Positions 1 through 35,602 of a stretch of DNA of 35,602 bases are shown here, in pieces (within the stretch, counting starts at the first letter, position 1; the number at the start of each line of letters is the position of its first letter). The notes under the pieces are model-generated. The model was given only the letters and a program-made list of their open reading frames with translations. It was not told the DNA's origin and did not search any database. This DNA is from Elusimicrobiota bacterium (GTDB lineage: Bacteria; Elusimicrobiota; Elusimicrobia; Elusimicrobiales; Elusimicrobiaceae), in the NCBI GenBank assembly GCA_029008615.1, contig JAQXJI010000023.1, positions 1 to 35,602 of the forward strand, read 5' to 3'. The position numbers and the translations under genes were made by a program.

Positions 1-5
1 TCGCG

Positions 6-146
6 GCTAGCAATTTTCCATATTTGGGTAAATTTAAGTTTTTTCTTCGTTAGCGTAGCGAGAGTCGCTTTGCTCCCGTTCTTCTAGCTACGCGGCACTC
101 AGAATAAAACTTAAATTTCCGTCAAATCTGAAAAATCACGCTACTT
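6..146. repeat. Intergenic hairpin element A
   Basis: Imperfect long inverted repeat. The left arm (about 11-46) and right arm (about 101-138) each contain AAATTTAAGTTTT or its complement and pair over roughly 30 bases. Nested inside are GCGTAGC (53-59) with GCTACGC (87-93), and AGCGA (57-61) with TCGCT (65-69). The arms recur almost unchanged at 13641-13773, but the central part there is different. There is no ORF in it. It could be a non-autonomous repeat (MITE/REP-like) or a structured RNA; the sequence does not decide. Confidence 0.6.
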
Positions 147-198
147 AAACTCTCTCACGTTAAAAACACGCTTCTTTAATCCTCTAATATCATGTGAT

Positions 199-257
199 GT
201 AGGTTGGGCTTTTACCCGACAGGAAAAGCACCTTTTTAACGTCAAGCATAGCCTGAC
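199..257. repeat. Two small hairpin repeats
   Basis: The first hairpin (203-220) has GTTGGG and CCCGAC arms around a short T-rich loop. The second (241-257) has GTCAAGC and GCCTGAC arms, with one mismatch. Related copies stand in the same order at 13943-13957 and 14063-14079, upstream of the third Cys-rich cassette. This suggests that the 5' flanks of cassettes 1 and 3 share ancestry. Confidence 0.45.
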
Positions 258-310
258 CTATGTTTCTTTTCCTTTTTTTAGTAACTTTAACCGGCTTGAT
301 TTCTTTTAGA

Positions 311-413
311 TTTGAGCCTGATTTTAGTTTTTTCGTAGTGAGGTATACTTGCGGCTATGCGAACGAAGTGAGCGAGGTATCCGAACTAAAGAAAAGGCTA
401 AAATCAGGCCAAA
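311..413. repeat. Intergenic hairpin element B
   Basis: Perfect 12-base inverted arms (GCCTGATTTTAG at 316-327, complement at 398-409) enclose a loop region. The 44-base core at 340-383 recurs in reverse orientation at 13685-13728 with 40 of 44 bases identical; all four differences are transitions. The core contains two related motifs, GAGGTATAC and GAGGTATCC. The outer arms differ from those of elements A and C, so arms and core behave as separate modules. No coding potential was seen in the rest of 1-482. Confidence 0.6.
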
Positions 414-482
414 GGTAAAAGCAAATTGTAAGCCTAAATTATTGTCGTTCAGACGGAAACCTAAAACAAAATCATAAAACAG

Positions 483-511
483 TTGACTTGTTTTTTTTTT
501 TTTGATAAATT
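483..511 (+). promoter_or_regulatory. Poly-T spacer promoter, cassette 1 (T13)
   Basis: The -35 box is TTGACT (483-488) and the -10 candidate is TAAATT (506-511). The 17-base spacer is almost entirely a run of 13 T (491-503). The same promoter stands before the two paralogues with T12 and T11, giving spacers of 16 and 15. With the preferred sigma70 spacing of 17, this copy should be the strongest. Box assignment is by consensus match only. Confidence 0.6.
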
Positions 512-604
512 TAGCTCATAAATCGGCCTGCTAAAAGTGAGATATCTATGTTTTAGCTTAGGTTAGTTTAAACAGGCAGATTAACTCTAAAGGAGGTAAA
601 AAAG
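512..604 (+). promoter_or_regulatory. Conserved structured 5' leader, cassette 1
   Basis: This untranslated leader is almost identical in all three Cys-rich cassettes. AATCGGCCTG (521-530) can pair with CAGGCAGATT (573-582) over 9 of 10 positions with one G-A mismatch, closing a loop of about 42 bases. The strong Shine-Dalgarno AGGAGG (591-596) lies just after the stem, 8 nt before ATG 605. The leader also carries TTAGTTTAAAC (563-573), which matches a palindrome before the next gene. A role in translation control or mRNA stability is inference. Confidence 0.5.
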
Positions 605-1438
605 ATGCTAAAAAATAAAACGGTTAGGAAAAGATTTATAAGCAAAATCTTATCATTGTTAACTTTATTTGTAGTTGTATCCGCACCTGCTTTATTTGCG
701 GCAGTAGCTTCATGCACTGGTAATACAGGTACGAGTGGTACTAGATATGGAACAATTAACGGAACTTGTTATGCTTATTATTGCAAGGATGAAACAATGA
801 CTAAATTAGGCGGTGTAAATTCATCTCAATGTGCAAATTGCAGTGGAGTGAAATACGCACCTTCGGGGAATTGCGGAACATGTGAATATAAATGTTGCAG
901 CGATGGGAACTGGAGCGGATGTAACCAGGCGTGCCCAGATCCTAGTGCAGCTTGTTCAAGCAGTCAATGTTGGAACGGCTCAAAGTGTGCGGATAAGCCG
1001 GCATCAGGATTACAATATAACGGCAAATGTTATTTTAAATGGACAAACTGCAGCTGTAATAAAGGAACAGGCTGGAATTGCACGCAGACTCCTGCAGATA
1101 TTCAAGATGGCAGTTGGAGCGCTCAGACAAGCAAACAATTTACTACCAATTCTGGTCTATGTAGTACTAAAGTAGATATTTCTGAGAATGCTGTGTTATC
1201 TTGTAGGAGACAAGGGGCAAGTGTGCGTGGAATACCTTTGGAGAGAATGGGGGATGGTGAGGTTACTCATACCGGTGAGTGCTTTAAGGCTATCTCTTGT
1301 AAATGTAATAATACTGGTAAGACTATTCCAGTGGACCAATTAGGTAATATCCGTACGTACTGTTTGGGCACCGGCAGTTCTGGCGCCACATGCACTGGTA
1401 AGACTCTTACTTGTAGTTCACACAAGTCACCTTGTTGA
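605..1438 (+). CDS. Secreted 27-cysteine protein, paralogue 1
   Basis: I do not recognise the family. The 277-aa precursor starts with a lysine/arginine-rich n-region and a hydrophobic stretch ending near residue 32 (PALFA), a Sec signal peptide. Cleavage after LFA is likely; VASC at 34-37 also loosely fits a lipobox. The mature part holds 27 Cys (about 10%), many Gly, Ser, Thr and Asn, and no membrane segment, suggesting a disulfide-rich extracellular protein. The N-terminal half (to about residue 128, with CEYKCC and CSSSQCWNGSKC) is nearly identical to the paralogues at 2699 and 14298; the C-terminal half matches 14298 closely and 2699 only weakly. The start is fixed by AGGAGG 8 nt upstream. 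The upstream T tract makes on/off expression likely. A surface adhesin, colonisation factor or antigen is plausible, but unproven. Confidence 0.85.
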   Translation: MLKNKTVRKRFISKILSLLTLFVVVSAPALFAAVASCTGNTGTSGTRYGTINGTCYAYYCKDETMTKLGGVNSSQCANCSGVKYAPSGNCGTCEYKCCSDGNWSGCNQACPDPSAACSSSQCWNGSKCADKPASGLQYNGKCYFKWTNCSCNKGTGWNCTQTPADIQDGSWSAQTSKQFTTNSGLCSTKVDISENAVLSCRRQGASVRGIPLERMGDGEVTHTGECFKAISCKCNNTGKTIPVDQLGNIRTYCLGTGSSGATCTGKTLTCSSHKSPC

Positions 1439-1480
1439 ATTTGTTAGCATTCAGCTGACAATAAACCTCGAAACTAACCG

Positions 1481-1512
1481 CCCCGGTTTGCTTAAGGCAA
1501 GCCGGGGTTTTT
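1481..1512 (+). terminator. Intrinsic terminator of cassette 1
   Basis: A CCCCGGTTTGC / GCAAGCCGGGG stem with a short loop is followed by five T. The 40 or so bases before it are nearly identical to those after the third paralogue. Confidence 0.85.
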
Positions 1513-1541
1513 GGCGGGGGATTTATTTTCCGCAAGAAAAT

Positions 1542-1570
1542 TTGTTGAAATTTATTTTTTATGATATAAT
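1542..1570 (+). promoter_or_regulatory. Promoter of the frameshifted secreted-protein gene
   Basis: TTGTTG (1542-1547), a 17-base spacer and TATAAT (1565-1570) with an extended TGA just before the -10. Position and fit are good for the gene starting at 1626. Confidence 0.6.
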
Positions 1571-1577
1571 AAATATA

Positions 1578-1591
1578 TTAGTTTAAACTAA
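1578..1591. promoter_or_regulatory. Perfect 14-base palindrome TTAGTTTAAACTAA
   Basis: It lies at or just after the predicted transcription start of the 1626 gene. TTAGTTTAAAC of this palindrome also occurs in all three Cys-rich leaders (563-573 in the first). It could be a shared operator or an RNA stem; only the shared sequence is seen. Confidence 0.35.
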
Positions 1592-1625
1592 CTTTATAAA
1601 TGATGATGTAAAAACGGAGGTTGTA

Positions 1626-2242
1626 ATGAAAGTACAAGCAGTATTGGCAGGATTATTGCTGATGACGTCAATATCGGTATATTCTAAAGATATGTCGGAT
1701 TTGTATAATGGCGCTTCTTCGGCTTTGAAAAACGAGTCTTCCAGAAGTAAATTTTTTTGAACAGTAAGTTAGCTTCTGCTAACTTTATGAGCAAGTTGGA
1801 AAATCTTTATTTTAATTCTTTTTATGCAAATTCGCCTGAGTATACAAATTTATCTTCCCTAAGCCATAACGAACTTGACGCGAAGATATCGCGGGAGTTG
1901 CATTCCGTAGATTTTGATAAAACAATCGCTTCAGTAAAACCTGATACAAAAATAACTCCTTTGCCCAAAAATTTGGCCGGGGGGAAATTGGCCGGAATCA
2001 GAACTAGAAAATGGTTTGAAAGTTCTCGCAAGGCGGAAGCGGAAGTAAAAGAGAAAAGAGCCGTTTTGCGCGAAGTTAAAAGAAATTTCCAAAATTTCGA
2101 AAGCAATTTCCGCAAATTAAATCGTGAATTAAAAAATAAATTTTATATTTATATAAGGCAAGCCGTTAAGAGCATAAAAAGCGGGAATTATAATTCCGCA
2201 AAAAATATAACCGATTATATAAACAAAAATATAATCAAATAA
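1626..2242 (+). pseudogene. Small secreted protein broken by a frameshift at a T7 tract
   Basis: ATG 1626 has GGAGG at 1616-1620 and opens a signal peptide (MKVQAVLAGLLLMTSISVYS), but this frame stops at TGA 1758-1760, right after a run of seven T (1752-1758). The frame beginning in that run continues without a stop to 2242. One extra T (T8), or two fewer (T5), joins both parts into a protein of about 205 aa: a signal peptide plus a lysine-rich, helical domain with a probable coiled coil around residues 115-170. I do not recognise the family. Explanations are a sequencing error, a decayed gene, a phase-variable tract, or transcriptional slippage. Its placement between two cassettes with variable T tracts makes the phase-variable reading worth testing. 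It has its own promoter and terminator. Confidence 0.7.
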
Positions 2243-2271
2243 GATATTTTCATCCTTATAAGTTCCTCAGT

Positions 2272-2302
2272 AGGCGGAGAGTAAGCCCTCCGCCTTTTTT
2301 TC
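2272..2302 (+). terminator. Intrinsic terminator after the frameshifted gene
   Basis: A GGCGGAG / CTCCGCC stem is followed by seven or eight T. Confidence 0.85.
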
Positions 2303-2577
2303 GCCCAGATCGTAAAATACTCGCAAAACTTTTTAAATAGTAAATGCCGGTCAGGTTATACTGACGGCGTTTCTGTTGTGTCCTTCTTGCGTCTGTTCTT
2401 TTAAGCCGTTATATTGAAGTGGATTCAGTATCCTGTCGTAACTATTTACAATAAGATCCTGAAACAAGTTCAGGATGACGGAAATAACACAAGGGGGAGA
2501 TGACTTTTCAGGATAATAGATTGCAGTTCCTTTTGCGGTGTCGTACGTCGTGGCGGTTCGTTAAAAAGCGAAAACAG
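2303..2577. repeat. Gene-free spacer with palindromic repeats
   Basis: No gene was seen. A hairpin GCCGGTCAG/CTGACGGC lies at 2346-2368. The block 2430-2478 matches 14000-14048 at 47 of 49 bases. Its core is a perfect inverted repeat, ATCCTGAA (2456-2463) and TTCAGGAT (2469-2476). GTCGTACGTCG (2540-2550) is shared with the flank of the third cassette (14141-14151). The CAGGAT palindrome looks like a dispersed intergenic repeat. Confidence 0.5.
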
Positions 2578-2605
2578 TTGACTTGTTTTTTTTTTTTGAT
2601 AAATT
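2578..2605 (+). promoter_or_regulatory. Poly-T spacer promoter, cassette 2 (T12)
   Basis: TTGACT (2578-2583) and TAAATT (2600-2605) are separated by 16 bases that include 12 T (2586-2597). It is otherwise the same as the promoters at 483 and 14178. The conserved leader follows, with stem arms at 2615-2624 and 2667-2676. Confidence 0.6.
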
Positions 2606-2698
2606 TAGCTCATAAATCGGCCTGCCAAGTATGATATATCTATGTTTTAGCTTAGGTTAGTTTAAACAGGCAGATTAACTCTAAAGGAGGTAAAAAAG

Positions 2699-3535
2699 AT
2701 GCTAAAAAATAAAACGGTTAGGAAAAGATTTATAAGCAAAATCTTATTTTTGTTAGCTTTATTTATAGTTGTTTGTATTCCCGCTTCATTTGCGGCAGTA
2801 GCTTCATGCACTGGTAATACAGGTACGAGTGGTACTAGATATGGAACAATTAACGGAACTTGTTATGCTTATTATTGCAGTAATGGAACAGTAAATAAAT
2901 TAGGCAGTATGAATTCATCTTACTGTGCAAATTGCAGCGGCGTGAAATACGAACCTTCGGGGAATTGCGGAACATGTGAATATAAATGCTGCAGCGACGG
3001 GAACTGGAGCGGATGTAACCAGGCATGCCCAGATCCGAGTGCGGCTTGTTCAAGCAGTCAATGCTGGAACGGCTCAAAATGCGTCGATAAGCCCGGCAAA
3101 CAGTATGACGGCACATGTTATTATACTTGGTCAAGCTGTACTTGCAATAAGGGCAGCGGCTGGAGTTGCAGCGGGAAAAACTATGAAAGTCGAAAGACGC
3201 AAAAGGGAACATGGACATATTGGGGCGATAAGACTTATAGCTCCTCAAAACCGTCTTCTACATGTCAATATAGCGTTAATACTTATCTCAATGGTTCTAG
3301 CTATACTCCTACGGATGCACTTGCTACTACAGTGTGTCAGAAACAGGCGGCCGGCGTTACAGGTACACCGGTAGGTACGACTACATGGAGCGGAAGCTGC
3401 CGAGTAGTAGGATCCTGCTGGTGTGTGAGTTATAGCGGCTCAGTAATTGGTGATGGTAATTCTTATTGCAACACCAGTATGTATAAATGCCAAATAAGAG
3501 AGGTGAGTTGCTCTGAGGAGTCTGTTTGCGGCTAA
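2699..3535 (+). CDS. Secreted 27-cysteine protein, paralogue 2
   Basis: This 278-aa precursor has the same signal peptide and N-terminal Cys-rich domain as the 605 protein, almost residue for residue to about position 128. After that the sequence changes sharply (Tyr/Ser/Thr-rich, with SYTPTDALATTVC). A framework is still recognisable: C-x-x-Q-A-x-x-V-x-G-x-P, then GSC, a gap of four, and CWC. The total is again 27 Cys, so the cysteine scaffold is kept while the sequence between cysteines varies. It has the strong AGGAGG site and its own terminator, and is monocistronic. Function unknown; the pattern fits a surface-exposed, disulfide-stabilised protein under diversifying pressure. Confidence 0.85.
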   Translation: MLKNKTVRKRFISKILFLLALFIVVCIPASFAAVASCTGNTGTSGTRYGTINGTCYAYYCSNGTVNKLGSMNSSYCANCSGVKYEPSGNCGTCEYKCCSDGNWSGCNQACPDPSAACSSSQCWNGSKCVDKPGKQYDGTCYYTWSSCTCNKGSGWSCSGKNYESRKTQKGTWTYWGDKTYSSSKPSSTCQYSVNTYLNGSSYTPTDALATTVCQKQAAGVTGTPVGTTTWSGSCRVVGSCWCVSYSGSVIGDGNSYCNTSMYKCQIREVSCSEESVCG

Positions 3536-3569
3536 TTTACCGGGATAAAACCCGACTCTCAACTAACCG

Positions 3570-3604
3570 CCCCGCCCTAGCGAAAGCAAAGGCGGGGTTT
3601 TGTT
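3570..3604 (+). terminator. Intrinsic terminator of cassette 2
   Basis: A CCCCGCC / GGCGGGG stem with a GCGAAAGC-type inner loop is followed by a T-rich tail. The same form ends cassette 3. Confidence 0.85.
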
Positions 3605-3607
3605 TTA

Positions 3608-3613
3608 TATAAT
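3608..3613 (+). promoter_or_regulatory. -10 box for a possible leaderless CDF transcript
   Basis: TATAAT ends 6 nt before ATG 3620, and there is no Shine-Dalgarno between. No convincing -35 box is visible, so the call rests on the -10 and its spacing. Confidence 0.4.
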
Positions 3614-3619
3614 ATTAAT

Positions 3620-4519
3620 ATGAATATCAGCGTACAAGACCGTGTAAAACAAACGGAAAAAATAACTTATATTTGTATGGTCGGCAATATATTTCTTGCC
3701 GTGCTGAAAATATTGGCAGGTGTATTTGGCGCAAGCGCGGCTATGATTGCCGACGGCGTACATTCTTTTTCCGATTTGGTTACCGATGTAGTCCTTTTGG
3801 TCGGTGTTCGCTTAGGCAGCGCGCCCGAGGACGAAAAACATCCTTACGGGCACGGTCGTTTTGAAACATTTTCCTCACTTATAATCGCCCTGGTACTGAT
3901 AGTGGCCGCTTTTTGGCTGTTTTACGGCGGGGTTAAGGCGGTCTATTCTTCTTTTAAAGGGGCATTGCTCCCCGCGCCTTATTATATTTCCTTAATAATG
4001 GCGGCGATATCGGTAATTGCAAAGGAAGCGATGTACCAATATACCGTCAAAGTAGGACGCAGAATAAACAGCACGGCTTTGATATCAAACGCGTGGCACC
4101 ACAGAAGCGACGCTTTTTCTTCCCTGGGGGTGCTTGTCGGTGTTGCGGGCGCAATGTTTTTGGGGCCTAAATGGCGCTTGCTTGACCCGCTTACCGCGGC
4201 CCTTGTCAGCTTATTTATAGCTGCTGTCGGCTTTAAGATTTTGAATATGGCCGTATCGGAATTTCTTGATGCCGCACTTCCGAAAAGCAGCTTGGATACA
4301 ATAAAGAAAATCTGCCTTTCCGTAGAAGGGGTGCAAAACCCGCACGAGATAAAAACCCGCAAAGTAGGCTATCGCGCCGTTATAGATTTGCATATAGATC
4401 TCCCTAAAGAAACTCCTTTTGAAACCGTACATAGCAAAATGTCGGAAATAGAAGACAGGCTAAAAGCTGAGTTTGGCGAAGGCTCTATCATTTCCATTCA
4501 TCCCGAACCTCTGCCGTAA
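3620..4519 (+). CDS. Cation diffusion facilitator (CDF) family metal exporter
   Basis: At 299 aa this has the normal CDF length. It has about six membrane segments between residues 18 and 205 and a cytoplasmic C-terminal domain of about 85 residues. The metal-site motifs are present: ADGVHSFSDLVTD near residues 43-55 in TM2, HPYGHGRFE after it, and HHRSDAFSSLG near residue 158 in TM5 (HxxxD). Family knowledge predicts proton-driven efflux of Zn, Fe, Mn or a similar divalent ion across the inner membrane; the substrate cannot be read here. It follows a terminator directly and has no Shine-Dalgarno, so it is probably read from its own promoter, perhaps as a leaderless mRNA. Confidence 0.92.
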   Translation: MNISVQDRVKQTEKITYICMVGNIFLAVLKILAGVFGASAAMIADGVHSFSDLVTDVVLLVGVRLGSAPEDEKHPYGHGRFETFSSLIIALVLIVAAFWLFYGGVKAVYSSFKGALLPAPYYISLIMAAISVIAKEAMYQYTVKVGRRINSTALISNAWHHRSDAFSSLGVLVGVAGAMFLGPKWRLLDPLTAALVSLFIAAVGFKILNMAVSEFLDAALPKSSLDTIKKICLSVEGVQNPHEIKTRKVGYRAVIDLHIDLPKETPFETVHSKMSEIEDRLKAEFGEGSIISIHPEPLP

Positions 4520-4732
4520 GTTTTTGTTTTATATATTTTCATATTGCGGGGATATTTTGATTGTAATACTCACCCGCATATTCTAATAGAACACTTCTAA
4601 TGGCTAAATTTTGCCTATTAAACCCAATACCGTTACGCTTAGCTTAAGAAAACATTGTTTTTATTGATATATTCGGTGAACATATAGCCTTGGCTGCTGT
4701 GGACTTCTTAAGAGTAATTTTAATAATAAATG
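4520..4732. other. Intergenic region without visible features
   Basis: AT-rich spacer between two convergent genes. I see no ORF with a ribosome site and no strong hairpin other than the terminator at 4733-4765. Confidence 0.4.
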
Positions 4733-4765
4733 AAAAATCCCGCGTCAGCAAGTAACGCGGGATTC
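4733..4765 (-). terminator. Intrinsic terminator of nifJ
   Basis: On the minus strand, AATCCCGCGT and ACGCGGGATT form a 10-bp stem followed by five T. Confidence 0.85.
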
Positions 4766-4790
4766 TTAACTGAAAAGTAAGCTTTATTTA

Positions 4791-7700
4791 TTAAGCTTTT
4801 GCTTCCTCTTCTTTCTGGCCGGGCAATGCCGCAAGCTGTTTGTAGAGGTTGCGTCTGTAAGCGTATTCCGCTTCCGCAATCTTAAGCAGCTGTTCGGCTC
4901 TGGCCGGGTTGTTCTTCATCAAGGCTTTGAACCTGTTTTCGCCGGACATAAAGTCCTTCAAAGCGATTGTCGGTTCGCCGCTGTCGACTTTAAGAGGATT
5001 AAGCCCTTGCTCTTTCAAAGCCGGGTTGTAGCGGTAAAGTATCCATCTTCCGCTCTGTACGGCTTTTTTGGCTTCAAGCAAGCCTTTGCTCATATCAATA
5101 CCGTGCGCTATGCAGTGGGCATAGGCGATTACGATAGCCGGGCCGTCATAGGCTTCGGCTTCCGCCAAGGCCTGTACGGCTTGGTTCATATTCGCACCCA
5201 AGCAGATTTGGGCTACGTAAATGTTGCCGTAAGTCATGGCTATCATACCGAGGTCTTTCTTCGGCATTGATTTGCCAGCCGCCGCAAACAAGGCTACCGC
5301 GCCCATAGGCGTAGCTTTTGACATCTGACCGCCAGTGTTGGAGTAAACTTCCGTATCCATTACGAGGACTTTTACGTTCTTGCCGCTGGCGAGTACGTGA
5401 TCCAAGCCGCCGTAACCGATATCGTAGGCCCAGCCGTCACCGCCCAAAATCCATACGGATTTCTTGACGAGGTAATCGGCCAAAGCGAGCATTCTTTCGT
5501 CCTTGGTTAAGGATTTAAGTTTGGCGACTCTTTCCCTTTGCGCGTCGATTTCAGCCGTAGTTTTCTGGGAAGCGTTCAAGATTTCGTCAACCAAAGCGTC
5601 GTTGCCGAGTTCGCCTTTAATGGCGTTGAGCTGAGCGGCGGCGTCGCTGTAAAGCTGATCGTAAGCCAAGCGGATACCCATACCGAATTCGGCGTTATCC
5701 TCAAAGAGGGAGTTCGCCCAAGCGGGGCCTTTGCCGTCGTCGCGTTTGCAATAAGGCGTGGTAGGCAGGTTGCCGCCGTAGATTGAGGAGCAGCCCGTAG
5801 CGTTGGCTATTGCAAGGTGATCGCCGTGAAGCTGGGTTAACAGTTTTACGTAAGGCGTTTCACCGCAGCCCGCGCAAGCGCCGGAGAACTCAAACAACGG
5901 TTTCTGGAGCTGAGAACCTTTTACACTTTCTTTTTTGGTTTTGACGTCGGCCTGTTTAAGGCTGAGGAAGAATTTAAAGTTTTCTCTTTCGTCTTTCCTT
6001 AAAGGAAGCTGCTCAACCATATTGATTGCTTTCTTCGTTGCGTCGGCTTTATTTTTGGCGGGGCAGTTCGTTACGCACGCGCCGCAGCCGGTGCAGTCTT
6101 CAACGGCTACCTGTACGGTAAATTTAAGGCCGGACAAATCGGCTTTGCCGTCTACGGATTTGAAAGTCTTGGGGGCGTTTGCCAATTCTTCCGCTTTATA
6201 AGCTTTAATGCGGATAGCGGCGTGAGGGCAGACGAGTGAGCAGATACCGCATTGTATGCAGGTGCTGGGATCCCACGCGGGAACCATAAGCGCGATATTG
6301 CGTTTTTCGTACTGGGTCGTGCCCGTCGGGAAGATACCGCCTACCGGCATTTTGGAGGTCGGCAGTTCGTCGCCGTTGTAGGAAATCATTTTGCCGAGAA
6401 CGTCTTTTACGAATTCCGGGGCGTCGGCCGGTACGGGCGGCACCATAGATATCGTTGAAGTTACGTGATCGGGGTATTTGATTTCGTGTAAACCGTCAAG
6501 GGCGGCGTCCACGGCCGCATAGTTCTTGTTGACGATTTCTTCGCCTTTTTTTGAATAGGTCTTTTTGATGGCTTCTTTAATGGCGGCGATGGCGGCATCC
6601 TTTTCAATTACGCCGGCAATACCGAAGAAAGCCGTCTGCATAATGGTATTGGTTCTGGAACCCATACCCGTTTTCAAAGCGATGTGGGAAGCGTCAATGG
6701 CGTAGAATTTAAGTTTCTTGTCGATAATCTGCTTCTGCACTTCTTTGGGGAGCTTATCCCAAACTTCTTCTTTTGAATAAGGAGCGTTCAAAAGGAAGGT
6801 CGCGCCCTGTTTGGCTTTGCCGAGGATGTCATATCTTTCCAGGAAGGAGAACATATGGCAGGCGATAAAATCGGCGTGCTCGATAAGATAAGGCGCGCGG
6901 ATGTATTTTTTGCCGAAGCGGATATGCGAAGTCGTCATAGAACCGGATTTTTTGGAGTCGTAGACGAAGTATCCCTGGGCTAAATTGTCGGTGTTGGCGC
7001 TGATGATTTTCATCGTGTTTTTGTTTGCGCCTACCGTACCGTCGGAGCCTAAACCGTAGAACATAGCGTTAAAGGTGCCGTCGTTTTCATTGGCTTCGAA
7101 AACCGGCGTCTTGAGGGATTTGCCGCCCAAGTCGTCTTCAATGCCGAGGATGAAGCTCGTGATAGGTTCTTTGGCGTCGAGGTTGTCAAAAGCGGCCTTT
7201 ACCATAGCGGGGGTAAATTCCTTGGAGCCGATACCGTATCTTCCGCCGATGATAAGCGGGGTGGAGGGGAATTTCTCTTTGGCTTCTTTGGTCAAGAAAG
7301 CGGAGCAAACGTCCTGGAACAAAGGTTCACCGAGTGAACCGGGTTCTTTGGTTCTGTCGAGTACGGCGATTTTCTTTACGGTTTTGGGGAAAGCGTTGAT
7401 AAAATCAACGGAGCTGAACGGCCTGAAAAGTTTTACTTTAAGTACGCCGACTTTCTGGCCTTTAAGCATTTCCACCGCCGTCTGGGCTACGTCCGCGCCG
7501 GAAGCCATTACTACGATTACTTTTTCCGCATCGGCGTCGCCGACGTATTCGAAAAGGTCGTATTTTCTGCCGGTAAGCTCGGCGAATTTGGCCATATATT
7601 TTTTAACTACGGCCGGGGTGTTTTCATAAAATTTGTTTACGGCTTCTCTGCCCTGGAAGTATACGTCCGGGTTCTGAGCGGTTCCGCGGATTGTAGGATA

Positions 7701-8333
7701 TTCCGGGTTGACGGCGTTTTCTCTGTGTTTGGCGACGAGTTTGTCGTCAATCATTTCTTTCATCGTTTCTTTGGAGATTACGTCAACCATATTAAGTTCG
7801 TGAGAGGTTCTGAAACCGTCAAAGAAGTGCAGGAACGGAACTCTTGCTTCAAGCGTTGAGGCCTGAGCAATCAAAGCGAAGTCCATCGCTTCCTGTCCGT
7901 TGGCGCTGGCGAGCATAGCCCAACCGGTCTGGCGGACGGCCATAACGTCGCTGTGATCGCCGAAAATGGATAAAGCGTGCGTGGCTAAAGCCCTGGCCGA
8001 AACGTGAAAAACGGTGGGCGTAAGCTCACCGGCGATTTTAAACATATTCGGAATCATAAGGAGCAAGCCTTGCGACGCCGTAAAAGTGGTTGTAAGGGCG
8101 CCGGCCGCCAATGCTCCGTGCACCGCGCCGGAAGCGCCGCCTTCGGATTGCATCTCGCTTACTACCGGGACATTGCCCCAGATATTTGTTTCGCCTTTGG
8201 CGGATTTGGCATCGCAAATCTCACCCATTGTGGAAGAAGGCGTAATAGGATAAATTGCTATTACTTCGTTGGTTGCGTGGGCGACGTGGGATACAGCGGT
8301 GTTGCCGTCCATCGCGATTAATTTATTGGACAT
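4791..8333 (-). CDS. nifJ: Pyruvate:ferredoxin (flavodoxin) oxidoreductase
   Basis: This 1180-aa single-chain PFOR has the full length of the homodimeric type. It converts pyruvate and CoA to acetyl-CoA, CO2 and reduced ferredoxin in the cytoplasm. The order is the usual one: N-terminal pyrimidine-binding domain (YPITPSSTMGE near residue 29), central domains, a two-cluster ferredoxin domain (CIQCGICSLVCPHA near 690 and CTGCGACVTNCPAK near 746), then the TPP domain with CAGCGETPY near 818 and GDGWAYDIGYGG near 966. All cluster cysteines checked are present. The start has GAGGAG upstream, and a TTGCCC-17-TACAAT promoter fits. It is monocistronic with its own terminator. It implies anaerobic fermentation with hydrogenase or other ferredoxin-linked partners outside this window. 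Confidence 0.97.
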   Translation of the reverse strand: MSNKLIAMDGNTAVSHVAHATNEVIAIYPITPSSTMGEICDAKSAKGETNIWGNVPVVSEMQSEGGASGAVHGALAAGALTTTFTASQGLLLMIPNMFKIAGELTPTVFHVSARALATHALSIFGDHSDVMAVRQTGWAMLASANGQEAMDFALIAQASTLEARVPFLHFFDGFRTSHELNMVDVISKETMKEMIDDKLVAKHRENAVNPEYPTIRGTAQNPDVYFQGREAVNKFYENTPAVVKKYMAKFAELTGRKYDLFEYVGDADAEKVIVVMASGADVAQTAVEMLKGQKVGVLKVKLFRPFSSVDFINAFPKTVKKIAVLDRTKEPGSLGEPLFQDVCSAFLTKEAKEKFPSTPLIIGGRYGIGSKEFTPAMVKAAFDNLDAKEPITSFILGIEDDLGGKSLKTPVFEANENDGTFNAMFYGLGSDGTVGANKNTMKIISANTDNLAQGYFVYDSKKSGSMTTSHIRFGKKYIRAPYLIEHADFIACHMFSFLERYDILGKAKQGATFLLNAPYSKEEVWDKLPKEVQKQIIDKKLKFYAIDASHIALKTGMGSRTNTIMQTAFFGIAGVIEKDAAIAAIKEAIKKTYSKKGEEIVNKNYAAVDAALDGLHEIKYPDHVTSTISMVPPVPADAPEFVKDVLGKMISYNGDELPTSKMPVGGIFPTGTTQYEKRNIALMVPAWDPSTCIQCGICSLVCPHAAIRIKAYKAEELANAPKTFKSVDGKADLSGLKFTVQVAVEDCTGCGACVTNCPAKNKADATKKAINMVEQLPLRKDERENFKFFLSLKQADVKTKKESVKGSQLQKPLFEFSGACAGCGETPYVKLLTQLHGDHLAIANATGCSSIYGGNLPTTPYCKRDDGKGPAWANSLFEDNAEFGMGIRLAYDQLYSDAAAQLNAIKGELGNDALVDEILNASQKTTAEIDAQRERVAKLKSLTKDERMLALADYLVKKSVWILGGDGWAYDIGYGGLDHVLASGKNVKVLVMDTEVYSNTGGQMSKATPMGAVALFAAAGKSMPKKDLGMIAMTYGNIYVAQICLGANMNQAVQALAEAEAYDGPAIVIAYAHCIAHGIDMSKGLLEAKKAVQSGRWILYRYNPALKEQGLNPLKVDSGEPTIALKDFMSGENRFKALMKNNPARAEQLLKIAEAEYAYRRNLYKQLAALPGQKEEEAKA

Positions 8334-8398
8334 TTACATTCTCCTCAGTTAAGTAGAGCGCGCGCACCCTAAGCAAAGCGCGGCGCGCCAACAAATAC

Positions 8399-8427
8399 AT
8401 TGTATAACTTTATTTCCGCCGGGGCAA
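8399..8427 (-). promoter_or_regulatory. nifJ promoter
   Basis: On the minus strand, TTGCCC (8427-8422), a 17-base spacer and TACAAT (8404-8399). The leader of about 60 nt holds a GC-rich stretch (about 8359-8390) with self-complementary GCGCGC arms. Confidence 0.55.
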
Positions 8428-8477
8428 TATTAAATAATATATATTTGTGCGTACCTTTTATGACTTCCGCTTTGAAG

Positions 8478-8505
8478 TTTCACATTTTCTATTTTTTGCT
8501 AAAAT
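8478..8505 (+). promoter_or_regulatory. Extended -10 promoter, possible leaderless start
   Basis: TGC-TAAAAT (8497-8505) is an extended -10, with a weak -35 TTTCAC (8478-8483) 16 bases upstream. The -10 ends 6 nt before ATG 8512 and no Shine-Dalgarno is present. Confidence 0.5.
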
Positions 8506-8511
8506 GTATCT

Positions 8512-9747
8512 ATGAATATTAAACGCGAATTATGGAAGTATCGTCCTATTTGCTTGGCTTGGGAAAGTTTAAGATACGGCTGGCATAAAACCTTGGGCGG
8601 TTTTATCCGCAAACCTTATTGTATTTGGTACAACTTCGGAAAGCCGTGCCAAGCTTGTAAAAAAGAGTATTTGCCGCTTAATGCGGAATGGTACAAGCTG
8701 CCGCGCCCTTTGTACATACACGAACACGTGTTTTACAATATAGATAATGCCCTTAAAGCCGATGCCGACCTTAAAGGCCTTGCATTGATATTTTTTATGG
8801 GTATAGGCGATTACCTTTACACTACGCCGATGCTGGCCGCTTTAAAGGCTAAATATCCAAAGCTTAAATTTTACGGTTACGTTTCAAAACATTTTGACAG
8901 GAATAATTCGCCCATAGTCGCATCAATGCTTAAAACCAACCCCGCTTTTGAAAAGGTTTTTACTTTTGACGGCTACCGCAATCCCGTAATTTGGAAAAAT
9001 TACAACTACGAAGAAGCTTTTAAAGATATCCCCGAAGGCTTTTTGGCCGTGCCGGTATATTATGAATACGGCGTTGACATCCCACACAGGGTAAACAGCC
9101 TTTTTAAAACTTTTCAGCTTCCTATGCCTGGGGGGAAGGAAACTCCCCGCCCCGTATTTTACTTCCCTAAGAAGCCGGCAGAGCAGGTTAAAAAAACTTT
9201 TACCGAAATTAATTCCGTAGCAAAAAAACGCAAGGGTGTAGTGTTTTTGCAGCTTGATTCCCGCGGTTCCGCCTACACTTATCCGCACCGCGATGATTTA
9301 ATCCGCAGGCTCTTGAGGGAGGGCTATTTCGTCCTTTCCGTTACGCCTTCGGCGGTCGTAGACGAAGATTTTAAAGTGCTAGATATAAAAAAGTTTTCTT
9401 TTAACGAGTCCTGCCATTTGCTTGATTTGATAAAAAAAGAACATAGACTTTACATAATAGCTTTAAATTCCGTATTTTGGGCCGCTTCCGCCGGTTTGGA
9501 CGTACCCAATTTGGGTTTGCAGCATTGGATAGACAAGAAAGTGCATAATCTTTGGTATCCCAATATAACTGTCGTTACCGATTACATTTACAAAAAACTT
9601 CCGAAAAACAAAATGATAATTGCCGGCGAGGCTGATTATACAAGGCACAATAAAAAAATAATTGATTATAAGCCGGAGTTTATAATCAAATGTTTTGATA
9701 AAATGCTTTCAAAACTGGAAGAAAAACCCTCAAACAAAGCCGATTAG
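8512..9747 (+). CDS. GT9-like glycosyltransferase (heptosyltransferase-type)
   Basis: The protein is 411 aa with no signal peptide. Residues around 90-115 (FFMGIGDYLYTTPMLAALKA) match the start of the GT9/ADP-heptose:LPS heptosyltransferase fold, where a G-D pair in a loop is followed by a T-x-P helix. A C-terminal half with VFLQLDSRGSAYTYPHRDDL near 245 and IIALNSVFWAASAGLDVP near 320 fits the nucleotide-sugar-binding half of the GT-B fold. An N-terminal cysteine pair (CQAC near 47) is extra. The role is probably transfer of a sugar to a lipopolysaccharide or other surface glycan on the cytoplasmic face; donor and acceptor are unknown. It stands alone rather than in a glycan cluster. The match is remote, so the family is likely rather than certain. 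Confidence 0.65.
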   Translation: MNIKRELWKYRPICLAWESLRYGWHKTLGGFIRKPYCIWYNFGKPCQACKKEYLPLNAEWYKLPRPLYIHEHVFYNIDNALKADADLKGLALIFFMGIGDYLYTTPMLAALKAKYPKLKFYGYVSKHFDRNNSPIVASMLKTNPAFEKVFTFDGYRNPVIWKNYNYEEAFKDIPEGFLAVPVYYEYGVDIPHRVNSLFKTFQLPMPGGKETPRPVFYFPKKPAEQVKKTFTEINSVAKKRKGVVFLQLDSRGSAYTYPHRDDLIRRLLREGYFVLSVTPSAVVDEDFKVLDIKKFSFNESCHLLDLIKKEHRLYIIALNSVFWAASAGLDVPNLGLQHWIDKKVHNLWYPNITVVTDYIYKKLPKNKMIIAGEADYTRHNKKIIDYKPEFIIKCFDKMLSKLEEKPSNKAD

Positions 9748-9770
9748 CGCTTTGCGTTGAAAGCCATTTA

Positions 9771-9804
9771 AAAAGCCCCGCGGTTTTATTAACGGCGGGG
9801 CTTT
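9771..9804. terminator. Bidirectional terminator between convergent genes
   Basis: AAAGCCCCGC and GCGGGGCTTT arms with A and T tracts on either side serve the glycosyltransferase (plus) and the nitroreductase (minus). Confidence 0.8.
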
Positions 9805-9808
9805 CGGT

Positions 9809-10354
9809 TTAATATTTATTGTAGGAAATGATATCTTTAAATTCTTTCCTGGGGCGTGGGGAGGGCTCTTCGTCCGGGCGGCCGAGCGCGATAAGAATTT
9901 CGCATTTAACGCCGAAGGGCAGTTTTAAAAACTTCTTAGCCTTTTTAGGGTCAAACCAGCCTATCCAACAAGTGCCTAAGCCCAGTTCCTGCGCTTTTAA
10001 CACTATATGTTCCGCCGCTATGCCTTGGTCAATAAGGTAATATTTGGTTCCGCTGATTATTTGCCCGACGCCGGTTTCAAGATTACCTCCGGCTTTGGCG
10101 CATACGGCTATTAAAACCGGCGCGTTGAGGCCTATGCGTTTGCAAGTGGCATAAAGGCCGGTAAAAACGCTTTCGCAAAATTCGTTTTTTGTTTTTTCGT
10201 CGTCAAGGATAACATATTTGCACGGTTGGGAATTACACGCGCTTGGGGCCAAGCGCGCGGCTTCAACGCATTTTTCTATAAGTTCGCGGCTGACCGGCCC
10301 GGGTTTAAATTTTCTTATGCTTCTTCTGTTTTTAATTATTTCGTCTAAAGTCAT
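9809..10354 (-). CDS. Nitroreductase-family flavoprotein
   Basis: The 181-aa protein is of typical length. It opens with MTLDEIIKNRRSIRKF, the hallmark R-R-S-I-R-x-F that binds FMN phosphate, then ARLAPSACNSQPCKYV (residues about 36-51) and GLGTCWIGWFDPKKAK near 132, all standard for the FMN-dependent nitroreductase fold. The enzyme uses NAD(P)H to reduce nitro compounds, quinones or similar substrates; the true substrate is not readable. An in-frame TTG lies six codons upstream, but AAAGGA sits at a proper distance before the ATG at 10354, so I take the ATG. It is divergent from the aldolase gene and shares a terminator with the glycosyltransferase. Confidence 0.88.
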   Translation of the reverse strand: MTLDEIIKNRRSIRKFKPGPVSRELIEKCVEAARLAPSACNSQPCKYVILDDEKTKNEFCESVFTGLYATCKRIGLNAPVLIAVCAKAGGNLETGVGQIISGTKYYLIDQGIAAEHIVLKAQELGLGTCWIGWFDPKKAKKFLKLPFGVKCEILIALGRPDEEPSPRPRKEFKDIISYNKY

Positions 10355-10412
10355 AAAAATCCTTTTGCTCAATATTTCCGCCGCGGCTAAAATCCCCGAC
10401 GTTGCGGTCTTA

Positions 10413-10442
10413 TTTACTTTATTTTAACAAAATTAGTACAAT
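10413..10442 (+). promoter_or_regulatory. fba promoter
   Basis: TTTACT (10413-10418), an 18-base spacer and TACAAT (10437-10442). The leader to ATG 10478 contains GGAGG. Confidence 0.5.
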
Positions 10443-10477
10443 GGAAGTGAAATAAAACTTATGGAGGCAATTTTTAT

Positions 10478-11452
10478 ATGACAGTTTCCTATAAAGAACT
10501 TGGCTTCGTGAACACCAAAGAAATGTTTGCCAAAGCTATGAAAGAAGGTTACGCCGTACCGGCTTACAACTTTAACAATATGGAGCAGCTTCAGGCCATT
10601 ATTACCGCCTGCACGGAATCACGCTCCCCGGTAATTTTGCAGGTATCCAAAGGCGCCAGAAACTACGCCGACGCCACCTTGCTCCGCTGGATGGGCCGCG
10701 GCGCCATTGAAATGATGAAAAAGATGGGCGACGCCGTCCCCGTAGCCCTTCACTTGGATCACGGCGATACTTTCGAACTCTGCAAAGACTGCATTGATTC
10801 AGGTTTCTCTTCCGTAATGATTGACGGTTCCCATTTGCCTTATGAAGAAAACATCGCCTTAACCAAAAAAGTAGTGGAATATGCCCACCAATTTGACGTT
10901 ACCGTCGAAGGCGAACTCGGCGTTTTGGCTGGTATCGAAGATGAAGTTTCCGCCGAAAAGCACACCTATACCGATCCCGCCCAGGTTGAAGATTTCGTAA
11001 AGAGAACTGGCGTTGATTCCTTGGCGATTTCAATCGGAACCAGCCACGGTGCTTATAAATTTAAAGTGAAACCTGGCGAAAGCGTACCTCCTTTGCGCTT
11101 TGACATCTTGGCCGAAGTTGAAAAACGCTTGCCCGGCTTCCCTATCGTATTGCACGGCGCTTCCAGCGTAGACCAAAAAGCCGTCGCCACAATCAACAAA
11201 TACGGCGGCAAACTTGATAATGCAGTCGGCGTACCCGAAGAACAGCTCAGAAAAGCCGCCAAGAGCGCAGTTTGCAAAATCAACGTAGACTCCGACGGCA
11301 GGCTCGTAATGACTGCCGCCATCAGGAAAGTCTTTGCGGAAAAACCGGCCGAATTTGACCCGCGCAAATATTTAGGCCCGGCCAGAACTGACCTTATCGC
11401 TATGTATAAAGAGAAAAACGAAAAGGTTTTGGGTTCCGCAGGCAGATATTAA
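10478..11452 (+). CDS. fba: Class II fructose-1,6-bisphosphate aldolase
   Basis: This 324-aa zinc-dependent aldolase cleaves fructose-1,6-bisphosphate to dihydroxyacetone phosphate and glyceraldehyde-3-phosphate in glycolysis, or runs in reverse. Visible key residues are HLDHGD, with catalytic Asp94 and zinc His95; GTSHGAYKF with His190; and LHGASS with His226, the other zinc ligands. VEGELGVLAGIED (about 143-155) is the conserved metal-site helix region. It has GGAGG before the ATG and its own promoter and terminator, so it is monocistronic. Its codon use (many GCC, GGC, AAA) looks like that of a highly expressed gene. Class II aldolases of this type are common in anaerobes. Confidence 0.96.
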   Translation: MTVSYKELGFVNTKEMFAKAMKEGYAVPAYNFNNMEQLQAIITACTESRSPVILQVSKGARNYADATLLRWMGRGAIEMMKKMGDAVPVALHLDHGDTFELCKDCIDSGFSSVMIDGSHLPYEENIALTKKVVEYAHQFDVTVEGELGVLAGIEDEVSAEKHTYTDPAQVEDFVKRTGVDSLAISIGTSHGAYKFKVKPGESVPPLRFDILAEVEKRLPGFPIVLHGASSVDQKAVATINKYGGKLDNAVGVPEEQLRKAAKSAVCKINVDSDGRLVMTAAIRKVFAEKPAEFDPRKYLGPARTDLIAMYKEKNEKVLGSAGRY

Positions 11453-11463
11453 TATTCAGTTTG

Positions 11464-11490
11464 AAAGCCCCGCTTCGGCGGGGCTTTTTT
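11464..11490 (+). terminator. Intrinsic terminator of fba
   Basis: An AAAGCCCCGC / GCGGGGCTTT stem with a four-base loop is followed by six T. Confidence 0.9.
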
Positions 11491-11578
11491 ATGCCCTGAA
11501 GGATATCAAACTTAAAATATCGGCGGTTGTAAAAATCATCCCCGCCGAAAATTCCCAAAAATAATTTTTGCGGAAAAT

Positions 11579-11609
11579 AAAAAAGCTCCTTATAAAAGGA
11601 GCGTTTTTT
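11579..11609 (-). terminator. Intrinsic terminator of the aquaporin gene
   Basis: On the minus strand, GCTCC and GGAGC arms with flanking A-T pairs lead into a T tract. The A and T tracts on both sides could let it work in both directions. Confidence 0.7.
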
Positions 11610-11636
11610 CTTTAAAAGTTTTTAGCGTCAAATAAC

Positions 11637-12314
11637 TTATTTGGCTTTTTTAAAGTATTTATAGATGCCGGCAGCAAAAGCTGCACCGACAAACGGGGCG
11701 ACTATAAAAACCCAAACTTGCGCCAAAGCTTCGCCGCCAAGCACCAAAGCGGGGCCGATGCTCCTTGCGGGGTTCACGGAAGTGCCGGTTAAAGGTATGC
11801 CCATTATGTGAACAAAAGTTAAGGTCAAACCGATAATCAAACCGGCGATGACGCTTGTTTTTTCTCCGTCGGTAGCGCCAAGCACCGTAAGGACAAATAC
11901 CATAGTCAAAATAACTTCGGTCAGCAAAGCTCCCCAAACGCTTAAACCTACGGCTGAAGCGTCCCCGTAGCCGTTTGCGCCCAAGCCGGTGGCCGTTATG
12001 GAAGTAAAATCACTCATCGAAATTAAAGCCGCCAAAACCAAAGCCGCGATAATCGCACCTATTACTTGCGCGGCTATATAACCCGCCAAGTCTTTACCGT
12101 TCATTCTGCCGGTAAGATACACGCCCAATGAAACTGCCGGGTTAATATGGCAGCCCGAAACATTGCCTATGGCGTAAGCCATAGCCACTATTGAAAGACC
12201 GAATGCAAAAGCTATGCCTAAATTGCCAAGGTCCACGCCGGCTATCGCGGCCGAACCGCAGCCGAAAAACGTAAGCACGAAAGTGCCTAAGAGTTCCGCT
12301 AAATATTTCTTCAT
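11637..12314 (-). CDS. aqpZ: Aquaporin (MIP family), AqpZ-like
   Basis: The 225-aa inner-membrane channel has six hydrophobic segments and the two half-helix motifs: NPA in CHINPAVSLG (about residues 55-64) and NPA in TSVNPARSIGPAL (about 178-190). The Arg after the second NPA belongs to the selectivity filter. His in the first motif, and short loops without the insertions typical of glycerol facilitators, favour a water channel, but glycerol or other small solutes cannot be excluded. GGAGG lies just before the ATG. It is monocistronic and divergent from the secreted trypsin-fold gene. Confidence 0.92.
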   Translation of the reverse strand: MKKYLAELLGTFVLTFFGCGSAAIAGVDLGNLGIAFAFGLSIVAMAYAIGNVSGCHINPAVSLGVYLTGRMNGKDLAGYIAAQVIGAIIAALVLAALISMSDFTSITATGLGANGYGDASAVGLSVWGALLTEVILTMVFVLTVLGATDGEKTSVIAGLIIGLTLTFVHIMGIPLTGTSVNPARSIGPALVLGGEALAQVWVFIVAPFVGAAFAAGIYKYFKKAK

Positions 12315-12411
12315 AATAATCCTCCGTTAAGTTTATATACTGTATTTTATAAAAAATCGAAAGCAGGGCGCATAGGTCATAAGCCCTATTTTGGGGTGGG
12401 CCTTTTTTCTC

Positions 12412-12441
12412 TTGTAAAATTACATAAGTAAAAACTATAAT
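12412..12441 (+). promoter_or_regulatory. Promoter of the trypsin-fold gene
   Basis: TTGTAA (12412-12417), an 18-base spacer and TATAAT (12436-12441). AGGAG precedes ATG 12469. Confidence 0.6.
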
Positions 12442-12468
12442 TAAAATATATTCTAGAGGAGAAAAATA

Positions 12469-13485
12469 ATGTCAATTAAAAAAACAGTTGCAATTTTAAG
12501 TCTTGCTCTTTTGTCGCCTTTTGTTTGCGCGTCCGAAATGGATTCTTTCTTGGAGCAGAACGGGGCGAACTCTGCTGCTTTGGGTTCGGCGCTTGCGGCG
12601 GCCGCATCGGCTGTGGTGAAAACCGACGGCTACAAATATAATTATAAGCCGATAGTTTTTGAACTTACCACTACCCATCACAGAACTATTTATGTGCTTA
12701 ACGGCGTTGGCGAAAGGGTAAATATAAGTTATAAAGACGACGGCCTCTGGGGCAAGGGCGCTGGGGATTTTGAAGCCAAATGTTACGGCACTTTGCTTAA
12801 TAAAGATTATATGCTTACGCATAAGCACTGTTTGGGACTTCCTGATATGGACTATAATGACCCTGACGTACTTGAAGAAGCTTGGCTTGAATGGGAGCCT
12901 ATATCTATGAAATTTAAAAAAGACGGCCGCGAACTTTATTTTAATATGAAGGATATTGGTAGCAATTATTGGATTGACGAAAAGAGCGGCGCGGCTTTGG
13001 TAAAAATAAGCAATTTGTGCCTGCAGAAACACGCCACTTCCGCCAGCAATGTTTGCGTAGCTTTTTGGGAGTGGGCGACTAGCTCAGAAGGGGAAAAATT
13101 CAGCATAAAAAACAATTACGGCACCGTAATTTTATCCAATATAAACGCTAATGACAATGTGCAGGATTCTTTCTTGGGAAGAGTTTTCTTTACGCCCAAC
13201 GGTGAAGACAGAACCGCCGCTTCCGTAAAGAAGGGCGTACTTACCCTTAAAGGCTCCGCGAAGAAAACTTTACTTGCCGAACCTATTTTCCACAGAGCGA
13301 ACGGAACTACTAATATATTGGTCGGTATAAAGAAATCCAGCGAACGCGTTGAGAAAACTGTTGAGTATACCAAAACCAACGATTACGCTTTATTCTCTTC
13401 CGATTTTACCAAACTTATCAAGAGCGTCATCAAAAAAGGCGGAGTTAAACTTACTAAGGATTTAAAAAATCAGACTTCGCTTTAG
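12469..13485 (+). CDS. Secreted trypsin-fold protein, probably catalytically inactive
   Basis: The 338-aa precursor has a clear signal peptide (cleavage near residue 21, VCA|SE). Residues 105-121, CYGTLLNKDYMLTHKHC, line up with the trypsin segment running from Cys42 to His57-Cys58, with the same 16-residue cysteine spacing. This points to an S1-type serine protease fold. The later hallmarks are damaged: where the catalytic Asp is expected there is KSGAALVKI (172-180), without Asp. Where GDSGGP is expected there is GSAKKTLLAEPIF (262-274), without the Ser motif, followed by the usual LVGI. So only the His survives. A non-enzymatic binding or inhibitory role is inference; a very divergent active protease is the alternative. 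It stands alone with its own promoter and terminator. Confidence 0.7.
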   Translation: MSIKKTVAILSLALLSPFVCASEMDSFLEQNGANSAALGSALAAAASAVVKTDGYKYNYKPIVFELTTTHHRTIYVLNGVGERVNISYKDDGLWGKGAGDFEAKCYGTLLNKDYMLTHKHCLGLPDMDYNDPDVLEEAWLEWEPISMKFKKDGRELYFNMKDIGSNYWIDEKSGAALVKISNLCLQKHATSASNVCVAFWEWATSSEGEKFSIKNNYGTVILSNINANDNVQDSFLGRVFFTPNGEDRTAASVKKGVLTLKGSAKKTLLAEPIFHRANGTTNILVGIKKSSERVEKTVEYTKTNDYALFSSDFTKLIKSVIKKGGVKLTKDLKNQTSL

Positions 13486-13504
13486 TAAGAACTTTATAAA
13501 TTTG

Positions 13505-13530
13505 AAAGCCCCGGTTTTACCGGGGCTTTT
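13505..13530 (+). terminator. Intrinsic terminator of the trypsin-fold gene
   Basis: A GAAAGCCCCGG / CCGGGGCTTTT stem with a five-base loop. Confidence 0.88.
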
Positions 13531-14177
13531 AATTTTACTCGGTCTAAGTTACGCACTCGCGTTTTTTACTCGCGAGCCGCTAGGTTCTCGCGGCTAGCAC
13601 TTCGCCGCTTTTAACTTGTGAGCTGTTAAGTTTTCATTGCTAGCAATTTTCCATATTTGTGTAAATTTAAGTTTTTTCTTCATTCGGATACCTCGCTCGC
13701 TCCGCTCGCATAGCTGCAAGTATACCTCAATCAGAATAAAACATAAATTTCCGTCAAATCTGAAAAATCACGCTGCTTCTATACTCGCACGCTGAAAATT
13801 TTACTCTTTCAGTCTTATTGACTTATCCCTGACTTCCCTAATATATTTGCTCTTCTTTTAAAAAACTTTTTCTTTATACTTCAATATATAAACTTACTCG
13901 GTTGCAAAATTCTTCCATAACTTTTTTACTGTTTAACGTAGGTCGGGCTTTGCCCGAAGGCTTTCCTTTTTAAGTTGTCATGCTGAACTTGACTTAAGCA
14001 TCCTGCCGTAACTATTTACAACAAGATCCTGAAACAAGTTCAGGATGATAATAACAAGGAATGTCAGGCGTAGCCTGACCTGCATTTATCTATTAATTTG
14101 CCTTTCTTTTATTATTCATTTTTTTAGTGTTGTTTGACGTGTCGTACGTCGGGGCGTTTTTAAAAATTAAAAAACAG
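13531..14177. repeat. Gene-free, repeat-dense spacer before cassette 3
   Basis: No gene was seen. In order it holds an AGCCGC/GCGGCT inverted repeat (about 13575-13600), hairpin element C (13641-13773), TCGGGC/GCCCGA (13943-13957), the CAGGAT palindrome block (14000-14048), GTCAGGC/GCCTGAC (14063-14079) and GTCGTACGTC (14141-14150). Several of these recur upstream of cassettes 1 and 2. I find no ORF with a good ribosome site. Confidence 0.55.
13641..13773. repeat. Intergenic hairpin element C
   Basis: The outer arms are those of element A (AAATTTAAGTTTT and its complement with flanking bases). The 44-base centre (13685-13728) is the reverse complement of the centre of element B (340-383) with four transitions. 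It is therefore a hybrid of the other two, showing that arms and centre can be exchanged or that the centre can invert. Confidence 0.6.
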
Positions 14178-14204
14178 TTGACTTGTTTTTTTTTTTGATA
14201 AATT
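14178..14204 (+). promoter_or_regulatory. Poly-T spacer promoter, cassette 3 (T11)
   Basis: TTGACT (14178-14183) and TAAATT (14199-14204) are separated by 15 bases with 11 T (14186-14196). By spacing this should be the weakest of the three. The conserved leader follows, with stem arms at 14214-14223 and 14266-14275. Confidence 0.6.
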
Positions 14205-14297
14205 TAGCTCATAAATCGGCCTGCGAAGTATGAGATATCTATGTTTTAGCTTAGGTTAGTTTAAACAGGCAGATTAACTCTAAAGGAGGGAAAAAAG

Positions 14298-15128
14298 ATG
14301 CTAAAAAATAAAACGGTTAGGAAAAGATTTATAAGCAAAATCTTATCACTGTTAGCTTTATTTGTAGTTGTATCCACACCTGCTTTATTTGCGGTAGTGC
14401 CTTCATGCACCGGTGTTGGGGATCAAAATACAAGATATGGCACAATAAACGGAACATGCTGGGCTTATTATTGCAATAATGGAACTGTTACAAAATTAGG
14501 AACCGTGGCTAATTCTTACTGTGCGGCTTGTAGCGGCGTGAAATACGCACCTTCGGGGAATTGCGGTACATGTGAATATAAATGCTGCAGTGACGGAAAC
14601 TGGAGCGGATGTAACCAGGTATGTCCAGATCCTAGTGCGGCTTGTTCAAGCAGTCAATGCTGGGACGGCTCAAAGTGTGCGAATCAGCCGTCATCAGAAT
14701 TACAATATAACGGACACTGTTTCTTTCATTGGAGAAACTGCACCTGTAATAAAGGAACAGGTTGGAGTTGCACGCAGATTCCTGCAGATATTCAAGATGG
14801 CAGTTGGGGCGCTCAGACAAGCAAACAATTTAATAACGCTACTGGTGTATGTAGTACTCGTGTAAATATGTCTGAGGCAGCTGTGCTATCTTGTAGGAGG
14901 CAAGGGGCAAGTGTGCGTGGAATACCGCTTGAGCAAATGGGGGACGGGAAGAGTGTTCATACCGGTGAGTGCTTTGCGGTTACCTCTTGTAAATGTAATA
15001 ACTCTGGTAAGACTCTTACGGTGGACCAATTAGGTAATCTCCGTACGTACTGTACGGGCTACGGCAGTACTGGCGCTACATGCTATGGTAAGACTCTTAC
15101 TTGCAGCACACACAAGTCGCCTTGTTGA
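14298..15128 (+). CDS. Secreted 27-cysteine protein, paralogue 3
   Basis: This 276-aa precursor is colinear with the 605 protein over its whole length, including the C-terminal half (CRRQGASVRGIPLEQMGDG and the ending CSTHKSPC). Many scattered substitutions separate them, but all 27 Cys are kept. The signal peptide is nearly identical; the first mature cysteine follows VPS instead of VAS, which fits a lipobox poorly and favours signal peptidase I. AGGAGGG lies 7 nt upstream of ATG. The gene lies more than 10 kb from the other two yet has the same promoter, leader and terminator, so the unit that was copied is the entire cassette. Function unknown. Confidence 0.85.
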   Translation: MLKNKTVRKRFISKILSLLALFVVVSTPALFAVVPSCTGVGDQNTRYGTINGTCWAYYCNNGTVTKLGTVANSYCAACSGVKYAPSGNCGTCEYKCCSDGNWSGCNQVCPDPSAACSSSQCWDGSKCANQPSSELQYNGHCFFHWRNCTCNKGTGWSCTQIPADIQDGSWGAQTSKQFNNATGVCSTRVNMSEAAVLSCRRQGASVRGIPLEQMGDGKSVHTGECFAVTSCKCNNSGKTLTVDQLGNLRTYCTGYGSTGATCYGKTLTCSTHKSPC

Positions 15129-15170
15129 ATTTGTTAGCATTCAGCTGACAATAAACCTCAAAACTAACCG

Positions 15171-15205
15171 CCCCGCCCGAGCGAAAGCCAAGGCGGGGTT
15201 TTTCT
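15171..15205 (+). terminator. Intrinsic terminator of cassette 3
   Basis: A CCCCGCC / GGCGGGG stem with an inner GCGAAAGC-like loop, then a T tract. The upstream 40 bases match those after cassette 1, the stem itself that of cassette 2. Confidence 0.85.
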
Positions 15206-15217
15206 TTGCGGGGGGGA

Positions 15218-15298
15218 TTAACTTTTAAACGCGGTTTTTATATAATCAAGGACAGAATTATTGCTTACTGAGGTTTTCACTTGGCGTGAAAACTTTTT
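15218..15298 (+). promoter_or_regulatory. Promoter followed by a short hairpin with T tract
   Basis: TTAACT (15218-15223), a 17-base spacer and TATAAT (15241-15246) form a good promoter. About 27 bases later a perfect hairpin, GTTTTCAC (15273-15280) and GTGAAAAC (15286-15293), is followed by five T (15294-15298), like a terminator. The product would be a transcript of only about 45 nt, or read-through into the structured stretch at 15412. No ORF fits the short unit. Confidence 0.4.
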
Positions 15299-15411
15299 AT
15301 AGGCCTTAAGTCCCATATTAAAATAGGTCTGAAATCCGCTTGTTAGCCTGCTCAAAAACAGATAAAATTAGTATATAAGAAATTTGTAAATCTTAGTAAA
15401 AGGATACCGAG

Positions 15412-15588
15412 ATGCTTATAAATTCCGTCATAAATACGAGTATAGGAGGGGCCAAAGCTTCCTTAAGCTTGGCTCGCTTTAAGCGTTCGGTATTCGGCAT
15501 ACATTCCCGTCCCGGGAGTGTTGCCGGCGACTGCAGGGAATGCTGCCGCAAAATAAGTGCAAAATCAGATTTTGGAAAAGGTGTCTAA
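15412..15588 (+). CDS. Possible 58-aa small protein
   Basis: ATG 15412 has AAAGGA 8 nt upstream, and the reading frame runs to TAA 15586-15588 inside the left arm of the terminator. The product is basic, with a CRECC motif near residues 41-45, no signal peptide and no family I recognise. Because the DNA is also full of hairpins, the ORF may be incidental to an RNA gene, or it may be a leader peptide whose translation affects the terminator. Confidence 0.3.
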   Translation: MLINSVINTSIGGAKASLSLARFKRSVFGIHSRPGSVAGDCRECCRKISAKSDFGKGV

Positions 15589-15612
15589 AAAATATTTTAG
15601 ACGCCTTTTTTT
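15579..15612 (+). terminator. Intrinsic terminator before the giant gene
   Basis: AGGTGTCTAAAA and TTTTAGACGCCT pair over 12 positions with one G-U, around an AATA loop, followed by a T7 tail. Confidence 0.88.
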
Positions 15613-15687
15613 ATGCCCTAAGCTATAAAGAAAAGTAAAAAGTAAATTGCTTGGGTATATGAAAATTAAAAAACGGTGCTTAATCAA

Positions 15688-18600
15688 ATGAAAAGAAAAT
15701 TAGCTTCCATAGGCGTAAAAATTATTTCCGTGGTATTGTCTTTCGTGATTCTTTTTGAATGCAACGCCGCCGCTTTTACGGGTATTGAGTCGGCGGATTT
15801 TTCCACTTTGCCATCTTTTGAAGGTTCGTTTAATCTGTTTAACGACAATGCCGGCTCATTTGATTTTAACTTGGAAGAACTCTATTTAAAGGGAAATGAG
15901 GGTAATATTTATGAAGCCGCGCTTAACAGGGAAACCGCGGCGGCCTTGCGCAAGCTTGAGCAAGGCGGCAAAAAGGCCAAAATCGCGGCTTTGAACAGAG
16001 AGGGAAAGGCTAAATACGGTCTTCTTGCGCCGATGTACGTCAAAATAAAATCTTATAAGATATTGAATGCGCTTGAGGCCGATTTGGGCTCATATTTGGC
16101 CGAACAACTTTCGCCCAGAACCGTAATGCCTTATAAAAAATATGAAGAACTTTATAAAACTGAAGTAAAAAAACAGGCTAAGGAATACGCAAAATTAAGC
16201 GGCGGAAAAACTGTTCCGCCTTTCCGCTCCGCGGAAGACGCCGTAATTAACGAAATTTATTCCATTTATCCCGTTAAAACCGCCTATGCGGACTATAAAA
16301 AAGAAGCCCAAGCAGAAATATCTTGGCGCAAAGCCAATATCGGTAAAGTTCAGGAAGCGGCCTATAAAGTTGCCAGAAAATATATAGAAGCGATAGGGGC
16401 GGACAATCTTTCCGTGCCGACGTTTTCTTATCTCGTAAATTTAAAATTAAACGGTAAACCGGTCTTGACGACGCAGGACCGCCTTGCCGTATATAATTAT
16501 GCCGTTACCCGCTTGGAAAAACAAAATCTTAAAGCTTTACAGCTTGGCATTACCAGCAGTCAAAAAGATAAAAAAGTGGCCGCCAATTTGTTGCAGGATA
16601 TAGTAGAAACTATGGTTTTGGGCGGATATGTAGTCGGTAAAGACAAAGGCAGATACGCCAAAGCTGTGGAGAAAGTCATATATGAAGGGGAAGACGGAAT
16701 AGGTTCGGCCAATATATTGGCTGCGGGGTTTTCTTCCTTGTTGGCCGTAAAAGATTATGCCGCGCTTAAAAGGATTTTAAACCATTACACCGTTAAGGAA
16801 AATTCTTCCGCTTCTTTCGGGGATTATATCTCTTTGACTTATTATTCCGGCAAGGTAAAAACCGCCGGAGGAAGGTTTTTGGGGCGCGCTTCCGTAAATA
16901 CCCAGTACAGCACCCGCTATATTTACGCAAATACTTTTACGGATTTGGCCAAGCTCTTGGCCGAGGAGGGCAGTCAGGCTTCCCTCGCTTTGCTTAAAGA
17001 ATACGGCGTTGATAAAGGTTTTGATAAATCTATCAGGCCCTTTTATGCAGGTGCGCTTTTAAGCGGCAAATCCGGCGCGGACGCCAAAACGGCGCAGCGT
17101 TATGCTTTGGACTTGGCGAATTTAACTTTGGGCGATATACCCGCAACCCAGGAATATGATTTGGACAGAGCGCTCTTAGCCAAATATTCCGGCATAAAAA
17201 ACGGCTTAAATTCCGGCGCGGTAATTACCAAAGCTCAATATCAGGCAAGGCTTACCCGCAACAAAAATTTAAGATACTTGGACAGAGCGGCGTTCTCTTT
17301 GGATGTTTTGCTTATGGTTTGGGGTACGATAGGGTTGGCAAAACTCGGCGGTAAAGCTTTAAGTTTAAGCCGTTCGACCTATACCGCAATTAGGGCCGGC
17401 AGAATAGCCGACCAAGCCAAACGCATAGCTTATATAAAAGCCAATTACGCCAAACTCGGCGGCTATATATCGGCGCGCAACAGTATGTTAAGGCTGGGCA
17501 GCCGCATAAAAGCCGGCGGTTTTAGAATAAAAGCTTTATTTACCGGCAAGCCGGTTCCGGCCGCAAAGCCTACGCCTAAAGAGATAAAATTACAAAATTG
17601 GGCGGATAGACGTCAGCTTGCCAGATTGAACGAAACGCGCGTGAAAACGCAAGCAAAAGTGGCTTCTTCTTCAAAACCTACCCCAAGAATGCAGGCAAAA
17701 GCGGATTTGGCCGCAGCCCAATATGAAGCTAAAAAAGCCCAGATAGATTTATTAACCAAAGCCCGCCTTTACGGAGCAAGCGCGGATGCTAAAAACGCTT
17801 CTTATTTGGCGAAAGTAAAAGAATATAATGCCGCCGCGGAACTTTATAATTCCAAATTGGCTTTGCTTTCCAAATATCGGGCCGAGGGGGCGGCCGCTTC
17901 GGTAATAGAAGCTTTGGAGGCGGAAGTTAACGCTTTGGCCGAAACCTTAAAAACAAAGCCTTCTTTGCCAGTTTTCACGGCGGGGGAAACTTCCTTATTG
18001 GAAGCGAATACCCTTTTTAAATCTTCCGTTTCATCTTTAAGACAGGCCCAGTCCGCTTATAAAGCGACCGGTTGGTGGAGCAGAAATATTTTACAGCCTT
18101 GGAAGAATTTGGGTTCCTCCGGCGATGGCACTTTGGGACTTTGGCGCCTTGAAACCGAACCCGGCATAACCATAGCCGAAGCTTTGGGTGACACCAGGCC
18201 GTATAACCCGGATTATACGTCGGGATTAAGGCTTTTTTCCGGTAATCCCGATTATGTCAGCCCGGCAAGCAAATTTTATACTTTTCTTGAAAATCATCAT
18301 CTTACGCCCGTATCCAAAACATTAAAATTCATAAATAACAGGGCTACGATATTGGGCACATCTTTGCTGCTCAACTATAATGTAGCCACGGTTACGCCCG
18401 AAGCTTTAAACGCCGGCAGATTTTTGACGACGGGTACGGAACTTGTGGTAAACACCGGCAACGGGGCAAAATTGGCGGGGGCGCTTGATTTCGGCAAGGC
18501 GGCGTCCATTCCGCTGAAACCCGTAACCTCAAACCTTACTCCGGTAAGCGTAATAGATCCAAAAATATTCCAATTTTATCAAGGTGTTCCTTTGCCGGGC

Positions 18601-21207
18601 GGCAATTTGATAAACAGCTTAAGCCTCAAAGGATTTTTGGGTAATGTCTATAAAACCGGCTTTGCGGCCGGCGCGGGCGTCGCTTTCCCGTTAATGCTCG
18701 GGAAAGATTTATATAAAATTTTAGACAACAGAATTATGGGCGTTGCCCCGATTCAAGCGCGCAGATCCGCCAATCTTTATAATTTGGGCGGCGCGGATTT
18801 CTATCCGTACGGCGTCGAAGGGCAAAACTTCTTAAATCAAAAAGCTGCGCAAAACGGCGGGTTTGCACTTTTTACTCCGAAAGAATGGAGCGATTTTACA
18901 GCCAAGTTCGGTGGAAATAATTACGTTTATGAAGTACCCGGCGTGCCCAATTTCAGTTCCTCCGGCCGGGCATACAGAATGCCGTCAGCGGCTTTTTCTC
19001 TTCCGAAATCAAAAATCTATTTTGACGAAAACGGCAATATCGCTTCGGAAGATGAGGTTCTTGCAGCTTCGGCTATGCTGCCTTACGCCGAAGATATGCA
19101 GGGCAGAAGTTTTACTATGAGTGTAGCCACAAATGAAGGCGGTCAGGTTCTGCCCGTAAAGCTTACCTTTAGTAAAGATTTTGACGCAAAAGGCTATACA
19201 AATGTGGTTTTCTTAAATAATGTTGCCGAACTTAGAGAATACGGCAAAAAGCCGAGGGTAATGTCCAACTTCTATTTAAGATTGAAAACCGAGCATAAGA
19301 GCCTTTTGAAATTTGCCAACAGGCTTAAAGCTTTGGGAGAGAGCATAACCCTTAAAATTTGGCAATACGGCATAGAGCCGGATAAAACCGCAACCGTTCC
19401 TTTATACTACGGCGACGGTGCAGAAGAACTGCCGATAAAAGTTATTACGGATGCAAGATTTGTGCAAGACGGACGCAAACTTGTTTTGACGCCTTCCGGC
19501 GCAATAGGCGTTTTATCGCCGAAAGGCGGAATGCCGGATATTATAACCTCTTCCGTTGTGGTTAGAATACCGAAAAACCAAAGAGGGGTTTTGCTTAAAA
19601 TGCTAGCCTCTTCCGAAGACGTTATGCCGATAGAAGTAATGCCGAGTTACGACAAAGCGACGGTAATCATAAAACAGGGGTTCTACATTAACCCGAGCCT
19701 CGGCAAAACTTTGGGCCCGGTTCTGCCGGAATCATTGGGTGTCAGCGAAGCTTTCGCCACCAATTTGATGTATATCGTTAACTATCTGCCGGGCATTTTA
19801 TCCCCGCTTTTAAATCCGTTGGTAAAGAAATACGGCGAAGTGGCGATGTTTAAAGCTTCAATATCCATATCAATGCTTGCGGCGATACTGCCTTCCGTAT
19901 TCGGTTTTTACGGATACTCTTCCACTATGGAACCGACAATGCTCAGGACGATTTCCTTAACTTTGGCTTTGTTTGCCTTGGCTTTCTCAATCAATATAAG
20001 GAACGTAATAGGCAATTCCCTGATAAATATGAACAGGGGCGGAATGCCGATATCCAAAGATAAGAAAAAGGATGATAAAAATCTTACCGAAGCGGTTAAA
20101 ATTACTACGGATGTTTTGGCGGACAAATTTAAAAAGCTTTTCTCGTCCGGCAGTGATTTTTCAATGCAGGATATTTTGTACTATAACCGCAGTTTTATCA
20201 ACAAAAACTTGGGAACGATGGCTTTCCTTATCGCTCCTTCCGTACTGAATTATGCGGGCAAGCCTTTTGGTTTTGATTTTAACTTCGGTTGGGACGTATC
20301 TTTGCCCTTATACGCCGCCTACAGCGCTTATGCGGGATATAAAGTTCACAAAACCAATTTAAGGGACAATATAATAATCGACCATATTAAAAACGACGTC
20401 TACCAAATGGAAGATATTTCGGCCGAGGGTCAAGCCGCAAAAGCCGCTGACGACGCGAAAGATAAAAAACTTTGGGACGACGTTAAAGAAGTTTTTAATA
20501 TTATGCTTCATAAAGAGGGCGTTATGGGGATAGTTGCCGGTATGTCTTTAGCTACGGCTCATGAACTTTCCGTCAGCAGTGCGTTTTCCTCAACGCTTTA
20601 TCAAATTGTCCCCGACGGCGATATGGCCACGATTATGGTCATAGGCGTTTTATACGGTTCTTTGATGCTCGGAAGGCTTCTTGGCAATATCACTACGACC
20701 AGGATGTCATCCGGCACATCTTATTTTGTATATTCATTGCTTTCAGGTTTGGGAACCGCGGGTATAATGGGCGGCATTATGGCCGATTCGCCTTCTACGA
20801 TAATCGCCGGCGGCGTAATAGCCAGTATAGGTATAGGCAATTACTTCTCGCAGATGTTCGCCTATATCATAAGGAAACACCCGGAACTTCAAAGCCAGAT
20901 TTCCCAAGCTTTAAGTTTTACTATGCCGCTTGCGGTTGCGCTTTCAATGCCGATAACCTATCTTAACGATTGGAGCGGCCTTCCTTACGCCCGCGTGATG
21001 GCTTCCTTAGCGATGTTGGTTGCAAGTATGGTCTGCACAAAAGGAATGCTTGATAATTCCACTCTCTACAAATACATAGTGCAGGAATTTAAAGAAGCGT
21101 CCGATTACGTCGTAGGCCTTTATAAAGGTAAAGGCAAACTCAAAGACGGCGAAAGCGGCGGCGCTCAAAAGCCGTCTTCTCCCGAAGGTAACGACCAAGC
21201 AAAATAA
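15688..21207 (+). CDS. Giant exported protein with C-terminal MFS-like membrane domain
   Basis: From ATG 15688 the product is 1839 aa; an in-frame GTG at 15676 would add four residues. I choose the ATG because it gives a normal MKRK signal-peptide start (hydrophobic to about residue 29); neither start has a Shine-Dalgarno. Residues 30-530 are soluble and lysine/alanine-rich, a hydrophobic segment lies near 540, and a probable coiled coil spans about 665-770. A long region (about 800-1340) is rich in Tyr, Gly and Asn. From about 1350 to 1785 there are 11-12 membrane segments in two blocks split by a charged loop (about 1455-1480, with a second near 1570-1615), as in major facilitator transporters, including GSLMLGRLLG. 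I know no named family with this architecture. It could be a transporter with a periplasmic capture module. It has its own terminator. Confidence 0.75.
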   Translation: MKRKLASIGVKIISVVLSFVILFECNAAAFTGIESADFSTLPSFEGSFNLFNDNAGSFDFNLEELYLKGNEGNIYEAALNRETAAALRKLEQGGKKAKIAALNREGKAKYGLLAPMYVKIKSYKILNALEADLGSYLAEQLSPRTVMPYKKYEELYKTEVKKQAKEYAKLSGGKTVPPFRSAEDAVINEIYSIYPVKTAYADYKKEAQAEISWRKANIGKVQEAAYKVARKYIEAIGADNLSVPTFSYLVNLKLNGKPVLTTQDRLAVYNYAVTRLEKQNLKALQLGITSSQKDKKVAANLLQDIVETMVLGGYVVGKDKGRYAKAVEKVIYEGEDGIGSANILAAGFSSLLAVKDYAALKRILNHYTVKENSSASFGDYISLTYYSGKVKTAGGRFLGRASVNTQYSTRYIYANTFTDLAKLLAEEGSQASLALLKEYGVDKGFDKSIRPFYAGALLSGKSGADAKTAQRYALDLANLTLGDIPATQEYDLDRALLAKYSGIKNGLNSGAVITKAQYQARLTRNKNLRYLDRAAFSLDVLLMVWGTIGLAKLGGKALSLSRSTYTAIRAGRIADQAKRIAYIKANYAKLGGYISARNSMLRLGSRIKAGGFRIKALFTGKPVPAAKPTPKEIKLQNWADRRQLARLNETRVKTQAKVASSSKPTPRMQAKADLAAAQYEAKKAQIDLLTKARLYGASADAKNASYLAKVKEYNAAAELYNSKLALLSKYRAEGAAASVIEALEAEVNALAETLKTKPSLPVFTAGETSLLEANTLFKSSVSSLRQAQSAYKATGWWSRNILQPWKNLGSSGDGTLGLWRLETEPGITIAEALGDTRPYNPDYTSGLRLFSGNPDYVSPASKFYTFLENHHLTPVSKTLKFINNRATILGTSLLLNYNVATVTPEALNAGRFLTTGTELVVNTGNGAKLAGALDFGKAASIPLKPVTSNLTPVSVIDPKIFQFYQGVPLPGGNLINSLSLKGFLGNVYKTGFAAGAGVAFPLMLGKDLYKILDNRIMGVAPIQARRSANLYNLGGADFYPYGVEGQNFLNQKAAQNGGFALFTPKEWSDFTAKFGGNNYVYEVPGVPNFSSSGRAYRMPSAAFSLPKSKIYFDENGNIASEDEVLAASAMLPYAEDMQGRSFTMSVATNEGGQVLPVKLTFSKDFDAKGYTNVVFLNNVAELREYGKKPRVMSNFYLRLKTEHKSLLKFANRLKALGESITLKIWQYGIEPDKTATVPLYYGDGAEELPIKVITDARFVQDGRKLVLTPSGAIGVLSPKGGMPDIITSSVVVRIPKNQRGVLLKMLASSEDVMPIEVMPSYDKATVIIKQGFYINPSLGKTLGPVLPESLGVSEAFATNLMYIVNYLPGILSPLLNPLVKKYGEVAMFKASISISMLAAILPSVFGFYGYSSTMEPTMLRTISLTLALFALAFSINIRNVIGNSLINMNRGGMPISKDKKKDDKNLTEAVKITTDVLADKFKKLFSSGSDFSMQDILYYNRSFINKNLGTMAFLIAPSVLNYAGKPFGFDFNFGWDVSLPLYAAYSAYAGYKVHKTNLRDNIIIDHIKNDVYQMEDISAEGQAAKAADDAKDKKLWDDVKEVFNIMLHKEGVMGIVAGMSLATAHELSVSSAFSSTLYQIVPDGDMATIMVIGVLYGSLMLGRLLGNITTTRMSSGTSYFVYSLLSGLGTAGIMGGIMADSPSTIIAGGVIASIGIGNYFSQMFAYIIRKHPELQSQISQALSFTMPLAVALSMPITYLNDWSGLPYARVMASLAMLVASMVCTKGMLDNSTLYKYIVQEFKEASDYVVGLYKGKGKLKDGESGGAQKPSSPEGNDQAK

Positions 21208-21227
21208 ATAAAATGTAATTTGATTTC

Positions 21228-21263
21228 AACGGGGAACTTTTAACTGTTCCCCGTTGTTTTTTT
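21228..21263 (+). terminator. Intrinsic terminator of the giant gene
   Basis: An AACGGGGAAC / GTTCCCCGTT perfect 10-bp stem with an eight-base loop is followed by seven T. Confidence 0.92.
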
Positions 21264-21301
21264 GTCTTTTTTGATTATCCTTAAAAATGTCGAGAAAATA
21301 C

Positions 21302-21330
21302 TTTACAACCAAACATATAAATGTTAGATT
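21302..21330 (+). promoter_or_regulatory. Candidate galactose-operon promoter with palindrome
   Basis: TTTACA (21302-21307), 17 bases, TAGATT (21325-21330). The inverted repeat AACAT-N4-ATGTT (21312-21325) lies between the boxes and could be an operator for a galactose-responsive repressor. This is a sequence-only guess. Confidence 0.35.
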
Positions 21331-21373
21331 TGTGGTGTAGGTGCAGTCATTTCATCTTTTAACGGAGGTTGTG

Positions 21374-23086
21374 ATGTTGCTTACGGTCTTTTCTTTCCTA
21401 GTTTTCACATTAGTCGTATACGGCATTTCTTATTACAAAACCAGAAATGTAAACACCCATACCGAAACGGGCTATTTCCTTGCGGGGCGCGGACTTACGG
21501 GCTGGGTAATTGCGGCATCTTTGATGCTTACCAATCTTTCCACCGAACAGATGGTCGGCCTGAACGGGCAGGGCTATACAGATAATATGTCGGTAATGGG
21601 CTGGGAAGTCGGCGCGTCGCTGGCTTTGATAGTGGTGGCCTTCTTTTTCCTGCCGCGTTACCTTAAAAAAGGTTACGCCACCATACCGGATTTTATCGGT
21701 GAAAGATACGATAATATAACCAAACAGGTTGTAAACTGGTTTTTCCTCTTTGGCTATGTGTTGATTTTCGTTCCGATAGTTTTATATTCCGGCGCGATAG
21801 GCTTAAGCGGCATTTTTGATTTGGAAGGCACCTTCGGCATAACCAAAATGCAAGGTATTTACATAGTGGTGTGGTCGATAGGCATACTCGGCATAATTTA
21901 CACTTTAAGCGGCGGCCTTAAAATTATGGCCATAGCCGATACCATAAACGGTATAGGCCTTTTAATAGGCGGTTTGATGATACCGCTTTTCGGCCTTATG
22001 TATATCGGCGGAGGCAACCCCGTTGAGGGCTTTAGCGTACTCGTGCAGAGCGTGCCGGAGAAATTTAACTCCATAGGTTCCAGTTCCGACCCCGTACCTT
22101 TCGCCACAATGTTTACGGGTATGTTCCTTGTAAACTTGTTTTATTGGGGCACTAACCAAACCATTATTCAAAGGGCTTTGGCCGCCAAAGATTTGAAAGA
22201 AGGCCAAAAAGGTATTTTGTTTGCGGCCATTTTAAAACTTTTCGGCCCTTTGTTCCTTATTTTGCCTGGCATTATAGCTTTTAAAATTTTCGGCCCCGGG
22301 TTGGAAATGAGCGATTTCGCCTATCCTATGCTCGTAAAAGCCGTATTGCCGTGGTTCCTGGTGGGGTTCTTTGCGGCGGTGCTTTTCGGCGCGATATTAA
22401 GTTCTTTCAACGCGGGTCTTAATTCCACTTCCACATTGTTTACCCTTAATATCTATAAAGAATACATCAACCCTAAAGCCAGCCAGCAGGAACTCGTCAA
22501 AAAAGGCAAATTGGCGGCGGCGGTTTTGGCGATATTTTCAATGATAGTCGCACCGATGATAGCCAATGCCCCTAACGGCTTGTTTGACTATCTGCAAACC
22601 GTAAACGGCTTTTATAATGTGCCTATCTTGACTTTAATGCTTATAGGTATGTTAAACAAAAAAGCCCCGGCAATTTCCGCCAAGATTACCCTTGCCATAT
22701 TCATCTTGGTTTACGGTACCACTCAGCTTACGGCGATGTCCGGCGGATTTAAAGCTTTTATGGCGGGCGGTATGGCCGATCCTACGGTTTTAAAAGGCGT
22801 GGCGGGTTTCTTCTATAACACTTTGCCGGCTTGCTTGGTACAGCCTTTATTCTCGTTCTCAAGCATACATTATCTGCATATTTTAGCGATATTGTTTGTG
22901 ATATGCTCTTTGTTTATGATAGTTATGGGGCATTTCTATCCTTCCAAAAACGAGTACGAAGACAGCTTGGACAGACATATCGTCGATACTACGCCTTGGC
23001 GCAAAGCCATTCCCGTCAGTATAGCGATATTCTGCTGCGTAGTCGGGCTGTATATTTTGTTCTCAAAACTCGGTATAGCGGCTTAA
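21374..23086 (+). CDS. Sodium:solute symporter (SSS family), YidK-like, probable galactose importer
   Basis: An in-frame GTG lies 33 bases upstream at 21341, but GGAGG at 21364-21368 fixes the start at ATG 21374, giving 570 aa. The protein has about 14 membrane segments. Signature stretches near the N-terminus are GYFLAGRGLTGWVIAASLML, LTNLSTEQMVGLNGQGY and MGWEVGASLAL; GLLIGGLMIPLFGL and NQTIIQRALAAKDLKEGQKG come later, and a hydrophobic C-terminus ends it. These match the SSS subfamily of E. coli YidK and SGLT-type sugar carriers. It is the first gene of an operon with galK, galE and galT, so galactose (or a galactoside) is the likely substrate, driven by sodium. The substrate is inferred from context, not from residues. 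Confidence 0.9.
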   Translation: MLLTVFSFLVFTLVVYGISYYKTRNVNTHTETGYFLAGRGLTGWVIAASLMLTNLSTEQMVGLNGQGYTDNMSVMGWEVGASLALIVVAFFFLPRYLKKGYATIPDFIGERYDNITKQVVNWFFLFGYVLIFVPIVLYSGAIGLSGIFDLEGTFGITKMQGIYIVVWSIGILGIIYTLSGGLKIMAIADTINGIGLLIGGLMIPLFGLMYIGGGNPVEGFSVLVQSVPEKFNSIGSSSDPVPFATMFTGMFLVNLFYWGTNQTIIQRALAAKDLKEGQKGILFAAILKLFGPLFLILPGIIAFKIFGPGLEMSDFAYPMLVKAVLPWFLVGFFAAVLFGAILSSFNAGLNSTSTLFTLNIYKEYINPKASQQELVKKGKLAAAVLAIFSMIVAPMIANAPNGLFDYLQTVNGFYNVPILTLMLIGMLNKKAPAISAKITLAIFILVYGTTQLTAMSGGFKAFMAGGMADPTVLKGVAGFFYNTLPACLVQPLFSFSSIHYLHILAILFVICSLFMIVMGHFYPSKNEYEDSLDRHIVDTTPWRKAIPVSIAIFCCVVGLYILFSKLGIAA

Positions 23087-23092
23087 TTTTTA

Positions 23093-23122
23093 AACGGGGC
23101 CTTGCTTTAAGCGGGGCCCCGT
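23093..23122 (+). promoter_or_regulatory. Intercistronic hairpin between symporter and galK
   Basis: An ACGGGGCC / GGCCCCGT perfect 8-bp GC-rich stem lies between the symporter stop and the galK ribosome site. Only CTTAAC follows, not a T run, so it is more likely an mRNA-processing or 3'-end-protecting hairpin than a full terminator. Confidence 0.5.
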
Positions 23123-23140
23123 CTTAACAAAGGGGTGTTT

Positions 23141-24298
23141 ATGGATATCAACGAACTTAAAACCAAATTTAAAAAGATTTTCGGGCGCGACGGCGCGGCC
23201 GTTTTTTTTGCGCCGGGCAGAGCCAACCTGATAGGGGAGCATACCGACTATAACGGCGGATACGTATTCCCGTGCGCGCTGACTTTCGGCACTTATTTGA
23301 TAGCTTCAAAAAGGCAGGATTCAAAAGTAAATTTTTATTCCGTAAACTTTGAAAACGAAGGCGTGATATCGGCCGATTTAAACGATATTAAAAAAGAAAA
23401 CCGTTGGGCTGATTACCCTAAAGGCGTTCTTGAAACTTTTAAACAGGCCGGCCATATAATAAATACGGGGTTTGACGCTTTGTACTTCGGCGACGTCCCC
23501 AACGGGGCGGGGCTTTCTTCTTCTGCTTCGATAGAAGTCGTAACCGCCGCAATGATAAACGATTTTTATAACTTCGGCTGCAGCCTTATAGAACTCGCCA
23601 AAATAGGCCAAAAGGCGGAAAATAATTTTGTAGGTATGAACTGCGGCATTATGGATCAGTTCGCTTCGGCAATGGGCAAAAAAGACAATGCCATACTTTT
23701 GGATTGCAACACTCTTGAATATTCCTACTGCCCGATAGTTTTAAACGGCATTTCAATACTTATAGCCAATACCAATTATAATCATAAACTTACCGGCAGT
23801 CAGTATAATACAAGGCGCAGTCAGTGCGAGGAAGCTTTAAAGCTTGTACAAAGCAAGTTTAAAGCGCATTACCTTTGCCAACTGAAACCTTCCGATTTGC
23901 CTAAAGCGGAAGATTTGGTTAAGGACGAAACGCTTATTAAGCGTATGCGCCACGCCGTAACGGAAAACGCCCGTACGCTTGAGGCCGTCGCCCTGCTTAA
24001 AAAGGGGGATATAGAGGGCTTTGGCAAACTTATGAACGCTTCCCACGCTTCCCTTAAAGAGGATTATGAAGTTACCGGCCCGGCTTTGGACGCTATGGCG
24101 AAAGCTTTGCAGGGCTGCGAGGGCGTATTGGGCGCAAGAATGATGGGCGGCGGCTTCGGCGGCTGCTGCATAGCTTTGGTAAAGAACGAATTTTTGCCCG
24201 AAGTCCAGGAAAAAGCCGGTAAAGAATATGAAGAGGCTTTAAAAATCAAGCCGGCTTTTTATATCGCACAGATAGGTGCCGGCGCAAGGAAATTATAA
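23141..24298 (+). CDS. galK: Galactokinase
   Basis: This 385-aa GHMP-family kinase phosphorylates alpha-D-galactose at C1 with ATP, the first step of the Leloir pathway. Motifs are in order: PGRANLIGEHTDYNGGYVFP near residues 26-45 (galactokinase signature with the substrate-binding EHTDYN), GAGLSSSASIEV near 122 (GHMP ATP loop), and GARMMGGGFGGCCIAL near 333. AGGGG just before ATG 23141 decides this start over a GTG two codons earlier. It follows the symporter after a 54-base gap with a hairpin, and galE starts 17 bases after its stop. Confidence 0.97.
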   Translation: MDINELKTKFKKIFGRDGAAVFFAPGRANLIGEHTDYNGGYVFPCALTFGTYLIASKRQDSKVNFYSVNFENEGVISADLNDIKKENRWADYPKGVLETFKQAGHIINTGFDALYFGDVPNGAGLSSSASIEVVTAAMINDFYNFGCSLIELAKIGQKAENNFVGMNCGIMDQFASAMGKKDNAILLDCNTLEYSYCPIVLNGISILIANTNYNHKLTGSQYNTRRSQCEEALKLVQSKFKAHYLCQLKPSDLPKAEDLVKDETLIKRMRHAVTENARTLEAVALLKKGDIEGFGKLMNASHASLKEDYEVTGPALDAMAKALQGCEGVLGARMMGGGFGGCCIALVKNEFLPEVQEKAGKEYEEALKIKPAFYIAQIGAGARKL

Positions 24299-24315
24299 TT
24301 TTTAAGAGGTTTTAA

Positions 24316-25290
24316 ATGAAGAATATTTTAGTTGTCGGCGGGGCCGGTTATATAGGCAGCCATTGCGTAAAAATGCTTAAAGATAAGGGGTATAACCCTG
24401 TCGTTTACGATAATCTTTCCAAAGGGCACAGGCAGGCCGTACGCGGAACGCAGTTCGTAAAAGGCGATTTGGGCGACAAAAAAAAGCTTGCCGTCGTTTT
24501 CAAAAAATATAATATAGATGCCGTAATGCACTTTGCGGCTTTTATAGAAGTGGGGGAAAGCGTAAAGGAACCGGCCCGGTATTATAACAACAATATCGTA
24601 AAGGTTATCTCTTTGTTGGACGCTATGATTGAAAACGGAGTAAAATATTTCGTTTTTTCATCTACGGCGGCCACTTTCGGCGAGCCGGTGGAAGCGAAAA
24701 TATCGGAGCGCCACCCCCAAACCCCCATAAATCCTTACGGACAAACCAAACTTATGGTGGAAAAAGTCCTTAAAGATTACGACAAAGCCTACGGCCTTAA
24801 AAGCAGCGTGCTTAGGTATTTTAACGCGGCGGGGGCCGATGACGGCGGCAAGATAGGGGAATCGCATACGCCCGAAACGCACCTTCTGCCGATAATCTTG
24901 CAGGCGGCTTCCGGCAAGCGCGACAGCATAAAGATATTCGGGGAGGATTATCCCACCAAAGACGGCAGCTGTATAAGGGATTTCGTACACGTCAATGATT
25001 TATCTTCCGCTCATATACTTGCTTTGGAAAAAATGTTCAGGACCAACGAAAGCGATGATTTCAACCTCGGCAGCGGGGAAGGCTTCAGCGTTAAGGAAGT
25101 TATAGAATGCGCCAAACGCGTAACCGGGCGGCCCATAAAAGTGGAAGCCGCACCGCGCCGCGCGGGCGATCCTGCGGTATTGGTGGCTGACAGCGCAAAG
25201 GCCAAGACGGTACTCGGCTGGCAAACTTTGTATAATTTAGATAAAATTATACAAACGGCTTGGAATTGGGAACTTAAACGCAAATATTAG
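24316..25290 (+). CDS. galE: UDP-glucose 4-epimerase
   Basis: The 324-aa short-chain dehydrogenase/reductase of the extended type interconverts UDP-galactose and UDP-glucose using tightly bound NAD. GGAGYIGSH (residues 8-16) is the Rossmann G-x-x-G-x-x-G, SSTAATFGEP near 115 carries the catalytic Ser/Thr, NPYGQTK near 138 the Tyr-x-x-x-Lys pair, and RYFNAAGA near 168 is a GalE hallmark. Besides closing the Leloir cycle, it can supply UDP-galactose for surface glycans when galactose is absent. It is tightly packed in the operon, 15 bases before galT, with AAGAGG as ribosome site. Confidence 0.96.
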   Translation: MKNILVVGGAGYIGSHCVKMLKDKGYNPVVYDNLSKGHRQAVRGTQFVKGDLGDKKKLAVVFKKYNIDAVMHFAAFIEVGESVKEPARYYNNNIVKVISLLDAMIENGVKYFVFSSTAATFGEPVEAKISERHPQTPINPYGQTKLMVEKVLKDYDKAYGLKSSVLRYFNAAGADDGGKIGESHTPETHLLPIILQAASGKRDSIKIFGEDYPTKDGSCIRDFVHVNDLSSAHILALEKMFRTNESDDFNLGSGEGFSVKEVIECAKRVTGRPIKVEAAPRRAGDPAVLVADSAKAKTVLGWQTLYNLDKIIQTAWNWELKRKY

Positions 25291-25305
25291 AGCCGGGAGC
25301 CTTAA

Positions 25306-26817
25306 ATGATTTATTCCAATATAGAAGAACTTATATCCTACGCCCTTAGAAACAAACTTATAGAGAAAGAGGACGTAATTTGGGCGCGCAACGGCCTTTT
25401 GGCGCTTTTAAACCTGCCCGACAATAACAACGCCGCGCCTTTTAGGGGCCCTCTGCCCGATAATCCGGGGGAGATTTTGGCCGATATTTCTTTCTACGCG
25501 GCCGAAAACGGACTTTTGGAAGCGGATACGGCCACCTACCGTGAAATATTTGAAACTTCCGTAATGTCGGTTTTTACGCAAAGGCCCAGCGACGTAACAA
25601 AACTCTTCTATGAAACTTGGCGGGAGCACGGAATAAAAAAAGCAACCGACGCTTTTTATAAATACTGCCGCAAAATTTACTATATCAAGACGGACAGAGT
25701 AGCCAAAAACATAACTTGGAAAGTAGCCACGGAATACGGCAAAATAGATATGACTATCAACCTTTCCAAGCCGGAAAAAGACCCTAAGGAAATAGCCCTG
25801 CAAGGCAAGATACAGCCTTCTTCTTCGGTTTATCCCAAATGTCTTTTATGTAAGGAAAACGTCGGCTATAAAGGCCGCCTTAATCATCCGGCCCGCCAGA
25901 CTTTAAGGGTTATTCCGATTAAGCTTAACGGCAAAATTTGGTGTTTCCAATATTCGCCTTACGTTTACTACAACGAGCACAGCATAGTCTTTTGCGAGGA
26001 TCACCGCCCGATGAAAATTACGCCCGACACGTTTAAAAACCTGTTGGATTTCGTTGAGCAGTTCCCTCATTATTTTATAGGTTCAAACGCGGATTTGCCG
26101 ATAGTCGGCGGTTCTATTTTGTCGCACGACCATTATCAGGCCGGGCGGTACGTATTCCCTATGGAAAAGGCACAGTCCGTAAAGCGTTTCCGCGTCAAAA
26201 AATTTCCTAAAATCAGCTTTGACATTATTTGCTGGCCGCTTTCCGTTTTAAGGCTGCGCGGACCAAAAGCACAGCTTGCAAAAGCGGCGGCCCATGTGCT
26301 TAAAGTATGGCAGAAATATGACGACCCTTCGGTCGATATTTTGCACGCCAGCGGCAAGACACCTCATAATACGGTAACGCCGATAGCCCGTTTTAAAGAC
26401 GGCTCTTATGAAATGGACATCGTTTTGCGCAATAACCGTACCACTAAGGAATACCCTTGGGGCGTTTTCCATTCCCGGCCGGAATTTCATAATATCAAAA
26501 GGGAAAATATCGGCCTTATAGAAGCTTTGGGTATGGCCATTTTGCCGGGCAGACTTAAAAACGAAATGGCGCAAGTCGCATCTTTGATAGCCGCCGGCAA
26601 AACGGAAAAAATGAAGGATTTATCCTCTTTGGCCCAGCATTATAATTGGGTGCAGAGTTTTATTAAAGACTACAAAGGCTTTAAGGCCGAAGACGTGCCC
26701 GAAATCCTGCTTGAGGAAATCGGACGTACTTTCGTCAAGGTTTTGGCCTCCTGCGGTGTATTTAAGCATGACGCCAAAGGCAAAGAGGCTTTCCTGCGAT
26801 TTATAGATAAGTTATAA
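25306..26817 (+). CDS. galT: Galactose-1-phosphate uridylyltransferase, class II (Firmicutes-type)
   Basis: At 503 aa this is far longer than the E. coli-type enzyme (about 350 aa) and fits the second GalT class best known from Firmicutes. It exchanges UMP between UDP-glucose and galactose-1-phosphate. Typical stretches are KCLLCKENVGYKGRLNHPAR near 180, FQYSPYVYYNEHSIVF near 220, and GGSILSHDHYQAGRYVFPM near 265-285, whose HDH holds the nucleotidylated active-site region in this class. It is the last gene of the galactose operon, with GGGAG as ribosome site. A class II GalT in a non-Firmicute would suggest gene transfer or an old shared type. Confidence 0.94.
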   Translation: MIYSNIEELISYALRNKLIEKEDVIWARNGLLALLNLPDNNNAAPFRGPLPDNPGEILADISFYAAENGLLEADTATYREIFETSVMSVFTQRPSDVTKLFYETWREHGIKKATDAFYKYCRKIYYIKTDRVAKNITWKVATEYGKIDMTINLSKPEKDPKEIALQGKIQPSSSVYPKCLLCKENVGYKGRLNHPARQTLRVIPIKLNGKIWCFQYSPYVYYNEHSIVFCEDHRPMKITPDTFKNLLDFVEQFPHYFIGSNADLPIVGGSILSHDHYQAGRYVFPMEKAQSVKRFRVKKFPKISFDIICWPLSVLRLRGPKAQLAKAAAHVLKVWQKYDDPSVDILHASGKTPHNTVTPIARFKDGSYEMDIVLRNNRTTKEYPWGVFHSRPEFHNIKRENIGLIEALGMAILPGRLKNEMAQVASLIAAGKTEKMKDLSSLAQHYNWVQSFIKDYKGFKAEDVPEILLEEIGRTFVKVLASCGVFKHDAKGKEAFLRFIDKL

Positions 26818-26837
26818 TATAATAAAGGCGTAAAAAT

Positions 26838-26876
26838 ACGACTGCCCGTCGGCTCTGCCTGCGGGCGTCGTTTTTT
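26838..26876 (+). terminator. Intrinsic terminator of the galactose operon
   Basis: An ACGAC-T-GCCCG / CGGGCGTCGT stem with one bulge is followed by six T. It separates galT from typA. Confidence 0.85.
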
Positions 26877-26912
26877 GGCGTGCGGTTTTTTAATTTACTT
26901 ATAAGGAATAAT

Positions 26913-28751
26913 ATGAACACCAGAAAAGACATTCGGAATGTGGCCATTATAGCCCACGTCGACCACGGCAAGACTACCGTCGTAGATTCTTTGCTTAAAT
27001 ACGCGGGCCAGTTTAAAGTTAAGCAGGACGAAGCCCAGGAAACGGTTTTGGATTCCAACCCCTTGGAAAGAGAAAGGGGAATAACGATTTTGGCGAAATG
27101 CACTTCCGTAAAATATAAAGATTATACCGTAAACATCGTAGACACTCCGGGACACGCTGACTTCGGCAGCGAAGTGGAACGTGTGCTTAAAATGGTCGAC
27201 GGCGCAATTTTGATGGTCGACGCGGTGGAAGGCCCTATGCCGCAAACCAGATTTGTGTTAAGGAAAGCTTTGGCCTTGGGCCTGCGTCCGATAGTCGTCG
27301 TCAATAAAATGGACAGGGAAAATTCCCGCCCGTCCGCAGTTGTAGACGAAGTTTTTGAACTTTTTATGGAACTCGGCGCGGACGACAAACAGCTTGATTT
27401 CCCTATACTTTACGCCTCAGGCCGCGAAGGTTGGGCTTCCGACAAACTGGAAGAAAGGGGCACGGATATAAAGCCTCTTTTTGACGCTATTATCAAATAT
27501 GTCCCCGAACCGGAAGCCGATGAAACAAAACCTTTGCAAATGCAGGTTACGATGTTGGATTACAACAATTTTCTAGGTCATATCGGCATAGGCAGAATTT
27601 TAAACGGTTCTTTAGCCAAAGGCGATAATCTTGTCCTTTTGAAAAATCAGGGCGGAAGCGTAAACGCGAAAGCCGTAAAGATTGAAAAATTCCTCGGCCT
27701 GGGCAAAACGGAAACCGAAACCGCGAAAGCGGGGGATATCGTTGCCATAAGCGGCCTTGAGGGCGTAGATGTAGGCGATACCGTCTGCCACCCGGATAAT
27801 CCCGTACCTTTGCCGCCTTTGGCTATTGACGAGCCTACCATATCTATGGACTTTTTCGTCAATGATTCCCCGTTTGCCGGGCGCGAGGGCAAATTTCTTA
27901 CCAGCAGGCATTTAAAAGCCCGCTTGGAAAAGGAAGCCCAGACGAACGTCGGCCTTAAAGTGGAACAGCTTGAAGGCGAAGGCAGATTTAAAGTTTCTGG
28001 CCGCGGCGAACTGCACCTTACCATTTTGATTGAAAATATGCGCCGCGAAGGTTTTGAATTGGCGGTTTCCTCCCCGGAAGTTATTTATAAGGAGGAAAAC
28101 GGCAAAATCTTAGAGCCTATGGAATACCTTATTTTGGATATTACTTCCGATATGCAAGGCGCGGTTTTTGAGCTTGTCGGTACGCGCGGAGCAAAATTGG
28201 AAAATATGGTCAGCGAGGGCGAAAACAGATTAAGACTTGAATACGTTATACCCTCAAGGGCTTTAATCGGCTTTAAGAACGAGTTTTTAACTTCCACCCG
28301 CGGCAAGGGCATTATGCACCACAGTTTTTACGGTTATTATCCCAAAGTGGACGTACCGCCGTTAAGAAGCAACGGCGTATTTATCGCCAAAGAAGCCGGG
28401 GAAACAACAGCCTACGCCATAAACAGCTTGCAGGACGGCGGGCAGCTTTTCGTCGGCCCGGGCGTTAAAGTTTATGAGGGTATGATAGTAGGCCAAAACT
28501 CCAGAAATAACGATTTGGTCGTCAACCCGAATAAAACCAAAAGGCTTTCAAATATGCGCTCAAAAGCCGCCGATGACGCGCTTTTGCTTACGCCTCCCAG
28601 GATTATGAGCCTTGAGCAGGCCGTCGAGTATATCGCGCCGGACGAACTTGTGGAAATTACGCCCACTTCCATTAGGCTCAGAAAGAAAATCCTCAATATT
28701 TACGAACGCAGAAGAGCCAACAAGAAAGAAGAGGGCGAAAGCGAAGAATAA
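26913..28751 (+). CDS. typA: Translational GTPase TypA/BipA
   Basis: The 612-aa ribosome-binding GTPase is related to EF-G and LepA. The G domain shows AHVDHGKTT (G1, residues 13-21), RGITI (G2), DTPGHADFG (G3) and NKMDR (G4). After it come the beta-barrel domain II, an EF-G-like domain III/V region ([18 protein letters not shown] near 362) and the C-terminal TypA-specific domain ([11 protein letters not shown] near 447). It helps ribosome assembly and stress adaptation, especially at low temperature. AAGGA precedes ATG 26913; a longer frame starting 33 bases earlier lacks a ribosome site. It is followed after 31 bases by an ABC-F gene, likely co-transcribed. Confidence 0.97.
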
Positions 28752-28782
28752 AGTTTTCTCTCCGCCGGAAGGATAAAGCAGA

Positions 28783-30630
28783 ATGATTGATATTTCCGAG
28801 TTAAGCTACCATATAGGCAAAAGGACTATTTTTGAAGACGCTTCCGCTTTTATCGGCAAAGGCCAGAAGGTCGGCCTTGTCGGTTTAAACGGGTGCGGCA
28901 AAACAACCCTTTTCAAGCTTATTTTGGGCAGGCTTTATCCCGACGGCGGAAAGATAAGCGTTTCAAGCGGGACGGTTTTGGCTACCGTAGAGCAGGAAAT
29001 ACCCGATATAAACCAAACGCCGCTTAATCACGTTTTATACTCCGATTTGCGCTTAAAGAAGCTTTACGACGAACTGGCGCAAAATCCTTCCGGCGTACGC
29101 CTTGCCGAAATATACGATAAGCTTGATTCTTTGGGCGCGCACGGCGCGGCGGCGCGGGCCGGGGCGATACTCGGCGGGTTGGGGTTTTCCAACGCGGATT
29201 TATCAAGGCCTTTAAAGGAATTTTCCGGCGGTTGGCGTGTGCGTGCGGCTTTGGCCGCGGCCTTGTTTGCCCCAAGCGACTGCCTTTTATTGGACGAACC
29301 TACAAACCATTTGGATTTGGAAACGGTCATCTGGCTTGAAAACTGCCTTGCCAAACTGGATAAAACGCTTATTATAGTCAGCCACGACAGAAACATTTTA
29401 AACAAAGTCTGCGATAAAATCATACTTGTAGACGAATGCAAACTTAAAACTTATACGGGCGATTACGATACCTATGAAAGAACCCGCCATCTTCAAACGG
29501 AGCAACTTGTAAAAGACGCCAAACGCTACGAAGAAACTAAAAAACATTTGCAAGCTTTCGTAGACAGATTCCGCTATAAAGCCAGCAAAGCCAAACAGGC
29601 GCAAAGCCGCCTTAAAATGATTGAAAAAATGGGTGACGCTCCTAAAATCCCATTGGAAAAGAGCATAAGTTTTTCTTTTCCTCAGCCCCAACATTTGGAC
29701 GCTTACCTTTTTACTTTGGAAGACGTAAGCTGCGGGTATGATGAAAAAGTCGTTTTAAGCAAGCTTAATTTGACGGTTACCCAAGACGATAAAATAGCTT
29801 TGCTCGGCTCCAACGGAAACGGCAAATCAACATTGGCAAAGCTTTTGGCCGGCAGAATACACTCTATGAGCGGCAAGCTTACTTACGCCAGAAAGCTGAA
29901 AACAGCTTATTTCGCCCAGCACCAAACTGAAGAGTTTGACGTAGAGTCTACCCCGTATGCAACCGCCAAAGCCGCTATGCCAGAAGCCAAAGAAGCTGAA
30001 GTTTACACGCATTTGGCGCGTTTCGGGTTGGAAAAGAGCAAGGCCGACACTGAAATCGGCAAGCTTTCGGGCGGCGAAAAGAGCAGGCTTTTGCTTTCTT
30101 TAATCACTATCAATAAACCAAATATTTTGATTTTGGACGAACCTACAAACCATTTGGACATAACCAGCCGCCGCGCTTTGATTGAGGCTTTAAACGAGTA
30201 TGACGGCGCGGTTATATTGGTTACGCACGATTTTCACATATTGGAATCCGTATGCGATCGCCTGCTTTTGGTGGCCGACGGCACCGTTAAGCCTTTTGAC
30301 GGTGATTTGGAAGATTATAAAAATTACGTTTTACATTCTTCCAGGTCTTCTTCCGAGGAAGAATCATCCTCAGAAGGCGGACGAAAGGAAAAACGCAAAA
30401 ATGCGGCAAAACTCCGGGCGGAAACGGCCCCTTTAAGAAACAAAATAAAAACGATTGAACGCCGCCTTGAAACTCTTTCTTCCCAAAAGGAAAATTTGGA
30501 AGCGCGCCTAATCCGCGGCTACGAATCGGGGCTGAGCATAGAGCTTGCCTTCGTCAATAAAGAAATTTCCGATGCGGAAAAGCAATGGGAAGATCTTTCC
30601 ACCCAGCTTGAAGAAATAATGAACGGCTGA
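28783..30630 (+). CDS. ABC-F family ATPase (YheS/Uup type)
   Basis: The 615-aa cytoplasmic protein has two ATPase domains and no membrane segments. Domain 1 has GLNGCGKTT near residue 35, FSGGWRVRAALAAAL near 147 and LLLDEPTNHLD near 168. The linker is basic, with RFRYKASKAKQAQSRLKM near 262-279, as in YheS-like members. Domain 2 has GSNGNGKST near 345, LSGGEKSRLLLSL near 429 and LILDEPTNHLD near 450. A charged coiled coil closes the protein (about 525-612). ABC-F proteins act on the ribosome, tuning translation or protecting it from antibiotics; the subclass here looks housekeeping rather than resistance. Its pairing with typA gives a small translation-factor operon. Confidence 0.93.
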   Translation: MIDISELSYHIGKRTIFEDASAFIGKGQKVGLVGLNGCGKTTLFKLILGRLYPDGGKISVSSGTVLATVEQEIPDINQTPLNHVLYSDLRLKKLYDELAQNPSGVRLAEIYDKLDSLGAHGAAARAGAILGGLGFSNADLSRPLKEFSGGWRVRAALAAALFAPSDCLLLDEPTNHLDLETVIWLENCLAKLDKTLIIVSHDRNILNKVCDKIILVDECKLKTYTGDYDTYERTRHLQTEQLVKDAKRYEETKKHLQAFVDRFRYKASKAKQAQSRLKMIEKMGDAPKIPLEKSISFSFPQPQHLDAYLFTLEDVSCGYDEKVVLSKLNLTVTQDDKIALLGSNGNGKSTLAKLLAGRIHSMSGKLTYARKLKTAYFAQHQTEEFDVESTPYATAKAAMPEAKEAEVYTHLARFGLEKSKADTEIGKLSGGEKSRLLLSLITINKPNILILDEPTNHLDITSRRALIEALNEYDGAVILVTHDFHILESVCDRLLLVADGTVKPFDGDLEDYKNYVLHSSRSSSEEESSSEGGRKEKRKNAAKLRAETAPLRNKIKTIERRLETLSSQKENLEARLIRGYESGLSIELAFVNKEISDAEKQWEDLSTQLEEIMNG

Positions 30631-30646
30631 AATTATGATAATTTAT

Positions 30647-30679
30647 AAACGGGCAAACCATAAAGGCTTGCCCGTTTTT
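30647..30679 (+). terminator. Intrinsic terminator of the typA-ABC-F unit
   Basis: An AAACGGGCAA / TTGCCCGTTT 10-bp stem is followed by T. Confidence 0.88.
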
Positions 30680-30728
30680 ACCTATATGGCGGAGACGAAC
30701 CTCCTGCGATAAATATTTAGGCTGTAGC

Positions 30729-31322
30729 TCACTTAAACACTTTCATTCTTTGGGCGGGGGGAATCATCTCTTTTACTCCCGCTTCGCCGACGGCGACCCC
30801 GAAAGGCATTTGCGCTATAAGCTTCCAATAGGGCGGAATATTAAAGGTTTTGGCGATTTCCGCGTCTATAAGCGGGTTGTAATGCTGTAAGTTTGCGCCC
30901 ATACCCAAATTGGCAAGGCCCGTCCAAATCATATACTGCAAAATGGCGTTGCCCTGCTGCGCCCATACGGTAAAGTTATCTTTGTAGGCAGGGAACTTCT
31001 TTTGCATTTCTTCCGTAATTTTTACGTCTTCAAAAAAGAGTATCGTGGCGTAAGCTTTTGCAAAACCTTTTATTTTTTCTTCCGTAGGGGGGAACTTTTC
31101 CGGCGGGATAATGCTTTTTAAACTCTTTTTTACTATACTCCAGACTTTTGCGTGGCTTTCCCCGAAAGCCGCTATAAGCCTTGCGCTTTGGCAGTTGAAC
31201 GCCGATGGCGCGTTTAACAGTGCAAAATCAATAAAATCCAGTATTTCCTTTTGTTCAAGCGTAGCTTTGTTTTCCAAAGCGTAGATACTGCGTCTTTTCC
31301 TTACAGCATTAAAAAAATCCAT
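30729..31322 (-). CDS. Nitroreductase-family protein, second copy
   Basis: At 197 aa it opens with MDFFNAVRKRRSIYAL, the FMN-phosphate-binding Arg-Arg-Ser motif, followed by NAPSAFNCQSARLI (about residues 37-50) and a helix with QQGNAILQYMIWTGLANLGMGANLQHYNP split over about 124-152. This resembles the fungal/bacterial HBN1/YdgI-like branch rather than the branch of the 9809 gene, and the two copies share little beyond the fold. AAGGAGG stands before the ATG. The substrate is unknown; an NAD(P)H-dependent flavin reductase is the family expectation. It is monocistronic between two terminators. Confidence 0.87.
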   Translation of the reverse strand: MDFFNAVRKRRSIYALENKATLEQKEILDFIDFALLNAPSAFNCQSARLIAAFGESHAKVWSIVKKSLKSIIPPEKFPPTEEKIKGFAKAYATILFFEDVKITEEMQKKFPAYKDNFTVWAQQGNAILQYMIWTGLANLGMGANLQHYNPLIDAEIAKTFNIPPYWKLIAQMPFGVAVGEAGVKEMIPPAQRMKVFK

Positions 31323-31394
31323 TTCTATGCCTCCTTGCCATTATATAGTTATAGCCGCTGCGGGCAAAAAATCAATGGGCGCGCGGCAGAGGAT

Positions 31395-31424
31395 AAAAAA
31401 GCCCTCCAAGGCGGAGGGCTTTAA
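31395..31424 (-). terminator. Intrinsic terminator of the SulP gene
   Basis: GCCCTCC and GGAGGGC arms with an A tract on the left serve the minus-strand SulP gene ending at 31452. Confidence 0.85.
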
Positions 31425-31451
31425 AAACTTAGCTTTTAAGCGCAGGCGAAT

Positions 31452-33116
31452 TTATCGAACGGCGGAAATAATATCCTCGGCCCGCATTAAAGATTCGTCT
31501 ATGTTTTTGCAGATATTCTCGCGGCCGATTATATCCAAAAAGCCGTATTTATCCAGCATTCTTTGAGGCTGACGCTGCAAATGCGAAAGAATGATTTTAA
31601 CACCGCTAGCCGCGCAGCGTTTGTATATTTTATAAAGCGCGTGATAGCCTGTGGCGTCCATAGCGGGGACGCTCCTCATTCTTAAAACAAGCACTTTGCA
31701 GTCTTTCATATTGCTTAAAGTATCTATAAACAAATTTGCCGCGCCGAAAAAGAACGGCCCGTTAATTTCATATACGGTTACGTGCTTGGCTATTTTTTTT
31801 GCGTCGATATCGTCTTTATGGTGAACTTCGTCCATAATATCGTCATCGGCGTTGGTTACGTTGTAAACGTCGGACATACGCTTCATAAAAAGCACCGCCG
31901 CCAATACCAAACCGAATTCTATCGCCGCCACCAAATCTATAATTACGGTAAGCGCAAAAGTTACAAGCAGAACCAGAATGTCGCTTATCGGCGCTTTAAA
32001 CAGGGAAACGAAGCTGCGCCAATCGCTCATTCTGTAAGAAACGGTAAACAAAATGGCGGCAAGGGCGGTCATCGGGATAAGGCTGATATAATTCATAAGG
32101 CATAACATCATTATCAGCAAAAATACGCTGTGGGCTATACCCGCAAGAGGGGTTCTGCCGCCGTTGTCTATATTTGCGGCCGTCCTGGCTATCGCGCCGG
32201 TGGCGGGCAGCCCGCCGAAAAGTGCGGAAACTATATTGCCGCAGCCCGTGGCCACAAGTTCCATATTGGAGCGGTGCTTTTTGCCAATCATACCGTCGGC
32301 AACTACCGCCGAAAGCAAACTTTCTATGCCGGCCAAAAAAGCTATCGTGAAAGCCGGCCTTAAAAGTTTAAGAACTATATCAAGGTTGATATCCGGCAAA
32401 TGAGGGGTTATAAGGCCCGTTTTTATATCGCCGAACGTGCTGCCTATCGTGGCGACGGGCAAATCCCAAATTTTTACTATAACAGTGGTTATAACCAAAG
32501 CCGCCAAAGAACCGGGGAAAAGTTTAAACTTTTTCGGCCAAAATATTATAAGGGACAAAGCCAACAGGCCTATAAGCAAAGTAGGCATAGAAGTTTGGGC
32601 GAAACTATGGAAATACAAATTCCATTTTGCAAAGAAAGCCGAGGAAATATCGGTAAGGCCCAAGCCGAAAAAGTCGTTGATCTGCGTAGAAAACAGAACT
32701 ACGGCTATACCGCTGGTAAAACCCGTGGTTACGGGGTAAGGTATAAATTTTAAGAATGCGCCGAACTTCAAAAAGCCCATTATAATCAGTATTATGCCGG
32801 CCAAAAGCGTGGAAACAAGCAAGCCTTGCAGGCCGTACTGCTGTATAATTCCGTAAACTATGACGACAAACGCGCCCGTAGGGCCCGCTATCTGTACGCG
32901 GCTTCCGCCGAGCAGAGAAATGGTAAAACCGGCCACAACGGCGGTTATAAGGCCTTTATCGGGCGTTACGCCTGAAGCTATGGCCAAAGCTATGGAAAGC
33001 GGCAGAGCTATACAAGCCACAACCAAGCCCGCCGTTAAATCCGCGACTATTCTTTCACGCGGAAATTCCTTCTTCCTGTGCTGAAGAAGACTTAACAATT
33101 TAGGTTTTAATTTCAT
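31452..33116 (-). CDS. SulP-family anion transporter with STAS domain
   Basis: The 554-aa inner-membrane protein has 12-14 hydrophobic segments to about residue 420 (AGLVVACIALPLSIALAIASG near 28, then GGSRVQIAGPTGAFVVIV near 70). The cytoplasmic STAS domain spans about 440-550 and shows RSVPAMDATGYHAL near 485. The family carries sulfate, bicarbonate or other anions by proton or sodium coupling; the substrate is not readable. GGLPATGAIARTAANIDNGG near 297 is the typical SLC26/SulP loop. No Shine-Dalgarno precedes the ATG. The upstream M20 gene lies 101 bases away in the same direction, so co-transcription is possible. Confidence 0.92.
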   Translation of the reverse strand: MKLKPKLLSLLQHRKKEFPRERIVADLTAGLVVACIALPLSIALAIASGVTPDKGLITAVVAGFTISLLGGSRVQIAGPTGAFVVIVYGIIQQYGLQGLLVSTLLAGIILIIMGFLKFGAFLKFIPYPVTTGFTSGIAVVLFSTQINDFFGLGLTDISSAFFAKWNLYFHSFAQTSMPTLLIGLLALSLIIFWPKKFKLFPGSLAALVITTVIVKIWDLPVATIGSTFGDIKTGLITPHLPDINLDIVLKLLRPAFTIAFLAGIESLLSAVVADGMIGKKHRSNMELVATGCGNIVSALFGGLPATGAIARTAANIDNGGRTPLAGIAHSVFLLIMMLCLMNYISLIPMTALAAILFTVSYRMSDWRSFVSLFKAPISDILVLLVTFALTVIIDLVAAIEFGLVLAAVLFMKRMSDVYNVTNADDDIMDEVHHKDDIDAKKIAKHVTVYEINGPFFFGAANLFIDTLSNMKDCKVLVLRMRSVPAMDATGYHALYKIYKRCAASGVKIILSHLQRQPQRMLDKYGFLDIIGRENICKNIDESLMRAEDIISAVR

Positions 33117-33217
33117 TTTATTTCTAAGGTTTCCAAGTAAGTTTTAAGTTAAGAATATATATAATTTTATCTTTTTTGTGGGATATGCCGCAAATTATTT
33201 GCCGGCCAATATTGATT

Positions 33218-34744
33218 TCAAAGTCCTTGTGCGTCGGCTTGGATTATAGGAAGAAAATCATCCTGTACGGGTTTGAGTCCGTCATCTTGTTCAGGCTTTT
33301 GCGGCGCGGGGGCGGCTTCTTCAGCTTGAGTATCGGTAGCAAGATTAAGGACTATGTTGAATGTAAGTTTAAGCTGGTCGAAAAAATCCTTTTCGGATAT
33401 GCTTTCATCGGGCTGATGCGGGCCGTTGCCGTTTTTCTGCAAAAGCGGGCCTATGCCGTAGGTTATTACGCCGTGGCGGCGCAGAAATTCGCTTTCGCTT
33501 GAAGCCGGCGTAAGCCCCGGCAGAACCAAAATCCCGGGGAATGTTTGCTCAGCGGCTTTTTCTATGGCTTTAAAAAGAGGATCGTCAAAAGAAGAAGGCG
33601 GCTGCGGGAAAGGCATTTCCGGCCTTTCTATCACGGTAAGAGTTACGTTTTCGTCATCTTCAAACAAAGCGCTTAACTCATCTACAAAAGCCATAGGGTC
33701 GCTTTGCGGCAGAAGGCGGCAGTTTAAATTTGCGGAGGCTTCGTTAAACGCCGTATTGGTTTCTGTGCCGGAAGTCAGTACGGTGGGGGTAATTGTATCG
33801 CTTATTTGAGTTCTAAAAAATTCGTCTTCGCTTATAATTTTTGCGGTCTGCTGCGCCTGTAAAGGGTCGTCTGAAGCAAGCAGTTTTAAAGTAGTCTGAG
33901 CGTCGGCGTCCTGATAAGGAAAAATCCTTTCAAAAAATATTTTGGACAGTGATGAAAATTTATATAAGGGCTGATAACTTTCTATTATAGCAAGGGCTTG
34001 CGATAGCTTGTATATTGCGTTGTTAGCCCCTATTGAAGATGAATTGCCGCCTTCGCCTTTGGCGGTTACGAGTATATCCATATACATTTTAGTGGCGGCT
34101 TCAACAAACAAAATATCCGCAGGCATTTTGCCGTCCTCGTTCTTCATAATGCCGCCGCCTTCGTTGAGTGCGTAGCCGGCTTTAAGCTTTTCCGGGTATC
34201 TGTCGTAGAGAAATTTTATACCTTTTTCGCTGCCGCTTTCTTCATCGGAGGTAAACAGAAAAATTATATCCCTGTTAAGTTTAAAATCTCCCTTGGAAAG
34301 CCTTGTAAGTATTGTTAAATTTATCGCCGCGTAATTTTTGGCGTCGGTGGAACCCAAACCGTATATGCGGTTATCTTTAAGAGTGGCTTTTGCGGGGGGT
34401 AAAGTCCAGCCGTCCTGTATGGCGGCGGTATCCAAATGCGATATTAAGATAAGGGGCTTTTCGTTCCTTTTGGCCAGTTCCTTATCGGCTTTAAGCACTG
34501 CTATAAGATTGCCGCGCGGCTTTTCCGTACGGTAAATATCCCAGTCTATTTTATATTTGTTCAGCTTTTTATAGATGTATCTTAAGGCTTTCGTTTCCTG
34601 CGGTTCGGGTTGGGAAGTGTCTATATCTATCAGGTTTATAAGATTGTCTTTTGCCGATTGGTTAAGAGCGTCAAAATCAAGCTCCGCACAGTTAAGCGCG
34701 CAGGATAAGAACAGAGCGGGCAGGATTAATAAAAAGGGTTTCAT
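33218..34744 (-). CDS. M20-family metallopeptidase, exported
   Basis: The 508-aa precursor has a signal peptide (about residues 1-20, ending CALNCA). The M20 two-zinc motifs follow: HLDT near 102, GSTDAKNYAA near 130 (bridging Asp), SDEESGSEKG near 165 with the catalytic Glu pair, NEGGGIM near 194, and a late His near 446 (NGPHQPDES). Members cleave dipeptides, acylated amino acids or peptides; here it would act outside the inner membrane. The C-terminal tail (about 470-508) is acidic, proline-rich and of low complexity. Its ATG overlaps the stop of the DUF192 gene (ATGA at 34744-34741), so the two are translationally coupled. Confidence 0.9.
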   Translation of the reverse strand: MKPFLLILPALFLSCALNCAELDFDALNQSAKDNLINLIDIDTSQPEPQETKALRYIYKKLNKYKIDWDIYRTEKPRGNLIAVLKADKELAKRNEKPLILISHLDTAAIQDGWTLPPAKATLKDNRIYGLGSTDAKNYAAINLTILTRLSKGDFKLNRDIIFLFTSDEESGSEKGIKFLYDRYPEKLKAGYALNEGGGIMKNEDGKMPADILFVEAATKMYMDILVTAKGEGGNSSSIGANNAIYKLSQALAIIESYQPLYKFSSLSKIFFERIFPYQDADAQTTLKLLASDDPLQAQQTAKIISEDEFFRTQISDTITPTVLTSGTETNTAFNEASANLNCRLLPQSDPMAFVDELSALFEDDENVTLTVIERPEMPFPQPPSSFDDPLFKAIEKAAEQTFPGILVLPGLTPASSESEFLRRHGVITYGIGPLLQKNGNGPHQPDESISEKDFFDQLKLTFNIVLNLATDTQAEEAAPAPQKPEQDDGLKPVQDDFLPIIQADAQGL

Positions 34745-35169
34745 TTTAAATAAAACTCCAAGGAAGAACCTTCTTTTATGTCGTGCTTCTTTACGCTTCC
34801 TGCGGGCAATTCCAAAACATATTGCCCGAATCCTCCTACGGTAGCCACTTGATTATCCGGCGTATAAACGTAAGAATGGGGGACATTTGCTTCATAGGAA
34901 AATACTTTTAAATCGGAAGTTATAAAAATTATATCCAAATCTATAAGGGTGTTCTTCATCCAAAAATAACGCGGTTCGTCCGAATCAAAAACAAACAGCA
35001 TTCCCGCGCCTTCCGGCAGTTCCGTGCGGAACATAAGGCCCTTTTCTGTTTCTTCCGGCGTAACGGCGAGTTCCGCTTTAACGGTAAAACCGTCGGGCAG
35101 TATTATATCCGTTGTTTTGGGGCCGCAAGCGCAAAGAAAGGCGGCTAAGATAAATAAATATTTCTTCAT
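34741..35169 (-). CDS. DUF192-family lipoprotein
   Basis: The 142-aa protein opens with a short signal and a lipobox-like LCAC near residue 15, pointing to a lipoprotein. The DUF192 core is complete: TEKGLMFRTELPEGAGMLFV near 41-60, FWMKNTLIDLDIIFI near 68-82 and a closing GGFGQYVLELPAGS near 111. The family is a small beta-barrel of unknown biochemical function. It forms a two-gene unit with the exported M20 peptidase. No Shine-Dalgarno; TGG-TAAAAT ends 7 nt before the ATG, so a leaderless mRNA is possible. Confidence 0.88.
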   Translation of the reverse strand: MKKYLFILAAFLCACGPKTTDIILPDGFTVKAELAVTPEETEKGLMFRTELPEGAGMLFVFDSDEPRYFWMKNTLIDLDIIFITSDLKVFSYEANVPHSYVYTPDNQVATVGGFGQYVLELPAGSVKKHDIKEGSSLEFYLK

Positions 35170-35176
35170 TATTATA

Positions 35177-35185
35177 ATTTTACCA
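35177..35185 (-). promoter_or_regulatory. Extended -10 for the DUF192-M20 unit
   Basis: On the minus strand, TGG-TAAAAT ends 7 nt before ATG 35169. No -35 box is convincing. It shares the 53-base divergent spacer with the promoter at 35188-35216. Confidence 0.4.
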
Positions 35186-35187
35186 AT

Positions 35188-35216
35188 TTAATAGCCTTTT
35201 ATCATTTTGATATAAT
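35188..35216 (+). promoter_or_regulatory. Promoter of the OppD-like gene, possible leaderless start
   Basis: TTAATA (35188-35193), a 17-base spacer and TATAAT (35211-35216) with extended TGA. The -10 ends 6 nt before GTG 35223 and there is no Shine-Dalgarno. Confidence 0.5.
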
Positions 35217-35222
35217 TTAACT

Positions 35223-35602
35223 GTGCTTAAAGTGACTAATCTTTCCGTAACTTTCAATTCTCCTTCAGGCCCGGTAAAAGCGCTTGACGGCCTTTCCTAT
35301 ACCTTAAACGAAGGTGAAATTTTGGCCGTAGTCGGGGAATCCGGCTGCGGGAAAACCGTTCACAGCCTTGCCCTTACGCGGCTTTTGCCCAAAGGGGCGG
35401 AAGCTTCGGGCGAAGTTCTTTACAAAGGCAAAGACGTTCTTAAAACAGCGGAAAAAGATTTGCGCGCTTTAAGGGGTGCGGAAATCGGAATGATTTTTCA
35501 AGATCCGATGATGTCCCTCAACCCGGTGTTTACCGTAGCCGCACAAATGACGGAAACTCTGCGCGCGCACCTTAAAATAAGCAAAAAAGAAGCTCTTAAA
35601 AA
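35223..35602 (+). CDS. Peptide ABC transporter ATP-binding protein (OppD/DppD type), N-terminal part
   Basis: The frame runs off the window end; 126 complete codons are seen. I take GTG 35223 as start because it begins the usual OppD opening (MLKVTNLSVTF) and no in-frame ATG lies near. The Walker A motif is GESGCGKT near residues 42-49, and the Q-loop FQDPMMSLNPV near 98-108 is the hallmark of the OppD/DppD/NikD subfamily. It would energise import of oligopeptides, dipeptides or nickel with permeases and an OppF partner, presumably in the sequence after the window. It diverges from the exported peptidase and lipoprotein genes, so peptide use is a plausible common theme. Confidence 0.9.
   Translation, partial: MLKVTNLSVTFNSPSGPVKALDGLSYTLNEGEILAVVGESGCGKTVHSLALTRLLPKGAEASGEVLYKGKDVLKTAEKDLRALRGAEIGMIFQDPMMSLNPVFTVAAQMTETLRAHLKISKKEALK

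Follow-up and report, generated by a model that had tools for sequence, protein, structure and literature searches.

A candidate sigma-70-like promoter class with a pure poly-T spacer ahead of exported-protein genes in the Elusimicrobiales

Results

The window, that is, the whole 35,602-nucleotide stretch of DNA that was analysed, is contig 23 of the 42 contigs that make up the 1.66 Mb genome of an Elusimicrobiota bacterium (the source genome). Its forward strand carries three units, each consisting of a putative promoter box, a 5' leader and a gene for a Cys-rich exported protein.

477..511, + strand: putative promoter copy 1; AAACAG 477-482, TTGACT 483-488, T13 491-503, TAAATT 506-511; spacer 17
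512..604, + strand: 5' leader copy 1; probable stem GCCTG 526-530 / CAGGC 573-577; ribosome-binding site AAAGGAGG
605..1438, + strand: Cys-rich exported protein, 277 aa, 27 Cys; N-terminal signal sequence; no Pfam match
2572..2605, + strand: putative promoter copy 2; AAACAG 2572-2577, TTGACT 2578-2583, T12 2586-2597, TAAATT 2600-2605; spacer 16
2606..2698, + strand: 5' leader copy 2; architecture as in copy 1
2699..3535, + strand: Cys-rich exported protein, 278 aa, 28 Cys; 60% identical to the 605..1438 product; no Pfam match
14172..14204, + strand: putative promoter copy 3; AAACAG 14172-14177, TTGACT 14178-14183, T11 14186-14196, TAAATT 14199-14204; spacer 15
14205..14297, + strand: 5' leader copy 3; architecture as in copy 1
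14298..15128, + strand: Cys-rich exported protein, 276 aa, 27 Cys; 79% identical to the 605..1438 product; no Pfam match

The three boxes read TTGACT-TG-T(13/12/11)-GA-TAAATT, in which TTGACT corresponds to the -35 element and TAAATT to the -10 element. A pattern search for TTGACTTG-T(n)-GATAAATT returns exactly three matches in the window (483-511, 2578-2605 and 14178-14204) and none in 100 dinucleotide-preserving shuffles of it. This search confirms that the same promoter precedes all three Cys-rich genes (at 483, 2578 and 14178) and that T tracts of 13, 12 and 11 bases set spacers of 17, 16 and 15, as an initial sequence-only reading had claimed; counts and coordinates both hold. The likeness extends beyond the promoter, as the upstream AAACAG, the leader of ~90 nt and the gene start are also near-identical. 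Because the copies are 95-97% identical over the 100 nt downstream (leader and gene start), the window genes are duplicated paralogues. Is the T run, then, a passenger without a role that recent gene copies carried along with their promoter? The identity of the window copies would fit such an account, which the comparison with other genera below makes highly improbable.

Behind each box in the window come a leader of ~93 nt, the strong ribosome-binding site and an ORF (276-278 codons) whose product has 27-28 cysteines and a signal-like N terminus. The leader stem (GCCTG/CAGGC and its relatives in the window's genus) closes ahead of the ribosome-binding site. It is paired in 88% of cells across 17 leaders versus 22-46% when slid; covariation is modest, and the paired fraction is often matched by shuffles. 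The stem is probably real and may perhaps serve as an mRNA-stabilising 5' hairpin. Its assignment to a known riboswitch was rejected for want of support, and an Rfam search of the window returned nothing at the gathering score. The Pfam search that left the three Cys-rich proteins without a match gave, for one relative, EGF-like matches below threshold only. A profile search of the PDB with the shared Cys domain retrieved sushi domains of complement factor B and the GABA-B receptor (E 0.008 or weaker); these marginal matches cover ~20 residues and were set aside as a resemblance of Cys pattern.

Elsewhere in the window, an ORF with a signal sequence (MKVQAVLAGLLLMTSISVYS...; 1626-2242) is frameshifted at a T7 run (1752-1758), the remainder forming ORF 1757-2242; it is a pseudogene, a sequence error or a frameshift switch. 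Large hairpin-forming intergenic repeats occur at 300-420 of the window and upstream of boxes L011, L012, L022, L023, L055 and L047. They have the inner motifs CGAATAAAAAA...TTTTTTATGAGTTG in common and variable stems, and an Rfam search of the loci with these repeats gave two weak matches, well under the gathering score.

The earlier count of three copies holds for the window and not for the genome, in which a pattern search finds 38 boxes of the form AAACAG-TTGAC-T(8-14)-GATA-like. The genes behind them belong mainly to a large family of Cys-rich exported proteins with a common short Cys motif ending in RTCC..G.WS.WD..C, and at five places they are type IV pilin genes. Both are of the secreted or pilin type that is often under phase variation. 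Five boxes (L010, L016, L048, L052 and L057) have no long ORF close downstream; at L010, L048 and L052, a conserved ORF of ten codons (MKTSNKGGYG or similar) and a hairpin stand in place of a Cys-rich gene behind the box and leader. Because the pilin gene at L198 is preceded by a promoter of ordinary type that has no T run (TTGACA-N17-TATATT), the T-run spacer is not general in this organism. Two further proposals of the sequence-only reading find no support in the genome-wide view: spacers of 15, 16 and 17 are the normal scatter of a 38-member class and provide no evidence that three paralogues are set to different strengths, nor of the suggested eight expression states, as there are 38 copies whose tract lengths cluster round a single optimum, spacer 16.

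Long T runs are confined to the box. All 37 T/A runs of at least 10 bases in the source genome are spacers of this box, the 38th box having T8, versus 64-145 runs expected from composition, where both expectations are rough (64 by extrapolating the run-length tail of the window and 145 by a first-order Markov estimate). Because every such run is a box spacer against this expectation, the T run is kept by selection. The same confinement is seen in relatives. Box spacers account for 11 of 11 runs of 10 or more in genome G001 and for 23 of 24 long runs in G008, where the lone exception is terminator-like. G028 has 60 long runs, 25 of them in the strict pattern; among the others, 14 of 14 sampled prove to be this box with either TTGC.T or TTGTAT as the -35 element, and 21 were unsampled. 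Over long blocks of the G028 chromosome, the 60 runs keep to one strand, a pattern suggestive of co-orientation with replication. Of the 31 long runs in G012, 26 are in the strict pattern and one belongs to a variant box; the other four are odd and lie close to contig ends. At L240, L241 and L243 of G012, T runs of 16 and 21 follow TTGAC and GATA is missing, with the total length kept in two cases; all three loci lie near contig ends and are possibly assembly artefacts. Interrupted or A/T-mixed tracts are hardly seen in searches whose patterns favour pure runs.

Spacer length was surveyed in 315 boxes from 17 genomes, among the matches listed, the boxes not being independent of one another. 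Measured from TTGAC to GATAA, 182 of these listed matches have a length of 25, 61 a length of 24 and 24 a length of 26. Promoters of the sigma-70 type combine a -35 element like TTGACA with a -10 element like TATAAT at a distance of 15-19 bp, with an optimum of about 17. Among the matches listed, TTGAC is paired with TAAATT, TACAGT or TAATTT over a spacer of 16 in 58% of boxes and of 15-17 in 85%. The prefix ahead of the run, which includes TTGAC, compensates for tract length: among the matches listed, prefixes of 7, 8, 9 and 10 nt go with modal T counts of 13, 12, 11 and 10, so that the total stays at 25. The corresponding correlation, computed over these non-independent listed boxes, is a Spearman rho of -0.27 (p 1.6e-6), and six listed boxes with a 5-nt prefix depart from the trend. 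Tract lengths among the matches listed are unimodal round one optimum, with no two-state split. Source-genome spacers range from 11 to 18 and are mainly 16 and 15, and 20 of 26 strict boxes in G028 have T12.

These lengths bear on a plain structural explanation, in which the T run is a stiff A-tract that aids RNA polymerase or an activator in recognising the promoter class, its length is kept at the optimum and its slippage is unavoidable, without adaptive switching. The tight unimodal spacer length and the compensation between prefix and T count, both among the matches listed, favour this explanation, as does an optimum that is identical in several species. Against it, A/T-mixed or interrupted tracts of equal length would serve without slipping, yet they are hardly seen, and the source genome has no other run of at least 10. 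Both objections argue from absence and are compatible with a strict need for a pure T run. We regard the structural explanation as possible but somewhat doubtful.

The alternative -10 element GATAAA was rejected, as it would give a modal spacer of 14. Moreover, the source-genome variants GATACAGT and GATAATTT keep TA...T at the position of TAAATT, which speaks against GATAAA. In genus g6, many pilin genes have their ATG 6 nt downstream of TAAATT (TAAATTTTGCGTATGAACAAAATTTATC), at the expected start of transcription, and their transcripts are therefore probably leaderless. At L024, L026, L227-L239 and L246 of G028, an inverted repeat, GATAAATTTTGC-nnATGn-GCAAAATTTATC, surrounds the pilin ATG and places a copy of the -10 region within the coding sequence. 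Because position and spacing are conserved across species and the g6 pilin ATG follows TAAATT by 6 nt, the boxes appear to behave as promoters.

The box is specific to one lineage. Of 90 genomes of the family, 37 contain the relaxed pattern TTGAC-N(0-5)-T8-N(0-8)-GATAA, with up to 40 matches per genome; reversed-pattern controls are near zero, a few single matches are attributable to chance, and some family genomes are without the strict pattern. A scan of ~85,000 species genomes returned 23 stretches, all from Elusimicrobiales MAGs or from MAGs without a taxon name. The prefix varies by lineage: it is TTGACTTG in the source genome and G012, TTGACTG in G001 and G008, TTGACANNCG in G005 and mostly TTGAC[TCG]C[GA] in genus g6. 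Boxes precede pilin-type genes in genus g6 and both pilin and Cys-rich genes in the window's genus. The box persists in different species and genera whose prefixes, leaders and genes differ, its total spacing is kept, and the flanks diverge to ~50% while the T run stays; this already contradicts the account based on gene duplication alone. G015 (~1.4 Mb) has 108 matches to the type IV pilin N-terminal motif, and many of these genes have related promoters of their own, with T runs of ~15 and another -10 type.

The T run changes in length much faster than its surroundings. Among 35 flanked copies in the source genome, the T count differs in 10 of 16 pairs (62%) that are at least 94% identical over 100 nt downstream, a comparison between paralogues of one genome with small numbers and possible homopolymer assembly error, versus 71% of unrelated pairs. 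L019 and L020 have identical 60-nt upstream flanks, yet carry T12 and T11. Because the T count differs between near-identical pairs nearly as frequently as between unrelated pairs, slippage of the run is much faster than change in the flanks, and tract length has thus reached its stationary spread while the flanks are still within a few per cent of each other. The slippage-prone character that the sequence-only reading ascribed to the run is borne out by the 62% of pairs, 94-100% identical downstream, that differ in T count. The boxes therefore share two features with contingency loci: a repeat that changes in length faster than its flanks, as judged between paralogues, and a pure T run placed between -35 and -10, where a change in length would be expected to affect expression. 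Loss of mismatch repair was rejected as the cause of slippage because MutS is intact in 7 of 7 genomes, which also argues against a special mutator state. A search for further strains among viral contigs found none.

The flanks of the boxes are mosaic. Upstream cassettes (up to ~300 nt shared) and downstream genes (up to ~480 nt shared) are variously combined, with the change at the box; L049 and L056 are 99% identical downstream and 51% identical upstream, and other loci have the reverse pattern. This arrangement could suggest that, instead of or besides acting as a promoter, the box is a site of recombination or insertion at which exported-protein genes are shuffled. However, the fixed -35/-10 spacing, the fixed distance to the leader and start codon and the constant classes of downstream genes fit a promoter, and homologous recombination between dispersed copies accounts for the mosaic. 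We consider a recombination site scarcely credible.

Discussion

We propose, with a probability of roughly 0.6, that the boxes form a lineage-specific, sigma-70-like promoter class of exported-protein genes whose pure, slippage-prone T spacer is under selection. The class would drive dispersed families of type IV pilins and Cys-rich secreted proteins in the Elusimicrobiales from a -35 element (TTGAC) and a -10 element (TAAATT/TACAGT/TAATTT) that are parted by an almost pure T run, normally as a 16-bp spacer. We infer that the boxes are active promoters and that spacer length changes transcription. Selection would keep the run pure, while replication slippage would add or remove T's much faster than the flanks mutate. 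Most copies thus sit at the optimum or within one base of it, and in a minority the spacer drifts to short or long lengths, at which the promoter should be weak or inactive. Slippage could then shift single promoters off the optimum and back, altering the expression of single exported proteins, and probably tunes or phases single genes.

Such reversible, gene-by-gene variation in expression may itself be favoured by selection, as in contingency loci. The strongest argument for selected mutability is that non-slipping, interrupted or A/T-mixed tracts of the same length are hardly seen, in searches whose patterns lean towards pure runs. The strongest argument against it is the tight unimodal distribution of lengths, which is equally expected from plain stabilising selection. 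We advance only tentatively, as a possibility short of probable, that each genome holds a regulon of ~10 to 60 slippage-prone promoter loci, each having a pure T spacer as long as the genome tolerates at no other site, whose pilin and Cys-rich genes would be retuned independently and reversibly by one-base slippage.

Promoter-spacer phase variation is mostly known from single genes or small families of pathogens. Promoter recognition in Campylobacter and Helicobacter involves T-rich sequence ahead of the -10 element; there the T stretches are periodic and the -35 element is weak or absent. In contrast, the present boxes have a clear TTGAC -35 element and one unbroken T run. The opc gene of Neisseria meningitidis has a promoter homopolymer that we take to be a poly-C spacer. 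The length of this homopolymer tunes transcription of a surface-protein gene (PMC6389960). It is a single locus, opc, unlike the pure T run described here, which is genome-wide with spacing conserved across genera. In nspA of the same species, a one-base change in a promoter poly-A tract is associated with a change in expression; the tract is 5-6 A, there is no consensus -35 element and phase variation was not detected (PMC6389960). Thus, nspA resembles the present boxes in its promoter homopolymer and, lacking detected phase variation, counsels caution in the present case. A close known system is the vlp family of Mycoplasma hyorhinis, in which the length of a promoter poly-A tract switches each gene (Citti and Wise 1995, as described in PMC10502178). 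The vlp family resembles the present system in that paralogous surface-protein genes each carry a homopolymer in their own promoter region, and differs in being a small family of one pathogen with poly-A and demonstrated switching. The present boxes instead comprise 38 loci, two gene classes and a T run in many species, with putative switching. The literature searched yielded no paper on Elusimicrobium pilin promoters.

If such a regulon exists, it would be unusually large for a promoter-spacer contingency system and, on the literature searched, the first in the phylum. One putative promoter with a hypermutable spacer recurs tens of times per genome in a family of poorly known, mostly uncultured bacteria, and in the source genome every long homopolymer belongs to it. 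Its hundreds of tract lengths form a natural set for telling selection on spacer length apart from selection for mutability. The box also provides a simple sequence tag for locating pilin and Cys-rich genes in metagenomes, and the repertoire of pilins and Cys-rich proteins behind it is possibly the variable face of these bacteria.

What the first reader, a model, noticed from the sequence alone, without database searches (positions are those of the whole stretch)
605..1438. Secreted protein family with a fixed 27-cysteine scaffold and variable C-terminal half
All three paralogues (605, 2699, 14298) have 27 Cys. Their first ~128 residues are nearly identical, but paralogue 2 has a very different C-terminal half that keeps the cysteine framework. 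The pattern suggests a structural scaffold displaying variable surfaces, as in antigenic or ligand variation. I recognise no known family. The odd cysteine count would leave one Cys for lipidation or an intermolecular bond.
Basis: partly seen in the sequence, partly recalled or inferred. Interest (0 to 1): 0.75.

Follow-up and report, generated by a model that had tools for sequence, protein, structure and literature searches.

The report
Switchable gene family for surface proteins
A gut bacterium of the poorly known phylum Elusimicrobiota carries over 30 scattered genes for secreted, disulfide-rich proteins with a shared front part and differing rear parts, nearly all behind a promoter with a slippery run of 8-14 T's that it also uses for pilus proteins, so it looks like a large on/off switching system for its cell surface.

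Summary
The three window proteins have 27 mature cysteines each (the second has one more in its signal peptide). "27" is not a family constant: the genome holds at least 31 paralogues (E<0.001), and mature counts in own and relatives' copies run from 14 to 31. No Pfam, NCBIfam, PDB, PADLOC, plasmid, phage or fold match was found.

The three genes are mosaics: A and B share the first domain, A and C share the C-terminal half (0 of 2000 permutations reach the signal). A-C dN/dS is 0.17 in the N domain and 0.83 in the C half.

The main discovery lies upstream. Nearly every copy with upstream sequence has a near-identical promoter, TTGACT..T(8-14)GATAAATT, whose -35/-10 spacer is a pure poly-T tract. 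Of 37 T>=10 tracts in the 1.66-Mb genome, 36 are this promoter; the last is cut by a contig end. Five type IV pilin genes carry the same promoter and upstream blocks, and in sister species it sits on arrays of pilins.

Best explanation (0.6): a phase-variable, recombining repertoire of surface proteins, probably linked to type IV pili. Switching is inferred: one relative has ~93% of its 84 tracts at T12. Interest 0.7; new variant of a known kind.

The parts
605..1438 (+). Paralogue A: secreted Cys-rich protein, 277 aa, 27 Cys
   Evidence: ORF, Cys positions
2699..3535 (+). Paralogue B: 278 aa, 28 Cys (27 mature); N domain like A, C half of another allele class
14298..15128 (+). Paralogue C: 276 aa, 27 Cys; C half like A, N domain diverged at synonymous sites
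483..511 (+). Promoter of A: -35 TTGACT (483-488), T13 tract (491-503), extended -10 TGA-TAAATT (506-511); spacer 17
2578..2605 (+). Promoter of B: TTGACT, T12 tract (2586-2597), TAAATT (2600-2605); spacer 16
14178..14204 (+). Promoter of C: TTGACT, T11 tract (14186-14196), TAAATT (14199-14204); spacer 15
   Evidence: not listed by the consensus scan, which needs a spacer of 16-18
512..604 (+). Conserved 5' untranslated block ending in GGAGGTAAAAAAG before the ATG (same block before B and C)
1471..1512 (+). Terminator-like hairpin after A (AACTAACCGCCCCGG...CCGGGGTTTTT); same start AACTAACCGCCCCG after B and C
   Evidence: read from the sequence
3560..3602 (+). Terminator-like hairpin after B
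15161..15203 (+). Terminator-like hairpin after C
410..482 (+). Upstream block of class ii (A), also found upstream of a pilin gene on contig C11
2505..2577 (+). Upstream block of class i (B, with GTGTCGTACGTCG), also before a pilin on contig C9
14105..14177 (+). Upstream block of class i (C)

Best explanation
The three genes are members of a dispersed repertoire of 31 or more single-gene cassettes (promoter, secreted disulfide-rich protein, and for the five compared a terminator) in an Elusimicrobium-like gut bacterium. Shown: nearly all copies with upstream sequence carry a sigma-70-type promoter whose -35/-10 spacer is a pure poly-T tract of 8-14 T; such tracts are essentially confined to this promoter in the genome; five type IV pilin genes carry the same promoter; the window genes are recombinant mosaics. 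Inferred: replication slippage of the tract changes the spacer around an optimum of 16-17 bp, so each gene switches between on and weak/off, while homologous recombination between paralogues pairs common N-terminal Cys modules with different C-terminal domains. The product would be a cell-to-cell variable set of surface proteins. Because the promoter is shared with pilins, and one Cys module also occurs in a giant pilin of this genome, they probably act with type IV pili as adhesins or as variable antigens or phage targets.
For: Repertoire. Promoter in the window and in most copies. Pattern hits: 36 in own genome, 0 in the reversed control, 0-1 per genome outside the family. 36 of 37 T>=10 tracts in 1.66 Mb are this promoter, the 37th is cut off at a contig end. 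Spacer mode is 16 in all four genomes tallied (15 and 16 together dominate here); T-number falls as fixed spacer bases rise (slope -0.76, p = 1e-6, sites not independent), so total spacer length is what is kept. In close promoter pairs (4-8 differences in ~93 bp of flank) the tract differs in length in 12 of 20. Same promoter before 5 pilins here, with all three upstream block classes shared; before pilins in other species. Giant pilin >1357 aa with 101 Cys carries the module GVRTRSVTCNTSTGTWVTGSWSTC, cf. GTQTRTVTCNTSTGKWTTGSWSTC of a free protein, E = 8e-10. Pilus ATPase-type genes present. Mosaicism. Precedent: M. hyorhinis vlp genes switch by a poly-A tract in each promoter (PMC10502178); one A more or less changes N. 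meningitidis nspA expression (PMC6389960).
Against: No reads, no second strain and no expression data: switching itself was not observed. In relative G134 about 93% of 84 tracts are T12, and most in G121 are T12, so lengths are strongly kept rather than spread, which a static promoter would also give. The one near-identical orthologue pair compared (T13 vs G+T12) differs by a substitution, not a slip. The window proteins have no pilin signal and the giant pilin lacks the poly-T promoter, so the pilus link is indirect. A few Cys-rich copies show no tract in the upstream sequence held (some have only 108-230 bp before the contig end).
Confidence: 0.6

Rival explanations
1. Static regulon: the poly-T stretch is a fixed functional part of a shared promoter (DNA shape or an activator working with the upstream blocks), tuned to a 16-bp spacer; genes are co-regulated with pili but do not switch. 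Diversity comes from gene duplication and recombination only.
For: Near-uniform T12 in G134 and peak at T12 in G121; spacer length conserved across genomes; upstream blocks conserved in three classes.
Against: Within this genome lengths run 8-14 with predicted spacers from 12 to 18; close promoter pairs differ in tract length in 12 of 20 cases while the tract stays pure T.
Confidence: 0.25
2. Polymorphic secreted toxins or bacteriocins: a common N-terminal export part and variable C-terminal killing domains used against competitors.
For: Constant N part with variable C part, secreted, many paralogues.
Against: No toxin family match; the C-terminal halves stay Cys-rich; no consistent small immunity gene is seen downstream in the window (next genes are a 161-aa coiled-coil-like ORF, a CDF transporter and a 1843-aa membrane protein), and terminators follow directly.
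Confidence: 0.06
3. Variation by a dedicated device: site-specific inversion (shufflon) or a diversity-generating retroelement rather than slippage plus homologous recombination.
For: Constant 5' part with variable 3' part and dispersed partial copies at contig ends.
Against: No inverted repeats of 16 bp or more around the window genes; most copies are complete genes with their own promoter; mosaic breakpoints fit recombination between full-length paralogues. Recombinase and reverse-transcriptase genes were not searched for.
Confidence: 0.04

Closest known systems
Vlp variable lipoproteins of Mycoplasma hyorhinis (PMC10502178 and my own knowledge)
   Same: Several surface-protein genes, each with its own promoter containing a homopolymer; on/off switching of transcription by tract length; constant front part and varied rear part.
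   Different: Poly-A there, poly-T here; Vlps are lipoproteins with in-gene tandem repeats, absent here; far more, dispersed copies; shared with pilin genes; switching not yet shown here.
Homopolymer-controlled promoters of Neisseria meningitidis (e.g. nspA, PMC6389960)
   Same: Length of a homopolymer next to the -10 box sets the amount of a surface protein.
   Different: Single genes there; here one promoter type is copied onto some 36 genes, and T>=10 tracts are found nowhere else in the genome.
Modular type IV pilins (PilB of Streptococcus sanguinis, PMC8179133)
   Same: Functional modules grafted on a pilin for display; the giant pilin on contig C38 and a pilin in G035 (L143) have this layout with Cys-rich modules.
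   Different: The window proteins have ordinary signal peptides and no pilin module.
Thrombospondin type 1-like modules
   Same: Motif resemblance: TRT.TC..G.W..GSW..C.
   Different: No Pfam match to any such family; resemblance is by eye only.

Membership tests
Phase-variable multigene surface families of the Vlp kind | Own promoter with a homopolymer between -35 and -10 in each gene | tested here: met
   Three of three window genes and nearly all copies with upstream sequence
Phase-variable multigene surface families of the Vlp kind | Tract length changes in clonal lines and sets expression | not testable with these tools
   One genome only, no reads or RNA data
Phase-variable multigene surface families of the Vlp kind | Lipoprotein signal | tested here: not met
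   Lipobox-like motif in only 5 of 25 own copies
Phase-variable multigene surface families of the Vlp kind | In-gene tandem repeats giving size variation | tested here: not met
   No tandem repeat in the three window genes
Type IV pilins | Class III prepilin signal / N_methyl motif (PF07963) | tested here: not met
   No Pfam match in window proteins; own genome has 18 N_methyl hits elsewhere
Modular pilins | Pilin part plus an extra module in one protein | tested here: not met
   Not met by the window proteins, which lack the pilin part. Met by the giant pilin on C38, which shares a Cys module with free family members: blastp E 8e-10, 1e-8 and 1e-5 for three copies; N_methyl E 2e-5
Thrombospondin type 1 domain (PF00090 and kin) | Profile match | tested here: inconclusive
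   No match at E<=1 in Pfam; small Cys modules can be missed
Polymorphic toxins | Toxin domain with adjacent immunity gene | tested here: inconclusive
   No family match; neighbours of the three window genes show no consistent small partner
Known protein fold of the C-terminal half | Match to a solved structure | tested here: inconclusive
   Confident model (pLDDT 88, pTM 0.77) but no Foldseek match at E<=0.001 and best VIA Z 2.4

The most novel reading that the evidence does not exclude
In the family around Elusimicrobium a single contingency promoter (pure poly-T spacer) has been copied onto dozens of genes per genome, up to 84, for type IV pilins and, in this genus, for a new family of secreted disulfide-rich proteins built of modules shared with giant pilins. 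Each cell would thus draw a random combination of pilus subunits and partner proteins: a genome-wide combinatorial surface lottery, enlarged by domain swapping between paralogues, in a phylum where I found no published account of phase variation.
Probability: 0.45. Interest if true: 0.85.

Novelty: new variant of a known kind. Interest (0 to 1): 0.7.

Why it matters
It would give Elusimicrobiota, a phylum with few cultured members, a defined system for changing its surface, and make testable why these gut bacteria keep dozens of pilin and Cys-rich genes. The promoter motif is simple enough to find in any genome or metagenome, and tract lengths can be read directly in deep sequencing. It also gives a rare case in which one slippery promoter has spread over a whole regulon instead of single genes.

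Tried and rejected
Enzyme or known domain: no match in Pfam, NCBIfam, PHROGs (only weak: tail fiber phrog_12940 E 5e-4 over a Cys-rich stretch, not followed), PADLOC, PDB sequences. Plasmid or phage origin: no match. Fold search of full model (pLDDT 70) and of C half alone (pLDDT 88): no convincing match in PDB, and none for the C half in the viral library. Horizontal transfer of a cassette between G001 and G008: their cassette is 97.7% identical, but so is their por gene (97.5%), so vertical descent suffices. Profiles of short modules against the pilins gave only low scores; pairwise BLAST gave the clear result for the giant pilin, and only weak, unproven likeness for the G035 pilin (E about 0.04). 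RNA families in the window: none. The genome paper of E. minutum was not held.

Full report
Check of the observation. The three ORFs exist as described. Cys totals are 27, 28 and 27; the extra Cys of the second (C26) lies in its signal peptide, so the mature proteins have 27 each. Between A (605) and B (2699), residues 36-128 are 90% identical and the rest 35%; between A and C (14298) the figures are 83% and 75%. The C halves of A, C, B and two relatives keep 12 Cys columns.

Size of the family. The window is contig C23 of a 1.66-Mb genome in 42 contigs. Named relatives are an uncultured Elusimicrobiales bacterium, an uncultured Elusimicrobium sp. and an unnamed uncultured bacterium. A profile of eleven paralogues finds 31 places at E<0.001 in the own genome. 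Among 60 related genomes searched (the own one included) it matches in 4, all of the same genus. The members share a signal peptide, a core module C.s.G..QYk.sG.CgT..RtCCsnG.WSdW...C, often followed by CW.GS.C and a second module GTQTRT.TC.SGSGW.YGSW.GTC.C, and tails that mostly do not resemble each other. Over 44 complete members mature Cys numbers run from 14 to 31, 33 of them odd (cleavage sites approximate, members not independent).

Mosaics. Codon comparison gives, for A-C: signal peptide dS 0.08, N domain dS 0.80, C half dS 0.19; for A-B: 0.21, 0.23, and near saturation (2.27). Sites where two of the three agree: nt 106-240, AB 34 against AC 3; nt 386-834, AB 25 against AC 180; maximum chi-square 94.6, not reached in 2000 permutations. 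So parts of the genes have different histories. A-C dN/dS is 0.17 in the N domain and 0.83 in the C half (Fisher p = 0.004 on rounded counts of differences). That is surplus amino-acid change in the C half, not proof of positive selection.

The promoter. About 115 bp before the five closest paralogues are nearly identical, and the block contains TTGACTTG, a run of T, and GATAAATT or a variant. In the window the three longest homopolymers are exactly these: T13 at 491-503, T12 at 2586-2597, T11 at 14186-14196; nothing else reaches 9. Read as a sigma-70-type promoter with an extended -10 (TGA-TAAATT), the spacers are 17, 16 and 15 bp. The pattern occurs 36 times in the own genome and never in the reversed control. 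All T10 matches in the whole genome fall in 37 tracts by my count; 36 are this promoter and the last touches a contig end. In the phylum the pattern is found in 57 of 294 genomes; repeated occurrence is confined to the window's family, with up to 84 sites in one genome, and other genomes have 0 or 1. A variant -10 (TACAGT) occupies the same place in many copies. Where the fixed bases before the run are 2, 3 or 4, the mean T number is 12.6, 11.8 and 11.1: the spacer length is held near 16, as expected of promoter geometry. In close promoter pairs the tract often differs in length (12 of 20) while it stays pure T; the pattern used favours pure tracts.

Link to pili. The same promoter stands before five type IV pilin genes in this genome (contigs C9, C10, C11, C19, C30), before pilins in a genus-mate without the Cys-rich family (G012, tandem arrays) and before pilins in other genera of the family. 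Upstream of the -35 there are three classes of conserved block, found in 18, 7 and 9 promoters, and each class is used both by Cys-rich genes and by pilins (one site in class i, L100, was counted Cys-rich by a loose rule). Contig C38 holds a pilin of more than 1357 aa with 101 Cys (cut off by the contig end) that contains three modules of the Cys-rich kind; blastp of one free module gives E = 8e-10, 1e-8 and 1e-5, and 2000 shuffled decoys reach at most 27.3 bits against 41.6. A pilin of G035 under the poly-T promoter also carries Cys-rich repeats, but their homology was not proven. Pilus ATPase-type genes are present. Literature describes pilins as the only cell appendages of the related Endomicrobiaceae and no flagella in the phylum (PMC11257099).

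Genome behaviour. Sixteen of 36 promoters lie within 1 kb of a contig end (p = 5e-12 against an even spread), so the cassettes probably break the assembly and the true number is likely higher. The block from gene 12469 to por is largely collinear in three sister species, and homology stops at the Cys-rich genes on both sides; this fits rearrangement by recombination among the repeats but was not tested further.

Structure. With thirteen sequences the full model is poor (pLDDT 70). The C half alone folds with pLDDT 88 and pTM 0.77: four strands, helix, strand, helix, strand. No solved or viral structure matches, which does not prove a new fold.

How it most likely works. Inferred from the anatomy: slippage in the T tract moves the spacer in or out of the 16-17-bp optimum and turns each gene up or down independently; recombination among paralogues renews the combinations of N and C parts. 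The analogues are the vlp genes of M. hyorhinis (PMC10502178) and the nspA promoter of N. meningitidis (PMC6389960). The chief doubt is that tract lengths in some relatives are almost uniform (about 93% T12 in G134), which a static promoter would also produce; consensus assemblies hide minority lengths, so only read data can decide.

Verdict. It works like known phase-variable surface families; membership in the Vlp kind in the strict sense is not claimed, because lipidation and in-gene repeats were tested and not met.

Noticed in passing
L182 1-4071 minus strand (contig C38 of the same genome): Giant type IV pilin, more than 1357 aa and 101 Cys, truncated at the contig end, with a long array of YYTSF..GYLN.ATSC.TGNCTN-like repeats after the Cys modules.
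   Followed up: partly
G134, G121, G244, G028 and others: Relatives in a sister genus carry 20-84 copies of the poly-T promoter; those inspected stand before type IV pilin genes.
   Followed up: partly
window 2542 and 14143, and upstream of about half of the promoters: Conserved GTGTCGTACGTCG box about 35 bp before the -35, a possible regulator site.
   Followed up: partly
L032, L033, L036, L042: In some copies the poly-T promoter lies 350-420 bp before the start codon, leaving a long 5' leader of unknown role.
   Followed up: no
window 15676-21207: 1843-aa predicted protein with a weak MFS-transporter match only in its C-terminal part; a fusion of unknown role next to paralogue C.
   Followed up: no
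window 12469-13485: Secreted 338-aa protein without Pfam match; the stretch CYGTLLNKDYMLTHKHC recalls a trypsin-like catalytic His region (by eye).
   Followed up: no
L100 (contig C27): The poly-T promoter with another -35 side (TTGACATCG) stands before a large protein that is neither a pilin nor Cys-rich.
   Followed up: no
own-genome and relatives' family members: Mature Cys counts are odd in 33 of 44 members, more than expected if parity were random, though members are related.
   Followed up: partly

Follow-up and report, generated by a model that had tools for sequence, protein, structure and literature searches.

A folded leader reading frame ending inside an intrinsic terminator: a candidate translation-gated attenuator of a giant gene in Elusimicrobiaceae

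What is the purpose of a short open reading frame (ORF), a dense run of hairpins and a strong intrinsic terminator that share the same bases between a promoter and a giant gene? We asked this of a 35,602-nt stretch of an Elusimicrobiota bacterium of the gut, from the Elusimicrobium group (hereafter the window; genome of 1.66 Mb), for which a first-pass annotation made from the sequence letters had left three options: a riboswitch-like leader, an independent small RNA or a translated leader. A mixture of the first and the third is favoured here. The element is real and conserved, and it is probably regulatory; we take it for a ribosome-mediated attenuator whose leader ORF is unusually rich in structure. 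Our specific reading, that the leader is a translation-gated transcription attenuator of the giant gene, we hold at roughly even odds (about 0.5). The features on which the argument draws are collected in Table 1.

Table 1. Features of the leader locus (positions in the window).
Feature	Position	Strand	Remarks
Three half-site motif TRGGYCYNNNGNCCYA-N8-TRGGYCYRAA	15300..15333	+	probable activator site of a secreted-protein regulon (genus-wide)
Putative promoter TTGTTA-17-TAAAAT	15340..15368	+	promoter scan; predicted transcription start ~15375
P0, outer closing helix	15383-15397 with 15551-15563	+	two-sided change in 3/12 pairs; 95% and 85.7% of cells paired
Ribosome site AAAGGA of the leader ORF	15399..15404	+	overlaps part of the P1 5′ strand
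P1 5′ strand	15402..15418	+	covers SD and AUG, pairs with 15480-15495; 247-nt MFE folds (4 genomes), RNAalifold
Leader ORF, 58 codons	15412..15588	+	stop TAA 15586-15588 in the terminator's 5′ arm
P2 hairpin, enclosed by P1	15444..15479	+	100% of cells paired in 4 genomes; two-sided change in 1/13 pairs
P1 3′ strand (anti-SD/anti-start) TAAGCGTTYGGTATTC	15480..15495	+	one variable base among four genomes
P4 hairpin, 13 pairs with one bulge	15496..15525	+	two-sided change in 3/11 pairs
P5 hairpin	15526..15549	+	two-sided change in 3/6 pairs
P6, intrinsic terminator with T7 tail	15574..15612	+	present in 5/5 genomes
P7 hairpin, purine-rich loop, between terminator and giant gene	15612..15659	+	inverted repeat in 5/5 genomes
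Giant gene, 1839 aa	15688..21207	+	signal-peptide-like N-terminus; 4 orthologues 53-61% identical

The giant ORF as listed opens at a GTG (15676), and the first residue of its orthologues corresponds to the ATG at 15688, 76 nt past the T-run, close to the 75 bases given before. A weak MFS_1 match near the C-terminus of the protein (19.3 bits) stays under the cut-off of 33.4, no solved structure matches this part in sequence at E up to 1, and an NCBIfam scan of five proteins gave no match. Taking as orthologue a best match to the N-terminal part of the protein with at least 50% identity over nearly the whole of that part, the gene occurs in 5 of the 18 genomes of the genus (the window's own, G017, G015, G012 and G001). 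Leader-like DNA adjoins it in G017, G015 and G012, and in partial form in G001; the order of motif, promoter, ORF, terminator, P7 and giant gene is kept in all five. The gene upstream of the leader encodes a Cys-rich secreted protein in the window, whereas a 332-aa gene takes this place in G012, G015 and G017, so leader and giant gene remain linked even where the gene next to them differs. Three downstream genes, which we take to be a symporter, a galactokinase and an epimerase, look common to the window, G012, G015 and G017, with their order unchanged. Three paralogous Cys-rich secreted proteins of 276-278 aa are encoded in the window (605-1438, 2699-3535 and 14298-15128), with near-identical signal regions and diverging C-terminal halves; one of them was scanned against Pfam and NCBIfam and had no match.

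The motif ahead of the leader belongs to a larger set. A pattern derived from four sites (window, G012, G001 and G014) and searched with up to 3 mismatches gave 58 matches in 14 of the 18 genus genomes, including two pairs overlapping on opposite strands, versus 1 match for the reversed control pattern. The −35 element of the window's putative promoter begins 6 nt past the end of the motif; at 30 motif loci (L048-L077) it lies at 5-6 nt in 24 and at 27-28 nt in 3, and no −35/−10 pair was found at 3. The first ORF, found at 26 of these 30 loci, starts signal-peptide-like in 21 cases (judged by eye) and is the leader ORF in 5. Throughout the genus, three half-sites at near-fixed spacing to a CTTG −35 form a promoter class before secreted-protein genes, several giant paralogues among them, and L075, L052 and L077 carry an extra half-site about 22 nt further on. 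The window holds a second promoter-like site within 15218-15301 (TTAACT-17-TATAAT, 10/12, top score of the scan), followed by an 11-bp terminator-like hairpin (15270-15296) just upstream of the regulon motif; the 3′ part of this region (CGTGAAAACTTT) is conserved in G012, G015 and G017.

The motif is present in 8 (up to 4 mismatches) and absent in 7 of the 15 upstream regions of giant paralogues, and none of the 8 motif-bearing regions has a terminator between promoter or motif and gene. Terminator-like hairpins within 450 nt were found at 8 of the 30 motif loci, namely the five leaders, L049, L065 and L067; those of L049 and L065 lie within coding sequence, and L067 has no ORF assigned. L049 and L065, from related secreted-protein genes of G002 and G005, have their hairpin in the early coding region, about 141-169 nt past the motif, and are possibly another early attenuator of the regulon.

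The terminator and the leader ORF overlap in an unusual way. The T7 tail of the first-pass annotation stands (15606-15612), but its 12-bp stem is too short: the hairpin at 15574-15611 has 16-17 pairs when A-U pairs with the T-run are counted. Two features had not been annotated: the stop codon of the ORF falls within the stem of the terminator, and another hairpin, P7, follows before the gene. The P6 stem begins 12 nt ahead of the stop codon in the window, with the same placement in G012, G015 and G017; in G001 the stop precedes the stem, which starts 4 nt after the first base of the stop. As a control, we took 74 other genes of at least 100 aa from the window and the four related loci: 22 of them have a terminator near the stop, and all 22 terminators start 13-47 nt after it. 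In E. coli reporters, a terminator placed a few bp after a stop codon was almost fully repressed, full function was back beyond about 27-30 nt from the stop, and deletion of the ribosome site together with the upstream coding sequence abolished the repression (PMC4824070). Since the P6 stem starts 162 nt into the ORF, coupling between ribosome and polymerase is plausible at this point, though not assured.

The bases of the ORF also fold. The segment 15412-15640 reaches −78.9 kcal/mol, versus −56.05 ± 4.7 for shuffled sequences (z = −4.86; 0/200 as good). Independent 247-nt folds of four genomes (window, G012, G015 and G017) have P1, P2, P4, P5 and the terminator in common; in 176-nt folds, P1 is present in the window, G017 and G012 and is replaced in G015. 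The run of consecutive hairpins seen in the first pass is recovered as P2, P4, P5 and P6, with P4 as its 13-bp stem. The consensus fold of the four genomes has −37.7 versus −18.7 ± 3.2, with 0/300 column shuffles as good for the core and 0/200 with P0, while the structure conservation index was reached by 3/300 (core) and 1/200 (with P0). In a model-fitted alignment of the four, which leans towards structure, 10 of 58 pairs show two-sided changes versus 3.8 in shuffles (0/500), and sliding the pairing partners lowers the paired cells from 93% to 40-53%. Conservation of the stems in homologues had been proposed as a check, and it is found in these four genomes.

The synonymous controls give different results among genomes. 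Synonymous permutations folded as well in 0 (window), 2 (G012), 35 (G017), 6 (G015) and 6 (G001) of 300 cases, and codon resampling in 0, 1, 30, 24 and 57 of 300, respectively. The fold of G001 is weakly unusual (z = −1.96 for dinucleotide shuffles, −2.18 for synonymous permutation and −0.87 for codon resampling). Per nucleotide, the four leaders fold at −0.29 to −0.34 kcal/mol and G001 at −0.18, which falls among the −0.10 to −0.20 kcal/mol of 16 other regulon genes; these 16 were drawn from 25 other motif loci, the rest being without a clear promoter, start or enough sequence. Under stricter filters, a covariance model strongly matched a single copy in each of 4 genomes among 90 of the family, and did not detect the G001 leader. 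A fifth match, in G058 (E 0.0069), falls in GC-rich sequence that overlaps a long ORF. G001 shares the layout of the leader, then, but not the measured fold.

P1 deserves separate treatment, since it would hide the start site. What speaks for this helix is its invariance and its presence in predicted folds, not two-sided changes in the pair count: 11 of its 16 pairs never vary, and the fitted alignment has no two-sided change in P1. By hand, compensation can be read in the window, where an A-U pair has become G-C, and in G012, whose helix is shifted yet intact. The gap-free core consensus lacks P1, which the longer, gapped one contains. Predicted accessibility of the Shine–Dalgarno (SD) site falls from 0.57-0.99 at 49 nt past the AUG to 0.13-0.25 at 97 nt in three of the five genomes (window, G012 and G017), so that, as the RNA grows, the SD would stay largely free for the first 80 nt or so beyond the start codon before P1 covers it; this fall is absent from the predictions for G015 and G001. 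Among the 16 other regulon genes, 2 show a fall of at least 0.4 between the same points, and 8 have a predicted SD accessibility of 0.30 or less at +170, so occlusion alone is not distinctive. P1 may be the regulated step, and it is the weakest link of the model.

Such a leader could be riboswitch-like, with a fold that binds a metabolite or protein and directly controls the terminator or the giant gene, the ORF being mostly a by-product. Conserved, covarying structure was found in four genomes (it is not demonstrated for G001), the outer helix closes the multi-helix fold just before the terminator, and conservation is seen at the nucleotide rather than the peptide level, all of which fits this explanation. 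However, all five genomes retain an SD-like site, the start codon and the frame into the terminator, even the diverged G001, whose frame stays open in 0.8% of shuffles, and we saw in the folds no antiterminator helix or other helix that would compete with P6. The element also sits before one gene in five species, with no second copy found by the covariance model in the 90 family genomes, and the Rfam-type search suggested by the first-pass annotation came back empty: nothing in the window reached a gathering score, and 9 matches around the leader at E up to 5 were all far under their cut-offs. We consider this explanation unlikely as a whole. As to tmRNA, it was rejected, the genome's above-cut-off match lying elsewhere, on contig C6, and ARAGORN finding no gene in the window.

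The ORF itself, with its AAAGGA ribosome site, is as the first-pass annotation described it, and its frame is better kept than its peptide. It has exactly 58 codons without any indel in four genomes and 63 in G001, where, past the TGA, the same frame reaches the TAA used by the others in the terminator (read by hand). One reading is that the regulon of secreted proteins includes a small protein gene here, with a good SD and its own terminator, and that the giant gene is expressed by leaky read-through. Against this, differences at codon positions 1/2/3 between the window and G017, G015 and G012 are 14/21/21, 16/20/21 and 17/22/23, and so lack the third-position excess of a plain protein gene, the pattern that the first pass had asked about. 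In 5 of 6 genome pairs, the ORF has a synonymous divergence below that of any gap-free 58-codon window of the giant gene; the exception is the pair window-G015, with 0.467, where the giant-gene windows reach down to 0.38 and have their 5th percentile at 0.50. Non-synonymous divergence of the ORF exceeds the giant-gene median in all six pairs. Purifying selection on the peptide was not detected, as pN/pS is not below that of column permutations (141-749 of 1000 at or under the observed value). With synonymous sites more conserved than those of the giant gene and no such selection detected on the peptide, the ORF is not a plain protein gene. For each ordered pair, the frame has a chance of 0.19-0.56 of staying open through the observed substitutions, and an open frame by itself therefore says little.

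Searches with the peptide lead in the same direction. It belongs to no family in Pfam or NCBIfam, and a search of 294 genomes of the phylum gave matches at E <0.005 in none but the four close genomes, without recovering the G001 ORF. Matches in 76 further genomes, at E 0.007 to 1, were treated as chance; at five loci that were inspected, there was no similar ORF. By eye, the most conserved residues of the peptide fall on RNA elements, and the peptide alignment has no single-codon run that would suggest an arrest motif or regulatory codons. We think it improbable that a small protein is the reason for this ORF. Its pattern, as far as sequence comparison can tell, is rather one of conserved nucleotides, a peptide that is not detectably conserved and a retained frame, and we presume that it is translated. 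Inside the ORF there is an SD-like AGGAGG (15444-15449), invariant in four genomes and partly in P2; no conserved start codon was seen after it.

The spacer between terminator and giant gene bears on whether RNA continues past P6. RNAalifold gave no consensus for the five spacers because G001 was misaligned, and inverted repeats were therefore tested per genome. The letters of P7 are mostly different among the five genomes, and shuffles as good numbered 54 (window), 1 (G017), 3 (G015), 0 (G012) and 32 (G001) per 2000; the four-genome consensus of the spacer was better than 300/300 shuffles. There is no promoter-like site between terminator and giant gene in the window; at a looser threshold, there is again none in the window, G015 and G001, and G017 and G012 have weak 8-of-12 matches. 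A conserved helix in this place would imply that read-through RNA exists and that the spacer is transcribed. That the promoter and the strong terminator instead delimit a discrete, independent trans-acting small RNA of about 235 nt, the giant gene having an undetected promoter, is very improbable, as the element is tied to the same gene in 5/5 genomes with one copy per genome, P7 is conserved past the terminator, and the spacer has no good promoter.

We hypothesize that the translation-gated attenuator would work as follows. The regulon promoter would start an RNA near 15375 that carries the 58-codon ORF, whose bases also form the multi-hairpin fold, and then the intrinsic terminator. If the ORF is not translated, P1 would hide the ribosome site and start codon, the leader would fold fully, and the terminator would stop the RNA before the giant gene. 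Until P1 forms there would be an interval in which initiation is possible, and this interval could be tuned by a ligand, a protein or the supply of ribosomes. A ribosome that enters before or despite P1 would follow the RNA polymerase to the stop codon in the 5′ arm of the terminator; the translated leader could not fold, and the terminating ribosome, by covering the terminator, would keep it from folding. The polymerase would then read through P7 into the giant gene. Comparison of the loci shows, in line with this scheme, a fold conserved in four genomes, an ORF that keeps its frame, a stop codon that overlaps the terminator, a peptide on which no selection is detected and a spacer hairpin that is conserved; ribosome-dependent read-through is proposed by analogy with the reporters discussed above.

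More tentatively, and with less confidence than in the attenuator itself, the leader may represent a new class, in which a folded RNA gates initiation at an ORF whose peptide sequence is irrelevant and a ribosome at an in-stem stop codon causes read-through. It might then be a translation-initiation sensor, or a ligand-gated translational switch, that meters one costly giant surface protein. Attenuators of this kind are hard to detect because frame and fold share their bases, so that a search for proteins meets a poor small ORF and a search for RNAs a coding region. Should the mechanism hold, this little-studied phylum would possess a translation-gated switch that picks out a single giant secreted protein from its regulon, in which such a leader is absent from 8 of 8 motif-bearing paralogues examined. 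A stop codon inside a terminator stem would then be a usable signature to find more such switches.

A leader ORF with a ribosome site before an intrinsic terminator, ahead of a structural gene, was found in all five genomes, and this is the arrangement of ribosome-mediated attenuators. We found no description of this particular leader in a search that covered a small part of the literature. Enteric bacteria have attenuators of the pyrBI type, in which termination is prevented when a leader ORF is translated as far as the intrinsic terminator, and the mechanism proposed here would be alike in this. It is unlike pyrBI in that the stem contains the stop codon, the bases of the ORF form a conserved fold that may be able to hide the start site of the ORF, and the downstream gene encodes a giant secreted or membrane protein. 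The pyrBI attenuator is also mentioned in PMC4824070. The rli80-hflXr locus of Listeria is described as a ribosome-dependent attenuator in which mutation of the ORF start codon prevents activation (PMC6310831). It shares with the present leader the combination of a short ORF, RNA folds and a terminator; however, its 14-aa ORF has an RLR stalling motif and is accompanied by an anti-terminator, neither of which we recognised here (PMC6310831). For Salmonella mgtCBR, it is anticipated that translation of leader ORFs determines both the choice of stem-loops and the transcription of the coding region (PMC3641672). That leader has two short ORFs, whereas the one described here has a single ORF of 58 codons with its stop codon and terminator overlapping.
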